DNA from: Sphingomonas sp. IW22
GTDB lineage: Bacteria; Pseudomonadota; Alphaproteobacteria; Sphingomonadales; Sphingomonadaceae
Assembly (NCBI RefSeq): GCF_041321155.1
Contig: NZ_JBGGWB010000001.1
Coordinates: forward strand, 310,001-374,000
Length of the DNA stretch: 64,000 nucleotides
Reading direction: 5' to 3'
Part shown: one piece after another, positions 1 through 64,000 of the stretch
Numbering within the stretch: position 1 is the first letter of the stretch
Layout of the letters: every line of letters begins with the position of its first letter
Notes under the pieces: model-generated
What the model saw: only the letters and a program-made list of their open reading frames with translations
What the model was told of the DNA's origin: nothing
The model's database searches: none
Position numbers and translations under genes: made by a program

Positions 1-2343
<2,343 letters not shown>

Positions 2344-2347
<4 letters not shown>

Positions 2348-4593
2348 TTCTTGGCTGTCGATGTCCTGCGCTCGAAGAAATCGAACATGCTGGTCCACAG
2401 GTGCAACTGGGACTTGGGATCGCTGATCGCGTGCGTTTGACCGGGATAGAATTGCGTCTCGAACAGCACGCCCTGCTGCTGCAACGCGGCCACCATGGCG
2501 GTGGTGTTGTCGAGGAACACGTTATCGTCGGCCATACCATGCATGATCAGCAACGGGTCACGAATCTTGCCCGCGTCGCCGATAGGGGCCGAGCGGGCAT
2601 AAGCCTCCGGCACCTTGCGCGGGTCGCCCATGTACCGTTCGGTATAATGGGTGTCGTACAGTTCCCACTTGCTGACCGGCGCCACCGCCGCACCCGCCGC
2701 GAACAGGCCCGGCGCGGCTTCCAGCAGCTTCAGCGTCATGTAGCCGCCATAGGACCAGCCATGGATGACCATCCGGTCGGGATCGACAAAGGGCTGCGAC
2801 TTCAGCCACTTGGCGGCCATAACCTGATCCTCGACCTCAACACTGCCCATCGCGTGCCAGATCTGGTCGGTGAAAGCCCGCGAACGGTTGGCGGTGCCGC
2901 GATTGTCCATGACAAAGACGATATAGCCCTTGTCGACGATCGCCTGATGCAGCGGGCTGGTCCAGCCGCGCGTCACCCGCTGCGCGCCGGGCCCGCCATA
3001 ATAGGTGAAGAAGACGGGATAACGCTTGCCCGGCTCCATTTCGGGCTTGAGGATCGAATAATGCAGCGCGCTGCCGTCGGCGGCCTTCAGCGTGCCGAAT
3101 TCCGGCTCGCGGTGGCTGGCCAGATAGGGCGCATAAGGGTGGTCGGCACCCAGAGCGTTTTCGTCCAGCCATTGCATCCGCTTACCCGCCGCATCGGCCA
3201 GATAGCTCTGCGTCGGCTGGGTCGGGCTGGATCGCGTGACAATCAAGCGACTTGCAGCGCCGTCCATCACCGCGCTGTTCCAGTAACCTGCCTCAGTCAA
3301 CCGCGTGACCGCACCCGCGCGGGTAAGCGGCGCGGCATAAGCGTGGCGTTCCAGCACGCCGTCCTTGTTGGCGGTGAAATAGACCCGATCGCGCGCCTCA
3401 TCGACGCCGATCACGTCGGCGACTTCCCAATCGCCCTTGGTCAGTTGCGTCCAGCGTCCCTTTGCGAACCGGTAGAGATGTCCGTTGCCGTCGCGTTCGG
3501 ACCACCACAGGATGCTGCCATCGTCCAGCGCGTGGAAATTATCGGACAGGTTGATCCAGCTCTTCGCCGCCGCTTTCTCGCTGAACAGCACGCGCGATCG
3601 GCCGGTCGCAGGATCGACGGCCAGCATATCCAGCACCGTCTGCTCGCGGTTCTGACGCTGGACGTACAGCGTCTTGCCGTCCGCGCTCCAGTCGACGCGC
3701 GCCAGATAGATGTCGGGATCGCTGCCCAGGTCGACCTTGACCCGGTCCGAGCCGTCGGGTGCCATCACATACAGCTCGATCGCGACATTGGGCGTGCCCG
3801 CCAGGGGGTAACGCTGCTCATACAGCCGCGTGCCCTCTGCCGCGATGGCAGCGCGGGTCAGCACGCGCACCGGCGCTTCATCGAAGCGGGCGACGGCGAC
3901 GCGGGCATCGCCGGGTGCCCACCAATAACCGGTAGTGCGCCCCATTTCCTCCTGCGCGACGAACTCCGCCTCGCCCCAGTGCACGGTGCCCCCGCCCCCC
4001 TGAGTCACGGCGCGCGCTTCACCGCCCGACAGCGGCTGAACCCACAAATTCTGGTCGCGGACGAAACTGATGTAGCGGCCTGCCGGGCTGATGACGGGGT
4101 TCAGCTCACCCGCCTCGCTCTGAGTCAGGCGGCGGACATCGCCGTCCAACGTCGCCAGATACAGGTCGCCGTCGAGCGGGACGAGGATCGAGCGGCCGTC
4201 GGGCGCCCAGTCATAGCTGACGATCCCGCGCAGACCGCCAATGCGCGCGCGCTCACGCTGCATCTTTTCGGCCTCGGACAGTTCGGCACCGGTGCCGACC
4301 TTTTTCGAATCGACCAGCATCCGCCACTGGCCCGTCGCCAGATCCTGCGCCCACAGGTCCAGCCGGTTCGGCTCCCCCTCACGCGGACGCAGCTGGGTCA
4401 GCAGCTTGCCGTCGGGCGACAGGCGCGGCGGGCGCCCGCCGCCGCCCGCCAGACCGCCCGCCATCACCCGTTCGAAGCTGAGCGTGCCGGTTTCGGCCGC
4501 CATCTGACCTGCGCGCGCCTGTGCCACCGGCTCAGCCGCCATTGCCGTCACGCTTGCCGACCCGAGCATCAGGGCCAACCACCATCCACGCAT
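2344..4593 (-). CDS. Dipeptidyl peptidase IV (S9B family), secreted
   Basis: This is a serine exopeptidase that removes X-Pro or X-Ala dipeptides, probably in the periplasm. An N-terminal signal peptide (MRGWWLALMLGSASVTAMA, then AEP) precedes a DPP IV beta-propeller (about residues 50-480) and an alpha/beta-hydrolase domain. The catalytic triad is visible: Ser in HGWSYGGYM (about 614), Asp in GMADDNVF (about 690) and His in GQTHAISD (about 721). The conserved EAEFVAQEEMGR segment holds the paired glutamates that bind the substrate N-terminus. The start at 4593 has CGGAG six bases upstream; another ATG lies six bases earlier. The protein has 749 residues, normal for bacterial DPP IV. It is translationally coupled to the downstream ATPase. 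Confidence 0.93.
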
Positions 4594-4678
4594 TCCCATC
4601 TCCGGTGAAGCCGCGCCATCGGATCGCACGGCATAAGGATAGGGCGTTCATGCCGCGTGGGGGCGCGGGCGTAAAGGG

Positions 4679-5761
4679 TCAGTGCTGCGTCTCGGACCCC
4701 GCCTTCATCGCTTCGGGTGCGTTGCTGTCGGCCGGCGCGGGGGCGTCGATCTCAGCAATATCAGCATCATGGCCCAGGGTGTCGCGCACCCACAACAACG
4801 TCACCAGCACGTACAGCACCACCGCCAGCGGTGCCGCGACGACCACACCGATCATCCCGAACAGGCTGCCCAGCGCGGCCAGCGCGAACAACAGCACCGC
4901 TGGCGGGATCGACACCGCGTATTTCTGGATCATCGGCGTCAGCACATTGCCTTCAAGCTGCTGCGCGATGACATAGACGACGATCGTCCACAGGATCGTG
5001 TCCGACCCCTGCGCCAGCGCCAGCAGGACGCCGGGCGCCGCGCCGATAAAGGGGCCGATCAGCGGGATGAAGTTGGTCAGGCCCGAAATCACCCCCAGCG
5101 CCGCCGCCGAAGGCACACCGACGATCATCAACCCGACCCAGATCAGCGTACCGACGATCAGCATCGTCGCAAATTGGGCAATCAGCCACTGGTTCAGCGC
5201 CTGTCCGCTCGCCGACAGCGCCTCACGCACGCGCTCCCCCTCCGATTTCGGGAACAGCTTTTCCACGCCGCGCATGTAGAGATCGGGGTCGAGCGCCAGA
5301 TAGATTGCCGCGACGATCACCAGCACCAGATTGGTGACTGCACCAACCGCGCCGAACGCGAACGACACGGCCCGGCCCATAATGCTCTGGATGTCGGGGG
5401 TGCCGGTCAGGAAACTGTTGAGGAACGGCACCTGTTCGACCAGCGAGCGCGCCTGTTCGAATGCGGTCGGCAATTGCTGTGCGACTTCCGTAAACTGCTC
5501 GGTCAGCTGTGCGCCGAACAGGAATCCGCACGCCGCCAGGACCGCCAGGATCAGGAAAAGCCCCAGAAACACCGATGGCATGTCGCCCATGCCGACCCGG
5601 CGGAACGGTGCGCCCGCGGCCCGGATCAGCGTCGCGACCAGAACGGCTGAAAAGATCAGCAGGAACACGAACGAAAACTGGACGGTCAGCAACGCCAGCC
5701 CGACGATCAGTAATATGACCAAGGTCGAACGCGCCACACGCGCCATGTCAGCCGAACCCAT
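4679..5761 (-). CDS. AI-2E family transporter (YdiK/PerM-like)
   Basis: This is a 360-residue inner-membrane protein of the AI-2E transporter superfamily. Substrates in the family vary or are unknown. There are two hydrophobic helices near the N-terminus (STLVILLIVGLALLTVQFSF onward). They are followed by the typical soluble stretch QLTEQFTEVAQQLPTAFEQ and a C-terminal block of helices containing GVPSAAALGVISGLTNFIP and the conserved GPFIGAAPGVLLAL. The start ATG at 5759-5761 has a GAGGGGG Shine-Dalgarno just upstream; a longer in-frame extension lacks this and reads as GC-rich noise. The charged C-terminal tail is short. It is transcribed divergently from acnA. Confidence 0.88.
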   Translation of the reverse strand: MGSADMARVARSTLVILLIVGLALLTVQFSFVFLLIFSAVLVATLIRAAGAPFRRVGMGDMPSVFLGLFLILAVLAACGFLFGAQLTEQFTEVAQQLPTAFEQARSLVEQVPFLNSFLTGTPDIQSIMGRAVSFAFGAVGAVTNLVLVIVAAIYLALDPDLYMRGVEKLFPKSEGERVREALSASGQALNQWLIAQFATMLIVGTLIWVGLMIVGVPSAAALGVISGLTNFIPLIGPFIGAAPGVLLALAQGSDTILWTIVVYVIAQQLEGNVLTPMIQKYAVSIPPAVLLFALAALGSLFGMIGVVVAAPLAVVLYVLVTLLWVRDTLGHDADIAEIDAPAPADSNAPEAMKAGSETQH

Positions 5762-6034
5762 AATTCCCCCTCTTGCCCGGCCAGAGCGCCGGATCGTCGG
5801 ACGCGAAACAAACTCGACATAGCCGGAGTTCCCGATCACGGGCGAGCCGACATGTTCGACGCCCACAAAGCGGTCGCGACGATCCGTCGCGCGCTTTAGA
5901 CGATCGGCCCCCTTCCCCATGTCCCGGCCGCTTGCTAAGGCCGCGACGAATCTTCGCATTCGCAACACTGCCGGGCGCGCCCGCGCGGCCACCGCCGCCT
6001 CCCCGCCGCGACCGGCCAGACCGGAAGGGCAATT
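5762..6034. other. Divergent intergenic region between the AI-2E transporter and acnA
   Basis: This 273-base stretch must hold the promoters of both flanking genes. I see no convincing gene or strong sigma-70 boxes by eye. The last 20 bases contain GGAAGGG, the Shine-Dalgarno of acnA. Confidence 0.5.
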
Positions 6035-8707
6035 ATGACCGCCATCGGCAACGATACCCTGGGCACCCGCGACCAGCTTGAGGTCGCCGGCAAGACCTAT
6101 CATTATTACAGCCTTGCCAAGGCTGCGGAAAAGCTGGGCGATGTCAGCCGCCTGCCTTTCTCGATGAAGGTGCTGCTGGAAAACATGCTGCGCTTCGAGG
6201 ACGGCTCGACCGTCACCGCCGAAGACGCCCAGGCGGTTGTCGACTGGCAGAAGGAACGCCGCTCAACCCGCGAGATCCAGTATCGCCCCGCGCGCGTTCT
6301 GATGCAGGATTTCACCGGCGTCCCCTGCGTCGTCGATCTGGCGGCGATGCGCGACGCGATCACGTCGCTGGGCGGCGATCCGGCCAAGATCAATCCGCAG
6401 GTACCCGTTCACCTCGTCATTGATCACTCGGTCATGGTCGATGAATTCGGCACACCGCAGGCGTTCGAAAACAATGTCGAGATCGAATATCAGCGCAATG
6501 CCGAGCGTTACGAGTTCCTGAAATGGGGTTCGAAGGCGCTGGACAATTTCAAGGTCGTGCCGCCGGGCACCGGCATCTGCCACCAGGTGAACCTTGAATA
6601 TGTCGCGCAGGCCATCTGGTCGTCGGAATCGACCGATGGTTCGGGCATGATCGCCTATCCCGACACGCTGGTCGGCACCGACAGCCACACCACCATGGTC
6701 AACGGCCTGGGCGTTCTGGGCTGGGGCGTTGGCGGTATCGAAGCGGAAGCCGCGATGCTTGGCCAGCCGGTTTCGATGCTGATCCCCGAAGTCGTCGGCT
6801 TCAAGCTGACCGGCAAGCTGGCCGAGGGCATCACCGCCACCGATCTGGTGCTGACCGTCACCCAGATGCTGCGCGCCAAGGGCGTCGTTGGCCGTTTTGT
6901 CGAGTTCTATGGGCCCGGTCTCGCTTCCATGAGCCTGGCGGACCGCGCGACCATCGCCAACATGGCGCCTGAATATGGCGCGACCTGCGGCTTCTTCCCG
7001 GTCGACGACCGCACGCTGGACTACATGCGCCTGACCGCGCGTTCGGAAGAAAATGTCGCGCTGGTTGAGGCTTATGCCAAGGCTAATGGCTTCTGGCGCT
7101 ATGATGATGCAGAGGACCCCGTGTTCACCGACACGCTGGAACTCGACATGTCGACCGTCGTGCCCAGCCTGGCCGGGCCGAAGCGCCCGCAGGACCGCGT
7201 GCCGCTGACCGAGGTGGACGACACCTTCAACGGCGACCTTGCCAGCGTGTACAAGAAGGACGCACCCGTCCGCGTCGCGGTGGACGGCAAGGATCATGAC
7301 ATCGGCGACGGCGACGTTGTCATTGCCGCAATCACCAGCTGCACCAACACCTCCAACCCGTCGGTGCTGGTCGCCGCCGGTCTGGTCGCGCGCAAGGCAC
7401 GCGCGCTGGGCATCAAGCCCAAGCCGTGGGTCAAGACCTCGCTGGCACCGGGCAGCCAGGTCGTCACCGACTATCTCGACAAGGCGGGGCTGAGCGCCGA
7501 CCTCGACTCGATCGGCTTCAACCTGGTCGGCTATGGCTGCACCACCTGCATCGGCAATTCGGGTCCGCTGGCGGAGCCGATTTCGGCCGCGATCAACGGC
7601 AACGACATCGTCGCCGCGTCGGTCCTGTCGGGCAACCGCAACTTCGAAGGCCGCGTGTCGCCCGACGTGCGCGCCAACTTCCTCGCATCGCCGCCGCTGG
7701 TCGTCGCCTATGCGCTGAAGGGCACCGTGACCGAGGACATCTATGCCACCCCGCTGGGCGAAGGCACCAATGGCCCCGTGTTCCTGAAGGACGTGTGGCC
7801 GACCAACGACGAGGTACGCCAGGTCATCGAATCGAACATCGACGACGAGATGTTCCGTTCGCGCTACTCCAACGTCTATGCCGGCGACCGTCACTGGGCG
7901 GGCATCACGGTCGAGGGTTCGGATACCTATGCGTGGCCGCCCGCATCGACCTATATCGCTAATCCGCCCTATTTCGAGGGCATGGACATGACGCCCGCTC
8001 CGATCGGCGACATCATTGAGGCAAAGCCGCTCGCGATCCTGGGCGATTCGATCACCACCGACCACATCAGCCCGGCCGGCTCGATCAAGGCCGACAGCCC
8101 GGCGGGCAAGTGGCTGATGGAGCATCAAGTGTCGCGCGCCGACTTCAACAGCTATGGCGCGCGTCGCGGCCATCATGACGTGATGATGCGCGGCACCTTT
8201 GCCAACATCCGCATCAAGAACGAAATGGTCCCCGGCATCGAAGGCGGCATGACCCGCTATGGCGCCGATGTCATGGCGATCTATGACGCGGCCATGCGCC
8301 ACAAGGCCGACGGCACGCCGCTGGTCGTCATCGGCGGCAAGGAATATGGCACCGGCTCGTCGCGGGACTGGGCGGCGAAGGGGACGAACCTGTTGGGCGT
8401 CCGCGCCGTCATTACCGAAAGCTTTGAGCGCATCCACCGTTCGAACCTGGTCGGCATGGGCGTGCTGCCGCTGGTCTTTGCCGATGGCGTAACGCGCCAG
8501 ACGCTGGGTCTGACCGGCGACGAGACGTTCACGATCCGCGGCGTCGCCACGCTGAAGCCCCGTCAGGATGTCGAGGTCGAAATGACCCGCGCCGACGGTT
8601 CGACCGAAACCTTCATGACGAAGTGCCGCATCGATACCGCCAACGAGCTGGAATATTTCCTGAACGGCGGCATCCTGCAGTACGTGCTGCGCAAGCTGGC
8701 GGCCTGA
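6035..8707 (+). CDS. acnA: Aconitate hydratase AcnA
   Basis: This cytoplasmic TCA-cycle enzyme interconverts citrate and isocitrate using a [4Fe-4S] cluster. The 890-residue length and architecture match the AcnA/IRP1 type, not AcnB. The three cluster cysteines are present in [10 protein letters not shown] (Cys about 436) and [12 protein letters not shown] (about 502 and 505). Other family signatures include [33 protein letters not shown] and the swivel-domain [17 protein letters not shown]. The start follows a GGAAGGG ribosome site. A hairpin terminator lies about 20 bases after the stop, so it is probably monocistronic. Confidence 0.98.
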
Positions 8708-8727
8708 TCGCTGCTACCGACGAAAAT

Positions 8728-8759
8728 GGGCGGTCCGGTTCGATCCGGGTCGCCCTTTT
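8728..8759 (+). terminator. Rho-independent terminator of acnA
   Basis: A GC-rich hairpin (GGGCG..CCGG paired with CCGG..CGCCC, with a two-base internal mismatch) is followed by TTTT. It lies just after the acnA stop. Confidence 0.7.
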
Positions 8760-8775
8760 GTACATCGGCGATCTA

Positions 8776-8820
8776 CAAAGAGCGGCATCCTAAATGTTTT
8801 CCGGAGCGCCACGCTCTTTG
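8776..8820. repeat. 9-bp inverted repeat CAAAGAGCG ... CGCTCTTTG
   Basis: A perfect 9-base inverted repeat with a 27-base spacer lies between the acnA terminator and the transposase remnant. It may be part of the decayed element or a structure at the integration boundary. I could not match it to known terminal repeats. Confidence 0.4.
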
Positions 8821-8889
8821 AAAGGCGCTGACTAAGCCAGCCTCGCACGGCCATACAATGCTCCGCCGCGGCCGTGCACCTCCTTGACC

Positions 8890-9644
8890 AGGCCGAAGTA
8901 TCATAGGCTCGAGGCGACCGCCGCACTGAGGCGAGCTGGATCATGGGGAGAAAGTTGGCAGCGAGCTTGTCGTAGCGGTTGGCGACACGGCGGAAGTGCT
9001 TCAGCCGGGAGAAGAACCGCTCGATCAGGTTGCGCTCACGGTAAGCCGTTTGCTGAGGCATGGGTTTCATTTGCGGTTGCTCTTCGCCGGGATATTTGGT
9101 GTGCCACCCTAGTCCTGGATCAGTTCGCGGATCCGGACAGCATCATAGGCTTTTGTCGGCAAGCATGATGGTGCCAAGGCCAAGGTGATCGCGCAGATAG
9201 TCGGCGATCTGCCCATCAGGCGTCTGCCCGCCAGTCAGGCCGAGCGGGATCGGGAGGCCTTGCACGACGACGAGGATCTCGGTCGTAAGTGCGGCTCTGC
9301 TGCGACCGAGAAAATGATCCGAACTCCTTTTTTGCCGTCGCGCCCTGCTGCCGCGCCCGAATGGAAGTGTTGTTGATCATCTGCATCTTGCCATCGTGGG
9401 CGGCGCTAGTGGCGTCCATCGGCCGGGCCCACACGCCTCCTTTCGTCATCCGTTGCAGCGATTGTAGCAGGTGGTGCGCGGCCCATAGCGCTTGGGCGAG
9501 TCACGCCACGGTGCCCGGAACACAGCACCCAAAAGACGCCGTTCAGCGTCCGCCGATCATCGACGTGCGGTACGCCCTTGCCTTGTTGGGCAGCAGGGGC
9601 TCTATCACGCACCATGCGAAGGCGATCAGATCGTATCGGCTCGA
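8890..9644 (-). pseudogene. Decayed IS5-family (IS427-like) transposase
   Basis: Pieces of one IS5-family transposase follow each other in shifting frames, reading leftward from 9644. They are YDLIAFAWCVIEPLLPNKAR, then VDDRRTLNGVFWVL, then RYGPRTTCYNR, then DGKMQMINNTSIRARQQGAT. These continue with LPIPLGLTGGQTPDGQIADY and KAYDAVRIRELIQD, ending in YRERNLIERFFSRLKHFRRV and NRYDKLAANFLPMIQLAS. The expected start codon is replaced by TCG near 9642-9644. At least two in-frame stops and several frameshifts separate the parts, far more than the single programmed shift some relatives use. The element cannot make an active enzyme. It marks the left edge of an accessory patch after acnA. Confidence 0.85.
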
Positions 9645-10166
9645 GCCGACGCTGAATCAGAAGTCAGCGCAATGCAAAAGGTGTGCTGACACGAGCGCAG
9701 ACAGCTATCGGCAGGGTATGGTGCTCATATGTGGCAATTCGCTGTCCTTGCATTGGCCGCCACGGCCCTTGTCGAGCAACAAAACCTTACCTTCGACGGC
9801 GGAGCCTTCGGAACGCGACGTACTCTTACCTGCACCTGGTTCACGAACCTCAAGAACAGCCGGTTTGAGCTATGTCAGGACGCCAAGGAAACTGCTGCAA
9901 GATAGCGATGGCGCATCGATCAAGTGTCCTAGGCGTATGCAACCAATCAGACGCAGCGGTCCGCAAAGCAGCACTGCGTGACAAGCCTGCGCCGCCATAG
10001 GGAACATTCAAAATGGTGCTTATCGGGCGCATAAGCCTCAACCCGCACAAGACCCGCTACCTTGCTGACGCCACCAGAACAGTCCTCATCGAGAAGCTTA
10101 CAAGCGCCCGCTCGTCCAAATAGCGGCGACGCTTGTGAGTTCACGACCTAGCAAACGCTCCGCAAA
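9645..10166. other. Low-coding stretch between the transposase remnant and the PAP2_3 gene
   Basis: About 520 bases hold no recognisable gene except the 58-codon frame at 9729-9905, listed separately. The rest has lower GC than the surrounding core genome and scattered stops in all frames. It is consistent with decayed mobile DNA. Confidence 0.55.
9729..9905 (+). CDS. Possible small secreted cysteine-pair peptide (58 aa)
   Basis: This unrecognised short frame begins MWQFAVLALAATALVEQQ, a plausible though short signal sequence. The rest reads as FDGGAFGTRRTLTC and then CTWFTNLKNSRFELCQDAKE, with cysteines spaced as in small periplasmic proteins. A weak CAGGGT lies about 12 bases upstream of the ATG. 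It stands alone beside an insertion-sequence remnant, so it could be a truncated gene or a chance frame. The amino-acid composition looks protein-like and unlike the antisense noise nearby. I do not recognise a family. Confidence 0.35.
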   Translation: MWQFAVLALAATALVEQQNLTFDGGAFGTRRTLTCTWFTNLKNSRFELCQDAKETAAR

Positions 10167-11126
10167 TCAGATCTTATTGGCGATGGACGCGGCAATTACC
10201 GGCCGATCGTGGGTTGAGCTGCTAGGTAATCTTGAAAAGTCGGATAGTTGCAATACCAGACGGATGGTAAATATCGCGACCATCACACCACCCAATACAT
10301 CGAATAAATAGTGGCTACCGTGTGTAACAGCAGAAATCGCCATAAGAATGTTCAGTATCAGCATAGGTATCCGGAGCCAAACCGATTGCCATGATGCCCA
10401 TCCGCACAACACCGATACCCCTACATGAATGGATGGAAATGTTACGATTCCCGATGCATTTTTGATATCTAGAATGAAAACTTCGCTTCCTCGAACGGCG
10501 TAAAATGATTTCAGAAAGAAATATCCGAAGTGAGCATTTATGTTTTCAAGGTCAGTCGCCGCGACGCCGAAAGCTTTATACGCGCCAACAGCAGGGAAAA
10601 ATGTGCTGATTGCAATCGACAACGTGCAGAGCACTAAATAGGCTAGCACCATCTGAAACGCACGTTTCTCGAAACTTAGCAGTGATAGAGCTATTGGCAT
10701 CAAAAGAAGCTGAAGCGCAAAGGACGAATAAGCGTACGCAAGTGTCTTGGCTAGCAAGGGGCTCGCGTCGATCACCGACACATACCATAGCCAGTTGAAT
10801 CCGAGTGAACGATCAATCGCTATGAGAGTCTGATCCGCTAGCGGCATAGCCACTCGCATGGCCGAATAAGAAAACACCAGCACCGGAAGCGTCATCATCA
10901 AACCCAGCGCGCTGGCTTCCATGCCGAATCTTAGGCGTTGCAGATTTCGCCAAGCCGCATAAGGGACGAATAGCATAAGAGCTGCAGAAAATAGAAATAT
11001 CGGTTTAAACGAGGCGATATCAACGCTAAATCCTACGAGATAGGGCAGGACTAACATTGCTATGAGTGCTGCGGCCGTAGCTGCGATCGCCACCTGTCGG
11101 CAATGGTTCGTTGTCTGATCCAGCAT
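10167..11126 (-). CDS. PAP2_3 superfamily membrane phosphatase/transferase
   Basis: This 319-residue polytopic membrane protein resembles the PAP2_3 group, which includes inositol phosphorylceramide synthase-like enzymes and lipid phosphatases. Catalytic elements near the C-terminus are TFPSIHVGVSVL (conserved P-S-x-H) and THGSHYLFDVLGG (His and Asp pair). About eight hydrophobic helices surround them. The probable role is hydrolysis or transfer of a lipid phosphate head group at the membrane; the substrate is unknown. The gene is clearly AT-richer than its neighbours, with codons such as AAA, ATA and TTA, and lies beside a transposase remnant, both signs of transfer. No partner gene is adjacent. 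Confidence 0.8.
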   Translation of the reverse strand: MLDQTTNHCRQVAIAATAAALIAMLVLPYLVGFSVDIASFKPIFLFSAALMLFVPYAAWRNLQRLRFGMEASALGLMMTLPVLVFSYSAMRVAMPLADQTLIAIDRSLGFNWLWYVSVIDASPLLAKTLAYAYSSFALQLLLMPIALSLLSFEKRAFQMVLAYLVLCTLSIAISTFFPAVGAYKAFGVAATDLENINAHFGYFFLKSFYAVRGSEVFILDIKNASGIVTFPSIHVGVSVLCGWASWQSVWLRIPMLILNILMAISAVTHGSHYLFDVLGGVMVAIFTIRLVLQLSDFSRLPSSSTHDRPVIAASIANKI

Positions 11127-11419
11127 CTTTTCTCGGCACCGCCCTGCTACAAGCGCCCTCGCTAACCTGATCCGATAAATATATTATTAACTTCAAGGCG
11201 ACCAATAGAACCGCTTAGTCTTCTGAGGGTGATCGCTAAGCATAAAAATCAACGCCGATCCAGAGTGTGAATCGGAGGTTAGCTTTTGCCAGTAGTCAGC
11301 CTATCAAAGCTGACAACGTTACCACGCGCGAAATCGGTATACGTCAACAGGCGACGCCGGACCTTCTACAATCCACATTAAACGCGAGAGGCGCAGCTGG
11401 TTCCAATCTATGTCTGTCC
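11127..11419. other. Gene-free interval right of the PAP2_3 gene
   Basis: These 293 bases contain the presumed promoter of the PAP2_3 gene (AT-rich, about 11160-11240). I see no supported coding frame. The boundary back to high-GC core sequence lies near 11400. Confidence 0.45.
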
Positions 11420-12328
11420 CTAAAACGCATAGACCAGCGACGCGCGGCTCGTCGTATCCGTGCTCACCCGGCCCTCTGGCGGGCGGGATTCATATTGTAC
11501 AACGTAGGATAGCTGCATCTGAAGCGGCCCAAGCACCTTGGCGCTGAGCGCTGTCGTGCTGGATACCGTGCTGTTCGCGGATTGCAGATAGGCCGACGCA
11601 TCCTGCCGGAAGGAGAGCGTCGGGCTGAGTTGCCAGTCGAAATCGACCGATCCACGTGCAGCCACGTTGTTCTCAAGCGTCTGGTCGATGAAATCGGTCC
11701 GCCGGAACGCCGGGCCGAGTTCCAGCTCCAGCGTCATGCCGGTCCGGCGAATGGCGGTATAACCCGCACCCAGCGATGTCGAATAACGGCTTGTATAGCC
11801 GAGGAACCGGTCGGCTTCGAACTGGGCCGCGCCATAGAAATACAGCCGGTCGCTGACCTTGTAATTGGGCTCATAGGCGGCGAGGTAACGCTCACGCGAG
11901 ACGACGTTGAAGCTTTCCTGATAGTCGGCCTGCAACATCCATTTGTGACGCCAGCGAAGCCCTTCGCGCGTGATGTCTAGCTTGCCCGACACGCCGATAT
12001 TGTCCGAATTGCCGCCGGTCTGGAACCCGGCAATCTCGGCCCGCCCCTTGATCAACGACAGGAAATCCGCCTCCCGAAGCCGGGCCTGCGCGCTGGCCTG
12101 ACGGTCGTTTTTCCACGCCTGTGCGATGCGCTGCATGGCAGGGGCCGCGGGAATCTTGGCCGCATTGGCATATTTGACGAGGGTGTCGACTTCCCCCTCG
12201 TTGCCGCCGGCGATGGCCGCGTCCAGCATCGCCTTCAACTCGACCGGGATGGTCACGGGTTGGGCCTGACCGATCGGATCCTCGCCGGACACGATCGCCA
12301 CGGCCACAAGGGGGAAGGACTGAAGCAT
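11420..12328 (-). CDS. DUF481 outer-membrane beta-barrel protein (YdiY-like)
   Basis: This is a 302-residue predicted outer-membrane protein. The N-terminal third is a helical segment (VELKAMLDAAIAGGNEGEVD and AWKNDRQASAQARLREADFL). The remaining two thirds alternate aromatic and polar residues in beta strands typical of DUF481, from AEIAGFQTGGNSDNIGVSG to a C-terminal ...RASLVYAF ending in phenylalanine, the usual barrel assembly signal. In other bacteria this family is called salt-induced outer membrane protein, but its function is unknown. I prefer the ATG at 12326-12328; a GTG lies one codon earlier. The signal sequence is short and not ideal. Confidence 0.75.
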   Translation of the reverse strand: MLQSFPLVAVAIVSGEDPIGQAQPVTIPVELKAMLDAAIAGGNEGEVDTLVKYANAAKIPAAPAMQRIAQAWKNDRQASAQARLREADFLSLIKGRAEIAGFQTGGNSDNIGVSGKLDITREGLRWRHKWMLQADYQESFNVVSRERYLAAYEPNYKVSDRLYFYGAAQFEADRFLGYTSRYSTSLGAGYTAIRRTGMTLELELGPAFRRTDFIDQTLENNVAARGSVDFDWQLSPTLSFRQDASAYLQSANSTVSSTTALSAKVLGPLQMQLSYVVQYESRPPEGRVSTDTTSRASLVYAF

Positions 12329-12387
12329 CACGAGGCATTATCCGGCAAAACGCGGCGACAGAATGACGCTAGGGCAAGCCCGCAGGC

Positions 12388-12888
12388 TCAGCGAACCGCC
12401 CCGTCGCGCGCCGGGAGCGATTCGGCGAAGATGTCGAGCAGCCGCTGATATAATTCCCGCTTGAACGGCACGATCAGTTCGGGAAGTTCAGCCGGCTCGA
12501 TCCAGCGCCACGCGCGAAATTCCGGTTCGGCGGTTTCGATATTCACGTCGCCATCCTCACCTAGGAAGCGGAACAGGAACCAGCGCTGGCGCTGGCCGCG
12601 CCATTTTCCCTTCCACACCTTGCCGATCAGGTCGTCGGGCAGGTCATAGGTCAGTTCCTCCCCCGCTTCCGCAACCAGTTCGACCAGATCGGGCGCGATG
12701 CCCGCTTCCTCGCCAAGTTCACGGACGGCGGCGTCGATGGGCGCTTCGCCATCGTCGATCCCGCCTTGGGGCATCTGCCACGCCTCAAGCACCGAATCGA
12801 GGCGCTGACCGACAAAGACGCGGCCGTCGCGGTTGACCAGCATGACACCGGCACAGGGGCGGTAGGGAAGATCGGCGAACGCGGACAT
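12388..12888 (-). CDS. rppH: RNA pyrophosphohydrolase (NUDIX)
   Basis: This enzyme removes pyrophosphate from the 5' triphosphate end of RNA and so starts mRNA decay, or acts on dinucleoside polyphosphates. The 166-residue protein has the NUDIX box GGIDDGEAPIDAAVRELGEE followed by AGI at about residues 42-64, and the RppH-type start YRPCAGVMLVNRDGRVFVGQ. WQMPQGGIDDGE and the later QRWFLFRFLG also match RppH. It is a single-gene unit pointing away from the divergent deacetylase-like gene. Confidence 0.92.
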   Translation of the reverse strand: MSAFADLPYRPCAGVMLVNRDGRVFVGQRLDSVLEAWQMPQGGIDDGEAPIDAAVRELGEEAGIAPDLVELVAEAGEELTYDLPDDLIGKVWKGKWRGQRQRWFLFRFLGEDGDVNIETAEPEFRAWRWIEPAELPELIVPFKRELYQRLLDIFAESLPARDGAVR

Positions 12889-12943
12889 GGGGGCACGCTC
12901 CGGGCAATGGCGACGGGGAAGATTTCGCCCTAACTAGGGGGGC

Positions 12944-13885
12944 GTGATCCCGATTGTCCACCATGCCGATTATGTCGCCCCTGCCCCCGCGCGCAGCGGC
13001 TATCAATGGAACAAGAACGGGCTGGTCCGCGACCTGTTGATCGACAGCGGCGCCAGGCTGAAATGGTATTCGCCCGACCCCATGCCGCGCGTATGGCTGG
13101 AGGCAGCGCATGAGCCCGATTATGTGGCCGAAGTGATCGAGGCGCGGGTGCCGCCGGCAAAGGAGCGGCGCATCGGCTTTCCCGTTACGCCGCTGGTCGC
13201 CCGGCGGGCTCAGTCGGTGCCGGGTGGCACCTGGCTGGCGGCACTTCTGGCGCTCGACCATGGCTATGCCGCCAATACGGCGGGCGGCAGCCACCATGCG
13301 CTGGCCGCCACCGGTGCCGGTTACTGTGTGTTCAACGATCTGGCCTGCACCGCCATACGGCTGGTGGAAGAGGGCGTCGTCGGCCGCGTACTGATCGTCG
13401 ATTGCGACGTGCATCAGGGCGACGGCACCGCTTCGCTGACGGCGGGGCGGCACGATATCGCCACCTATTCCATTCATGCGGACAAGAACTTTCCGGCGCG
13501 AAAAGCCCGCTCGACGCTGGACGTGGCGCTGCCCGACGGGGTCGAGGATGCCGAATATCTCGGCACGCTGGAATCGACGCTGGCGCCGATGATCGACGGG
13601 TTCGCGCCCGACCTGATCCTCTATCAGGCCGGGGTCGACCCCTTTGCCGGCGACCGGCTGGGGCGGTTGTCGCTGACGCTGGACGGGCTGGCACAGCGGG
13701 AGCGGCTGATCGCCCGCCTCGCCCGGTCCCGCGGCCTGCCGGTCGCCAGCGCGCTGGGCGGCGGTTACGGGCATGATGCGATGGAGGTGGCGCAGCGCCA
13801 CGTCGCGTCGATCCTGACGCTGGGTGCGGCAATGCTGGGCGATACCGCCCTTGGGCCAATGCCGGTCGTACGCGGAACGGTTTAG
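12944..13885 (+). CDS. Histone deacetylase superfamily hydrolase (AcuC/HDAC-like)
   Basis: This is a 313-residue zinc hydrolase of the arginase/deacetylase fold. Family signatures are GGSHHALAATGAGYCVFND (tandem His), IVDCDVHQGDGTA (Asp and His zinc ligands), YQAGVDPFAGDRLGRLSLT (third zinc Asp) and ALGGGYG. Bacterial members remove acetyl groups from small molecules, polyamines or protein lysines; the substrate cannot be told from sequence. The start is GTG at 12944, since no ATG precedes the conserved IPIVHHADYV opening. The photolyase gene follows 43 bases downstream on the same strand. Confidence 0.88.
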   Translation: MIPIVHHADYVAPAPARSGYQWNKNGLVRDLLIDSGARLKWYSPDPMPRVWLEAAHEPDYVAEVIEARVPPAKERRIGFPVTPLVARRAQSVPGGTWLAALLALDHGYAANTAGGSHHALAATGAGYCVFNDLACTAIRLVEEGVVGRVLIVDCDVHQGDGTASLTAGRHDIATYSIHADKNFPARKARSTLDVALPDGVEDAEYLGTLESTLAPMIDGFAPDLILYQAGVDPFAGDRLGRLSLTLDGLAQRERLIARLARSRGLPVASALGGGYGHDAMEVAQRHVASILTLGAAMLGDTALGPMPVVRGTV

Positions 13886-13928
13886 GGCGACGCGCGTCGC
13901 TCGAACGTCCGCAAATCGAAAGGTCCAG

Positions 13929-15299
13929 ATGCCCGATCCCGTCATTGTCTGGTTGCGCCGCGACCTGCGCCTGTCGGATCAGGCCGCACTTGCCGCTGCA
14001 TGCAGCGAAGGTCCGGTGATCCCGATCTATATCCTCGACGACGAAGCGCCGAAACATCACGCGATGGGCGGCGCATCGCGGTGGTGGCTGCACCACAGCC
14101 TGACCAGCCTGGATGCCGACCTGCGCGAAAAGGGGTCGCGCCTGATCCTGCGCCGGGGCAAGTCGGAGGACGAACTGGCCCGCCTGGCAGAGGAAACCGG
14201 CGCGTCGGCGGTGCATTGCATCCGTCACTACGAACCGTGGTGGCGCAATGCCGAACGCGCGGTGGCAAAGCGGCTTGATCTGAACTGCCACCATGACAAT
14301 TACCTTGCACCGCCGGGATCGGTAACGACCGGCAGCGGCAAGCCGTTCAAGATCTATACCCCCTTCTGGCGCGCGCTGAACCAGCATATGCCGCCACCCC
14401 AGCCCAATCCCCGCCCGCGCGACATTCCAGCACCCGGCAAATGGCCCGCGTCGGACAAGCTGTCGGATTGGGCATTGCTGCCCTCGCGTCCGAACTGGGC
14501 CAAGGGTTTCGAGGATTGGGAGCCGGGCGAAGCGGGCGCGAAAAAGCGGCTGGAGGCATTTCGCCGCCATGCCGACGCGTATGAGGCTGAGCGCAATCTT
14601 CCCTCGATCGAGGGGAGTTCCCGCCTGTCACCGCACCTGCATTTCGGAGAATTGTCGGCGGCGCAGGCGTGGTACCGCACCGCCGATGTCGGCGGATCGG
14701 TTGCGACGTTCCTGGGCGAGCTGGGCTGGCGCGACTATGCCCAGAACGTCATCCTGCAATATCCCGCCTATGCCACCGAAAACGCGCGCGACGCCTTTGA
14801 CAAGCTGAATTGGCGCAGCGGCAAGACGGTCGAGGACGAACTGCGCGCATGGCAACAGGGGCGCACCGGCTATCCCATCGTCGATGCCGGGATGCGGCAA
14901 TTGTGGGCGACCGGCTGGATGCACAACCGGGTGCGGATGATTACGGCCAGCTTCCTGATCAAGCATCTGCTGGTCGACTGGCGAGAGGGGGAGCGCTGGT
15001 TCTGGGACTGTCTGGTCGATGCCGATTACGCATCGAACGCGGTCAACTGGCAGTGGACCGCAGGGTCGGGGATCGATTCCAACATGTTCGTCCGCATCAT
15101 GGCGCCGCTAACCCAGTCCGAGAAGTTCGAAGCTGGCGACTATATCCGCCAATGGGTGCCCGAACTGCGCGCCGTGGGGGATGGTGCGATCCACGACCCC
15201 GACGATGCCGGGTGCCGCCCGCGCGATTATCCCCGCAAGATCATCGGCCACCGGGAGGCGCGCGCCCGTGCGCTGGAGGCGGCCAAGGCGATGAAGTGA
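13929..15299 (+). CDS. phrB: Deoxyribodipyrimidine photolyase (CPD, class I)
   Basis: This light-driven enzyme repairs cyclobutane pyrimidine dimers with an FAD cofactor and an antenna pigment. Its 456 residues open with VIVWLRRDLRLSDQAALAAA (N-terminal antenna-binding Rossmann domain). They end with the FAD domain: LGELGWRDYAQNVI, GYPIVDAGMRQLWATGWMHN, and DADYASNAVNWQWTAGSG followed by IDSNMFVRIMAP. The conserved NWQW and R(V/I)M segments are intact. The ATG at 13929 starts exactly at the conserved PVIVWLRRD opening. It probably shares a transcript with the downstream cyclopropane synthase gene, 36 bases away. Confidence 0.95.
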   Translation: MPDPVIVWLRRDLRLSDQAALAAACSEGPVIPIYILDDEAPKHHAMGGASRWWLHHSLTSLDADLREKGSRLILRRGKSEDELARLAEETGASAVHCIRHYEPWWRNAERAVAKRLDLNCHHDNYLAPPGSVTTGSGKPFKIYTPFWRALNQHMPPPQPNPRPRDIPAPGKWPASDKLSDWALLPSRPNWAKGFEDWEPGEAGAKKRLEAFRRHADAYEAERNLPSIEGSSRLSPHLHFGELSAAQAWYRTADVGGSVATFLGELGWRDYAQNVILQYPAYATENARDAFDKLNWRSGKTVEDELRAWQQGRTGYPIVDAGMRQLWATGWMHNRVRMITASFLIKHLLVDWREGERWFWDCLVDADYASNAVNWQWTAGSGIDSNMFVRIMAPLTQSEKFEAGDYIRQWVPELRAVGDGAIHDPDDAGCRPRDYPRKIIGHREARARALEAAKAMK

Positions 15300-15335
15300 T
15301 TGCCATTTCGGATCGCGATGCCAAAGGAGGCGCCG

Positions 15336-16565
15336 ATGACGGATATGGCGCGCAATCGGGGACGACGCACGGGTGAGGTCAAGGCGGGGATGCTCGCCAT
15401 GTTCGACCGCCTGTTCGTGCGGCTGCTGGACCGGATCGACCGGGGGCTGGCGACGGGATCGCTTGACGCAACGCTGCCCGGCGGCGCGCACCGGCGGCTG
15501 GGCGGGCGGGCGCCCGGTGCTGCGGCGGTGGTGGACCTGCGCTCATGGCGGGCGCTGTATCGTCTGGCCACCGGCGGATCGGCGGGTTGGTATGAGGCGT
15601 GGGCGGCGGGCGAATGGGCCAGCCCCGACCCCGTTGCTCTGTTCGAACTGTTCGTCGCCAACCGGGAGGGCCTGGGCGATACCGCGCGAGCGCGGCCATG
15701 GTCGCGGCTTGCCCGGCGACTGGCGCATCTGGCGCGGCGCAACGATCCCGCCGGGTCGCGCGCGAACATCGCCTATCACTATGACCTAGGCAACGACTTC
15801 TACGCCGCCTGGCTCGACCCGACGCTGACCTATTCCAGCGCGATTTTTACGGAGGCCGGCGAGCCGCTGGAGCGCGCGCAGCACCGCAAGCTGTCCGCCA
15901 TTCTCGACCGCACCGCGACGCGCCCGGGTGAGCGCATATTGGAGATCGGCTGCGGCTGGGGCTCCTTCGCCCGTACCGCCAGTGAAGGCGGCCGAAAGGT
16001 CCATGGCCTGACGCTGTCGACCGAGCAGGCGGCGCATGTGAACGCGATGGCGCTGCCGGGCGTGAATGTGTCGCTGACCGATTATCGCGACGCGACCGGC
16101 ACTTATGACGCGGTGGCCAGCATCGAAATGGTCGAGGCGGTTGGGCAGGGCTATTGGCCCGCCTATCTCGCCACCATCGCGCGGGTGCTAAGGCCTGGTG
16201 GGCGTGCGGCGATCCAGTATATCGCCATCGACGATGCGATTTTCGACGCCTATGCCCGCAATGTCGACTTCATCCAGCAATATGTCTTTCCCGGCGGCCT
16301 GTTGCTGTCCGAAAGTCGGTTCCGCGCGATTGCAGAGCGTCAGGGGCTGGAATGGCATGACCGGGTGGCCTTTGGCCTCGACTATGCCGAAACGCTGAAC
16401 CGCTGGCGCCGCGCCTTTGATCGCGCCGATGCCGAGGGGCGGTTGCCCGCCGATCTCGACACCGCGTTTCGCGATCTTTGGCGTTATTATCTGATGTATT
16501 GCGAGGGCGGCTTTCGCGGCGGCGGCATCACCGTTGCACAAGTGACGCTGATGAAACCGGCCTAG
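15336..16565 (+). CDS. cfa: Cyclopropane-fatty-acyl-phospholipid synthase
   Basis: This SAM-dependent enzyme adds a methylene group to unsaturated acyl chains in membrane phospholipids. The N-terminal SCP2-like region (about residues 10-110) is followed by [20 protein letters not shown] and TYSSAIF, the SAM-binding [12 protein letters not shown] (about 205-220) and [33 protein letters not shown] and YVFPGG also match. An AAAGGAGG ribosome site at 15321-15328 lies seven bases before the ATG at 15336. I therefore reject the longer frame starting with TTG right after the photolyase stop. Its stop codon overlaps the stop of the convergent malate synthase gene. Confidence 0.93.
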
Positions 16566-18664
16566 GCCGCCGCCTTCACCCGTTGCCGATAAAAATGGAG
16601 CAGCGGCTCGGTATAGCCATTGGGCTGCCGCTCCCCCCCGAACACCAGCGCGCGGGCGGCCTGGAAGGCGATGCTTTCGTCCTCTCGCCCCGCCATGGGC
16701 CGATATAGCGGGTCGCCCGCATTCTGGGCATCGACCTGCGCGGCCATGCGCCGCAGCGCCGCCTCAAGCTCATCTGCGGTGGCAACGCCGTGGCGCAGCC
16801 AGTTGGCGAGAAGCTGGGACGAGATGCGAAGCGTCGCGCGATCCTCCATCAGGCCGACATCGTGAATGTCCGGCACCTTTGAACAGCCCACGCCCTGATC
16901 GATCCAGCGGACGACATAGCCAAGGATACCCTGCGCGTTATTGTCCAGTTCGCGCTGCACCTCGTCCCGCGACCAGTTGCGCCCGGTGGCAAAGGGAATG
17001 GTCAGCAGCGCGTCGAGCGACGGCACCACCTCTCCCACGCGTGCCGACTGCCGGGCAGCCACATCGACCTCGTGATAATGAAGCACGTGGAGCGTCGCGG
17101 CCGTGGGACTCGGCACCCATGCGGTCGATGCACCCGACATCGGATGCACGCGCTTTTCGCGCAGCATGTCGGCCATGCGGTCGGGCGCGGCCCACATGCC
17201 CTTGCCGATCTGCGCCCTGCCCGCCAGCCCGTGCGACAGGCCGATCAGGACGTTTCGGTCCTCATACGCCTTGATCCACTCCGCGCCCTTCATCTCGCCC
17301 TTGGGCACAACCGCCCCGCCCGCCATCGCGGTGTGGATCTCGTCGCCCGTGCGATCGAGAAAGCCGGTGTTGATGAACACCACCCGGTCACGCACCGCAT
17401 GGATGCAGGCCGACAGATTGGCAGAGGTGCGGCGCTCCTCATCCATGATGCCAACCTTGATCGTGTGGCGATCCAGCGACAGCAGATCCTCCACCGCGTC
17501 GAACAGGCGATTGGTAAAGGCGACCTCATCGGGTCCATGCATCTTGGGCTTGACGATATAGATCGACCCTGCCCGGCTGTTGCGCCGCCGCCCCAACCCG
17601 CGCAGGTCGTAAAGCGCGATCAGGCTGGTGACGATGGCATCCAATATCCCCTCTGGCGCCTCACCGCCGTCGGACAGCCGCACTGCGGGCGTGGTCATCA
17701 GGTGCCCAACATTACGCACGAACAACAGGCTGCGGCCCGGCAGGGTGAAGGCGTGCTGATCCGCGATCCTGTACCTGCGGTCGGGCGCCAGCGTGCGCGT
17801 CTGCGTCCGTCCGCCCTTGTCAAAGCTGGCCTCCAGTTCGCCCGTCATCAGGCCCAGCCAGTTGCCATAGGCGGCGACCTTGTCCTCCGCATCGACAGCG
17901 GCCACCGAATCTTCAAGGTCGACAATGGTCGTCAGCGCGGATTCCAGGATCACGTCGGCAATGCCCGCGGGATCGTCGCGCCCGATGCGGTGGTCGCGGT
18001 CGAACACAACCTCGATATGCAGGCCATGGTGCCGGAACAGCAGATTGTCCCCCGCATGGCCGACGAATTGCGACGGATCGGCAAGGTTCAGCGCGCCGCC
18101 GCGATGCTCGGCCCAGCTTGCGCCCGCCAGCGGCACCGCGCTGTCCAGAAACGCCTTTGCCTGCGCCACCACCCGCGCACCGCGCGCCGCGTCATAGCCG
18201 CCCAGCGGTGGCAGGTCGCCCAGCGCATCGGTGCCGTATAGCGCGTCATACAGGCTGCCCCAGCGCGCATTGGCGGCGTTCAACAGGAACCGCGCGTTCA
18301 GGACCGGCACGACCAGCTGTGGCCCGGCCAGTGCGCCAACCTCCTCATCGACACCGGTCGTGCCGATTGTGAAAGGCGCTGGTTCGTCGACCAGATAGCC
18401 GATCTCACGCAGAAACGTCTGATATTCACGCTGATCCACCGGCTGTCCGACGCGCGCGGCGTGCCAATCGTCGATCGCGTGTTGAAGCCGGTCACGCGTG
18501 GCGAGCAACGCGCGGTTTTCAGGTGCGAAACGGTCGAAAATCGCCGCCGCCCCCCGCCAGAACGCGTCTGCTTCGATCCCCAGTCCCGGCAAGACGCGCT
18601 CTTCTACGAACGCGGCCAGCGATTGCGCCACCGACAGCGTGGCACGTGGGGTCATAGCGGTCAT
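16562..18664 (-). CDS. glcB: Malate synthase G
   Basis: This enzyme condenses glyoxylate with acetyl-CoA to malate in the glyoxylate and glycolate pathways. The 700-residue size and the sequence show isoform G. Examples are [18 protein letters not shown] (catalytic acid region), [51 protein letters not shown] and the C-terminal [19 protein letters not shown], which includes the catalytic Asp in MEDRAT. A GAGGAG ribosome site lies seven bases before the ATG at 18664, so an earlier in-frame TTG is unlikely to be used. No isocitrate lyase is nearby. A MarR gene lies just upstream on the same strand. Confidence 0.97.
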
Positions 18665-18760
18665 CGGCACACTCCTCGACAAGAAACGGGTCGGTTCATC
18701 GTGCCTGGGGAGGACGTGCGCGATAGTGCATGTCGCACCGCGCGGATCAAGCGAAAAGGA

Positions 18761-19237
18761 TTACCCCGCCGGAACGCCTGGCCGTTCCTTGGACTGAGGC
18801 GCCATGGTGGCAACGGCCTGTTCCAGCCGAAGCAGCATATCGTTCAGTTGCTCCCGCTCCTGCTGGTCGAAACCGGCGAACAGCGCCCGCTCCATCTCAA
18901 GCGCCTTTGGGGCGACCACGTCGTACAGCGACCGGCCCGATTCGGTCAGGTTCAGAACCCGCGAACGCTGATCGCCGGGATTGGGCACGCGTTCGACCAG
19001 CCCGCGTTCGGCAAGCGCGATGGCAGCGCGGCTGACCGTCACCTTGTCCATCTGGGTTCGCGCACCCAGCGCCTGCTGGGTCAGCCCCTTGCCCTCTGCC
19101 AGCACGCAGACCAGCCGCCATTCGGGCACACGAAGCCCGAACATGGATTGATAGATGGTCGCGATCGCGGTCGACACCACATTGGACGCAATCGACAGCC
19201 GGTACGGCAAAAAAGCGTCGAGATTCAGCACCGTCAA
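18761..19237 (-). CDS. MarR-family transcriptional regulator
   Basis: This 158-residue winged-helix dimeric regulator has the MarR core. Helices MFGLRVPEWRLVCVLAEG and GLTQQALGARTQMDKVTVSR (recognition helix) lead to LAERGLVERVPNPGDQRSRV, whose DxRS wing is typical. The N- and C-terminal helices would form the dimer interface. The ligand is unknown. It is transcribed in the same direction as malate synthase G, 96 bases upstream of it, and divergently from the DUF1285 operon. It could control either unit or itself; this is inference from position. Confidence 0.88.
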   Translation of the reverse strand: MTVLNLDAFLPYRLSIASNVVSTAIATIYQSMFGLRVPEWRLVCVLAEGKGLTQQALGARTQMDKVTVSRAAIALAERGLVERVPNPGDQRSRVLNLTESGRSLYDVVAPKALEMERALFAGFDQQEREQLNDMLLRLEQAVATMAPQSKERPGVPAG

Positions 19238-19386
19238 AAGGCTCTCCCCCTCCCAGAAGTGAGTCGTTTCGCCTGCATAGCGTGGCGCGAAGCCCCGTGT
19301 CGAACAAGTTGACCTTTACCGTCCATCCCGTTTCGATGCGTTCCGGCTTGCCAATCGCGCACGACCGACCCTAACGCGATACGGTT

Positions 19387-19968
19387 ATGCCAATGCCCCA
19401 ACAACCCGACCTGTCCAGCCTGTCCCTTGCCGACATCGCCCGTCTTGCCGAACAGAACAAATTGCCGCCGGTCGACAAATGGAATCCCGACCATTGCGGC
19501 GACAGCGAGATGCGTATCGCGCGCGACGGAACCTGGTTTCATCAGGGCAGCCCGATCGGGCGTCAGGAAATGGTGCGGCTGTTCTCCACCATTCTGCGGC
19601 GGGAACCGGATGGCGGCTATGTGCTGGTCACGCCCGTCGAAAAGCTGGACATCGAGGTCGAGGACGCGCCCTTCACCGCGGTGGAGATGAAGGTCGAGGG
19701 GACGGGTGAAACCGCGCGGATCGCGTTTCGGCTGAACACCGGCGACCTGATCACCGCCGGGGCCACGCACCCGATCCGATTCGAATCCCATGCCGAAGGG
19801 CCGCGCCCCTATCTGCTGGTACGTGGCGGGCTTGAGGCACTGGTTGCCCGCCCGGTCTATTACGAGCTGGCCGACCTCGCCCTGTCGAACGGCAGCGTGC
19901 CCGCCGGTCTGTGGAGCGATGGCGCCTTTTTCCCGATCGACGCCGGCGACGACGCGGTCGCAGCGTGA
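19387..19968 (+). CDS. DUF1285 domain protein
   Basis: This 193-residue cytoplasmic protein belongs to DUF1285, a family of unknown function common in alphaproteobacteria. The conserved opening MPQQPDLSSLSLADIARLAE is followed by PVDKWNPDHCGDSEMRIARD and GTWFHQGSPIGRQEMVRLFS, then beta-rich segments (GYVLVTPVEKLDIEVEDAPF). It is the first gene of a three-gene operon. Its TGA stop overlaps the GTG start of a CoA pyrophosphatase, which in turn overlaps cca. The tight coupling suggests a housekeeping role, but nothing in the sequence names it. Confidence 0.88.
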   Translation: MPMPQQPDLSSLSLADIARLAEQNKLPPVDKWNPDHCGDSEMRIARDGTWFHQGSPIGRQEMVRLFSTILRREPDGGYVLVTPVEKLDIEVEDAPFTAVEMKVEGTGETARIAFRLNTGDLITAGATHPIRFESHAEGPRPYLLVRGGLEALVARPVYYELADLALSNGSVPAGLWSDGAFFPIDAGDDAVAA

Positions 19969-20558
19969 CGCTGGCCGAAAGGCTGGCAGCGGCGCTGGCC
20001 CGTGCGCCGGCCGAAGACGAGCCGCTGATCCCCGGTGACCCGGTTCTGGATCATGTCGGCGAACCGATGCCGGCCGCCGTGCTGGTTGCGATCACCGATC
20101 GCGCCGAACCCGGCGTGCTGCTGACCCGCCGCACCGACAGCCTTTCGCGCCATGCCGGACAGGTCGCCTTTCCGGGCGGCCGCATTGATCCGACCGACGC
20201 GGATGCCATCGCCGCCGCCTTGCGGGAGGCGGAAGAGGAAATCGCCCTTCCCCGCCACGCAGTCGAGGTGATCGGCGTTGCCGACCCCTATTGCACGGTC
20301 ACCGGCTTTACCGTGACCCCGGTGCTGGCCGTCGTGCCGCCCGATTTGCCGCTAACGCCGGCCCCGCATGAGGTGGCCGCGATTTTCGAACCGCCGCTGT
20401 CCTTCCTCCTCGACCCCGCCAGCCGTGAATGGCGCGACATGCCATGGCGGGGCCAGACGCGGCGCGTAATGGAGCTGAACTGGCAGGGCCAGCGCATCTG
20501 GGGCGCGACGGCGGCAATGATCGTCAACCTGTCGCGCCGACTGGCCGGCCTCCAATGA
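19965..20558 (+). CDS. CoA pyrophosphatase (NUDIX, NudL-like)
   Basis: This is a NUDIX hydrolase of the CoA diphosphatase type. The UPF0035/NudL signature LLTRRTDSLSRHAGQVAFPG precedes the NUDIX box GGRIDPTDADAIAAALREAE, which continues EEI at about residues 67-90. A GTG start at 19965 forms a GTGA overlap with the DUF1285 stop and fits the conserved LAERLAAALA opening; earlier in-frame starts encode arginine-rich noise. The 197-residue length is usual. Its likely role is turnover of CoA or oxidised CoA in the cytoplasm. Confidence 0.9.
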   Translation: MTLAERLAAALARAPAEDEPLIPGDPVLDHVGEPMPAAVLVAITDRAEPGVLLTRRTDSLSRHAGQVAFPGGRIDPTDADAIAAALREAEEEIALPRHAVEVIGVADPYCTVTGFTVTPVLAVVPPDLPLTPAPHEVAAIFEPPLSFLLDPASREWRDMPWRGQTRRVMELNWQGQRIWGATAAMIVNLSRRLAGLQ

Positions 20559-21748
20559 TCCTCAATGCCCCTTGGACCGATCGCGAGGGTTTCACCGCGC
20601 TGATCGCCGCGCTGGGTGGCGCGGAACAGGCGCGCGTCGTCGGCGGCGCCGTGCGCGACACCCTGTTGGAGATCGATGTCGCGGACATCGACGTCGCGAC
20701 ACGGCTGGCGCCCGAAACCGTCGTCACTCGACTGGAGGAAGCCGGGATCCGCGCCGTGCCGACCGGGCTGGCGCATGGCACCATCACCGCCGTCCTGCCA
20801 TCCGGCCCGGTTGAGGTGACGACGCTGCGCCGCGACGTTTCGACCGATGGGCGGCACGCGACCGTCGCGTTTACCGACGACTGGCGTGAGGATGCCGCAC
20901 GGCGCGATTTCACCATGAACGCGCTTTATGCCGATCCTGAAAGCGGCGTGGTGTTCGACTATTTCGGCGGGCTGGACGATCTGGCGGCGCGGCGCGTGCG
21001 CTTCATCGGTGACCCGCTGAAACGCATCGCCGAGGATCATCTTCGCATCCTGCGCTTTTTCCGTTTCCTTGCCCGTTTTGGGAACGAGCCCGACGCGCAG
21101 GGGCTGGCCGCCTGTGCCACCCGCGCGCGCGACCTGATGGCGCTGTCGCGCGAACGGATTGCCGATGAATTGCTGAAGCTGCTGGTCGCGCGCGACGCGG
21201 TTCGCGTCGTCGCGCTGATGGTGGAGCGCGACATTCTTTCGCCCGTGCTGCCCGAAATCGACGCCGAGGGGGTGATTCGCCTGTCACGCCTGGCCGACAA
21301 TGAAGCTGCCGCAAGGGTCGTCCCGCAAGCGATTCGCCGCCTTGCCGCGCTATTGCCCGCCGACCCGGCGGTCGCCCGTGATATCGGCGCGCGACTAAGG
21401 CTGTCCAATATCCAGCGCAAGCGGCTGGAAAGCGCGGCGGTGAGCGACGACGGCACCGATCCGCGCGCCATGGCCTATCGCATCGGGGTGGATCCGGCGC
21501 TGGACCGGCTGCTGCTGGCTGGCCGAACGGTTGCGCCGCTGGATGGCTGGACGCCGCCGCGCCTGCCGCTGAGCGGCGGTGTGCTGGTCGCGCGCGGCTT
21601 GTCGAAGGGGCCTCTGGTCGCCGCGACGCTAAAGCGGATCGAGGACCGTTGGATCGGTGAGGGCTTTCCCGGCGACGACCGGCTGGCGGCCATCACTGAT
21701 GATGCGGTGGCTCAGGCGTTGACCGACGACAGCAGCCGAAACGCCTGA
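20555..21748 (+). CDS. cca: CCA tRNA nucleotidyltransferase
   Basis: This enzyme adds or repairs the 3' CCA of tRNAs without a template. The head domain shows VVGGAVRDTLLEIDVADIDV (nucleotidyltransferase GG...RD...DxD, about residues 25-45), then RRDFTMNALYADPESGVVFD with YFGG, and RRVRFIGDPLKRIAEDHLRI with LRFFRF. All are class II CCA-enzyme motifs. It has 397 residues. The ATG overlaps the stop of the NUDIX gene (ATGA), so it is translationally coupled. Its 3' end overlaps the convergent GGDEF-EAL gene by 37 bases. Confidence 0.95.
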   Translation: MILNAPWTDREGFTALIAALGGAEQARVVGGAVRDTLLEIDVADIDVATRLAPETVVTRLEEAGIRAVPTGLAHGTITAVLPSGPVEVTTLRRDVSTDGRHATVAFTDDWREDAARRDFTMNALYADPESGVVFDYFGGLDDLAARRVRFIGDPLKRIAEDHLRILRFFRFLARFGNEPDAQGLAACATRARDLMALSRERIADELLKLLVARDAVRVVALMVERDILSPVLPEIDAEGVIRLSRLADNEAAARVVPQAIRRLAALLPADPAVARDIGARLRLSNIQRKRLESAAVSDDGTDPRAMAYRIGVDPALDRLLLAGRTVAPLDGWTPPRLPLSGGVLVARGLSKGPLVAATLKRIEDRWIGEGFPGDDRLAAITDDAVAQALTDDSSRNA

Positions 21749-23427
21749 TCGGCGGGCAGCGGGCGGGCGTAATGATAGCCCTGCCCGTATCCGCAGCCCA
21801 GTGCCGCCAGCGTCTGTGCCAGTTCGGGCGTTTCGATTCCCTCTGCCGTGATCTTCATGCCCAGCGCCTGTGCCAGCCCCAGAATGGCGCGCACGATCGC
21901 CACCTTGTCCCGGTCGGCCAACATGCCCGTCACGAGGCTGCGGTCGATCTTCAGCACGTCGATCGGCAATCGCTGAAGATAGGCAAGGTTCGAATATCCC
22001 GTGCCGAAATCGTCCATGGCCAGCGTCGTGCCCAGTTCCTTGAGCGCGCGGATGGTGTTCGACACGCCGTCGGGATCAGCGACGATTGCGCTTTCGGTCA
22101 GTTCCAGCGTCAGCCGCCGGCCGTCCAGCCCATGGGTGGACAGCGCCTGTGCAACCATATTGGCCACCTGATCGCGCTGAAGCTGGATGGCGGACAGGTT
22201 GACCGCGACATTGACCCCGCAACAGCCGCCGGCCGCACGGTCCCATTCGGCCAGCGTCCGTGCTGCCTCGCTCATCGCCCAGCGCCCCAGCGGAACGATC
22301 AGCCCGGCTTCCTCCGCCACGGGGATGAAATCCGATGGCGGTACCGAAATGCCGCGCTCGTTGGTCCAACGCGACAGCGCCTCGAACGACGCGATACGGC
22401 CCGTCGCCAGATCGCAGATCGGCTGAAAATGCAGCTCCAGATCGCCCGCGTCGATGGCGCGGCGCAATTCGGTTTCGATGCTGAACTTCGCGCGGGCCAG
22501 ATCAAAGGCCCGCGTCTGATAGATTTCCACGCGCCCGCTTTTCTTCGAACGCTTGACTGCGAACTGGGCGTGCCGGATCAGTTCTTCCGCCTCCCCGTCC
22601 TCGTCGGCGCCCAGCGCGATGCCGATCGAGCAATCGACGCGGATTTCAAAGTCCGAGAGGCGAAACGGCGTGGTCAATGCGTCTTCCAGCCGGCGGGCCA
22701 GTTGCAGGACTTCGGCCTGTCCGTCCTCGATCGCCATCAGGATCGCGAATTCGTCGCCGCCGACACGCGCAATCGTGTCGCGCGCGCGCAACGCCCCCTT
22801 CAGCCGCCGGGCGACCGAGATCAGAAGCTCGTCGCCGGCCAGACCGCCCATGCACGCATTGACGCGGCTGAACCGATCCAGATTGATCGCCAGCACGGCA
22901 TAGCTGTCGCGCGCCCGATTGGCGATTGCCGCTTCCAGCTGATCGGCAAAGCCCGCGCGGTTGGGCAACCCGGTCAGGCTGTCGGTCATCATTTCGCGGC
23001 GCAGGCTGTGTTCGGTGCGGAACTGACCGGTCTGGTCGATCAGGGTGAGCAGGCACCGCTCGCCCGCCGGGGCGGTCGAGGGACGGGCCAGCCGTACGCT
23101 GAAATAACGATAATCGACGCTGTCGCCGAACTTCCACTCGAACTCGGTGAGTTTGTCGTCGCTCTCGATAAAGGACAGGATGCGCGCGCCCAGCAACCGG
23201 GTCAGCGGCGAGCGCGACGCCACCGTGTCCAGCCCGACGCGGCGAAAACCGGCATTAACCGCATCGAAGACCAGTTCGTCATCACGTCGGCTCAAGATCG
23301 CCGCCGGGATGGGAAGCATGTCGAGCAGCAACAGCACACCGGCTTCGCCGCCGGTTGCCATCGCGTCTTCACCCGACAGGTAGCGGCCGAGCGGATCGGG
23401 AGCGACGAGGGTTTCGACTGGCAGCAT
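21712..23427 (-). CDS. PAS-GGDEF-EAL c-di-GMP turnover protein
   Basis: This soluble signalling protein has an N-terminal PAS-like sensor (about residues 25-135, FDAVNAGFRRVGLDT). A GGDEF domain follows (about 145-310) with an intact RVGGDEFAI active site. The EAL domain (about 325-565) carries FEALSRW, NLSAIQ, ELTES, MDDFGTGYSNL, KIDRSLV and EGIET. All metal and catalytic residues for phosphodiesterase activity seem present, so it may make, degrade, or switch between both. No transmembrane helix is visible. The ATG at 23427 is chosen over a TTG two codons earlier; a later ATG (about codon 23) is possible. Confidence 0.9.
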   Translation of the reverse strand: MLPVETLVAPDPLGRYLSGEDAMATGGEAGVLLLLDMLPIPAAILSRRDDELVFDAVNAGFRRVGLDTVASRSPLTRLLGARILSFIESDDKLTEFEWKFGDSVDYRYFSVRLARPSTAPAGERCLLTLIDQTGQFRTEHSLRREMMTDSLTGLPNRAGFADQLEAAIANRARDSYAVLAINLDRFSRVNACMGGLAGDELLISVARRLKGALRARDTIARVGGDEFAILMAIEDGQAEVLQLARRLEDALTTPFRLSDFEIRVDCSIGIALGADEDGEAEELIRHAQFAVKRSKKSGRVEIYQTRAFDLARAKFSIETELRRAIDAGDLELHFQPICDLATGRIASFEALSRWTNERGISVPPSDFIPVAEEAGLIVPLGRWAMSEAARTLAEWDRAAGGCCGVNVAVNLSAIQLQRDQVANMVAQALSTHGLDGRRLTLELTESAIVADPDGVSNTIRALKELGTTLAMDDFGTGYSNLAYLQRLPIDVLKIDRSLVTGMLADRDKVAIVRAILGLAQALGMKITAEGIETPELAQTLAALGCGYGQGYHYARPLPADQAFRLLSSVNA

Positions 23428-23486
23428 CCACAACGGTGTAGATGCCGATTGGTTAAAAGGGATTGAAAGACCGCCGGCGTCGTTAG

Positions 23487-25751
23487 TTAGTCGAAACGAT
23501 TATCCCGCGGGAAGCCGGTGGGTGGTGTGCGCCCCGCCGCCCCGCGCGCGGCGCGCCATGGCGACATGTCGACTTCGGTACGGATGCGCCCCTGTTCCCC
23601 GCCCATCGTCCAGCTGAGCCCATCGGCAAAGCGGAACGTCCGCGCATCCGCCAGCCCGCCTTCGCGGAAACGCTGGAGTTGCACGCCCTGCCCCCGGCTT
23701 AATTCCGCCACCTCGCTGAGCGGAAAGACCACCAGTTTGCGATTGTCACCCGCGGCGGCGACATAATCGTCGCCGGGTTCGATCCGGCGCACGACCTTCA
23801 GCCGGGCGCCGGTCCGCGGCGTCACCACCTGCTTGCCCTTGCGCGTTTCGGCCAGCACATCGGCTTCGCGCACGATAAAGCCGCGCCCGTCGCTCGCCGC
23901 GACCAGCAGCCGCGCGTCAGCGCCGCCCGCGCGCGCCACGGTGACGATGCCCGCGCCACCGTCCAGGTCGATCATCAGGCTGATCGGCTCCCCAAAGCCG
24001 CGCCCCCCGGGCAGCTTGTCGGCGCCCATCGTATAAAAGCGGCCGCCTTCGACCGCGACGATCAGCTTGTCGGTGGTCTGCGCGTGGAATGCGAAGCGTG
24101 GGCCGTCGCCTTCGCGGAACTTCATCGCTTCAGTGGAGGCCAGATCGACATGGCCCTTCATCGCGCGGACCCAGCCACGCTGGGACACGATCACGGTCAC
24201 CGGCTCACGCTCGATCATCGCTTCCAGCGGGATGTCGCGCGCGGGCGCGGCTTCCTCGACCGTGGTGCGCCGCGCGCCCAGCGCGGTTTCGGGACCGTAG
24301 CGGTCGCGTAGCTTCTTCAAGTCGCGTTTCAGCCGAGTGCGCTGCTTCCCCTCGCTGGCCAGCAGCGCCTGCAAGTCGCCCTGTTCCTTGTCCAGCGCGT
24401 CACGCTCACGCCGCAGCTCCATTTCCTCCAGCCGGCGCAGAGAGCGGAGCCGCATGTTCAGGATCGCCTCTGCCTGACGATCGGTCAGTTCGAATTCGGC
24501 GATCATCACCGGTTTCGGCTCATCCTCGGTCCGAATGATCTCGATCACGCGGTCGAGATTGAGGAACGCGACGATGTAGCCGTTCAGCAGCTCGATCCGG
24601 TCGGCGATCTTGTCCAGCCGGTGCCGCGAGCGGCGTTGCAGGACGATGAACTGGTGGTCCACCCACGCCGCCAGCGCTTCGCGCAGGCTCATCACGCGCG
24701 GGGTGCGCTGATGGTCGAGGACGTTCAGGTTCAACGGCACCCGGCTTTCCAGGTCGGTCAGCCGGAACAGCCCATCCATCAGCGTGACGGGATCGACGGT
24801 GCGCGCGCGCGGTTCCAGGACGATGCGGATTTCAGCATCCGATTCGTCGCGGACATCGGCCAGGATCGGAAATTTCTTGTAGTTGATCAGCGCGGCAATC
24901 GCCTCGATCAACTTGCCCTTCTGCACGCCATAGGGGATTTCGGTGACGACCGCCTGCCAGCTGCCGCCCTTCTCCTTCTCGATCGTGTAGCGGGCGCGGA
25001 CGCGAAAGCCGCCGCGCCCGGTGGCATAGGATTCGGCAATCGCCGCCGGGCTGTCGACGACAATGCCGCCAGTGGGAAAGTCCGGCCCCTTCACATGGCC
25101 CAGCACCGCCGCATCGTCGGCCTGTGGCTGGTCGATCAGCATGATGGCCGCGTCGATCAGCTCGGCGGCGTTATGCGGCGGGATGCTGGTCGCCATGCCG
25201 ACCGCGATGCCGGCGGCGCCATTGGCCAGCAGATTGGGGAACATGCCGGGGAACAGTTCCGGCTCCTGCTCCTCCCCATTATAGGTCGGACGGTAATCGA
25301 CCGCGTCCTCGTCCAGACCGGACATCAGGTCGATGGCGACCTGTGTCAGTCGCGCTTCGGTATAGCGGTACGCCGCCGCGTTATCGCCGTCGATATTGCC
25401 GAAATTGCCCTGCCCGTCGACCAGCGGGTATCGAAGCGCAAAGGTCTGCGCCAACCGGACCATCGCGTCATAGACCGACTGGTCGCCATGCGGGTGATAT
25501 TTACCGATCACGTCGCCCACGACGCGCGCGCATTTCTTGTACCCGCTGGCCGGGTCCAGTTTCAGCAGGCGCATCGCCCAAAGCAGGCGGCGATGCACCG
25601 GCTTCAACCCGTCGCGCACGTCGGGCAGCGACCGCGCGGTGATTGTCGACATCGCATAGACAAGGTAGCGCTCGCTCAACGCACTGTCGAAGGGCGCGTC
25701 GAGGATGCCGATGGGGGGATTGTCGAGGGGATCGTTCAGGTCGCTTGCCAT
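23487..25751 (-). CDS. parC: DNA topoisomerase IV subunit A
   Basis: This is the DNA-cleaving subunit of topoisomerase IV, which unlinks daughter chromosomes with ParE. The N-terminal winged-helix domain shows [33 protein letters not shown] and the active-site tyrosine in [22 protein letters not shown] is a quinolone-region hallmark. The C-terminal beta-pinwheel is short (from about residue 500), and no gyrase box was seen, favouring ParC over GyrA. The ATG at 25751 gives 754 residues. An upstream in-frame extension is arginine-rich and unlikely. It is divergent from the M20 hydrolase gene. Confidence 0.93.
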
Positions 25752-25837
25752 CGCGACGCTGGCTAGCAGAGCGCGCGCGCCGATGCCAGCGAGCCGCCGG
25801 GGGTGACGGCGCGATCGTGGCGCGCTACCCAATCGTC

Positions 25838-27046
25838 ATGGAGAGACTGACAGCCCAGGAGCGCGCAGCGGTCGAGCATGTCGCCGGGGCACCGATGCTG
25901 GAACAGGTTCAGGCGTGGTGCGCGATCAATTCGGGCACGCGCAACCTGGCCGGCGTCGCCACCATGGGCGCGGTGCTGGCCGACGCCTTTTCCACGTTGC
26001 CCGGCGAAATCGCGATGGTCGAGCCGTCCCCGGTCGAGGCGGTGGAGGCTGATGGCCGCGTCGTCACCATCGACCATGGCCGTCACCTGCACCTGACCGT
26101 TCGGCCCGATGCGCCGGTGCAGATGCTGTTCACCGGGCATATGGACACGGTGTACGGTGTCGATCATCCGTTCCAGTCGCTGACGATCCGGCCCGACGGC
26201 GCGATCAATGCGCCGGGTTCGGCGGACATGAAGGGCGGGCTGGCGCTGATGCTGGCAGCCCTTCGCGCGGTGGAGGCCAGCGCGCTGGCGCCGCGCATCG
26301 GCTATGAAGTCGTCATCAACTCGGATGAGGAAACCGGCTCCTTCGCATCCGCCGCGCTGCTGGCGCGGGCGGCGCGGGGCAAGGTGGCAGCGCTGACCTA
26401 TGAACCCGCGCTGGCCGACGGCACGCTGGCGGGTGCGCGGGGCGGCACGGGCAATTTCGCGCTGGTGGTGGCCGGGCGCAGCGCCCATGCCGGACGCAAC
26501 CCGCATGAGGGGCGTAACGCCGTCGTCGCGGCCGCCGACCTGGCGCTTCGCCTTTCACGCGCAGGACGAGAGGGGTTGAGCGTCAACCCGGCCCGGATCG
26601 AGGGCGGCGGGCCGAACAATGTCGTCCCCGAGCATGCCGTGCTGCGCGTCAACTTCCGCCCCCGCGACGCCGAAGCGATCACGGAGGCTCAGGCTGCGCT
26701 GGATGCCGCTGTCCGCGACGTCGCCGCCGCGCACGATGTCCGCATCGAGGCGCATGGCAGCTTCAACCGCCCGCCAAAGCCCATCGACGCGGGCGCCGAG
26801 CGCCTGTTTGGCCTCGTGCGCGAAGTGGGCGCCGATCTGGGCCTGCCCATCGCATGGCAGTTTTCGGGCGGGGTGTGCGACGGCAACAACATCGCCGCCT
26901 GCGGCGTACCCGTGGTCGACACCATGGGCGCGCGCGGCGGCGCCATTCATTCAAGCGATGAATTCCTGATCCCCGAAAGCCTGCCCGAACGTGCCGCCCT
27001 GTCGGCGCTGACCATCCTGCGTATTGCCGAGCGAGGCCACCCATGA
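25838..27046 (+). CDS. M20-family zinc hydrolase leading the ast operon
   Basis: This 402-residue cytoplasmic metallohydrolase belongs to the M20/ArgE/CPG2 group, which removes acyl groups from amino acids. Zinc-site motifs are FTGHMDTVYG (His and Asp), GSADMKGGLALML (bridging Asp), NSDEETGSFAS (catalytic Glu pair) and GAIHSSDEF (C-terminal His). The dimerisation lid contains VAGRSAHAGRNPHEGRNA. Its stop overlaps the astA start as ATGA. In this setting it could be a desuccinylase that takes the place of AstE or acts on succinylated intermediates; this is inferred from position only. CPG2-like activity on other substrates remains possible. Confidence 0.85.
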   Translation: MERLTAQERAAVEHVAGAPMLEQVQAWCAINSGTRNLAGVATMGAVLADAFSTLPGEIAMVEPSPVEAVEADGRVVTIDHGRHLHLTVRPDAPVQMLFTGHMDTVYGVDHPFQSLTIRPDGAINAPGSADMKGGLALMLAALRAVEASALAPRIGYEVVINSDEETGSFASAALLARAARGKVAALTYEPALADGTLAGARGGTGNFALVVAGRSAHAGRNPHEGRNAVVAAADLALRLSRAGREGLSVNPARIEGGGPNNVVPEHAVLRVNFRPRDAEAITEAQAALDAAVRDVAAAHDVRIEAHGSFNRPPKPIDAGAERLFGLVREVGADLGLPIAWQFSGGVCDGNNIAACGVPVVDTMGARGGAIHSSDEFLIPESLPERAALSALTILRIAERGHP

Positions 27047-28053
27047 CCTTTCGCATCCGCGCCGCGCGCGCCGACGATCTTCAGCCGCTGTATGAAATGG
27101 CCAAACTGACCGGCGGCGGCTTTACCAACCTGCCCCCCGACAAGCCCGCGCTTCGCGCCAAGCTGGAACGCAGCGAGCAAGCGTTCGCGCGTACCGAGGA
27201 CGAGGTGCGTGACGACCTGTTCGTGCTGGTGCTGGAAAATGCCGAGACGGGCGACGTGCGTGGCACGTGCCAGATCTTCACCCAGGTCGGACAGCGCTGG
27301 CCCTTTTACAGCTATCGCATCGGCACCATTACCAAGCGCAGCGAGGAACTGGGCCGCACCTTTCGTTCCGAAATCCTGAACCTGGTCAACGATCTTGAAG
27401 GGTCGAGCGAGGTCGGTGGCCTGTTCCTGCATCCCGGTGAGCGCGCCGGGGGGCTGGGCATGTTGCTGGCGCGCAGCCGATATCTGTTCATCGCCATGCA
27501 CCGCGCGCGCTTTGCCGACCGCATCCTGGCCGAGTTGCGCGGGGTCATCGATGAAAAGGGCGGATCGCCATTCTGGGACGGCGTGGCGGGCCGCTTCTTC
27601 GGCATGAATTTTCAGGACGCCGATCAATTCAATGCCACGCACGGCAATCAGTTCATTGCCGACCTGATGCCCAAGCACGCCATCTATATCGCGATGCTGA
27701 CCGATGCGGCGCGCGCCGCCATCGGCCTGCCCCATCCCAGCGGGCGTGCGGCGATGCGGATGCTGGAGGGTGAGGGTTTCCGCCACGACGGCTATGTCGA
27801 CATTTTCGATGGCGGACCGACCATGACCGCGCGCACCGATGCGGTGAAAAGCATTCGCGACGCCCGCACGGCGACGGTTGCCGGACTGGGTGATGGCGGG
27901 GAAGCGGCGTTGGTGGCGCGCGGGCGGCTGGCCGATTTCCGCTGCGCCTTCGGTCATGTCGCGGCGGGCGATAACGGCATCACCATCGACCCCGAATGTG
28001 CCGCTCTGCTGGGCGCCGAGCCGGGCGACACGGTGCATCATGTGGAGCGTTGA
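27043..28053 (+). CDS. astA: Arginine N-succinyltransferase
   Basis: This enzyme transfers succinyl from succinyl-CoA to the alpha-amino group of arginine, the first step of the AST catabolic pathway. Its GNAT-fold 336 residues contain family blocks such as GGGFTNLPPDKPALRAKLER, SYRIGTITKRSEELGRTF, EVGGLFLHPGERAGGLGMLL and SPFWDGVAGRFFGMNFQDAD. GHVAAGDNGITIDPECA also fits. The start overlaps the M20 hydrolase stop, and astB follows two bases after its own stop. All three genes are clearly co-translated. Confidence 0.95.
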   Translation: MTFRIRAARADDLQPLYEMAKLTGGGFTNLPPDKPALRAKLERSEQAFARTEDEVRDDLFVLVLENAETGDVRGTCQIFTQVGQRWPFYSYRIGTITKRSEELGRTFRSEILNLVNDLEGSSEVGGLFLHPGERAGGLGMLLARSRYLFIAMHRARFADRILAELRGVIDEKGGSPFWDGVAGRFFGMNFQDADQFNATHGNQFIADLMPKHAIYIAMLTDAARAAIGLPHPSGRAAMRMLEGEGFRHDGYVDIFDGGPTMTARTDAVKSIRDARTATVAGLGDGGEAALVARGRLADFRCAFGHVAAGDNGITIDPECAALLGAEPGDTVHHVER

Positions 28054-28055
28054 GC

Positions 28056-29315
28056 ATGTCGCTGGTTGAGATCAATTTCGATGGCCTGATCGGTCCCAGC
28101 CATAATTATGCGGGGCTAAGCCCCGGCAATCTGGCCGCCACGCGTAATGCGGGCGCGGTGTCCGAACCGCGCGCGGCGGCGCTTCAGGGCATCGACAAGA
28201 TGCGCCCGAACCTCAAGCTGGGGCTGACGCAGGGCATTTTCGTGCCGCTCGCCCGCCCCGATCATCGTTGGCTGAGCACTTTGTCAACCGACTATGCCGC
28301 CGCGCCGCTGCACCTGAAGGCGCAGGCGCTGTCGGCATCGGGCATGTGGGCGGCCAATGCCGCCACCGTCTCACCCGCGCCCGATACCGACGATGGCCGC
28401 TGTCACCTGTCGGTCGCCAACCTTGTCACCATGCCGCATCGCAGCCATGAATGGCCGGGCACGCTGGCGCAGCTTCGCATAGCCTTTGCCGACCCGGCGG
28501 CCTTTGCCGTGCATGGCCCCATCCCCGCGCCGTTCGGGGACGAGGGCGCGGCCAATCATATGCGCCTGTGCCCCGCCCATGACGCACCCGGCGTCGAGGT
28601 GTTCGTCTATGGCGTGTCCGGCGGCCCCTTCCCCGCGCGCCAGCATCGTGACGCAAGCGCGGCCATTGCTCGCGCGCATGGGCTGAACCCGGATCGCACC
28701 CTGTTCGTCCAGCAATCCGAGGCAGCGATCGCGGCGGGCGCGTTCCACAATGACGTAGTGGCGGTCGCAAATGAGCGCGTGCTGTTCGCCCATGAACACG
28801 CCTTTGCCGACCGCGACGCGTTTTTCGCAGACTTGACCCGGCTGATGCCCGAAGTCGAAATTGTCGAGGTGCCGGCTGCTCGCGTCAGCCTGTCCGACGC
28901 CATCGCTTCCTATCTGTTCAACGCCCAGCTGGTAACGCCGCCTGACGGCCAGCCGACGCTGATCGTCCCGACGGAGGCGCGGGATAATGCGGCGGTCTGG
29001 GGCTGGCTTCAGGATCATCTGGCCGGAAATGGGGCGATCCGGCGGGTGGAGGTGGTCGATGTGCGCCAGTCCATGGCCAATGGCGGTGGGCCCGCCTGTC
29101 TGCGCCTGCGCGTCGTCGCTGATCCCGCGACCATCGATCCGCGCTTTCTGGTCGATACGGCGAAGCTGAACCGTATCGCCGCCGTGGTCGAGGCACACTG
29201 GCCAGAGGCCATTCCCCACGACGGCATCGCCGATCCGGGACTGATTGCCCGGATTGAGGCAGCGCGGTCAGCGCTGCTCGAATGCCTCGACCTTGTCGGG
29301 TTAATTGACACTTAA
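28056..29315 (+). CDS. astB: N-succinylarginine dihydrolase
   Basis: This is the second AST pathway enzyme, releasing CO2 and two ammonia from succinylarginine to give succinylornithine. The 419-residue protein starts with the conserved VEINFDGLIGPSHNYAGLSP and GNLAATRN. Putative catalytic residues lie in FGDEGAANHMRLC (Glu), AAGAFHNDVVAVANERVLF (His) and SMANGGGPACLRLRVV (Cys). The ATG at 28056 lies two bases after the astA stop; a longer frame would run into astA. The remaining steps (AstC, AstD, AstE) are not encoded in this window. Confidence 0.95.
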   Translation: MSLVEINFDGLIGPSHNYAGLSPGNLAATRNAGAVSEPRAAALQGIDKMRPNLKLGLTQGIFVPLARPDHRWLSTLSTDYAAAPLHLKAQALSASGMWAANAATVSPAPDTDDGRCHLSVANLVTMPHRSHEWPGTLAQLRIAFADPAAFAVHGPIPAPFGDEGAANHMRLCPAHDAPGVEVFVYGVSGGPFPARQHRDASAAIARAHGLNPDRTLFVQQSEAAIAAGAFHNDVVAVANERVLFAHEHAFADRDAFFADLTRLMPEVEIVEVPAARVSLSDAIASYLFNAQLVTPPDGQPTLIVPTEARDNAAVWGWLQDHLAGNGAIRRVEVVDVRQSMANGGGPACLRLRVVADPATIDPRFLVDTAKLNRIAAVVEAHWPEAIPHDGIADPGLIARIEAARSALLECLDLVGLIDT

Positions 29316-29381
29316 CCATGTCCCAGACCGCGGAAACCGCGCTTTTCCGGGCATGGCCCCGTTCTTGCTTAAACGCTTGAC

Positions 29382-29600
29382 ATGTTTCAGAGCATCAAAC
29401 GCCTGTTCGTCATCAAGACCAAGTTCGAAGCGTTCGTGGTCATCTATGGCCTGGGCGTGGGGGCAGTTGAGCGCGGCATCCAGTATATGCACGACTATCC
29501 TGGGTTTGGCGGCAAGCTGCTATTTGCCGTCTGCCCCATCGCGGTGTTTATGGCCGGGGCCCGCATTCTGGACTCGGTCGAGCGCGGCTATGCCGATTAG
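29382..29600 (+). CDS. Small membrane protein (72 aa), unknown
   Basis: The frame begins MFQSIKRLFVIKTKFEAFVV and has one or two hydrophobic segments (VVIYGLGVGAVERGIQYM and LLFAVCPIAVFMAGARIL), ending in ERGYAD. The coding sequence has the GC3 bias of real genes here. I do not recognise a family, although small proteins of this shape are common in sphingomonads. It lies 66 bases after astB and may be on its transcript. Its end is three bases from the end of the convergent GST gene. Confidence 0.65.
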   Translation: MFQSIKRLFVIKTKFEAFVVIYGLGVGAVERGIQYMHDYPGFGGKLLFAVCPIAVFMAGARILDSVERGYAD

Positions 29601-29603
29601 GTT

Positions 29604-30248
29604 TCAGGCAAAGGCATAGGGTCCGCCCGCCGCCAATGCCGCCTGATAGGCGGGGCGCGCGTGAACCTTTTCCAGCCACGCGATCGTGGCCGGACGCCCT
29701 TCGTCCAGACCGCCCCGGCTGCGCGCGGCTTCCAGCGGGAAACTCATCATCACATCGGCAGCGGTAAAGCTTTCGCCCGCAAACCAGGGCCGACTGGCGA
29801 GTTCAGCCTCGATATAGTCCAGATGCACGTCGATCATCGGCTGAATGCGTTTCATCGCCACCTTGCCGAGCACCGGCACCCGGCTGAGCACCAGCTTGAC
29901 CAGCAGCGGCGGCATCACCGACCCTTCGGCATAGTGAAGGAAGAAACGATACCGCAGCACATCTTCACGCCGCGCCGGGGTGCCCAGGCGGCCGTCGCAT
30001 TTCTCGACCAGATATTCGACGACAGCGCCCGTTTCCGCAATTACCGTCCGGTCACCGCCGGCCGCGGCCAGATCCTCGATCACCGGCGACTTGCCCAGCG
30101 GATGGATGCTCTTCAGTTCGGGCGGCGCCAGCATGGTTGCCTTATCCCGCTGATAACGCCGCACTTCATAGGGGAGCGACAATTCCTCCAGCAGCCACAA
30201 CACGCGTTGCGACCGCGAATTTTCCAGATGATGCACAATGATCGTCAT
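29604..30248 (-). CDS. Glutathione S-transferase family protein
   Basis: This 214-residue protein has an N-terminal thioredoxin-like domain beginning TIIVHHLENSRSQRVLWLLE. This includes the N-terminal serine region that activates glutathione and KSPVIEDLA (cis-Pro). An all-helical C-terminal domain follows with WFAGESFTAADVMMSFPLEA, the N-capping signature of GSTs. The ATG at 30248 has an AGGGGG ribosome site eight bases before it. It lies 16 bases downstream of a methyltransferase gene on the same strand. The substrate is unknown, perhaps an electrophile or peroxide. Confidence 0.9.
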   Translation of the reverse strand: MTIIVHHLENSRSQRVLWLLEELSLPYEVRRYQRDKATMLAPPELKSIHPLGKSPVIEDLAAAGGDRTVIAETGAVVEYLVEKCDGRLGTPARREDVLRYRFFLHYAEGSVMPPLLVKLVLSRVPVLGKVAMKRIQPMIDVHLDYIEAELASRPWFAGESFTAADVMMSFPLEAARSRGGLDEGRPATIAWLEKVHARPAYQAALAAGGPYAFA

Positions 30249-30264
30249 GTGATCCCCCTTCCCC

Positions 30265-31107
30265 TCACGCCGGATTGCGCGCAACCCACAGCCACGCCGC
30301 GGCTGGAAATGAAACGATGTCGTCGCGCCATTGCTCCGCGCACAGTGCCGCCAGTCGCTCGGTCAGTTCGGCGCGCCGTTCGGGTGGCTCTGCCGCAAGC
30401 ACTGGTGCTGCCGGGCCGATACGCCTGAACAGCGCGACCGCGTCCTCCACCGCGCGCGGCCCCTCCCCTGCACGGTAACGATAATCGACCGCCCGCGACT
30501 CGATCGCCTGCCAGCCCGCCGCCGTCAGCAGCCCGCGAACCTCATCTTCGACGGCAAACGCAAAGGGACCGGGGCCGCCCGCCAACCCGGCGGGCGGAGA
30601 CGATCCCGCGCCGCCCAGTGACGCGACCGGCATCGTCGCCCAGCCATTGGCCGCGCGCTCGCGAAAACAGGTAAAGACAATCGCCCCGCCCGGCGCCAAT
30701 CGCTGGCGCAGCCGGGCCAGCACCGCCACCGGATCGGCAAAGAACATGACGCCGTGGCGCGACACGATGCGGTCGAATGCGCCCGACTGCGCCGACGCGG
30801 CATCCTCGATCCTAAAATCGGGGCGTTTGCCCTCTGGCATCATTGCCGCGCGCGCTTGGGCAGCCTCGATCAACTCGACCGACAGATCGACGCCGGTCAC
30901 GGTGCAATCCGGTCGCGCCGCCTTGATCGCCAGCGACGTGGCGCCCGCGCCGCAACCGACATCCAGCACCCCGGCCTCCGGCGCCAGCCCGTCAAGTGCG
31001 GCTTCCAAAAGAACCGGGTCCAGTTCTGCAAAGCTGCGGTCGGTGCGCGGCCATTCTGCCGCCCATGCGGCGCCCGTCCGCGATTGCCAGTCAGCCGCGC
31101 TGGTCAT
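30265..31107 (-). CDS. Class I SAM-dependent methyltransferase
   Basis: This 280-residue cytoplasmic methyltransferase has a standard Rossmann core. Motif I is VLDVGCGAGATSLAI (about residues 47-61), then VTGVDLSVELIEAA, FRIEDAASAQSGAFDRIVSR and the motif IV-V region LAPGGAIVFTCF. The C-terminal 80 residues are helical and may bind the substrate. The target molecule cannot be named. It is the first of a two-gene unit with the GST gene and is divergent from rpsA. Confidence 0.85.
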   Translation of the reverse strand: MTSAADWQSRTGAAWAAEWPRTDRSFAELDPVLLEAALDGLAPEAGVLDVGCGAGATSLAIKAARPDCTVTGVDLSVELIEAAQARAAMMPEGKRPDFRIEDAASAQSGAFDRIVSRHGVMFFADPVAVLARLRQRLAPGGAIVFTCFRERAANGWATMPVASLGGAGSSPPAGLAGGPGPFAFAVEDEVRGLLTAAGWQAIESRAVDYRYRAGEGPRAVEDAVALFRRIGPAAPVLAAEPPERRAELTERLAALCAEQWRDDIVSFPAAAWLWVARNPA

Positions 31108-31434
31108 GGGCGGGCGGGCGGCGGTGAAAGCATGTCCATCGGGCCACAGTCTAAGGCCCGATCACCTGTCGCACAATCGCGCTACCTTGCTCTTTTGCCG
31201 CCATGGCGTTATGCGCGCGACCATCCGACGAGTGGGTGCTCGGCGGTGGAGCGGCGCGGGCGTGATGCCTGGCGCCCCTTTCGCGTTTCCAAGGCGATTG
31301 AGAGCCCCTCCCCACAGTGCGCCCATTTGGCGGATGCCGCGCCGACATGGGGTCGTCGCGGCATTCTGGCCCAAAGACCGCCGGACACAACCGGCTGGCC
31401 GGAAAACGTTAAAGACCGAGGAAAACGCTCTTTT
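31108..31434. other. Divergent intergenic region and rpsA leader
   Basis: This 327-base stretch holds no supported gene. Just before rpsA lies GACCGAGGAAAACG, whose GAGG is the ribosome site. I could not assign promoter boxes with confidence. In many bacteria cmk precedes rpsA, and it is absent here. Confidence 0.5.
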
Positions 31435-33138
31435 ATGGCTACCAACCCAACCCGCGACGATTTCGCCGCGATGCTCGACGACATGTTCGGCGGCGCCGAC
31501 AGCTTTGAAGGCCGCGTCGTTCATGGCACCGTCACCGCCATCGAAAACGACCTGGCCGTCATCGACGTCGGCCTGAAGTCCGAAGGCCGCGTGCCGCTGC
31601 GCGAATTCGCCGCCCCCGGCCAGAAGGCCGAGCTGAAGGTCGGTGACGAGGTCGAGGTTTATGTCGACCGCGTCGAAAACGCCAACGGCGAAGCGATGCT
31701 GTCGCGCGACCGCGCACGCCGTGAAGCCGCCTGGGACAAGCTGGAACTCGAATTCTCGCAGGGCAACCGCGTCGAAGGCGTGATCTTCGGCCGCGTGAAG
31801 GGTGGCTTCACCGTCGACCTGTCGGGCGCCGTGGCGTTCCTGCCGGGTTCGCAGGTCGATATCCGCCCCGTCCGCGACGTCACCCCGCTGATGGACCTGC
31901 CGCAGCCGTTCCAGATCCTGAAGATGGACCGCAAGCGCGGCAACATCGTCGTGTCGCGCCGCGCCGTTCTGGAAGAAACGCGCGCAGAACAGCGTTCGGG
32001 CCTGATCCAGTCGCTGGCCGAAGGTCAGATCATCGACGGCGTCGTCAAGAACATCACCGATTACGGTGCGTTCGTGGACCTGGGCGGCATCGACGGCCTG
32101 CTGCACGTCACCGACCTCAGCTACAAGCGCGTCGGCCATCCGTCGGAAATGCTGAACATTGGCGACACGGTGAAGGTGCAGATCATCCGCATCAACCGCG
32201 ACACCCAGCGCATCTCGCTTGGCATGAAGCAGCTTGAAAGCGATCCGTGGGATGGCGCAGGCGCCAAGTATCCGGTCGGCGCCAAGCTGTCGGGCCGCGT
32301 GACCAACATCACCGAATATGGTGCGTTCGTCGAACTGGAGCCGGGCATCGAAGGCCTGGTCCACGTGTCGGAAATGAGCTGGACCAAGAAGAACGTCCAT
32401 CCGGGCAAGATCGTCAGCACTTCGCAGGAAGTGGAAGTCGTCGTGCTCGAGGTCGACGAGGACAAGCGCCGCATCTCGCTGGGTCTGAAGCAGGCGCAGC
32501 AGAATCCGTGGGAGCGTTTCGCCGAGCAGCACCCGGTCGGCAGCGAAGTCGAGGGCGAAGTCAAGAACGCCACCGAATTCGGCCTGTTCATCGGCCTGGA
32601 CGGCGACGTCGACGGCATGGTCCACATGTCGGACATCGCTTGGGGCATCTCGGGCGAGGACGCGCTGGCGCTTCACCGCAAGGGCGAGATGGTCAAGGCC
32701 ATCGTTCTGGCGGTCGAAGCCGACAAGGAGCGCATCTCGCTCGGCATGAAGCAGCTTGAGCGTGGCGCGCCTGTCGCAGGTGCCGCTGCAACCGGCGGTC
32801 GCGTCAACAAGAACGAGATCGTCACCGTCACTGTCCTCGAAGTCCGCGACGCCGGGCTGGAAGTGCAGACCGGCGACGACGGCGCAACCGGCTTCATCAA
32901 GCGCACCGATCTTGGCCGCGACCGCGACGAACAGCGTCCGGAGCGTTTCCAGGTCGGCCAGAAGTTCGACGCGATGGTCACCGGCTTCGACCGTTCGAAG
33001 AAGCCGACCTTCTCGATCAAGGCGATGCAGATCGCCGAAGAGAAGCAGGCCGTGGCGCAGTATGGCTCGTCCGACTCGGGCGCGTCGCTGGGCGACATCC
33101 TGGGCGAAGCGCTGAAGGCACGCGGCGAAAACCGCTAA
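31435..33138 (+). CDS. rpsA: 30S ribosomal protein S1
   Basis: S1 brings structured or weakly ribosome-binding mRNAs to the 30S subunit. The 567-residue protein contains six S1/OB repeats. Repeat landmarks are VHGTVTAIENDLAVIDVGLK (1), NRVEGVIFGRVKGGFTVDLS (2), IIDGVVKNITDYGAFVDLGG (3), KLSGRVTNITEYGAFVELEP (4), EVEGEVKNATEFGLFIGLDG (5) and VTVLEVRDAGLEVQTGDDG (6). RISLGMKQL recurs between repeats. The ATG at 31435 (MATNPTRDDFAAMLDDMFGG) is far inside a longer in-frame extension that overlaps the opposite methyltransferase gene. A strong terminator follows the stop. Confidence 0.97.
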   Translation: MATNPTRDDFAAMLDDMFGGADSFEGRVVHGTVTAIENDLAVIDVGLKSEGRVPLREFAAPGQKAELKVGDEVEVYVDRVENANGEAMLSRDRARREAAWDKLELEFSQGNRVEGVIFGRVKGGFTVDLSGAVAFLPGSQVDIRPVRDVTPLMDLPQPFQILKMDRKRGNIVVSRRAVLEETRAEQRSGLIQSLAEGQIIDGVVKNITDYGAFVDLGGIDGLLHVTDLSYKRVGHPSEMLNIGDTVKVQIIRINRDTQRISLGMKQLESDPWDGAGAKYPVGAKLSGRVTNITEYGAFVELEPGIEGLVHVSEMSWTKKNVHPGKIVSTSQEVEVVVLEVDEDKRRISLGLKQAQQNPWERFAEQHPVGSEVEGEVKNATEFGLFIGLDGDVDGMVHMSDIAWGISGEDALALHRKGEMVKAIVLAVEADKERISLGMKQLERGAPVAGAAATGGRVNKNEIVTVTVLEVRDAGLEVQTGDDGATGFIKRTDLGRDRDEQRPERFQVGQKFDAMVTGFDRSKKPTFSIKAMQIAEEKQAVAQYGSSDSGASLGDILGEALKARGENR

Positions 33139-33160
33139 GGCTTAGCCAAACGCTATGAAA

Positions 33161-33193
33161 GGGGGTGGACGAGTGATCGTCCGCCCCTTTTTT
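33161..33193 (+). terminator. Rho-independent terminator of rpsA
   Basis: An 11-bp stem (GGGGTGGACGA with TCGTCCGCCCC, one wobble) with a GTGA loop is followed by TTTTTT. It starts about 22 bases after the rpsA stop. Confidence 0.9.
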
Positions 33194-33234
33194 CACCCGA
33201 AATGGTTACCGATCGGGACAGGCCCAGCACTTAT

Positions 33235-33250
33235 ACTGCATTGATGCAGT
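33235..33250. promoter_or_regulatory. Palindrome ACTGCATTGATGCAGT upstream of ihfB
   Basis: A perfect 7+2+7 palindrome lies about 90 bases upstream of ihfB and overlaps TTATACT, a plausible -10 element. Its symmetry and position suit an operator for a dimeric repressor. No regulator can be named. Confidence 0.45.
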
Positions 33251-33337
33251 TTAGACTTCTCGGCTAAACCATCGGGCTACAGGAGCCATTTTTATATCGG
33301 CCAATGGAGTGTCGATATTTCCGGGGGTCGATTTCAA

Positions 33338-33622
33338 ATGATACGTTCGGAGCTTGTCCAACTTCTGGTGCGCGACAATCCCGACCTTTCGGTTCGCGAT
33401 GTGGAGCGCATTGTGAACGTCTTTTTCGACGAGATCGTAGCCCGGCTGTCGCAGGATGGCCGCGTCGAGCTCCGCGGCTTTGGCGCCTTTTCCACCCGCG
33501 CCCGCGATGCGCGTACAGGTCGCAACCCGCGCACCGGCGAAATGGTCTCCGTCGCGGCAAAGCGCGTGCCCTATTTCAAGCCGGGCAAGGAAATGCGCGT
33601 TCGCCTGAACGTCAGCGAATAA
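33338..33622 (+). CDS. ihfB: Integration host factor subunit beta
   Basis: IHF is a DNA-bending heterodimer used in recombination, replication and transcription. The 94-residue HU/IHF-fold protein has [20 protein letters not shown] at its start. The beta-arm signature [20 protein letters not shown] continues with RNPRTGEMV, including the Pro that intercalates DNA. The subunit is beta by its IRSELVQ start. A promoter with a palindrome lies upstream, and a tRNA gene follows 52 bases downstream. Confidence 0.95.
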
Positions 33623-33674
33623 GCCGAAACGCTTGGCGTGGCCGAATGCCGCGCCTATAGGACGCGGGCGACAA

Positions 33675-33999
33675 GCGGGCGTGGCGGAACTGGTAGACGC
33701 AACGGACTTGACGTGGAAATTGAGTGCGCCCGGCGGAAACGCGGGACGTAGAACTGCTCAAATTCGGGGAACCCTGTAAAATGGCGATCCCGAGCCAAGC
33801 CCGTCGAGCCAAGGCGAAAGGCGGGAAGGTGTAGAGACTAGACGGGCAGCACCTGCACCCCGGACCGGGGCATGGTGAAGGGATAGTCCAGACCCCAAAC
33901 GCGCCGCCACTCGGCCGCGCGGCGGCGAAAGCCGTGGCGGGTAAGAAAATCCGTAGGGCCGAACGGCTCGTGGGGGTTCGATTCCCCCCGCCCGCACCA
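33675..33999 (+). tRNA. tRNA-Leu(UAA) split by a group I intron
   Basis: The 5' exon (33675-33709) contains acceptor GCGGGCG, a D-arm GCGGAACTGGTAGACGC, anticodon-stem strand ACGGA and loop bases C, T, T. The 3' exon (33946-33999) begins AAAA, then TCCGT (pairs with ACGGA), a long class II variable arm with GGCC/GGCT, T-arm GGGGG-TTCGATT-CCCCC, acceptor CGCCCGC, A and an encoded CCA. Joined, the loop reads CTTAAAA with anticodon UAA, for leucine UUA/UUG codons. The intervening 236 bases are a group I intron between U34 and A35. All stems pair perfectly, so the gene looks functional after splicing. Confidence 0.93.
33710..33945 (+). ncRNA. Group I self-splicing intron in tRNA-Leu(UAA)
   Basis: The intron follows U34 and ends in G, as group I introns do. 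P1: exon ACTT (33706-33709) pairs with the internal guide GAGT (33722-33725), giving the required U-G wobble at the 5' splice site. P4: TCGGG (33764-33768) pairs with CCCGA (33789-33793). The Q-like GAGCCAAGCC, the R element with GAGACTA (33834-33840) and the S element GGATAGTCC (33881-33889) are present. P7 forms between GACTA (33836-33840) and TAGTC (33884-33888). The layout resembles the small subgroup IC3 introns in cyanobacterial and plastid tRNA-Leu(UAA). It holds no homing endonuclease frame. Confidence 0.9.
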
Positions 34000-34018
34000 T
34001 CTTATATACTGGAAATCG

Positions 34019-34041
34019 CCGGCGCCCCATCCTGGCGCCGG
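34019..34041. terminator. GC-rich hairpin between convergent tRNA-Leu and rimM
   Basis: A perfect 8-bp stem (CCGGCGCC with GGCGCCGG) with a 7-base loop lies between the convergent ends of the tRNA and rimM. It lacks a good T-run on either strand, so terminator function is uncertain. Confidence 0.4.
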
Positions 34042-34047
34042 ACGCGA

Positions 34048-34533
34048 TCAGTCGACGAAGCTGTCCGCCACTGTCAGTGACGTTTCGTCCCAATGGGGCA
34101 CGGCCTGCGGTGTCAGGGGGACCATGAAACGGCGGCCATCGGGCCGCTCGATCTCGACCAGGTCGCTCGCCCCATAATTCTCGACGGCGACGCTGCGACC
34201 AAGCGCTGTCCCGCTTTCGCTGACCGCCGACAGGCCGATCAGGTCAACATGATAATATTCGCCCTCGCCAAGCGGCGGCAAACTGGATCGCGGCACGGTC
34301 AGCGCCGTCCCGCGTAGCGCCTCTGCAGCGTTGCGGTCGGCGACGCCGGTGAACCGGGCAATCCCCTCCCGCAACGAATCGAGCTTGAGCGCGCCGTTAT
34401 TGAACTCGCGGTGGGCGGACAGGTCGTCGGCAAAGATCTTGAGCCGCACTTCACCGCGCACGCCGTGCGCGCCCGTCACCACCGCGAGCGTTACCGGACG
34501 GTCAGCCCCCGTCTGCCGGCTTGTCGATGTCAC
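34048..34533 (-). CDS. rimM: Ribosome maturation factor RimM
   Basis: RimM binds S19 and helps mature the 30S head. The conserved core VTLAVVTGAHGVRGEVRLKI with FADD is followed by the PRC-barrel YHVDLIGLSAVSESGTALG, IERPDGRRFMVPLTPQAVPH and a C-terminal DSFVD. I infer the GTG at 34533 (161 residues): it is the only in-frame start near the core, and the frame above it overlaps the small acidic gene. The start overlaps that gene's end by 32 bases, so translation may be coupled. trmD does not follow, although it does in many bacteria. Confidence 0.88.
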   Translation of the reverse strand: MTSTSRQTGADRPVTLAVVTGAHGVRGEVRLKIFADDLSAHREFNNGALKLDSLREGIARFTGVADRNAAEALRGTALTVPRSSLPPLGEGEYYHVDLIGLSAVSESGTALGRSVAVENYGASDLVEIERPDGRRFMVPLTPQAVPHWDETSLTVADSFVD

Positions 34534-34684
34534 GGTGTCCGGGTGAATCGACGCCGCCACCGGGGGTGTCGTCGGCACCTTCGGCGGGTTCTTGGCTCGA
34601 TGTCCCCGTTGGGTTCGTGGCGGTTTTGCCGGGTTCGTCACGCTCGCCCGTTTCGTAATCCTGCGGCGGGTTGTTCGCCATCAT
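34502..34684 (-). CDS. Small acidic disordered protein between rpsP and rimM (60 aa)
   Basis: This 60-residue frame starts with MMANNPPQDYETGERDEPGK and ends with DSPGHRDIDKPADGG. It is rich in Asp, Glu, Gly, Pro and Thr, with no hydrophobic core, so it is predicted to be disordered. An AGAGGAG ribosome site lies just before the ATG, which argues for a real gene. It shares the rpsP-rimM transcript and overlaps the rimM start. No family is recognised. Its position suggests a ribosome-linked or charge-buffering role, but that is a guess. Confidence 0.6.
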   Translation of the reverse strand: MMANNPPQDYETGERDEPGKTATNPTGTSSQEPAEGADDTPGGGVDSPGHRDIDKPADGG

Positions 34685-34735
34685 GCGCTCCTCTTCCAAT
34701 GTCGAAGGGTGAACGCATGACGGCGAACAAGTGCC

Positions 34736-35143
34736 TCACGCTTCTGCGGTTTCTTCGGTCGCTTCTTCGGCCGGCGCGTTCGCTGCGGCTTCGGCTTCCT
34801 GCTGCGCCTTCAGCTTCTCGGCCTTTTCCTCGGCGCGTTCCTTGGCCTTTTCGCCCGGCTCGGCCTTGTTCGGGTTGTTGCGCGCAGCGCGCTCACGCAG
34901 GCCGGCGGCGTCAAGGAAGCGGGCGACGCGGTCGGTCGGCTGTGCGCCAACGCTCAGCCAATGCTTGGCACGGTCGGTGTCCAGCTTGACGCGCTCATCC
35001 GAATCCTTGGCGAGAAGCGGGTTATAGGTGCCGATCTTCTCGATGAACTTGCCGTCACGCGGGCTGCGGGCGTCCGCCACGACAATCCGGTAATAGGGCC
35101 GCTTCTTCGAGCCGCCGCGCGACAGACGCATGCTGATTGCCAT
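34736..35143 (-). CDS. rpsP: 30S ribosomal protein S16 with long charged tail
   Basis: S16 is an early-binding 30S assembly protein. The first 85 residues are standard: [20 protein letters not shown] with [20 protein letters not shown], then [14 protein letters not shown]. The remaining ~50 residues form a low-complexity tail of Ala, Glu and Lys ([20 protein letters not shown]), longer than in E. coli S16 (82 aa). Such tails occur in some alphaproteobacterial ribosomal proteins. It is 31 bases downstream of ffh and co-directional with the small acidic gene and rimM. Confidence 0.95.
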
Positions 35144-35174
35144 TTGTTCGTACTTTCCTTCGCTTTGAGTTCGG

Positions 35175-36671
35175 TTATTTCTTGTTCTTCAACAGGTTTT
35201 CGAAACCAGGCGGCAGCTTGGGCGCGTCGCCCCCGCTGCCCAGGCCGGGAAGCCCCCCGCCCGCCTTCGACATGAAATCGCCCATCGCCGGGCCGCCCAG
35301 AGCATTGCCGATGCCGCCCATGCCGCCACCGGGGCCACCCTTGCCCAGCATCGCCGCCAACCCCTTGATGCCGCCCATCTTCTTGATGCGCTTCATCGCG
35401 GTCGACATTTCCTGATGCATCTTCAGCAGCTTGTTCACGTCCTGAACGGTCGTGCCCGAGCCCTTGGCGACGCGGATCTTGCGCTTGGCGTTGAGCAGTT
35501 CCGGCCGGGCGCGCTCCTTGACCGTCATCGATCCGATCATCGCGTCCATGCGCAGCAGGATGCGGTCGTCGACATTCGACGCCGCCATTGCCGCCTGCGC
35601 CTTCTTCATGCCGGGGATCATCCCCGCCAGCGCGCCGATGCCACCCATGCGGCGCATCTGCGACAACTGGTTGCGAAGGTCGTTCATGTCGAACTGACCC
35701 TTGGCCATGCGCGCGGCCATCTTCTCGGCATCATCGGCCTGGATCGCCTCGGCAGCCTTTTCCACCAGCGAGACGACATCGCCCATGCCCAGGATGCGGC
35801 CGGCAACGCGCTTGGGGTGGAACGGCTCGATCGCGTCGAGCTTTTCACCGACACCCGCGAACTTGATCGGCTTGCCGGTGACTGCGCGCATCGACAGCGC
35901 AGCACCCCCGCGCGCGTCGCCGTCCATGCGGGTCAGCACCACGCCAGTCAGCGGCACCTGCTGCGAGAAGTTGGTCGCCACATTGACCGCGTCCTGTCCG
36001 GTCAGCGAATCGACAACCAGCAGGATTTCATCCGGCTTCGAAATGTCGGCCACCGCCTTCATCTCGTCCATCAACGCCTGATCGACGTGGAGGCGGCCCG
36101 CCGTGTCGAGCATCACTACGTCAAAGCCCTGAAGCTTTGCCGATTGCAGCGCGCGCCGCGCGATATCGACCGGCTGCTGACCCTGCACGATCGGCAGCGT
36201 CGCAACCTCAATCTGGGTGCCCAGCACCGCCAGCTGTTCCTGCGCGGCCGGACGATTGACGTCCAGTGACGCCATCAGCACCTTCTTGCCGCGCTTCTTG
36301 ATCAGTCGCGAAAGCTTGGCCGTGGTCGTCGTCTTGCCCGACCCCTGTAGGCCGACCATCATCACCACGCCGGGCGGCGTCACGTCGATGTTCAAATCGG
36401 TCGTCTCGGCGCCGAGCATCTCGACCAGCGCGTCATTGACGATCTTGACGACCTGCTGCCCCGGCGTGACCGATCGCAGCACCTGATGACCGATTGCCTG
36501 TTCGGTAACCTTGTCGACGAATTCGCGTGCGACGGGCAGCGCCACGTCGGCTTCAAGCAGTGCGATACGCACTTCGCGCATCGCGGTTCGCACATCGGAT
36601 TCGTTCAGCGCGCCACGGCCACGCAGACGGTCGAAAACGCCGCCAAGCCGGTCACTGAGAGAGTCGAACAT
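35175..36671 (-). CDS. ffh: Signal recognition particle protein Ffh
   Basis: Ffh is the SRP GTPase that recognises signal sequences on nascent chains and delivers them to FtsY. The N domain begins [20 protein letters not shown]. The G domain shows [37 protein letters not shown] and [15 protein letters not shown]. The M domain is methionine-rich ([20 protein letters not shown]) and ends with a glycine-rich tail. The ATG at 36671 gives 498 residues; an upstream in-frame extension is arginine-rich and not Ffh-like. GGAG lies about ten bases before it. It heads the rpsP-rimM transcript; its receptor FtsY is encoded 4 kb away. Confidence 0.96.
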
Positions 36672-36881
36672 GCCAAAAGCTCCACTTGCGCGCACCGCCA
36701 ATGGCCCTAACGCAAAACGCGCCGGCGGACGAAACCTCGTCGGCCGGCGTACCCCTTGGGGCGCGAATGCGATCGGTTCCTGGCGGAACGTCGAACGGGG
36801 CCATAGCGCCCTTTCGCCCCTGACGCAATGTGCTGCGGTCATTAACCGGTTCTACATATACGGCGTGGCACACCCACCGCG

Positions 36882-38528
36882 ATGGGCACAGAGCGCCAAT
36901 TTTCCGCGGACAGGTTCCGCAACGAGGACGAAGGTTCTTCGGGTCGGGCGCGGGCACGTAAGCTGACCGGCGCGATCAGTATCGCCGCGATTCTGATGTT
37001 CACTGGCATCGCCTCAACCGTGCTTAGCCAGACGGTCGGTCATTATCTGGGCACAGGGGAGCGCACGGACGGCGTTCTGGTGATCGCACTATTGCTGAAT
37101 ATCGCACTGATCATGATCGGTTGGCGCCGCCACAGCGACCTGGCAGGCGAAGTGCGCGAACGCACCGAGGCGGAAGCACGGGCGCGGGCGCTGGCCGCGC
37201 GCGATCCGCTGACCGGCTTTCACAATCGCCGCTCTCTTGCCGATGAGGGCGCGGCGATGATCGCGGAGGCCGTTCGCCGGAACAAGGCGGTCGCGCTGAT
37301 GATGCTCGACCTGGACCACTTTAAAAGCGTCAACGACATGTACGGCCATGCCACGGGCGACGCGCTGCTATGCGCCGTGGCGGCCGAAATGATGCAGATT
37401 GCGCCCACGGGTGCGCTGCACGCCCGGCTGGGCGGCGACGAATTCGCGATTGCGCTGATCTTCGATCCCCGCACACCCGACATGATCGAACATTATGCCG
37501 AACGCTTGGTTCATCGGCTGGCCCAGCCGTTCGAGGCGGAAGGGCAGCGGCTGCATATCAGCTGTTCGCTGGGCATCGCCCGATCCGATTTCGGCTCCGC
37601 AACGGTCGAGGCGCTGATGCGGGCGGGTGATATCGCCATGTATGCGGCCAAGAAGTCCGGCCGCAACCGACTGGCATGGTTCGATCAGTCGATGGAACTG
37701 GAGCTACGCGTCCGCAACGAGCTTGAGGAAGGGCTGCGCTTCGCCATCCCGGCGGGCCAGATCGTTCCCTATTTCGAACAGCAGGTCGAACTGGCGACCG
37801 GCGCGCTGACCGGGTTCGAGGTGCTGGCGCGCTGGGAACATCCGACGCGTGGCGTGATCGGCCCCGATCAGTTCATCCCGATTGCCGAGGAAACCGGCAT
37901 GATCGCCGACCTTTCGCTGTCGATCATGCAACAAGCCTTTGTCTGCGCGCGCGACTGGGATCCGGCACTGATGCTGTCGGTCAACATCTCCCCCTGGCAG
38001 TTGCGCGACCCCTGGTTGGCGCAAAAGATTATCAAGGCGCTGACCGAAACCGGCTTCCCGGCCAGCCGGCTTGAGATTGAAATCACCGAAAGCGCGCTGT
38101 TCGACAATCTGGCGCTGGCGCAGTCCATTGTCGGCAGCCTGAAAAATCAGGGCGTTCGGCTGGCGCTGGACGATTTCGGCACCGGTTATTCCAGCCTGGC
38201 GCATCTGCGCGCCCTGCCCTTCGACCGGATCAAGATCGACAAATCCTTCGTCACCTCGATCAACGAAGCCGCCGATTCGGTCGCCATCGTCACCGCGATC
38301 GTGCGGTTGGGCGAGAGCCTGAACCTGCCGGTCACGGCCGAGGGGGTCGAGGATGCGGCAATTGCCGAGCGGCTGGCGGCGATGGGATGCGCCAAAGGCC
38401 AGGGCTGGCATTTCGGCAAGCCGCGCTCCATCGTTGGCGTTCGCAAGTTCCTGCGCGAACGCGGTCTGATCGCTGGCATTCCGCCAGAAAACGTCGCCCT
38501 GATTACCAGCCGGCGTCGGGCTGGCTGA
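36882..38528 (+). CDS. Membrane GGDEF-EAL c-di-GMP turnover protein
   Basis: Two N-terminal transmembrane helices (about residues 28-50 and 62-82, LTGAISIAAILMFTGIASTV and GVLVIALLLNIALIMIGW) are followed by a short linker helix. A GGDEF domain (about 100-265) has an intact RLGGDEFAI. The phosphodiesterase domain (about 275-530) has FEVLARW, so the motif is EVL not EAL. The other metal and catalytic residues are kept: NISPWQL, EITES, LDDFGTGYSSL, KIDKSFV and EGVED. EVL variants are often active. It could make or degrade c-di-GMP at the inner membrane. Its 3' end overlaps the convergent DUF924 gene by 26 bases. Confidence 0.9.
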   Translation: MGTERQFSADRFRNEDEGSSGRARARKLTGAISIAAILMFTGIASTVLSQTVGHYLGTGERTDGVLVIALLLNIALIMIGWRRHSDLAGEVRERTEAEARARALAARDPLTGFHNRRSLADEGAAMIAEAVRRNKAVALMMLDLDHFKSVNDMYGHATGDALLCAVAAEMMQIAPTGALHARLGGDEFAIALIFDPRTPDMIEHYAERLVHRLAQPFEAEGQRLHISCSLGIARSDFGSATVEALMRAGDIAMYAAKKSGRNRLAWFDQSMELELRVRNELEEGLRFAIPAGQIVPYFEQQVELATGALTGFEVLARWEHPTRGVIGPDQFIPIAEETGMIADLSLSIMQQAFVCARDWDPALMLSVNISPWQLRDPWLAQKIIKALTETGFPASRLEIEITESALFDNLALAQSIVGSLKNQGVRLALDDFGTGYSSLAHLRALPFDRIKIDKSFVTSINEAADSVAIVTAIVRLGESLNLPVTAEGVEDAAIAERLAAMGCAKGQGWHFGKPRSIVGVRKFLRERGLIAGIPPENVALITSRRRAG

Positions 38529-39048
38529 GATACGCCTGCTCTTCGGCCGTCGAGTCGCGGCCCAAAGCGGCATTGCGGCTGGGGAAGCGGCCGAATCGTT
38601 CGATGACATCGGCATGATCGCGCGCGAACGCGGCTGATTCGGCATCGCCTGACGCTTCGAACAGGCGCACGCTGTCGGCCTGTGCGGCCGGGTCTTCGGC
38701 ATGCATCAAGGGCATATACAGAAACCGCCGCCGCTCCGGCGGGAGCGCGGCGTCAAACCCGCGCGCGATCCCGTCCCGCGCGAGCGCAAGCGCCAGCGGA
38801 TCGGCCGCATAGGCCGCCGCCGATCCGCGATGGATGTTGCGACCGAACTGGTCGATCAGGATGATCGCCGCCAGCAGGCTGTCCGCATCGTCGCGCCACC
38901 CTGCCCCACCATGGGTCACCACCTGTTCGCGCAACGTGCCAAAACGATCGGCAATGGCGCGGTCCAGCGCCGCATCCTTTCTGAAATGCTGATCGGGCGA
39001 ACATTCCTCGAACCAAAAGTGCAGAACCGGCGCAGCGTCGCGATGCAT
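38503..39048 (-). CDS. DUF924 family protein
   Basis: This 181-residue protein of the DUF924 family (alpha-helical, TPR-like fold, function unknown) has the characteristic APVLHFWFEECSPDQHFRKD start. The segments DADSLLAAIILIDQFGRNIH and RFLYMPLMHAEDPAAQADSV also match. I use the internal ATG (39048), which begins close to the conserved LHFWF. A longer start at 39090 would add a charged extension. It is convergent with the GGDEF-EAL gene and divergent from mtaB. Confidence 0.85.
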   Translation of the reverse strand: MHRDAAPVLHFWFEECSPDQHFRKDAALDRAIADRFGTLREQVVTHGGAGWRDDADSLLAAIILIDQFGRNIHRGSAAAYAADPLALALARDGIARGFDAALPPERRRFLYMPLMHAEDPAAQADSVRLFEASGDAESAAFARDHADVIERFGRFPSRNAALGRDSTAEEQAYLSQPDAGW

Positions 39049-39143
39049 TGCTTCTGTTTCCCTTCTTTTGCCGTCGCGCATGGACTTCATCGCCCGACGG
39101 GCCTAGATCGCGGGCATGTTCGCCGCCAATCAGCCGGGCTGAC

Positions 39144-40322
39144 ATGGCCGAGATCGTCACACTCGGATGCCGCCTCAACCTCGCCGAAAGCGAAACGATC
39201 CGTGCCATGGTGGACGGACGGGACGTGGCCGTGGTGAACAGTTGCGCTGTCACCGCCGAAGCCGTCCGCCAGTCGCGGCGCGCCGTTCGACGACTGGCGC
39301 GTGACAATCCGGATGCGGAACTGGTCGTGACCGGGTGCGCCGCCACCATTGATCCAGAGGGCTTTGCCGCCCTGCCCGGTGTCGCCCGTGTGGTCGCCAA
39401 TCCACTGAAGCTGGCGCCCGAAGCATGGGACGCCCCCGCCCCGCCGCCGCCCGCATCCGCCCATGCCCGCGCGCTGGTGGAGGTTCAGAATGGTTGTGAC
39501 CATAGCTGCACCTTCTGCATCATTCCGCAGGGTCGCGGCCCCAGCCGATCGTTGCCTGCGGGCGGCGTCATCGAACGCATCGCCGCTTTGGTCGAAGCCG
39601 GGCACCGCGAAGTCGTACTGACGGGCGTCGATCTGACCAGCTACGGCGTCGATCTGCCCGGCATCCCCACGCTTGGGCGGCTGGTCGAGCGGATCCTGCG
39701 GCTGGTGCCCGATCTGCCGCGCCTTCGCCTGTCGTCGCTTGATCCCAGCGAGATTGACGACCGGCTGTTTGCGCTGATTGCCCACGAACCGCGCGTGATG
39801 CCGCACCTGCACCTGTCGATGCAGGCAGGCGACGACCTGATCCTCAAGCGGATGAAGCGCCGTCACAACCGGGCTCACGCGGTGCGGCTGGTCGGACGGC
39901 TGCGCGCCCTGCGCCCCGAACTGGCTGTTGGCGCCGATCTGATCGCCGGCTTCCCGACCGAGGATGAGGCCGCCTTTCAGGGTAGCCTGGCGCTGATCGA
40001 GGAATGTGCGATCGTCCACGCGCATATCTTTCCCTTTTCACCGCGTCACGGAACCCCGGCGGCGCGGATGCCGCAGGTCCAGCCCGACGTCGTTCGCGAA
40101 CGCGCCGCCCGGCTGCGCGCCACCGCCGCCGCCGTGCGGGGCGACTGGCTGGCGGGCCTGGTCGGATCGGTTCAGCAGGTGTTGGTGGAAAAGCCCGGCG
40201 ATATTGGCCATGCGGCGAACTTCGCCACCGTTCGCCTGCCCCGTCCGGCGAACGTAGGCACCATTGTTCCCGTGCGCGTTACCGGCGTGCATGACGATAA
40301 TCTGATCGGAGAACCCGAATGA
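39144..40322 (+). CDS. mtaB: tRNA t6A37 methylthiotransferase MtaB
   Basis: MtaB is a radical SAM enzyme that converts t6A to ms2t6A at position 37 of tRNAs reading ANN codons. Three N-terminal cluster cysteines lie in TLGCRLN, NSCAVT and VTGCAATI. The radical SAM motif is GCDHSCTFCIIPQGRG (about residues 120-135), followed by GVDLTSYGVDLPGIPTLGRL and SSLDPSEI. The TRAM-like C-terminus contains HANFATVRLPRP-type sequence. The 392-residue protein starts at MAEIVTLGCRLN (ATG 39144). Its stop overlaps the ftsY start as ATGA, so the genes are co-translated. Confidence 0.93.
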   Translation: MAEIVTLGCRLNLAESETIRAMVDGRDVAVVNSCAVTAEAVRQSRRAVRRLARDNPDAELVVTGCAATIDPEGFAALPGVARVVANPLKLAPEAWDAPAPPPPASAHARALVEVQNGCDHSCTFCIIPQGRGPSRSLPAGGVIERIAALVEAGHREVVLTGVDLTSYGVDLPGIPTLGRLVERILRLVPDLPRLRLSSLDPSEIDDRLFALIAHEPRVMPHLHLSMQAGDDLILKRMKRRHNRAHAVRLVGRLRALRPELAVGADLIAGFPTEDEAAFQGSLALIEECAIVHAHIFPFSPRHGTPAARMPQVQPDVVRERAARLRATAAAVRGDWLAGLVGSVQQVLVEKPGDIGHAANFATVRLPRPANVGTIVPVRVTGVHDDNLIGEPE

Positions 40323-41251
40323 CAGTGCCAAGCTGGCACGAACGACTGCTCGGCGGATTTCGCAAGACGTCCGACCGACTGCTGGGCAACCTTGCCGGGC
40401 TGTCGCTGGCACGGCTGGACGACGACACGCTCGACCAGATCGAGGAGGCGCTGATCGCGTCCGACCTTGGCCCCGAGACCGCCGCGCGCGTCCGCGCCCG
40501 GCTGGCTGAGGGGCAATATGAGCGTAATCTTGAGGAACTGGGCATCCGCCTGGTGGTGGCGGAGGAAGTTGAAAAGGCGCTGGCCCCTGTTGCCAAGCCG
40601 CTGGAGATCGAGGCTTTTCCCCGCCCACAGGTGATCCTGGTGATCGGCGTCAATGGCTCGGGCAAGACGACCACCATCGCCAAACTGGCCAAGACGTTGG
40701 TCGATCAGGATTATGGCGTCATGCTGGCGGCGGGCGATACCTTCCGCGCGGCTGCCATCGGCCAGCTTCGCACTTGGGCAGAGCGGATCGGTGTGCCGAT
40801 CGTGTCGGGTGCTGAGGGCGGGGACGCTGCCGGTATCGTGTTCGAAGCCGTGAAGCAGGCGACCGCGACGGGCATCGACGTGCTGATCGTCGACACGGCG
40901 GGCCGGCTTCAGAACAAGCGCGAGCTGATGGACGAACTGGCCAAGATCCGCCGCGTGCTGGGCCGCCTGAACCCCGCCGCCCCGCATGACGTGGTGCTGG
41001 TGCTGGACGCGACGACGGGACAGAACGCACTCAGCCAGATCGAGGTATTCAAAGAAGTGGCGGGCGTGACCGGGCTGGTCATGACCAAGCTGGACGGCAC
41101 CGCGCGCGGCGGCGTGCTGGTCGCAGCGGCGGAGAAGTACGGCCTGCCCATCCATGCCATCGGCGTCGGTGAAAAGGCCGACGACCTGCGCCCGTTCGAC
41201 GCGAACGAGGTGGCGCGCATCATCTCTGGCGTTGAGGAAATGGTGCGATGA
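40319..41251 (+). CDS. ftsY: Signal recognition particle receptor FtsY
   Basis: FtsY is the membrane-associated SRP receptor GTPase that docks Ffh-ribosome complexes at the translocon. Its 310 residues contain a short N domain (LDQIEEALIASDLGPETAAR) and a G domain with GVNGSGKTTTIAKLA, GDTFRAAAIGQL, IVDTAGRLQNKRELMDEL and TKLDGTARGGVLVAAAEKYG. The acidic A domain of E. coli FtsY is absent, as in many alphaproteobacteria. It overlaps mtaB upstream and yciB downstream by four bases each. Confidence 0.97.
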   Translation: MTVPSWHERLLGGFRKTSDRLLGNLAGLSLARLDDDTLDQIEEALIASDLGPETAARVRARLAEGQYERNLEELGIRLVVAEEVEKALAPVAKPLEIEAFPRPQVILVIGVNGSGKTTTIAKLAKTLVDQDYGVMLAAGDTFRAAAIGQLRTWAERIGVPIVSGAEGGDAAGIVFEAVKQATATGIDVLIVDTAGRLQNKRELMDELAKIRRVLGRLNPAAPHDVVLVLDATTGQNALSQIEVFKEVAGVTGLVMTKLDGTARGGVLVAAAEKYGLPIHAIGVGEKADDLRPFDANEVARIISGVEEMVR

Positions 41252-41868
41252 CCATGGCAAAGGCGCCGCTTTCGCCGGGCCTGCGTATGGCGGTCGATTA
41301 CGGGCCGCTGGCGGTTTTCTTTATCGTCAACGCGCTGGCGCCGGGCAGCGAAATCGGGCGAATTCTGGCCGCCACTGCCGCCTTCATGATCGCCATCGCG
41401 GCGGCGCTGGCATTTTCGTGGTTCAAGGCGGGGCATATCTCGCCCATGCTGTGGTTGTCGGGCGGGCTCGTCCTCGTATTCGGCAGCCTGACGCTCTATT
41501 TCCATGACCGCACCTTCATTCAGGTGAAGCCCACCTTCGTCTACGCGATGTTCGCGGTGCTGCTGGGCTATGGCCTGGCGACCGGCAGGCCGCTTTTGCA
41601 GAGCCTGCTGGAAAGCGCCTATCCGGGGCTGACGGCTCGCGGATGGCGATTGCTGACGATCAACTGGGCAGTGTTCTTCGCGCTGGCGGCAGTCGCCAAT
41701 GAAGTGGCGCGGGCGATGCTCGGCTGGGATCAGTGGGTGTTGTTCAAAACATGGGGCATGATCCCCGCGACGTTGATCTTCACCTTCGCCAACATACCGA
41801 TGCTGCTGAAAAATGGCCTGCAGCTCGATCGGAAGGAAGAGGCCGCCATTCCCCCGCCAGAGGGGTGA
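41248..41868 (+). CDS. yciB: Septation protein A / YciB inner-membrane protein
   Basis: This 206-residue inner-membrane protein belongs to the YciB/IspZ family, linked in other bacteria to intracellular septation and envelope integrity. About five to six helices are visible (LAVFFIVNALAPGSEIGRIL and the following segments). The conserved GSLTLYFHDRTFIQVKPTFV and WAVFFALAAVANEVARAML, then TWGMIPATLIFTFANIPML, fit the family. The start is in an ATGA overlap with ftsY. A hairpin terminator shared with convergent sodB lies 6 bases after the stop. Confidence 0.93.
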   Translation: MTMAKAPLSPGLRMAVDYGPLAVFFIVNALAPGSEIGRILAATAAFMIAIAAALAFSWFKAGHISPMLWLSGGLVLVFGSLTLYFHDRTFIQVKPTFVYAMFAVLLGYGLATGRPLLQSLLESAYPGLTARGWRLLTINWAVFFALAAVANEVARAMLGWDQWVLFKTWGMIPATLIFTFANIPMLLKNGLQLDRKEEAAIPPPEG

Positions 41869-41873
41869 GACAT

Positions 41874-41910
41874 AAAAAAGGGGGCCGGTCGCCATGGACC
41901 GGCCCCCTTT
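41874..41910. terminator. Bidirectional terminator between yciB and sodB
   Basis: A perfect 11-bp stem GGGGGCCGGTC / GACCGGCCCCC with a six-base loop is flanked by AAAAAA on the left and TTT on the right. It can stop transcripts from both sides. Confidence 0.88.
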
Positions 41911-41925
41911 CCGCTTCCTGCTCGA

Positions 41926-42540
41926 TCAGGCAGTCGCGTCAGCGAAACGCTGCGACACAGTGTTCCAGTTCACCACGTCCCACCACGCCTTCAGATAGCC
42001 GGGGCGGTCGTTCTTGTAGGTCAGGTAATAGGCGTGTTCCCACACGTCATTGCCCAGAAGCGGCGTACCCTTCTTGTCGACCACGTCCATCAGCGGGTTG
42101 TCCTGGTTCGGGGTCGAGGTGATGGCCAGCTTGCCGGCCTCGTCCACGATTAGCCACGCCCAGCCCGAACCGAACTGGCCCGCGCCCTTGGTGTTGAATT
42201 CTTCCTTCAGCTTGTCCAGCCCGCCGAAATCGCGGTCGATGGCAGCCTGAAGCTCAGCCGACGGCTGACCGCGATCAGCGGCGGGGGCCATCGTCTTCCA
42301 GAAGAAATCATGGTTCCAGTAACCACCGCCATTGTTCCGCACCATGGCGGAGGCGGAGGAGATGTTGGCCAGGATTTCCTCGATCGACTTGCCCGACAGG
42401 CCGTCCTTCTCGACGCCCTCGTTCAGCTTGGCGGTATAGGCAGCGTGGTGCTTGTCGTGGTGGAACGTCATCGTTTCCTTGTCGATGGTCGGTTCCAGCG
42501 CGTCATAAGCATAAGGCAGCGGCGGCAGTTCGAAGGCCAT
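41926..42540 (-). CDS. sodB: Superoxide dismutase [Fe]
   Basis: This cytoplasmic enzyme converts superoxide to peroxide and oxygen. The four metal ligands are visible: two His in MTFHHDKHH and WNHDFFWK, plus Asp and His in DVWEHAYYL. The N-terminal [18 protein letters not shown], the [10 protein letters not shown] segment and the absence of Mn-type replacements suggest the Fe (SodB) subtype, but metal choice cannot be settled from sequence. The ATG at 42540 has a strong GGAGGG ribosome site. It is 204 residues and monocistronic, convergent with yciB. Confidence 0.94.
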
Positions 42541-42737
42541 GATCTTTCCCTCCTTGGGGTTTTGGCTTCTCAAGGGTTCGGCGAAGGAACGCCGTCGGCC
42601 TTCAATGGGTCCGTCCAATTCGTTTCGCAACCGTGCCGTGCGATAAATCCGGCCCTGCGGTTGATCGTGCGCGCCCGACATGGGAGGAGGCCGTTCCGCA
42701 CGTAACGACCGCAACAAACGGGGAGAACCGCGCGATC

Positions 42738-44138
42738 ATGTCGATCCTTGGACCACGCAAGACGCTGGGCGGCGCCGCAGCGCCGGGCGGCAGCCTGAAA
42801 AAAACACTGGGCTGGCCGCATCTGATCGCATTGGGAGTCGGCGCCATCGTCGGCACCGGCATCTACACGCTGATCGGGGTCGGCGCCGAACGCGCGGGTC
42901 CGGCAGTGATCCTCGCCTTTGTGATCGCGGGGGCGGTCTGCGCCTGTGCCGCACTTGCCTATGCCGAACTGGCGACGCTGATCCCGGCGGCGGGCAGCGC
43001 CTATACCTTCAGCTATACTGCCATGGGGGAGACGATCGCGTGGATCGTCGGATGGGCGCTGATCATCGAATATTCGCTGGTCTGTTCGACCGTCGCCGTC
43101 GGCTGGTCGGGCTATCTGGTCGGCTGGATCCAGTCCGCGGGCATTGACCTGCCCACGGCGTTGCTCGCGGGGCCGCATGCCGGCGGCGTATTCAACCTGC
43201 CCGCCGTGCTCGTCGCGCTGGCGGTGATGAGCCTGCTGATCGCAGGCACACGCGAAAGCGCGACGCTGAACATCGTCCTGGTGGTCATCAAGATGACCGC
43301 GCTGACCGTGTTCATCGTTTTTGCCCTGCCCGCGTTCGATGCGGACAATCTCCAGCCCTTCATGCCCTATGGCTTCGGCTCGACGGAGATTGACGGGACC
43401 AAGCGCGGAGTGATGGCAGCCGCCGCAATCGTGTTCTTCGCCTTTTACGGCTTCGATACGGTGGCGACCTCAGCCGAAGAGACGAAGAATCCAGGCCGCG
43501 ACCTCAAGATCGGCATCATCGGTTCGATGATCGCCTGCACCGCGATCTACATGATCATCGCCTTTGCTGCCGTGGGCGCAATGCCATATCTGGAACTTGC
43601 GGATTCTCCTGAGCCGCTGGCGCTGGTGCTCCGCTCGCTGGGTCAGGTGACCGCGTCACAGGCGATCGCACTGGCGGCCGTTGTCGCGCTGCCGTCGGTT
43701 ATCCTGGTGTTCATGTACGGGCAAAGCCGCGTGTTCTTCACCATGGCGCGCGACGGCCTGTTGCCGCAGAGCCTGGCCAAGCTGAGCAGCAATGGCGCGC
43801 CCGTTCGCATCACGATCCTGTCAGGCCTAGTCAGTGCGACGATCGCGGGCTTCTTCCCGATCGACGAACTGGCGGAATTGGCCAATGCAGGCACGCTGGT
43901 CGCCTTTACGTCGGTGGCAGCGTGCATGATGATCCTACGTCGCCGCGCACCGGATGCGCCGCGCCTGTTCCGTTGCCCGCAACCCTATCTGGTCGGATCG
44001 CTGGCAATTCTGGGCTGTCTGTATCTGTTCTTCAGCCTGCCTTCGACCACGCTGGTGCGCTTTGCCATCGCCACGGTGATCGGGCTGTGCATCTATCTGG
44101 CCTATGGCCGGCGTAACAGCCGCCTGACGGCAGGCTGA
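42738..44138 (+). CDS. APC-superfamily amino-acid permease
   Basis: This 466-residue inner-membrane transporter has about twelve helices. The family signature lies at GWPHLIALGVGAIVGTGIYT (first helix), with LIPAAGSAYTFSYTAMGE, the central IVFFAFYGFDTVATSAEETK and FTSVAACMMILRRRAPDAPR. It resembles the CAT/YfnA cationic and neutral amino-acid permeases; substrate identity is uncertain. The ATG at 42738 has GGGGAG twelve bases upstream. An upstream in-frame extension is arginine-rich and unlike the family. It is divergent from sodB. Confidence 0.9.
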   Translation: MSILGPRKTLGGAAAPGGSLKKTLGWPHLIALGVGAIVGTGIYTLIGVGAERAGPAVILAFVIAGAVCACAALAYAELATLIPAAGSAYTFSYTAMGETIAWIVGWALIIEYSLVCSTVAVGWSGYLVGWIQSAGIDLPTALLAGPHAGGVFNLPAVLVALAVMSLLIAGTRESATLNIVLVVIKMTALTVFIVFALPAFDADNLQPFMPYGFGSTEIDGTKRGVMAAAAIVFFAFYGFDTVATSAEETKNPGRDLKIGIIGSMIACTAIYMIIAFAAVGAMPYLELADSPEPLALVLRSLGQVTASQAIALAAVVALPSVILVFMYGQSRVFFTMARDGLLPQSLAKLSSNGAPVRITILSGLVSATIAGFFPIDELAELANAGTLVAFTSVAACMMILRRRAPDAPRLFRCPQPYLVGSLAILGCLYLFFSLPSTTLVRFAIATVIGLCIYLAYGRRNSRLTAG

Positions 44139-44142
44139 GGCG

Positions 44143-44316
44143 TCAGACCGTCCAGATCAGGACGTTGACCAATGTGACAAAGGCTGCGGCGAGCATCAGA
44201 ACCGGTTTCTGACGCTCGCCGCGTCTCCATAGCGCGATTGCCCCGACGACCAGCGCGAACACGCCGATCATCGCGATCGCCAATAATGCAGAGGCCAGCC
44301 CGTTGGGCGCGGGCAT
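44143..44316 (-). CDS. Small two-helix membrane protein coupled to the dehydratase (57 aa)
   Basis: This short frame (57 residues) starts MPAPNGLASALLAIAMIGVF, continues through ALWRRGERQK and ends with VTLVNVLIWTV. Two transmembrane helices flank a basic loop. Its ATG shares one base with the upstream dehydratase stop (TGATG), a sign of translational coupling. It has a clear protein-like composition and lies outside the shadow of other genes. No family recognised. Confidence 0.65.
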   Translation of the reverse strand: MPAPNGLASALLAIAMIGVFALVVGAIALWRRGERQKPVLMLAAAFVTLVNVLIWTV

Positions 44317-45308
44317 CACAGCGCCTCCGCCAGTGACGCATGTGCCGTATCCGCCAGCACATGGGCATAATCGGCCATGTCGGTATTGCCGCCGGACAAC
44401 AGCACCAGCGTACCGGGCAGCGGCTCGACGCGCCGCGCCAACAGCGCCGCCAACGCGACTGCCCCGCCCGGCTCTACCACCAACCGCAGCTTGGCCGCTG
44501 CCCGTCGCTGCGCCGTGCGCACCTCTTCCTCGCTGACAGCGACGCCGCGCGCATCGCGGCGTGCCAGCACCTCGAACGTGCGTTCGCTGACGCGCATGGT
44601 CTGAAGTGCGTCGCATGCGGTCGGCGGCGGGTCATCGCGCACTGGCTCGATCCATCCTGCCTCAAGGCTGCGGGCCATATCGTCCCACCCCTCGGGCTCA
44701 GCGGTGACGATGGCCGCGTCGGGCAGCGCCAGCGCCAGGCCGGCAGCCAGCCCGCCGCCACCACAGGGCGTGACAACCCGCGAAATCGCGCCGAACCCAA
44801 TGGATTCGGCCTGCTTCGCCGCCTCGACCCCGGCGCTGCCCTGCCCTTCGATGATCCAGGCGTCGTCGAAACTGGGCACCAGCACAGCGCCGCGCGCATG
44901 GGCCAGATGAGCTGCGATTTTCTCCCTGCTTTCGGTCTTTCGATCATAGGGAACCAGTTCGGCCCCCATGGCCAAGGTGGCGTCGCGTTTGACCTTCGGG
45001 GCGTCGCTTGGCATAACGATCACAGAGGGCATGCCCAGCCGCCGTGCTGCCCAGGCTACGCCCTGCGCGTGATTGCCGGACGAAAACGCAACCACGCCCT
45101 TTGCCCGGTCCTCTGCCGCGATAGCGGTCAGTCGATGCCAGGCGCCGCGCAACTTGAACGCACCCATCGGTTGCAGGCATTCGGCCTTGAAGGCCACGGG
45201 GGTTCCATGCACCTCGGCGACGATCAATGGCGTTGGCGGCAATATCGCCGCCACCTTTGCTGCGGCATCACGGACACCGGCCCGGGTCGGTTGTCGCAAG
45301 AACGTCAC
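44316..45308 (-). CDS. Threonine/serine dehydratase-like PLP enzyme
   Basis: This fold-type II PLP enzyme (330 residues) resembles threonine dehydratase and serine racemase. PLP-site motifs are MGAFKLRGAW (Schiff-base Lys), FSSGNHAQGVAWAARRLG, TPCGGGGLAAGLALAL (phosphate-binding glycine loop) and LLSGGNTD. It lacks an ACT-type regulatory domain, so it is the short catabolic form. A GGAGG ribosome site six bases before the GTG at 45308 decides the start. It is divergent from the decarboxylase gene and coupled to a 57-residue membrane protein. Confidence 0.88.
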   Translation of the reverse strand: MTFLRQPTRAGVRDAAAKVAAILPPTPLIVAEVHGTPVAFKAECLQPMGAFKLRGAWHRLTAIAAEDRAKGVVAFSSGNHAQGVAWAARRLGMPSVIVMPSDAPKVKRDATLAMGAELVPYDRKTESREKIAAHLAHARGAVLVPSFDDAWIIEGQGSAGVEAAKQAESIGFGAISRVVTPCGGGGLAAGLALALPDAAIVTAEPEGWDDMARSLEAGWIEPVRDDPPPTACDALQTMRVSERTFEVLARRDARGVAVSEEEVRTAQRRAAAKLRLVVEPGGAVALAALLARRVEPLPGTLVLLSGGNTDMADYAHVLADTAHASLAEAL

Positions 45309-45369
45309 AAATCGCCTCCGAACGCAAAAAAACCCGCAGAATCGCTTTACACCCCGGGGGTCGGATCCT

Positions 45370-45456
45370 ATGTGCACCCCCCGCTGCCCCATGGGACTTC
45401 CAACCGCAAGGCAGCTTTTGTCACCGTATGCCGAAAGGCAATTGGAGGTCCCTTGA
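45370..45456 (+). CDS. Possible leader peptide of the decarboxylase (28 codons)
   Basis: A short frame from ATG 45370 (or the in-frame ATG 45391) to TGA 45454-45456 begins MCTPRCPMGLP and ends QLEVP. It spans both crossing helices and the Shine-Dalgarno, and its stop precedes the proposed TTG start by one base. Upstream ribosome sites are weak. It may be a translated regulator or a chance frame in the RNA. Confidence 0.35.
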   Translation: MCTPRCPMGLPTARQLLSPYAERQLEVP

Positions 45457-45457
45457 A
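45370..45457 (+). promoter_or_regulatory. Structured decarboxylase leader with SD-hiding pseudoknot
   Basis: GGGACTTCCAA (45393-45403) can pair over 11 bp (one U-G) with TTGGAGGTCCC (45442-45452), covering the GGAGG ribosome site. A second helix, GCTGCC (45383-45388) with GGCAGC (45410-45415), crosses it as a pseudoknot or alternative fold. Inside the loop lies a GCC-GAAA-GGC mini-hairpin (45430-45439). The alphaproteobacterial speF RNA motif is known upstream of such genes; whether this is that motif needs a covariance search. Confidence 0.6.
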
Positions 45458-46657
45458 TTGGCCGAATATCATCGCGCGCTGGGGGTAGCTCACACCCTTC
45501 GACCGGTTCAGCCGGTAACGCTGGTTCGTCCGCACGCTGCGGCTCGTGCGGCCCGTTTCTTCGTCGAGAAGTTTCCGGGTCGGACGCTTTATGCCGTCAA
45601 GGCGAACCCGTCGCCCGACCTGCTCCAGATCCTGTGGGATAATGGAGTGACTCATTACGACGTCGCGTCGATTGGCGAAGTGCGACTGGTGTCGCGCACG
45701 CTGCCCGATGCCACGCTTTGCTTCATGCACCCGGTCAAGGCCGAGGAGGCGATTGCCGAGGCTTATTTCAAGCACGGCGTCCGCACCTTCTCGCTCGACA
45801 CGATCGAGGAGCTGGAAAAGATCGTGCGCGCCACGCAGGGCGCCGATGATCTGACGTTGTGCGTGCGTATCCGCGTGTCGTCCGACCTGTCCAAGCTCAG
45901 CCTCGCGTCCAAGTTCGGCGCCGGCCCCGGTGAAACCAAGGAACTGCTGTTCGCGGCCCGTCAGGCCGCTGATACGCTGGGCATCTGCTTCCATGTCGGC
46001 AGTCAGGCCATGTCGCCCGACGCCTATTCGCAGGCGATGGAGCGCGTACGCGCGGCGATCGTCGAAGCGGCGATCACGGTCGACGTGATCGACGTGGGTG
46101 GCGGTTTCCCGTCGGCCTATCCGGGCATGGAGCCGCCGCCGCTGGAGCGTTATTTCGAGACGATCCATCGTGCGTTTGAAAGCCTGCCGATCTCCTATTC
46201 GGCAGAGCTGTGGGCCGAACCGGGTCGGGCGCTGTGCGCGGAATATAGCTCGCTGATCGTGCGCGTCGAAAAGCGCCGCGGGGACGAGTTGTACATCAAC
46301 GACGGCGCCTATGGCGCGCTGTTCGACGCGGCGCATGTCGGCTGGCGCTTTCCCGTCCAGCTGCTGCGTGAGCCGGACAGTCGGGCCAAGGACATGCCCT
46401 TCAGCTTCTATGGCCCAACCTGCGACGATCTGGACCATATGGCGGGACCGTTCGAACTGCCGGCGGATATGCAGGCGGGGGACTATATCGAAGTCGGGAT
46501 GCTCGGCGCCTATGGCTCGGCCATGCGCACCGCGTTCAACGGCTTTGGCACTGACGAGACCATCGAAGTGACCGACGAGCCGATGGCCACGCTCTATGCG
46601 GGGCTGGAGGACGAAGTCGACAGCGGCAACGTGGTGCGCCTAGGCGCACGTCGCTGA
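45458..46657 (+). CDS. Ornithine/lysine decarboxylase (fold III PLP)
   Basis: This alanine-racemase-fold PLP enzyme decarboxylates ornithine to putrescine (or lysine to cadaverine). Motifs are GRTLYAVKANPSPDLL (PLP-binding Lys), FCFHVGSQ-type GICFHVGSQAMSPDAYSQA, IDVGGGFPSAYPGM (phosphate-binding), AEPGRALC and YGPTCDDLD with the substrate-binding Cys-Asp. TTG at 45458 is preferred because GGAGG (45444-45448) is nine bases upstream and because the leader frame ends just before it. ATG 45428, ten codons earlier, has no ribosome site. The protein has 399 residues. A hairpin terminator follows. Downstream on the other strand lie spermidine-pathway genes. Confidence 0.9.
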   Translation: MAEYHRALGVAHTLRPVQPVTLVRPHAAARAARFFVEKFPGRTLYAVKANPSPDLLQILWDNGVTHYDVASIGEVRLVSRTLPDATLCFMHPVKAEEAIAEAYFKHGVRTFSLDTIEELEKIVRATQGADDLTLCVRIRVSSDLSKLSLASKFGAGPGETKELLFAARQAADTLGICFHVGSQAMSPDAYSQAMERVRAAIVEAAITVDVIDVGGGFPSAYPGMEPPPLERYFETIHRAFESLPISYSAELWAEPGRALCAEYSSLIVRVEKRRGDELYINDGAYGALFDAAHVGWRFPVQLLREPDSRAKDMPFSFYGPTCDDLDHMAGPFELPADMQAGDYIEVGMLGAYGSAMRTAFNGFGTDETIEVTDEPMATLYAGLEDEVDSGNVVRLGARR

Positions 46658-46672
46658 TCGGTTGAAGCGAAC

Positions 46673-46714
46673 AAAAAGGGCGGCGAGAGTGTAATGCTCT
46701 CGCCGCCCTTTTTT
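46673..46714. terminator. Bidirectional terminator between the decarboxylase and LysE genes
   Basis: A perfect 12-bp stem GGGCGGCGAGAG / CTCTCGCCGCCC with a 7-base loop is flanked by AAAAA on the left and TTTTTT on the right. Confidence 0.93.
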
Positions 46715-46744
46715 GCGGGTTTGTAACATGACCCGCCACGGCCT

Positions 46745-47374
46745 TCAGGCCGGCTTCGCTTTCAGCAAGGCGAGGCCAAAGCCAATAAAGATGACTCCCG
46801 TCACCCGGTCAAAAGCCAGCTTGATCGACGGCCTTTTCAAAAAGCGGGCAAAGGATCGCCCGCCCAGCGCATAGACACCATACCAAAAGGCCTCGACGAC
46901 GGCGAAGGTCGCAACCAATATGGCGAATTGCGGCACTTTCGGCTCAGCCGGATCGACGAACTGCGGGAGGAAGGCTGCCGCGAACAGGATCAGTTTGGGA
47001 TTGCTGATGCCGATGGCAAAACCACCGCGAAAGACGGTTGCCTGCGACACGCTTGGCATCAGGTCACCCTCACCGACATCCAGCGGCATCACGTGGGTGC
47101 GCCATGCCTTGATGCCAAGAAAGACCAGATAGGCAGCGCCGGCATAGCGAAGCACCTCGAACGCGCCGGGCACCGCCAGCAGCAGGGTCGTTAAGCCAGC
47201 CGCCGACATGGTCAGGATGGTCACCACAGCCGAGAGGCACCCCGCCATCGCCGCCATGCTTCGCTTCAGTCCCATATCAAGGGACCGGGTCATGACGTGG
47301 AGCATATTCGGTCCGGGCGTCCCCGACAGCAGGAACACCGCCCCGACAAAGAGCCACCAGGTCTGAAGCGCCAT
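46745..47374 (-). CDS. LysE/RhtB-family exporter
   Basis: This 209-residue inner-membrane exporter has five to six helices and the family opening LLSGTPGPNMLHVMTRSLDM. The segments AGAAYLVFLGIKAWR and FRGGFAIGISNPKLILFAAA match the family. Members export lysine, threonine, homoserine or related compounds. Its position beside the decarboxylase and spermidine genes allows a role in exporting polyamines or basic amino acids, but this is inference. It is convergent with the decarboxylase gene. Confidence 0.88.
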   Translation of the reverse strand: MALQTWWLFVGAVFLLSGTPGPNMLHVMTRSLDMGLKRSMAAMAGCLSAVVTILTMSAAGLTTLLLAVPGAFEVLRYAGAAYLVFLGIKAWRTHVMPLDVGEGDLMPSVSQATVFRGGFAIGISNPKLILFAAAFLPQFVDPAEPKVPQFAILVATFAVVEAFWYGVYALGGRSFARFLKRPSIKLAFDRVTGVIFIGFGLALLKAKPA

Positions 47375-47418
47375 TTCGATATCCTTTTAGCCGCTGCACG
47401 CCGCGCGGGCGGGGCGCG

Positions 47419-47448
47419 CAACGACAGAGCGCCCAACGACAGGGCGCG
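47419..47448. repeat. Two near-identical 15-base direct repeats
   Basis: CAACGACAGAGCGCC is followed at once by CAACGACAGGGCGCG between the LysE and nspC genes. The tandem pair may be slippage or a tandem operator; evidence for function is weak. Confidence 0.35.
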
Positions 47449-47514
47449 AAGTCGATCGCCGATGAGCGTCAGCGCGCATCACCTCGCCGGAAGCATTCGC
47501 GACTTGATCTGTCC

Positions 47515-48726
47515 TCAGGACAATCGGTCCCGAAAGGTCTCCCACCCGAATTCGCGCACCATCTCAAGGCTATCGTCGCGCGAGTCCCACAGGGCGATCG
47601 CGGGCAAGGGCACGCCGTTGAAGGTCGTGGTCTTGACCATCGAATAATGCGCCTGATCGAGGAAGGCGATACGCTGGCCCGGCTCCGGCCGTTCGGCAAA
47701 GCGATATTCGCCGATGATGTCGCCCGCCAAGCAGGATGGTCCGCCAAGGCGCACGGTCACGCCCTCCCCTTCCGGCATTTCGCCGATCATGGCGGGGCGG
47801 TAGGGGGCCTCGATCACGTCGGGCATGTGGCAGGTCGCGGAGATGTCGACGATGCCGACGGGCATGCCGTTGTCGATAACGTCGACCACCTCCCCCACCA
47901 GGATGCCAGCGTCGAAGGCAATTGCCTCACCCGGTTCCAGATACAGGTCCAGCCCGGTGTCGCGCTTCACCTGCCGCAGGAACTCGACCAGATCGTCGCG
48001 CTGGTAATCGGCGCGGGTGATGTGGTGCCCGCCGCCGAAGTTCAGCCACGACAGTTGATCGAGGAACGGCGCGACGCGCGGCGCCAGCGCTTCCCATGTG
48101 CGGCGCAGCGGTGGAAAGTCCTGTTCGCACAGCGAATGGACGTGCAGGCCCGTGACGCCCTCCAGATCGGCCGCCGCAAGCTGGTCCGCCGGATGGCCAA
48201 GGCGCGAATGCGGCTGGGCCGGGTCGTATTTCGGCACCTCCCCCTCGGCATGCATGGGGTTCAGGCGCAAGCCCACGTCAAAGCGCGCACCATCGGCCCG
48301 CGCCGCTGCCAGTTCGGCGCCGAAACGGCGATGCTGGCCGGGCGAGTTGAAGATGACGTGGTGGGACAGGGCGCAAACCTCTGCAATTTCATGCGCCTTG
48401 TACCCGGCACAGAAGGTCGCGACCTCCCCGGAATAATGGCCCGCCGCCAGTCGCGCTTCCCACAGGCCCGACGTGGCGGTGCCGTCAAGATAACGGCCCA
48501 CCAGATCGCCGAGCGACCACATCGCAAACGCCTTGAGCGCCAGCAGCAGCTTGATGCCCGCCCGGTCGCGCACATCGGCCAGAATGGTCAGATTGCGCTC
48601 GATCGCGGCCTTGTCGACGACGAAGCACGGGCTGGGCACGCGGTTCAGGTCGAAATTGGCGAACGCGCCCGCGCCACCCGACTTGGTTGTCATGGGTGCC
48701 GCAGCGCGGGTGTCGTCGGGTTTCAT
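47515..48726 (-). CDS. nspC: Carboxynorspermidine/carboxyspermidine decarboxylase
   Basis: This fold III PLP decarboxylase forms spermidine from carboxyspermidine (or norspermidine from carboxynorspermidine). Its 403 residues begin with VPSPCFVVDKAAIERNLTIL. KLLLALKAFAMWSL has the PLP Lys and SWLNFGGGHHITRADY is the phosphate-binding loop. YLEPGEAIAFDAG, LGGPSCLAGD (active-site Cys) and FLDQAHYSMVKTTTFNG follow. Partner enzyme: the next gene upstream on the same strand. An alternative start lies eleven codons later. Confidence 0.93.
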   Translation of the reverse strand: MKPDDTRAAAPMTTKSGGAGAFANFDLNRVPSPCFVVDKAAIERNLTILADVRDRAGIKLLLALKAFAMWSLGDLVGRYLDGTATSGLWEARLAAGHYSGEVATFCAGYKAHEIAEVCALSHHVIFNSPGQHRRFGAELAAARADGARFDVGLRLNPMHAEGEVPKYDPAQPHSRLGHPADQLAAADLEGVTGLHVHSLCEQDFPPLRRTWEALAPRVAPFLDQLSWLNFGGGHHITRADYQRDDLVEFLRQVKRDTGLDLYLEPGEAIAFDAGILVGEVVDVIDNGMPVGIVDISATCHMPDVIEAPYRPAMIGEMPEGEGVTVRLGGPSCLAGDIIGEYRFAERPEPGQRIAFLDQAHYSMVKTTTFNGVPLPAIALWDSRDDSLEMVREFGWETFRDRLS

Positions 48727-48835
48727 GCGAGGGTCCCCAAAAGATTGTTCGCGCCGATCCTGTCGAACGACCGCACCGGCGTGCGGCGCAGCGTTTCGAC
48801 AGGTTCGACACGAACCAATTCGCCTTGTCAGCGCG

Positions 48836-50041
48836 TCAGAAGCGCAGCGGCTCCGGCAGTTCCTTGACCTGCCAGGGCAGGCCGTGCTGGTTCAGCATGT
48901 CCATGAACGGATCGGGATCGAACTGTTCCATGTTGAACACGCCTTCACCCCGCCAATGGCCGTTCAGCATCAGCGCGGCGCCGATCATCGCCGGCACGCC
49001 GGTGGTGTAGCTGACCGCCTGATTGCCGGTTTCAGCATAGGCGTCCTCATGGTCGCAGACATTATAGACATAGACGGTCTTTTCCTGACCATCCTTGGTC
49101 CCGGTCGCGATGTCGCCGATATTGGTCTTGCCCTTGGTCGTCTCACCCAGGGTCGACGGTTCGGGCAGAACGGCCTTCAGGAACTGAAGCGGGATGATCT
49201 CGCGGCCCTCATAGATGACCGGCTCGATCGAGGTCATGCCGACATTCTGCAGCACCCGCAGATGCGTCAGATACTGCTCGCCAAAGGTCATCCAGAAACG
49301 TGCGCGCTTGATCTCCGGGATGTGCTTGACGAGGCTTTCCAGTTCCTCGTGATACATCAGGTACATGTTCTTCGCGCCGACCTGGTCGAAGATGAACACC
49401 TGACGCTCCGACAGGGCCGGGGTTTCGACCCAATCGCCCTGTTCCCAGTGACGCGCTGGCGCGGTCACTTCCCGGATGTTGATTTCCGGGTTGAAGTTGG
49501 TCGCGAAATGCTGGCCGTGATCCCCGCCATTACAATCGAGAATGTCCAGCGTCTCGATCGTGTCGAGCAGATGCTTCTTGATATAGGTTGCGAACACGCT
49601 CGTCACGCCGGGGTCGAAGCCCGAACCCAGCAGCGCCATCAGCCCTGCTTCCTTGAACCGATCCTGATAGGCCCATTGCCAGCCATATTCGAACTTCGCC
49701 TCGTCGCGCGGTTCGTAATTGGCGGTGTCGAGATAATCGACGCCGGTCTTCAGGCACGCTTCCATCAGGTTCAGGTCCTGATAGGGCAGCGCCAGGTTGA
49801 CGAGCAGCTTGGGCTTGACCTGATCGATCAGGCGCGCGGTCGCATCAACATCGTCCGCATCGACCTCAGCCGTGGCGATGTTCGCGCCGGAGCGCTCCTT
49901 CACCGATTGGGCGATGGCATCGCATTTGAACTTGCGACGGCTGGCAAGCGTGATCTTGCCGAACAATTCGGGATTCTTTGCCATCTTGTGCACCGCGACC
50001 GACGATACGCCGCCCGCACCGATCACCAGAACGTCTTTCAC
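48836..50041 (-). CDS. Saccharopine dehydrogenase family: carboxynorspermidine/carboxyspermidine synthase
   Basis: This 401-residue NAD(P)-dependent enzyme condenses putrescine or diaminopropane with aspartate semialdehyde to give carboxyspermidine or carboxynorspermidine. The Rossmann start VLVIGAGGVSSVAVHKMAKN is followed by LASRRKFKCDAIAQSV and QVKPKLLVNLALPYQDLNLM. DYLDTANYEPRDEAKFEYGW and ALLGSGFDPGVTSVFATYIK also match. The start is GTG at 50041, giving VKDVLVIGAGG; upstream in-frame codons overlap the divergent esterase region and are not family-like. It is on the same strand as nspC, 109 bases upstream of it. This makes a SAM-free spermidine route likely. Confidence 0.92.
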   Translation of the reverse strand: MKDVLVIGAGGVSSVAVHKMAKNPELFGKITLASRRKFKCDAIAQSVKERSGANIATAEVDADDVDATARLIDQVKPKLLVNLALPYQDLNLMEACLKTGVDYLDTANYEPRDEAKFEYGWQWAYQDRFKEAGLMALLGSGFDPGVTSVFATYIKKHLLDTIETLDILDCNGGDHGQHFATNFNPEINIREVTAPARHWEQGDWVETPALSERQVFIFDQVGAKNMYLMYHEELESLVKHIPEIKRARFWMTFGEQYLTHLRVLQNVGMTSIEPVIYEGREIIPLQFLKAVLPEPSTLGETTKGKTNIGDIATGTKDGQEKTVYVYNVCDHEDAYAETGNQAVSYTTGVPAMIGAALMLNGHWRGEGVFNMEQFDPDPFMDMLNQHGLPWQVKELPEPLRF

Positions 50042-50165
50042 CTGACAGCCTTTCGCGCAAATAAGATAGCGGCCCCATATGGGACCGGGGCTCAGGATGC
50101 AAAGCCTCGCGTTCGGATATGAAGCCACGATGACATTATGGCGTAATAGTGAAAGGCGGTTGGAG

Positions 50166-51143
50166 ATGGATCGACGGACATTGCTCGGCGTGGGGCTGGG
50201 CATGAGCGCAGGCATGTTGGGAACAACCGCTGCGCGCGGCCAGACCGGCAACCAGCGCCCCAGCGACCTACCCTGGCCCCCGCGTGAGACGTTCGACCTG
50301 TGGCCCGGTGGCGCCCCGGGGGCACCGGCCAGGCTGCCCGAACTGGTGCGCTATGGACCCGAAGGCCGCGAACTGTGGCTGCGTGGCATCCCCAAACCGA
50401 CGCTGTCGGTCTATCGCCCCGCTCGGCCCAACGGGATCGGCGTGCTGTCGATTCCGGGCGGCGGATACGGGTTCGTGTCGGTCGAGAACGAGGGGCACAA
50501 TGTCGCAAAGGTGCTGAACGCGCTGGGCTTCACCGTGTTCGTGCTGGTCTATCGCCTGTCGGGCGAAGGCTGGGCCAATCGCGCCAATGTACCGTTGCAG
50601 GATGCACAGCGCGCGATGCGGCTGATCCGGGCGGGCGCACCGTCATTCGGCGTCGACCCGAAACGCATCGGCATTCTAGGCTTTTCGGCGGGCGGACATT
50701 TGGCCGGATCGCTGATGACCCGATATGACGACAGCACCTATCGCGCCGTCGATACCGCCGACACCCAGAGCGCACGGCCCGATTTCGCCGGGCTGGTCTA
50801 TGCCGTCACGGCGCTGCGCTGGAATGGCGAGTTCAACAATTCGGGCCGAAACCTGCTGGGTCCGCAACCCAGCGACGCCGCCATCGCCGCGCAGGACGTG
50901 ACGCCGCGAATCGATGCGGAAACGCCGCCCATGTTCCTGCTGCACGCCGGCGATGACGGGCTGGTGCCGCTGGAAATGAGCCTGTCGCTGATCGCCGCGG
51001 CCCGGGCGGCAAAGCGACCGGTCGACGCGCATCTCTATGACACCGGCGGCCACGGTTTCGGCATGGCGCTCGCCCCGTCGCACCCGGCGCATGGATGGGG
51101 TGCGCTTTATGCAAGCTGGGTAGCGCGGATGACGGGCGGCTGA
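50166..51143 (+). CDS. Alpha/beta-hydrolase (acetyl-xylan esterase-like), secreted
   Basis: This 325-residue serine hydrolase starts MDRRTLLGVGLGMSAGMLGT, a twin-arginine-type signal, so it is likely exported. The catalytic triad can be seen: Ser in ILGFSAGGHLAGSL, Asp in LLHAGDDGLVPLE and His in DTGGHGFGMA. The oxyanion region is IPGGGYGFVSVENEG. Relatives act on acetylated sugars or small esters. The ATG at 50166 directly follows GGAG, with AAAGGCGG slightly further up; longer in-frame starts add residues that spoil the signal peptide. Confidence 0.85.
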   Translation: MDRRTLLGVGLGMSAGMLGTTAARGQTGNQRPSDLPWPPRETFDLWPGGAPGAPARLPELVRYGPEGRELWLRGIPKPTLSVYRPARPNGIGVLSIPGGGYGFVSVENEGHNVAKVLNALGFTVFVLVYRLSGEGWANRANVPLQDAQRAMRLIRAGAPSFGVDPKRIGILGFSAGGHLAGSLMTRYDDSTYRAVDTADTQSARPDFAGLVYAVTALRWNGEFNNSGRNLLGPQPSDAAIAAQDVTPRIDAETPPMFLLHAGDDGLVPLEMSLSLIAAARAAKRPVDAHLYDTGGHGFGMALAPSHPAHGWGALYASWVARMTGG

Positions 51144-51162
51144 GGCGCCGCCCGCCACAGGA

Positions 51163-51483
51163 TTATTCGCGAACCGGTGCCAGTAGGTTTTCCGGTTCGT
51201 TTTCCGCGCTGCGATCAATGCGCGCGGTCATGCCGGTCGCCTCTGCGTCGTCGAGCATCTGCTGATCCTCTTCGACCTCGGGCGGCGGCGCGGCTTCAAA
51301 GGTCGGCGTGGGCGACGGCGTCGGGCTGGGCGTCGGCTCCAGCGTGGGCAGCGGTTCGGGCGTCGCCATCTCTTCGGTCAGGTTCAGGTCCGGCCCTTCG
51401 GGGGCGGGCACTTCAGGCTCACCCGAACAGGCGGCAAGCGCGGCGAGTGGCAACAGGAACAGGGCCGGGCGAAACGAACGCAT
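51163..51483 (-). CDS. Proline-rich lipoprotein
   Basis: This 106-residue protein has a lipoprotein signal: MRSFRPALFLLPLAALAACS with the lipobox LAAC. The mature part is acidic and proline-rich with TP/SP repeats (LEPTPSPTPSPTPT), likely extended and disordered. It ends EPENLLAPVRE. A CAGGAGA ribosome site lies eight bases before the ATG. It follows the L,D-transpeptidase gene by 26 bases on the same strand, so the two are probably co-transcribed. Function unknown; an envelope spacer is possible. Confidence 0.75.
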   Translation of the reverse strand: MRSFRPALFLLPLAALAACSGEPEVPAPEGPDLNLTEEMATPEPLPTLEPTPSPTPSPTPTFEAAPPPEVEEDQQMLDDAEATGMTARIDRSAENEPENLLAPVRE

Positions 51484-51509
51484 CAAACAAATCTCCTGAA
51501 AAGGGGGGG

Positions 51510-53009
51510 TCAGCGGCTGGCGACCTGAACCGCTGAACGGTTCTCGATCTTGTCCGCCAGCTTTTCGTCCCAGCCATAGGGGTCGTCGCGGAAACTGATC
51601 TGGCCGTTGCCGCTGGCGAACGCAGTCCAATAGAGCAGATAGACCTCGACCGGCGTGTTCAGGCGGGCGCGCACCGTCTTGGTGCTGGTCGTCACCTGCT
51701 TGTCGATCGCTTCCTCGCTCCATTCGGGCACATCGCGCAGCAAGCGCTTGGCCAGCGCATTGGGCTTTTCCAGTCGGATGCAGCCATGGCTGGCCAGACG
51801 GTCGAACCGGCTGAACCCGCCCTTGGCCGGCGTGTCGTGCAGATAGACCGCGAACGGATTGTCGAAATCGAATTTGAAGCGGCCCAGCGCGCTGGTGTCG
51901 CCCGATGCCTGTTGCAGCCGACGGTTCGGCCCTTCTCCAATCACGCGAAAGCCATTGGCCTTCAGATAGCCCATGCCCTTGGGGAACAGCTCACGATTGG
52001 CGATCCCGGTCGGCACGTTCCAGGGCGGATTCAGCACGACGGAATGGATGGTGGAGCGCAGCATCGGCGTTTCGCCGCCATCGGGCTTTCCGGTCACCGC
52101 CTTCATCGACATGACCGGCTGATCACCCTCGAACACCGTCATCACGGCGGCGGCGATGTTCACCTGAATGCGGTCCGTGGGCAACTGCCCCGGCAGCCAG
52201 CGCCAGCGTTCCATATTCGCCATGATCTGCCGCACCCGGCGCGCGACCGGCACGTTCAGCGCGGCCAGCGTCTGGGTCGAAGCGATTCCAGTTGGGTTCA
52301 GCCCATAGCGCCGCTGCGCGCGCTGAACCACGCTGCGGAGGGCGGCGTCGAAACGGTCGCCGCTGGCCGACACCGCGCTATCCTCGATGGCCAGCCGCTG
52401 ACGCAGCGCCGCGACGCGCGGACCGCTTGCTCCAAGCCCCATGTCCGGGCCGGACGGGATGGCTTTCCAACCGCCATTCGCGGCGATCCGGCGATAGGTC
52501 GCCAGACCCTTACGCAGCCCCTCATAGCCAGCCCAGGGGGGCGGAAGATTGGCAAACCACTGGGCGATCCGGTCCTCGCGAACCGCGCGCACAAAACCGG
52601 GATAGGGATCGAAGGGCTGCGGGCGCAGCGCCCAATCCTCCTGAAAGTCCGACGGCTCCAGTCGACCGGCACGCACCGCATGGGCGTGATCCAGCGCGGC
52701 GCGGATCAGCGCATCGTTGTCGGCAGGGGCCGGCGGCGCCTTGCCCGAAAAACGCAGTCCCTGCTCGTGGCTGTCCTGTCCCAGAAGCTGCGCCAGCAAC
52801 GCCGCCTGTTGGGCCGACAGGCGCGGCAGCGGACGCGCGGTCAGTGTTGGCGGCACGGGCACGGCCTGCTGCACCGGCGGAGCCGCAGGCGTCGTGTCTT
52901 CGGGCACGATATCGGGCGGCAACAACAATTGCTGCGCCGACGCGGCAGAGAGCGCCAGCGACAGTGCAGTTAAGCCAATTCCGGCGTGAATCATCATCTT
53001 GCCAGCCAT
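51510..53009 (-). CDS. L,D-transpeptidase (YcbB/LdtD-like)
   Basis: This 499-residue periplasmic enzyme crosslinks peptidoglycan 3-3. A signal peptide (MMIHAGIGLTALSLALSAAS) and proline-rich stretch precede a peptidoglycan-binding-like helical region (LRQRLAIEDSAVSASGDRFD; RYGLNPTGIASTQTLAALNV). The YkuD catalytic domain contains YLHDTPAKGGFSRFDRLASH with GCIRLEKPNALAKRLL. SHGCIRL holds the catalytic Cys and His. GETPMLRSTIHSVVLNPPWN with VPTGIA matches YcbB. It is 26 bases upstream of a lipoprotein gene on the same strand and about 200 bases downstream of rplL, beyond its terminator. Confidence 0.92.
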   Translation of the reverse strand: MAGKMMIHAGIGLTALSLALSAASAQQLLLPPDIVPEDTTPAAPPVQQAVPVPPTLTARPLPRLSAQQAALLAQLLGQDSHEQGLRFSGKAPPAPADNDALIRAALDHAHAVRAGRLEPSDFQEDWALRPQPFDPYPGFVRAVREDRIAQWFANLPPPWAGYEGLRKGLATYRRIAANGGWKAIPSGPDMGLGASGPRVAALRQRLAIEDSAVSASGDRFDAALRSVVQRAQRRYGLNPTGIASTQTLAALNVPVARRVRQIMANMERWRWLPGQLPTDRIQVNIAAAVMTVFEGDQPVMSMKAVTGKPDGGETPMLRSTIHSVVLNPPWNVPTGIANRELFPKGMGYLKANGFRVIGEGPNRRLQQASGDTSALGRFKFDFDNPFAVYLHDTPAKGGFSRFDRLASHGCIRLEKPNALAKRLLRDVPEWSEEAIDKQVTTSTKTVRARLNTPVEVYLLYWTAFASGNGQISFRDDPYGWDEKLADKIENRSAVQVASR

Positions 53010-53129
53010 TTACTTGCCTTCACATCGGGCGCCGATACGCCGCACCCTTCGTCACGTCTCACATAGCGACCCACACGCCGCATCGCAAAGGCGAAGGGGG
53101 AGTTCCGGTGCAAATCTTGCAGACCAACG

Positions 53130-53149
53130 AAAAAGGGGCGATCCGCCCC
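53130..53149 (-). terminator. Rho-independent terminator after rplL
   Basis: Read on the minus strand, a 6-bp GC stem (GGGGCG/CGCCCC) with a three-base loop is followed by TTTTT. It lies about 60 bases after the rplL stop and separates it from the transpeptidase gene. Confidence 0.8.
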
Positions 53150-53211
53150 GGACCGCCCCCTTTCCTGTCTCGAAACACGCGCCTTTTGGCGCGCGGCCGA
53201 TCCGTTCGAGA

Positions 53212-53586
53212 TTACTTGACCTCGACGGTCGCGCCAGCTTCTTCCAGCTGCTTCTTGAGCTTGTCGGCTTCGTCCTTCGACACGCCTTCCTTGACGGGCT
53301 TCGGCGCGCCTTCGACCAGCGCCTTGGCTTCGGTCAGGCCCAGGCCGGTGATCGCACGGACTTCCTTAATGACGTTGATCTTCTTGCCGCCGTCGCCGGT
53401 CAGGATCACGTCGAATTCGGTCTTCTCTTCAGCGGCAGGCGCAGCGGCGCCACCAGCGGCAGGCGCAGCAGCGACGGCAGCAGCGGCCGAAACGCCCCAC
53501 TTCTCTTCGAGCAGCTTCGACAGCTCGGCTGCTTCGAGGACGGTCAGTTCGCTCAGCTGTTCGACGATTGCGTTCAGGTCAGCCAT
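53212..53586 (-). CDS. rplL: 50S ribosomal protein L7/L12
   Basis: L7/L12 forms the ribosomal stalk that recruits translation factors. The 124-residue protein has the N-terminal dimer domain [20 protein letters not shown], an Ala-rich hinge ([20 protein letters not shown]) and the globular C-domain [20 protein letters not shown] with [16 protein letters not shown]. The start is the second in-frame ATG (53586). It follows rplJ by 57 bases. A terminator follows; rpoB does not. Confidence 0.97.
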
Positions 53587-53643
53587 GGTAAACTCCAAAT
53601 CTTGAAAGGTTGAATGTGGTCAGTGTCCGGACCCGCCCGAAAT

Positions 53644-54159
53644 TCAGGCGGCGTCCTTTTCCGCATAGGCCGCAAGCACGCGGGCGATCTGCGCCGCCGG
53701 TGCCTGGGTGATGGTCGCGAGCTTGGTCGCGGGCGCCTGCACAAGGCCAATGAGCTTGGCGCGCAGTTCGTCCAGCGACGGCAGCGATGCCAGCGCCTTG
53801 ATGCCTTCCGCGTCGAGCACCTGCTTGCCCATCGCGCCGCCGACGATTTCGAGCTTGTCGTTCGTCTTGGCGAAATCCGACACGACCTTGGCGGCCGCGA
53901 CCGGATCGGTCGAAGTGGCGAGTGCGACAGGCCCGGTCAGCAGGTCGGAAATACCTGCGTAATCGGTGCCTTCGAGCGCGATCTTGGCAAGGCGGTTCTT
54001 GCTGACCTTGTAGCTCGCACCGGCTTCGCGCATCTTGTTGCGGAGTTGCGTCGACTGGGCGACGGTCATCCCAAGATTGCGGGTGACAACCACCACGGCA
54101 ACCTCGTTGAAGGTGCGGTTCAGCTCGGCAACGGCTTCGGTCTTTTGCGAACGATCCAT
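53644..54159 (-). CDS. rplJ: 50S ribosomal protein L10
   Basis: L10 anchors L7/L12 dimers to the 50S subunit and represses its own operon in many bacteria. The 171-residue protein begins [20 protein letters not shown] with [40 protein letters not shown] also matches. The C-terminal helix binds L7/L12. A long structured leader precedes it. It is 57 bases upstream of rplL. Confidence 0.96.
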
Positions 54160-54436
54160 GCCGGTCTCCTCAAAATGGACCCCGAAGGGCCCGGTTACGT
54201 CGGAAGCGGGCGGATGCCCAACTCCCTCGTCCGAGGGGCATGGTCGTCATCGGCCGGACACTGCCCAGCGGCTGACCCGACCGCGAACGGTCGGTGAAAA
54301 ACACATTCCCCGTCTCGGCGGGAGATTAAGATGGGCATATTCCCATCACCCGCTGTCTCGGACGGACGCAGCGAGCCCGGTAAGGGACACGCCACGAAGC
54401 GCGCGCCTTTACCGGGATGCGCACGCAAGTCAAGCC
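54160..54436 (-). promoter_or_regulatory. rplJ leader and promoter region with a long hairpin
   Basis: This 277-base stretch contains an inverted pair at 54376-54416 (CCCGGTAAGG with CCTTTACCGGG, one bulged base, 21-base loop). It is a candidate L10-binding leader element. The promoter of rplJ must lie here or just upstream, but no boxes are clear by eye. Confidence 0.5.
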
Positions 54437-56203
54437 TCAACGCACTTCGCGTCCCACGGGATACAGCAGATAGCGCGCGTCATAATATGGCGTCCGCTGA
54501 TAGAACCAGGCCAGTCGCGCCTGTGGATCGGCCGCAAAGTCGGGCTCAGCGGCCAGCTTCGCACGGAACGCAGCCGCGAGTTCCGGATCGTCCGCCAGCA
54601 TCGCATCGGCCAGCGGGGCAATCGCATATCCCTCGATATATTCGGTGCGCGCCAGCATCGCCGGGGTCAGGTTCCACGCCAACGCCCCCTCCCCGCTTTC
54701 GGGTTCGAGCAGCGCGGCGGCAAGCAGGCCCAGCGGCTGATCGGCGGGCACGCGCATGGACCCGGCGGGCATGGTGATGCGGCGGCGTTCATGTACAATT
54801 CGCCCGCTCAGGGGAACGTGCCCCTCGCTCGCCGCGCCCAGCTTGGGGTCTTCGACACGGGCCATGTCGAGTTCGATCTCACGCGGGGCGTCAATAACTT
54901 CCATCCTGATGCCCTGAAGCCCGGCCGCCTTCAGGATCGCCGTCGCACTGGCGGGTATCCACCAGGCGCGTGGCATCGTCACCTTTTCGGCAGGCGACTG
55001 ACCGATGACCGGCACCTTCAACGCGACGGGCTGGCCGGTCCAGCGCAGCTCCTCCCGTCCGGATGCAGGCGATTGATAACGGTCGTTAGAAATGCCCTTG
55101 AAGTCCATGACGAACAATGGCGTTTCGTCATTCTTCCACGTCGTGACGAGTTCACGTGGCGTGTCAGCACGGTCGGCATCGATCGCGCGGCGCAAGGCCT
55201 CGGCTTCGTCCCCGGCGGTCTTCAGCGCCGTCTCGACAAAGACATAGGTGCCCAGCACCCGGCGGCGATAGTTTTTCAGGCTGTGTGTTTCCAACAGCAC
55301 CGTTGGCACTCGCGCATAATCGCCCCAGCCGGTTGAAAAGCGTGGGGTGTCCGCGCTGTGGGCGATCCCTTTCTCCGGGGCGCGATTGTCCAGCGCGTCG
55401 ATATACAGGGTCGGCACATGCCCCGCAGCCGTCAGGTTGCGATCAAACGCAGGGCGCAGACGCTGGTCCAGCCAGCGCCCGATTTCACGGCTGTTGGCAT
55501 ATTTGCCGTACAGACCGTTGAAATCATAAGTGATGTCGTACTGGTAATCGATGCCGTCGGTGACGTGAAGGTCAAGATACAGGATCGGGTCCAGCCGCCG
55601 GATCAGGCCCAGCATCGCCTGCATTTCAGGCGCATCGGCCTTCAGGTAATCACGGTTGAGGTTCAGGTTCTGCGCGGTGGTGCGCCACCCCTGCACCATC
55701 GGCCCGCGCTGGTTCGGGCGGCTGTAGCGCGAGGCGCGCTCATGCCCGTCGACGTTGAAGATCGGCACCAGCACCAGATCAGCCTTGTCGAGCAGCGCCG
55801 CCTTGCCGCCGAACGCGATATCACGCAGCAGCATAAAGCCCGCATCCTTGCCGTCGATTTCCCCGGCATGGATGCCCGCCTGCGCCAGCACGACGGGCCG
55901 GCCCGGTCCCTTGCTGGCGCGGATCAGGAACAGGTCGCGTCCCTCCGGGCTGCGGCCGAATACTTCCAGCGTCAGCAGCGGCGACGCGGCGACCAGCTTT
56001 TCGGCGAAGGCGCGGGTGGCGGCGTAATCGGGCGTCCGCTCGAACCCGGCGGCTTCGGCGGGGGTGATCCACTTGCTCCCCGGCTTGGCGATCAACTTTT
56101 CGCTGGCTCCGCGCCACGGCATTTCGGGCGGTAGCGGCGCGGTCTGCGCGGCGAGCGGGGCGGTGAGCGTCAGGGCGAGCGAGGTGAGCATGGTTCGGCG
56201 CAT
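54437..56203 (-). CDS. M14-family zinc carboxypeptidase-like protein, secreted
   Basis: This 588-residue peptidase has a signal peptide (MRRTMLTSLALTLTAPLAAQ). Zinc-site motifs are AGIHAGEIDGKDAGFMLLRD (HxxE) and LYLDLHVTDGIDYQYD (third His). PIFNVDGHERASRYSRPNQR and VPTVLLETHSLKNY (candidate catalytic Glu) also fit the M14 fold. The C-terminal 200 residues form an extra beta-rich part. The cleaved peptide is unknown. It is on the same strand as rplJ and 277 bases upstream of it. Confidence 0.88.
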   Translation of the reverse strand: MRRTMLTSLALTLTAPLAAQTAPLPPEMPWRGASEKLIAKPGSKWITPAEAAGFERTPDYAATRAFAEKLVAASPLLTLEVFGRSPEGRDLFLIRASKGPGRPVVLAQAGIHAGEIDGKDAGFMLLRDIAFGGKAALLDKADLVLVPIFNVDGHERASRYSRPNQRGPMVQGWRTTAQNLNLNRDYLKADAPEMQAMLGLIRRLDPILYLDLHVTDGIDYQYDITYDFNGLYGKYANSREIGRWLDQRLRPAFDRNLTAAGHVPTLYIDALDNRAPEKGIAHSADTPRFSTGWGDYARVPTVLLETHSLKNYRRRVLGTYVFVETALKTAGDEAEALRRAIDADRADTPRELVTTWKNDETPLFVMDFKGISNDRYQSPASGREELRWTGQPVALKVPVIGQSPAEKVTMPRAWWIPASATAILKAAGLQGIRMEVIDAPREIELDMARVEDPKLGAASEGHVPLSGRIVHERRRITMPAGSMRVPADQPLGLLAAALLEPESGEGALAWNLTPAMLARTEYIEGYAIAPLADAMLADDPELAAAFRAKLAAEPDFAADPQARLAWFYQRTPYYDARYLLYPVGREVR

Positions 56204-56241
56204 GGCCGCTTCCTACTCACGCCGTTCCCGGCGCAAAAGCG

Positions 56242-56973
56242 TTAAAGCGCCGCCGCGACCCACCACGCAAATGCCGCCGCCGCCAGCAAACTGCCCAGCG
56301 GCAATCGCTCACCCCCACGCATCCCGCGCACAACCGCGATGCACAGGCCGATGAGACAGGCGATCAGCAACACCCCCGGCAGCGCGCGCCACCCCAACCA
56401 CAGGCCGATCGCCCCGAACAGCTTGGGGTCACCGCCGCCCAGTCCCATGCGCCCGCGCGCGCGCCGGTAAAGTGCGGCGACCAGCCACAGCACGCCTAAC
56501 CCCGCCGCCCCGCCGGTCAGCCGTGCGTCGAGTGGCGGCGCCATGCCCGCCACCCCGCTCAGCACTCCGGTAAGTGCCAAAGCCGCGACCAACGGATTGG
56601 GTAGCCAGAAGGCACGCAGGTCGATGGCGCCCAGTGTCAGCAGCAACCAGCCGAACACCGCCCCTGCTACGCACACCGGTCCCGGCGCGACCGTCCCGGC
56701 AATGACGCCAACAGCCAGCGCCAGCACCTCCACACCCAGATGGAAACGCGCAATCCGCCCGCCGCACCGGCGACACCGCCCGCGCAGCCAAAGAAAGCTT
56801 AGCACCGGCACCAAGTCCCCCGCCCCCAGCGCCCTGCCGCAGCCATCGCAATGCGACCGCCCGTGCAGCGCCGATTCGCCCTCGGGCCAGCGGATCGCCA
56901 CCGTCGCGATGAAACTGCCGAACACCGCGCCCAGCACGCCAAGCAGGATCGGCCAGAAAAGGGGCGGCATCAT
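56242..56973 (-). CDS. Prepilin peptidase (type IV leader peptidase/N-methyltransferase)
   Basis: This aspartyl membrane protease of family A24 trims and methylates type IV pilin-like precursors. The N-terminal cytoplasmic domain has GSFIATVAIRWPEGESALHG and a four-cysteine pair (CDGCGRALGAGDLVPVLSFL with RCRRCGG). Catalytic aspartates lie in GAIDLRAFWLPNPLVA and GLGGGDPKLFGAIGLW. About seven helices are visible in 243 residues. No pilin genes are adjacent in this window. Confidence 0.9.
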   Translation of the reverse strand: MMPPLFWPILLGVLGAVFGSFIATVAIRWPEGESALHGRSHCDGCGRALGAGDLVPVLSFLWLRGRCRRCGGRIARFHLGVEVLALAVGVIAGTVAPGPVCVAGAVFGWLLLTLGAIDLRAFWLPNPLVAALALTGVLSGVAGMAPPLDARLTGGAAGLGVLWLVAALYRRARGRMGLGGGDPKLFGAIGLWLGWRALPGVLLIACLIGLCIAVVRGMRGGERLPLGSLLAAAAFAWWVAAAL

Positions 56974-57070
56974 GCCCTGCCCCTAGCCGGGCCTGCTGAT
57001 GCTCGCCAAGGTTTCAATCGCAACCGTTCGCCCCTAGATCGCTTGTCAAACAGATTGTCAGGAGAGCCAG

Positions 57071-58255
57071 ATGTCCGCCGACCCCATCGTCATTGTCAGC
57101 TATGCCCGCACCCCCATGGGCAGCTTTCAGGGTTGCTTGACCGGCGCCAGCGCGACCGAACTGGGCGCGGCGGCGGTCGGCGCGGCGGTGGAACGCGCAG
57201 GCCTGAAGGGTGAGGCGATCCAGCGCATCCATATGGGCTGCGTCCTGCCCGCCGGCTTGGGACAGGCACCCGCGCGGCAGGCAGCGATTGGCGCGGGCCT
57301 GCCCCAGCATGTCGAAGCGACGACGATCAACAAGATGTGCGGATCGGGGATGCAGGCCGCGATCATGGCGGCAGAGGCGCTGAGCGCAGGTTCCGCCGAC
57401 TGGATCGTTGCGGGCGGCATGGAGAGCATGACCAATGCTCCCTATCTGTCGGCCCGTCATCGCAGCGGCGCGCGCATCGGGCATGATGTGCTGAAGGACC
57501 ACATGTTCCTCGACGGCCTTGAAGACGCCTATGAACCCGGCCGCCTGATGGGCAGCTTTGCCGAGGAAAGCGCCGCCGAATATCAGTTCACGCGCGAGGA
57601 ACAGGACGCCTTCGCCATCGCCAGCCTGGAGCGCGCGCAAAAGGCGCAGGCATCGGGCGCATTCGACCGCGAAATCGTGCCCGTCGAGATCAGCGGGCGC
57701 AAGGGGACCGAAACCATCCGACTCGACGAACAGCCCGCGCGGGGCGATGTCGCCAAAATCCCCACGCTGAAACCCGCCTTTTCCAAAACAGGGACGATCA
57801 CCGCCGCCAACGCCTCCTCCATCTCCGACGGTGCGGCGGCGCTGGTGATGACGCGGCTGTCGGTCGCGGAGAAGTTCGGCCTGAAGCCGGTGGCACGCGT
57901 CGTGTCTTATGCCGCCCACGCCCATGCACCCGCCCGTTTCACGACCGCGCCGGTCAGCGCGATGCAGAAGGCGCTGGATAAGGCGGGCTGGAAAATCGGA
58001 GATGTCGACCTGTTCGAAGTGAACGAGGCGTTCGCCTGTGTCGCCATGATCGCGATGCGCGACCTGTCGATTACGCATGACGTGATCAACGTCCATGGCG
58101 GCGCATGTGCGCTGGGCCACCCGATCGGCGCATCGGGCGCGCGCATTCTGGCGACGCTACTGTCTGCGCTCGAAACGCACGGACGGCGGCGCGGCCTCGC
58201 GTCGCTGTGCATCGGTGGGGGGGAGGCAACGGCGATGGCGGTGGAGTTAGTCTAA
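57071..58255 (+). CDS. Acetyl-CoA acetyltransferase (thiolase II)
   Basis: This enzyme condenses two acetyl-CoA or splits acetoacetyl-CoA, feeding fatty-acid degradation or PHB/ketone metabolism. The 394 residues contain the thiolase signatures NKMCGSGMQAAIMAAEALSA (nucleophilic Cys), LFEVNEAFA and NVHGGACALGHPIGASGARI with SLCIGGGEATAMAVEL (second Cys). An AGGAGAG ribosome site lies before the ATG. It stands alone between the prepilin peptidase and an unknown membrane protein. Confidence 0.95.
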   Translation: MSADPIVIVSYARTPMGSFQGCLTGASATELGAAAVGAAVERAGLKGEAIQRIHMGCVLPAGLGQAPARQAAIGAGLPQHVEATTINKMCGSGMQAAIMAAEALSAGSADWIVAGGMESMTNAPYLSARHRSGARIGHDVLKDHMFLDGLEDAYEPGRLMGSFAEESAAEYQFTREEQDAFAIASLERAQKAQASGAFDREIVPVEISGRKGTETIRLDEQPARGDVAKIPTLKPAFSKTGTITAANASSISDGAAALVMTRLSVAEKFGLKPVARVVSYAAHAHAPARFTTAPVSAMQKALDKAGWKIGDVDLFEVNEAFACVAMIAMRDLSITHDVINVHGGACALGHPIGASGARILATLLSALETHGRRRGLASLCIGGGEATAMAVELV

Positions 58256-58393
58256 GGGCTTGGCTTTCCTGCGGAACGGCTGACTGTGGGTGGTTTCCAG
58301 GCCGTCCGGCATTGGAATGGGGCTTGGCAAAAGCTGCCGCCGCGACGAGCTTGGGCGATCATGGAGTTTCCTCTAGAACCACCTGCAATTGCG

Positions 58394-58771
58394 ATGACAG
58401 AGCGGGGCGACATGAAAGAGACCTTGGAACAGCGCTCCTTGGAGGCGCTCCGCTATTGGGGGCGGAAGTGGATAGATTACATGGCGATAGGAAACGGAGG
58501 CGGCCTGCTGGCCACGGCTTCTGCCTTCGTCAGTAACGAGAAAACAAGAGCAGCTCTCTTCCTATCTGCGTGGCTATTCTTCGCAGGCTTGATCTGCGCA
58601 GGCCTGATGGTGTTCGTTCGCGTTCACTGGGCCGGAAGTGCCACCATCTTCAGGTCACCCCTAAAGAAGGTCCCACTCTCCGTATGGCCGATAATTTCTG
58701 CCGTTATTCAAGTCGCCTCGTGCAGCTTCTTCGCCATCGCTGTGGCGATGGCGTTACTTCGATTGAAGTGA
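58394..58771 (+). CDS. Unknown membrane protein with two to three helices
   Basis: This frame has a charged N-terminus ([20 protein letters not shown]), a possible weak helix at [16 protein letters not shown], and two strong helices ([20 protein letters not shown] and [20 protein letters not shown]). It ends AMALLRLK. I do not recognise a family. Alternative starts are ATG at 58361 or 58412, and no ribosome site settles it. The region has somewhat lower GC than flanking thiolase and uvrA, so it may have been inserted. Confidence 0.55.
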
Positions 58772-59018
58772 GGCGTCCTTATTACCCACTCTTTCTTGGC
58801 GCAACGTGGTGGGATCGTTCCGGTTCGTCCTCTGTCGAGACTGGAACGGCCGCTTTCGGGATTGTGGACAGACCGCCCGAGCGGCTGACTTTGGGGCGCT
58901 TGCTGCCATCGGAAAACCCACGCCCGCATCTCACCCTCTCCCGCCCCTCGTAACCAGCGGGCGGGCGCCCTATCTTCGCCACTGGCACTTCCCACGGAAC
59001 GAAGATAGAACGACGCGC

Positions 59019-61943
59019 ATGAGCCTTACGCATATTTCGGTTCGCGGTGCCCGCGAGCATAATCTCAAGGGCGTCGATATCGACATCCCGCGCGACACGC
59101 TGACGGTCATCACCGGGCTGTCGGGATCAGGCAAGTCCAGCCTGGCGTTCGACACCATCTATGCCGAGGGCCAGCGGCGTTATGTCGAGTCGTTGAGCGC
59201 CTATGCGCGCCAGTTTCTTGAGATGATGCAAAAGCCCGATGTCGATCATATCGAAGGGCTGTCGCCCGCGATTTCCATCGAGCAGAAGACGACCAGCCGC
59301 AACCCGCGCTCGACCGTGGCGACCGTCACCGAGATTTACGACTATATGCGCCTGTTATGGGCGCGCGTCGGCATCCCCTACTCCCCTGCCACCGGTCTGC
59401 CGATTTCCGCGCAGACGGTCAGCCAGATGGTCGACCGCGTGCTGGCGCTGCCGGAAGGGACGCGGCTGCTGCTGCTCGCGCCGGTCGTGCGTGGGCGCAA
59501 GGGCGAGTATCGCAAGGAACTGGCCGAATGGCAGAAGGCCGGGTTCCAGCGCGTCCGCATCGACGGTGAAACCTATCTGATCGAGGAAGCGCCGGCTCTC
59601 GACAAGAAATACAAGCATGACATCGAGGTGGTGGTCGACCGACTGGTCGTGCGCGAGGATATCGCGACCCGGCTGGCGGAAAGTTTCGAGACCGCGCTGA
59701 AACTGGCCGAGGGGCTGGCCTATGTCGACCTGACGGACGGTGTGGTGCCGGGGCGCGAGAATGAGGCGGTCGATGCGGGCGCTATGAAGGGCGCGGGCAT
59801 TCCGGCCAATCGCATCGTGTTTTCCGAGAAATTCGCCTGCCCCGTTTCAGGGTTCACCATTCCCGAAATCGAACCGCGCCTGTTCAGCTTCAACGCGCCG
59901 CAGGGCGCCTGCCCGGCGTGCGACGGCCTTGGCGAAAGGCTGGAGTTCGACCGGGATCTCGTCGTCCCCAACCATGACCTGTCGATCAAGAAGGGCGCGG
60001 TGGTGCCCTGGGCCAAGTCGAACCCGCCCAGCCCCTATTACATGCAGGTACTGGGGTCGCTGGCGCGCGAATTCGGCTTCAAGCTGGATACGCCGTGGAA
60101 GGATCTGGCCGCCGAACATCAGGAAGCGATCCTGTTCGGGACCAAGGGCAAGGCGGTCACGCTGACCTTTGTCGACGGCAAGAAGTCCTATGACGTCAAA
60201 AAGCCGTTCGAGGGCGTGATCGGCAATCTCAACCGTCGGATGCTCCAGACCGAAAGCGCCTGGATGCGCGAGGAACTGTCCAAATATCAGGCCGCGCATC
60301 CGTGCGAGACATGCGGCGGTGCGCGGCTGAAGCCAGAGGCGCTGGCCGTGCGTGTGGGCGATGCGACGATTTCGTCGATCACCCGCCTGTCGGTGGTCGA
60401 TGCGCTGGCATGGTATGCCGCGCTGCCAGAGCAACTGACGCCGCAACAGGGCGAGATCGCGCGCGCGATCCTCAAGGAAATCGACGAGCGGCTGGGCTTT
60501 CTCAACAATGTCGGGCTTGATTACCTGAACCTCGACCGGACCAGCGGCACGCTGTCGGGTGGGGAGAGCCAGCGCATCCGGCTGGCCAGCCAGATCGGCA
60601 GCGGGCTGTCGGGCGTGCTGTACGTGCTGGACGAGCCATCGATCGGTTTGCACCAACGCGACAACGACATGCTGCTGGCGACGCTCAGGCGTCTGCGCGA
60701 CCTGGGCAATACGGTGCTGGTGGTCGAGCATGACGAGGATGCGATCCGCACCGCCGATTATGTGATCGACATGGGCCCCGGCGCGGGCGTGCATGGGGGT
60801 GAGATCGTCGCGCACGGGCCGCTGAAGAAACTGCTAAAGGCCAAGGGCAGCGTGACTGCCGATTATCTGAACGGCACGCGCGAGGTGCCGGTGCCGGCCA
60901 AGCGGCGCAAGGGCAACGGCAAGAAGCTGACCGTCCACAACGCCACTGCCAACAATCTGCGCGGGGTGACGGCCAGCCTGCCGCTGGGCACATTTACCTG
61001 CATCACCGGCGTGTCGGGGTCGGGCAAGTCCAGCTTCACCATCGACACGCTCTATGCAGCAGCCGCGCGTACGCTGAACGGCGCGCGGGTGTTGGCGGGC
61101 AAGCACGACAAGATCAGCGGGCTGGAGCATTGCGACAAGGTCATCGACATCGACCAGTCGCCCATCGGCCGCACCCCGCGGTCGAACCCGGCCACCTATA
61201 CCGGCGCGTTCACCGCGATCCGCGACTGGTTCGCGGGCCTGCCTGAGGCGCAGGCGCGCGGGTACAAACCCGGCCGTTTCAGCTTCAATGTCAAGGGTGG
61301 GCGGTGCGAGGCATGTCAGGGCGACGGCGTGCTGAAGATCGAGATGCACTTCCTGCCCGACGTCTATGTCACCTGCGATGTGTGCCACGGTGCGCGCTAC
61401 AACCGCGAAACGCTGGAAGTGAAGTTCAAGGGCAAGTCGATTGCCGATGTGCTGGACATGACGGTCGAGGATGCGGTCGAGTTCTTCAAGGCGGTGCCGC
61501 CGATCCGCGACCGAATGGCAATGCTGGGCGAAGTTGGCCTGGGTTACGTCAAGGTCGGGCAACAGGCCACCACCCTGTCGGGTGGCGAGGCGCAGCGGGT
61601 GAAGCTGGCCAAGGAACTGGCGCGCCGTTCGACCGGGCAGACGCTGTACATCTTGGACGAGCCGACCACCGGCCTGCATTTCGAAGATGTGCGAAAGCTG
61701 CTGGAAGTGCTGCATGCACTGGTCGAACAGGGCAACACGGTCGTGGTGATTGAACATAATCTCGACGTCATAAAAACCGCCGACTGGATCCTCGACCTCG
61801 GCCCCGAAGGCGGCGTGAAGGGCGGCGAAATCGTGGCGCAGGGCACGCCGGAGATCGTTGCCGCCGAACCGCGCAGCTATACCGGACGCTACCTGGCGCC
61901 GCTGCTGGCCCCGGACCGGAAGGAGACGCTGGCGGCGGAGTGA
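59019..61943 (+). CDS. uvrA: Excinuclease ABC subunit A
   Basis: UvrA dimers find bulky DNA damage and load UvrB for nucleotide excision repair. The 974-residue protein has two ABC ATPase units: Walker [16 protein letters not shown] and [18 protein letters not shown] signatures [16 protein letters not shown] and [15 protein letters not shown]. CxxC zinc modules include [27 protein letters not shown] and [16 protein letters not shown] with [10 protein letters not shown]. The ATG at 59019 ([18 protein letters not shown]) matches the family opening; upstream in-frame codons are not conserved. Confidence 0.97.
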
Positions 61944-62027
61944 CGCCGCCAGCTTGCTATTGCGACTTGATCTCAAGATTTCGGGGCGTCATAAGCGTCG
62001 CATGATCCATGCCGACGCCTACCCCCC

Positions 62028-62597
62028 ATGCTGACCGCCGCCCTTCTGCTCGTCGCCGCTATCGGCGCGGTGCTGCTCCGGCTCGGCTGGGACGCGCGCG
62101 AACCCGCGCAGCTGCGGCTGACGCTGGCTGGCTGGGCAGCGATTGGCGGCGCGCTGGCGGTGCTGACCGCGCGTGACGGCGCATGGGGGCTGGCCACCGG
62201 GAGCCTGCCGGTAATGCTGGTCGCCTTTGCCCTGTTGGGACGTGAGGCGCTGGCATCATCCGCGCCCGCGCGTTCTGCCCGTATTCCCGACAGCGCGCCC
62301 AGCGTCCGGCTGCATGCCGCAGACTGGCGCGATGTGGGACGCCGGGTTGCCATCTTTGTTCTGACGGTGCCGGTGGCGGGCGCGGTGTCGCTGCTGGTCG
62401 GGCTGGCCTGTGCCGCGATTGCGCGGTCGGGCGGCGCGTCGGACGTGAACGCCAATGTGCTGGCGATGTTCGTCACGCCTTCCCTGTGGAGCGTGCTGGG
62501 CATCACCCTGATGCTGGGAATGCGCGCGCGTGACATGGTCGCGCCGCTGGCCGTAACCGGGCTGGTCGCCGCATTCATCTTCTGGTCGTTCGGCTGA
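62028..62597 (+). CDS. Unknown polytopic membrane protein upstream of the PepSY protein
   Basis: This 189-residue protein has about five helices, including MLTAALLLVAAIGAVLLRLG, VAIFVLTVPVAGAVSLLVGL and VAPLAVTGLVAAFIFWSF. A soluble linker lies between. It lies ten bases upstream of a PepSY membrane protein, so the pair is probably one operon. In other bacteria such small proteins accompany PepSY-TM genes near iron-uptake receptors, but I cannot place this one in a named family. Confidence 0.7.
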   Translation: MLTAALLLVAAIGAVLLRLGWDAREPAQLRLTLAGWAAIGGALAVLTARDGAWGLATGSLPVMLVAFALLGREALASSAPARSARIPDSAPSVRLHAADWRDVGRRVAIFVLTVPVAGAVSLLVGLACAAIARSGGASDVNANVLAMFVTPSLWSVLGITLMLGMRARDMVAPLAVTGLVAAFIFWSFG

Positions 62598-62607
62598 GGA
62601 AATCGAC

Positions 62608-64000
62608 ATGCGCTTCCCCTCCCCCGATCTCGTCCGCCGCGCGCTGTCGGGCCATGCGGCCATCGGCCTACTGGCCGGCGGGCTGCTCTATCTGATCTGC
62701 CTGTCGGGCACGATCGTCGTCCTGCGCGAGGAAATTCAGCGTTGGGAACAGCCCAACGTCGTCGAAACCGCGATCATTGCGCCGCAATCGCTGCAACGCG
62801 CGGCGGAAAATGTGCTGGCGAGCGAGGCGGGCAAGAAGCCGACCGAGCATTTCTACATTCACATGCCCAACGACGCGCTGCCGCGCACCGTCGTCACGAC
62901 CGACAATCAGGCGGTCTATATCGATGGCGAAGGAAATATCGCGGACAAGGAAGCGCATGGCTGGACCGAATTCCTGATCAACCTGCACGTCTACCTGCAC
63001 ATGCCCGGCACATTGGGCCTGACCGTCGTCGGAGCGCTGGGCGTGATGATGGCGGCGCTGACGCTGGGCGGCGTGCTGGCGCATCCACGCATCTTTCGCG
63101 ATGCCTTTCGTCTGCGCGCGCGGGGCCAGAAACAGCTGGCGCTGGCCGACTGGCACAATCGGCTGGGCGTGTGGACGCTGCCCTTCGGTCTGGCGCTGGC
63201 GCTGACCGGCGCGATGATCGGACTGGGCGGCGTCGCCACCTATGCCATTGCGGGCAAATGGTATGGCGGCGACCTTGAGGCGGCTTATGCCCCGATCTTT
63301 GGTGATGAGCCCGCGCACGACGACCGCCCTGCCCCGCTGGCCAACATCGCGGCTGCCACCGCCAATCTGCGCGCGGCGCATCCCGACCTTCAGCCGACCT
63401 ATGTGATCCTGCACGAACCCGGCACGCGCGGTCAGTATCTGACGATCATCGCCAAGCATCCGCGGCGGCTGATCTATGGCGACACCTATATCTTCGACGC
63501 CGACGGGCGGCTGACGGACAAGGTGGGGATTAGCGACGGCGATCTGGGCCGTCAGTTCGCGGCATCGAATTACGACCTGCATCTCGGCGCGTTCGGCGGG
63601 CTGCCGGTGCGGCTGATCTTCGTGATCCTCGGCGCGGCGGTGACGGTCGTGTCCGGAACGGGCATGTCGATCTGGCTGGTCAAACGCCGCCAGCGCGGCC
63701 GCGCCAGCCCACGGCTCGAGGCGGTCTGGGCCGTTACCATCTGGGGCGCTCCGGTAATGCTGGGCCTGGCGCTGATTCAGCGGGCGCTGTTCGGGGCACA
63801 GGCGCCGATGGTCGCGCTGTTCTGGGTCGGACTGGCGGGGCTGATCGCCGCCGCAATCCTTGCGCCGCGTGCCGAGCTTTGGGGCCGCTCGCTGCGCCTG
63901 ATCCTTGGTGCGTTGATGGCCGGTGCCGGGATCATCCACGCCGCGTCGATGGACAGCGCCATTCCTGCGCTGTTGGTGATCGACCTGTCGCTGGTTGCGG
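62608..64000 (+). CDS. PepSY-associated membrane protein (PiuB-like), C-terminus cut off
   Basis: The 464 residues seen here start MRFPSPDLVRRALSGHAAIG and have the PepSY-TM pattern. An N-terminal helix (GLLAGGLLYLICLSGTIVVL) precedes LINLHVYLHMPGTLGLTVVG and LADWHNRLGVWTLPFGLALA (the WH-x-x-G-x-W/PFG signature). A periplasmic PepSY region and further helices follow (AVTVVSGTGMSIWLVKRRQR). Relatives are linked to iron or haem handling, possibly ferric reduction. It runs off the right end of the window, so the stop is unseen. Confidence 0.88.
   Translation, partial: MRFPSPDLVRRALSGHAAIGLLAGGLLYLICLSGTIVVLREEIQRWEQPNVVETAIIAPQSLQRAAENVLASEAGKKPTEHFYIHMPNDALPRTVVTTDNQAVYIDGEGNIADKEAHGWTEFLINLHVYLHMPGTLGLTVVGALGVMMAALTLGGVLAHPRIFRDAFRLRARGQKQLALADWHNRLGVWTLPFGLALALTGAMIGLGGVATYAIAGKWYGGDLEAAYAPIFGDEPAHDDRPAPLANIAAATANLRAAHPDLQPTYVILHEPGTRGQYLTIIAKHPRRLIYGDTYIFDADGRLTDKVGISDGDLGRQFAASNYDLHLGAFGGLPVRLIFVILGAAVTVVSGTGMSIWLVKRRQRGRASPRLEAVWAVTIWGAPVMLGLALIQRALFGAQAPMVALFWVGLAGLIAAAILAPRAELWGRSLRLILGALMAGAGIIHAASMDSAIPALLVIDLSLVA

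Follow-up and report, generated by a model that had tools for sequence, protein, structure and literature searches.

A probable self-splicing group I intron in tRNA-Leu(UAA) of Sphingomonas sp. IW22, at a locus where tRNA genes may be exchanged whole

Introduction

The only tRNA-Leu(UAA) gene that we found in the genome of Sphingomonas sp. IW22 is a copy split by an intron, and this is very probably a self-splicing group I intron lying directly after U34. Judged by their sequences, related introns at the same site are widely scattered over the Alphaproteobacteria and some other bacteria (Acidobacteriota, Binatota), and within Sphingomonas the intron and its tRNA gene seem to come and go together. 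The window analysed here, meaning the whole stretch of DNA, is 64,000 nt of the IW22 assembly (GCF_041321155.1, NZ_JBGGWB010000001.1, positions 310,001-374,000, forward strand), and coordinates are window positions unless a locus label precedes them. G-numbers denote genomes, with G000 for IW22 itself, and L-numbers denote loci.

Cyanobacteria and plastids share the tRNA-Leu(UAA) intron, which is the textbook example of an ancient one and in cyanobacteria also follows U34. The IW22 intron resembles the cyanobacterial and plastid one in its host tRNA, in its position after U34 and in being a small group I ribozyme, but the hosts are Alphaproteobacteria and others, and the likeness considered here is one of tRNA and site. 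Small group I ribozymes in proteobacterial tRNAs are also represented by the introns in tRNA-Ile of Azoarcus and tRNA-Arg(CCU) of Agrobacterium; the IW22 intron differs from these in tRNA, position and guide. In the Azoarcus intron both L2 and L9 have a GAAA loop, and P8 is of the CCTAA type.

In the portions available to us, PMC3984707 and PMC4033280 both name the Azoarcus intron; the former holds neither the word 'proteobacteria' nor 'tRNA-Leu', and the latter places bacterial tRNA introns usually at 37/38. The passages on tRNA introns available to us from the tRNAscan-SE 2.0 paper (PMC8450103) note group I introns in tRNA-fMet and tRNA-Ile2, which share with ours the effect that the tRNA gene vanishes from standard annotation but sit in other host tRNAs, and these passages do not mention tRNA-Leu(UAA) in Proteobacteria. 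A literature search that covered few subscription journals found no report of the intron in the present hosts. The element itself is of a familiar kind, and its evolutionary pattern merits further study.

The intron and its host gene

With introns allowed, ARAGORN reads a class II tRNA-Leu(UAA) gene with an encoded CCA at 33675-33999 on the forward strand, whose exons (33675-33709 and 33946-33999) join to form an 89-nt class II tRNA, CCA included. The intron (33710-33945, 236 nt) lies between U34 and A35 and its last base is G (Table 1). A sequence-only reading of this stretch had proposed just such a gene with a 236-nt group I intron, on which ARAGORN with introns and the Rfam alignment agree; it had further described a complete class II tRNA with CCA, as the joined exons fold, an insertion after U34 with a terminal G, which the junction 33709/33710 and G33945 bear out, and the helices P1 (ACTT/GAGT, with a U-G pair), P4 and P7, for which we read the same pairings. 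Upstream lie a gene that we take to be ihfB, the name given to it in the same reading, and what is presumably the 3' end of rpsA, encoding ribosomal protein S1.

Table 1. Features of the intron-split tRNA-Leu(UAA) gene and its upstream neighbours
Feature	Position	Strand	Remarks
putative rpsA (ribosomal protein S1), 3' end	32701-33138	+	name tentative
ihfB (presumed)	33338-33622	+	upstream neighbour, marker of the orthologous locus
5' exon of tRNA-Leu(UAA)	33675-33709	+	last base U34 (GGACTT)
group I intron, 236 nt	33710-33945	+	terminal G at 33945
P1	33706-33725	+	exon ACTT 33706-33709 / guide GAGT 33722-33725; U.G at splice site
P2 hairpin	33726-33749	+	GAAA loop 33736-33739; from predicted fold
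P3	33754-33849	+	CTGCTC 33754-33759 / GGGCAG 33844-33849
P4	33764-33769 / 33788-33793	+	helix nearly invariant in covariation alignment
P5	33773-33774 / 33783-33784	+	helix in covariation alignment
P6	33795-33796 / 33828-33829	+	helix in covariation alignment
P6a	33800-33803 / 33822-33825	+	helix in covariation alignment
P7	33836-33888	+	GACTA 33836-33840 / TAGTC 33884-33888; pseudoknot with P3
P8	33850-33877	+	33850-33853 / 33874-33877; covariation alignment
P9 region	33900-33935	+	hairpins 33900-33921 and 33922-33935; GAAA loop in second; predicted fold
3' exon of tRNA-Leu(UAA)	33946-33999	+	starts AAAATCC; encoded CCA at end

The IW22 intron shows the marks of a group I intron, namely a pseudoknotted P3-P7 core with P4-P6 and P8, the U.G pair of P1 and a terminal G, and we take the ribozyme to be IC3-like, of the bacterial tRNA type. 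The guide of P1 is GAGT at 22 of the 23 loci of the genus and GGGT, which pairs too, at the remaining one (L121), so that all 23 have a pairing guide. Among 135 tRNA-Leu(UAA) introns, GAAA occurs in L2 in 124 and in L9 in 121, as counted by a script rule with near-copies included, and the 5' side of P8, CCTGC in the IW22 intron, is CCTAA in 82. No open frame of endonuclease size was found inside the intron, the longest frame of at least 30 amino acids lying wholly within it having 36, and the IW22 intron does not carry the encoded endonuclease by which a homing endonuclease element is recognised.

The predicted fold and established group I chemistry suggest how splicing would proceed. The precursor would be transcribed downstream of ihfB and the ribozyme would fold through P3-P9, after which an external guanosine would attack after U34, the base that forms the U.G pair of P1; once released, U34 would attack after the terminal G33945 and the exons would be ligated, giving a normal tRNA that reads UUA and UUG.

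Structural support

Covariation among related loci supports the predicted fold. The 325-nt stretch is matched end to end, at 82-85% identity, in three of 60 other genomes, and relatives were recognised with a core model, R1, built from four sequences and covering P3-P6 and P8, with P7 left out. In 81 R1 matches in the 80 loci listed from at least 119 stretches of a DNA pattern scan, 97.5% of cells pair, both sides change in 12 of 30 pairs and covariation is 0.227 against a shuffled mean of 0.077, a value reached by none of 500 shuffles, although these figures are biased upwards, since related sequences were aligned by the model itself and part of P1 and of the 5' strand of P3 was imposed by the search pattern. 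Slid controls pair at 32-49%, and one P3 pair changes from UA to CG in 13 of 80 rows. P7 provides support from outside the model: invariant in the 80 listed loci (A4) save for one G-U and one gapped row, it changes in the 55 rows of the class set (A5) from U-A to C-G in 11 rows, and from A-U to G-C in 12 and to U-A in six, with the two-sided changes at pairs 4 and 5.

Intron state at the rpsA-ihfB locus

Within the genus, ihfB lies on the same stretch at 20 of 23 intron-bearing loci (21 if a longer stretch is taken for G087, leaving L128 and L130) and in 52 of the 57 intron-free genomes read, the intron-free loci having been chosen partly by exon likeness and partly from the list of matches to an intact-UAA-arm pattern. 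The distance from ihfB to the intron-free tRNA is 38-336 bases in 51 of these 52 and 1,342 in one. A tree of the flanks (the rpsA end plus ihfB) was made from 79 loci, comprising 28 intron-bearing ones, 20 of which belong to the genus, and 51 intron-free ones, which all do. On this tree the intron state changes 10 times, with at least nine changes forced by starred branches, a bootstrap range of 10-10 and a shuffled mean of 23.

The tRNA itself differs along with the intron state. In a matrix of 72 genus loci, the tRNA starts with GCGGGCG at all 20 intron-bearing loci and with GCGGACG at 39 of the 52 intron-free ones; L128, one of three intron-bearing loci outside this matrix, has GCGGACG, the other acceptor type. 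At the 13 intron-free loci that have the intron-type acceptor, clean loss or gain of the intron is possible. The closest mixed pair, G211 with the intron and G120 without, has flanks that are 95.5% identical and mature tRNAs that are only 69.7% identical, whereas the tRNAs are identical in all 12 same-state pairs with flanks of at least 95%.

Among pairs with flanks of at least 87%, the spacer aligns above background in none of 15 mixed pairs, which derive from few events, in 23 of 27 intron/intron pairs and in 16 of 36 free/free pairs, a contrast partly due to distance since flanks are generally more alike in intron/intron pairs than in mixed ones. The downstream DNA aligns in 0 of 15, 13 of 27 and 11 of 36 pairs respectively, and thus fails to align in 14 intron/intron and 25 free/free pairs as well. 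The upstream half of the locus alignment is badly gapped for L125/L362, and these comparisons use pair scores only.

As both the spacer and the tRNA differ in the closest mixed pairs, a likely way for the state to change is that the tRNA gene is replaced as a unit. We think it fairly probable, from comparison of these loci, that the patchy presence of the intron reflects exchange of a whole intron-bearing tRNA gene against an intron-free gene from another lineage. Recombination of the whole tRNA locus is said to have been proposed for the cyanobacterial intron too, by Rudi et al. in 2002. Older transfers between distant bacteria would come in addition to the exchange at this locus, and kin of the intron would occasionally have moved into further tRNA genes in which a U precedes the splice site. 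An origin of the intron-free UAA genes from tRNA-Leu(CAA) is not a general route, the median identity being 70.6% and that of the best pair 88.1%; single cases of such an origin are left open.

Descent of the intron

An alternative is that the intron has long been present in the family and was passed on by descent, most species having lost it cleanly or by replacement, with no transfer between species. We regard this as rather unlikely, although it accounts for several observations: the same neighbour gene is found in other genera of the family, such as Sphingobium and Rhizorhabdus, 12 of 14 intron-bearing tRNAs of the family are of the genus type, and 13 of the 52 intron-free genus loci have the intron-type acceptor. 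Against it, a tree of 60 tRNA-Leu(UAA) introns rejects a single clade for each of two groups that were fixed by taxonomy before the tree was made, the genus (AU p 0.0105) and the family (AU p 0.0202); the tRNA body differs with intron state in close pairs; and copies occur on plasmids and viral-labelled contigs (see below).

The IW22 intron itself is a less clear case. By its flanks, the host kin of IW22 are G027, G279, G296, G297 and G316 (99/84), and a clade of its intron with those of these kin, a group chosen after the flank tree, is not rejected (p 0.358), which is again in favour of inheritance. In both intron trees, which are short (237-250 columns) and have many open forks, the rows at the shortest path distance from the IW22 intron, L136 and L142, belong to another genus, and in one of these trees the introns of the host kin (G027 and the others) group with those of Methylocystis and Caulobacteraceae (99/93). 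Transfer at greater depth therefore appears better supported by the trees than the IW22 intron's own descent with its kin.

Spread across bacteria

R1 finds the intron or its relatives in 24 of 295 genomes of the genus (23 in tRNA-Leu(UAA), one in tRNA-Lys), 20 of 396 of the order and 49 of 385 of the class, G000 being included each time and all host tRNAs being taken together for order and class; these counts are lower bounds because stricter filters were applied and 7-10 candidates were scored per genome, and for the same reason absence from a genome scan carries little weight. The sequence-only reading had thought the site unusual in a sphingomonad, the best-known tRNA intron of Alphaproteobacteria being in tRNA-Arg(CCU). 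Rarity is not supported, either in the genus or in Alphaproteobacteria: the intron is in tRNA-Leu(UAA) in 23 of the 295 genus genomes, and the 55 matches of the class scan, G000's own excluded, comprise 17 in tRNA-Leu(UAA), nine in tRNA-Arg(CCU) and seven with no host assigned, among others.

The DNA pattern scan of named genomes gave at least 119 stretches; 80 of them (L153-L232) are listed, and every one of these is matched by R1. Many of the hosts are metagenome assemblies, and the scan says nothing of other tRNAs since a Leu-type 5' end was required. Hosts among the matches listed are Sphingomonas (S. yantingensis and S. canadensis among others), Sphingobium, Zymomonas, Rhizorhabdus, Bradyrhizobium, Caulobacter, Phenylobacterium, Rhodobacter, Devosia, Chelatococcus, Methylocystis, Acidobacteria assemblies and Candidatus Binatus.

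Same-site introns in Alphaproteobacteria, Acidobacteriota and Binatota raise anew the question of whether the intron is ancient or was transferred, and the sphingomonad rpsA-ihfB-tRNA locus, with its many state changes among close species, makes this question testable. A recent direct transfer of the cyanobacterial or plastid intron is very improbable. The host tRNA is the same (according to the portion of PMC4033280 available to us), but same-site introns occur throughout Alphaproteobacteria and in Acidobacteriota, and the nearest rows in our trees, which were built without cyanobacterial sequences, are alphaproteobacterial.

Two further observations belong here. On one acidobacterial contig about 3 kb separates a pair of intron-bearing tRNA-Leu(UAA) genes (L196:1801-1947 and 4933-5080), and G516 has a weak group I core of 28.7 bits with no assigned host tRNA (L152:1501-1635).

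Host tRNAs of related introns

Host tRNAs were assigned for 189 core matches (A3, A4 and A5), some of which are the same locus or near-copies, with 15 rows, including six of the nine in tRNA-Arg(CCU), set by hand where scores were tied or the best was plainly wrong. Leu(UAA) after position 34 accounts for 135 of the 189. The others are Arg(CCU) after 36 (9), Lys(UUU) after 34 (7) and after 35 (7), Thr(GGU) after 36 (5), Lys(CUU) after 35 (4), Leu(CAA) after 33 (3), Thr(CGU) after 36 (2) and Arg(UCU) after 34 (1), while 16 were not assigned. In a tree of 160 introns, most of those from other hosts fall among the Leu(UAA) rows, and the Leu(UAA) host state changes eight times, at least five of them forced by starred branches, against a shuffled mean of 33.4; single host switches are not certain, with 63 of the 156 inner branches left open and long branches joining one another. 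Eight of the nine Arg(CCU) introns of the class scan form one starred set with three Leu(UAA) introns of Rhodobacter and its kin.

In the order scan, L131 (G080), L147 (G408), L148 (G326) and L151 (G331) are related introns in other tRNAs, namely tRNA-Lys(UUU) after U34 or U35 and tRNA-Arg(UCU) after U34. Alphaproteobacterial introns in Thr(GGU), Thr(CGU), Lys(CUU) and Leu(CAA) are found at L308, L312, L314, L316, L317, L330, L332, L301, L307, L315, L337, L311, L334 and L335. L319 (G653) is a second, weaker copy that looks degraded, its 5' exon making no tRNA in our search.

Plasmids and viral-labelled contigs

Matches were found in 1279 of 72,556 plasmid records, 1266 of them over at least 80% of the query, at identities of 60-80%. 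Genes were inspected in three of these records. The Citrobacter freundii plasmid pCTX-M3 (L281:4001-4254) and an Acinetobacter gerneri plasmid (L283:4001-4255) each carry a complete, unannotated intron-bearing tRNA-Leu(UAA), about 0.7 kb and 2.2 kb respectively from aac(3)-IId, and a Bradyrhizobium plasmid typed as conjugative carries another.

Phage records gave six weak matches, none covering more than 80% of the query. Among viral-labelled contigs nine matched, and the seven that could be assigned are four in Leu(UAA) and three in Lys(UUU), two of the latter being alike. Seven of ten proteins of L273, L278 and L279 have PHROGs matches, which fits viruses and is no proof of them. The assigned contigs (L272, L273, L274 and L276-L279) range from 23 to 381 kb. 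Phage introns known at the time of a 2014 review were all in protein genes, according to the portion of it available to us (PMC3984707).

We put forward, tentatively and in the knowledge that it may well prove wrong, a broader reading. The tRNA-Leu(UAA) intron would then not be a hallmark of cyanobacteria; it would be the most frequent form of a family of small group I introns that occurs in tRNAs across the bacteria. It would move as a complete intron-bearing tRNA gene that takes the place of the resident tRNA at a set chromosomal address, would also be carried by plasmids and viral-labelled contigs, and would have seeded the anticodon loops of Lys(UUU), Lys(CUU), Arg(CCU), Arg(UCU), Thr and Leu(CAA).

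Detection by standard models

Rfam Intron_gpI aligns over its full length (model 1-253) with 43.9 bits and an E-value of 5e-10 in 481 nt searched, and in the whole genome the IW22 tRNA-Leu(UAA) intron is its sole match (E 9.6e-10). This score lies below the gathering score of 50, which we take as a curation threshold and not as a defining trait of group I introns. The check with Intron_gpI suggested by the sequence-only reading therefore gave the full-length match but at a score under the cut-off, and to count the lack of an Rfam hit as a refutation, as that reading proposed, would have misled. At gathering level no Rfam family is found in the whole 64-kb window, and default ARAGORN finds no tRNA there, so routine annotation would miss the intron-bearing gene. 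Default tRNA and Rfam scans thus overlook a probably essential tRNA gene here, and automatic tRNA sets of such genomes may be without a reader of UUA.

ARAGORN's own placement of introns also led to the names Ser and Ala for G027, G019 and G034, which are false; junctions were rederived because of this misplacement, with U/G junctions tested under the P1 rule.

Need for the gene

We read 39 of the 44 tRNA matches in the IW22 genome (38 named by ARAGORN, L070 without a name), and the other Leu genes among them are CAA, UAG, CAG and GAG; the remaining five, at 71-74 nt, are too short for tRNA-Leu. The intact-UAA-arm pattern has no match in G000. By these tRNA reads and this pattern, the genome shows no second intact tRNA-Leu(UAA), which the sequence-only reading had named as something that would make the split copy dispensable. 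UUA makes up 19 of 17,816 codons, in 15 of 43 long open reading frames of the window chosen by length alone. With no other UAA gene found and UUA codons in use, the mature tRNA should be needed. That the gene is a decayed pseudogene with a non-splicing relic, UUA being read otherwise, is hardly credible, for the sub-threshold Rfam score and the departure of the 5' side of P8 from its commonest form stand against core helices that pair, exons that make up a full tRNA, the lack of another UAA gene among those found and the use of UUA.

Across the genus, the intact-UAA-arm pattern has at least one match in 266 of 295 genomes, some of these not being intact genes, and is absent from 19 of the 23 genomes with the intron in tRNA-Leu(UAA). 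Among the other four, the matches of G144 and G145 prove to be the beginnings of introns, ARAGORN does not recognise the one in G087 as a tRNA, and G203, a metagenome assembly, has two matches.
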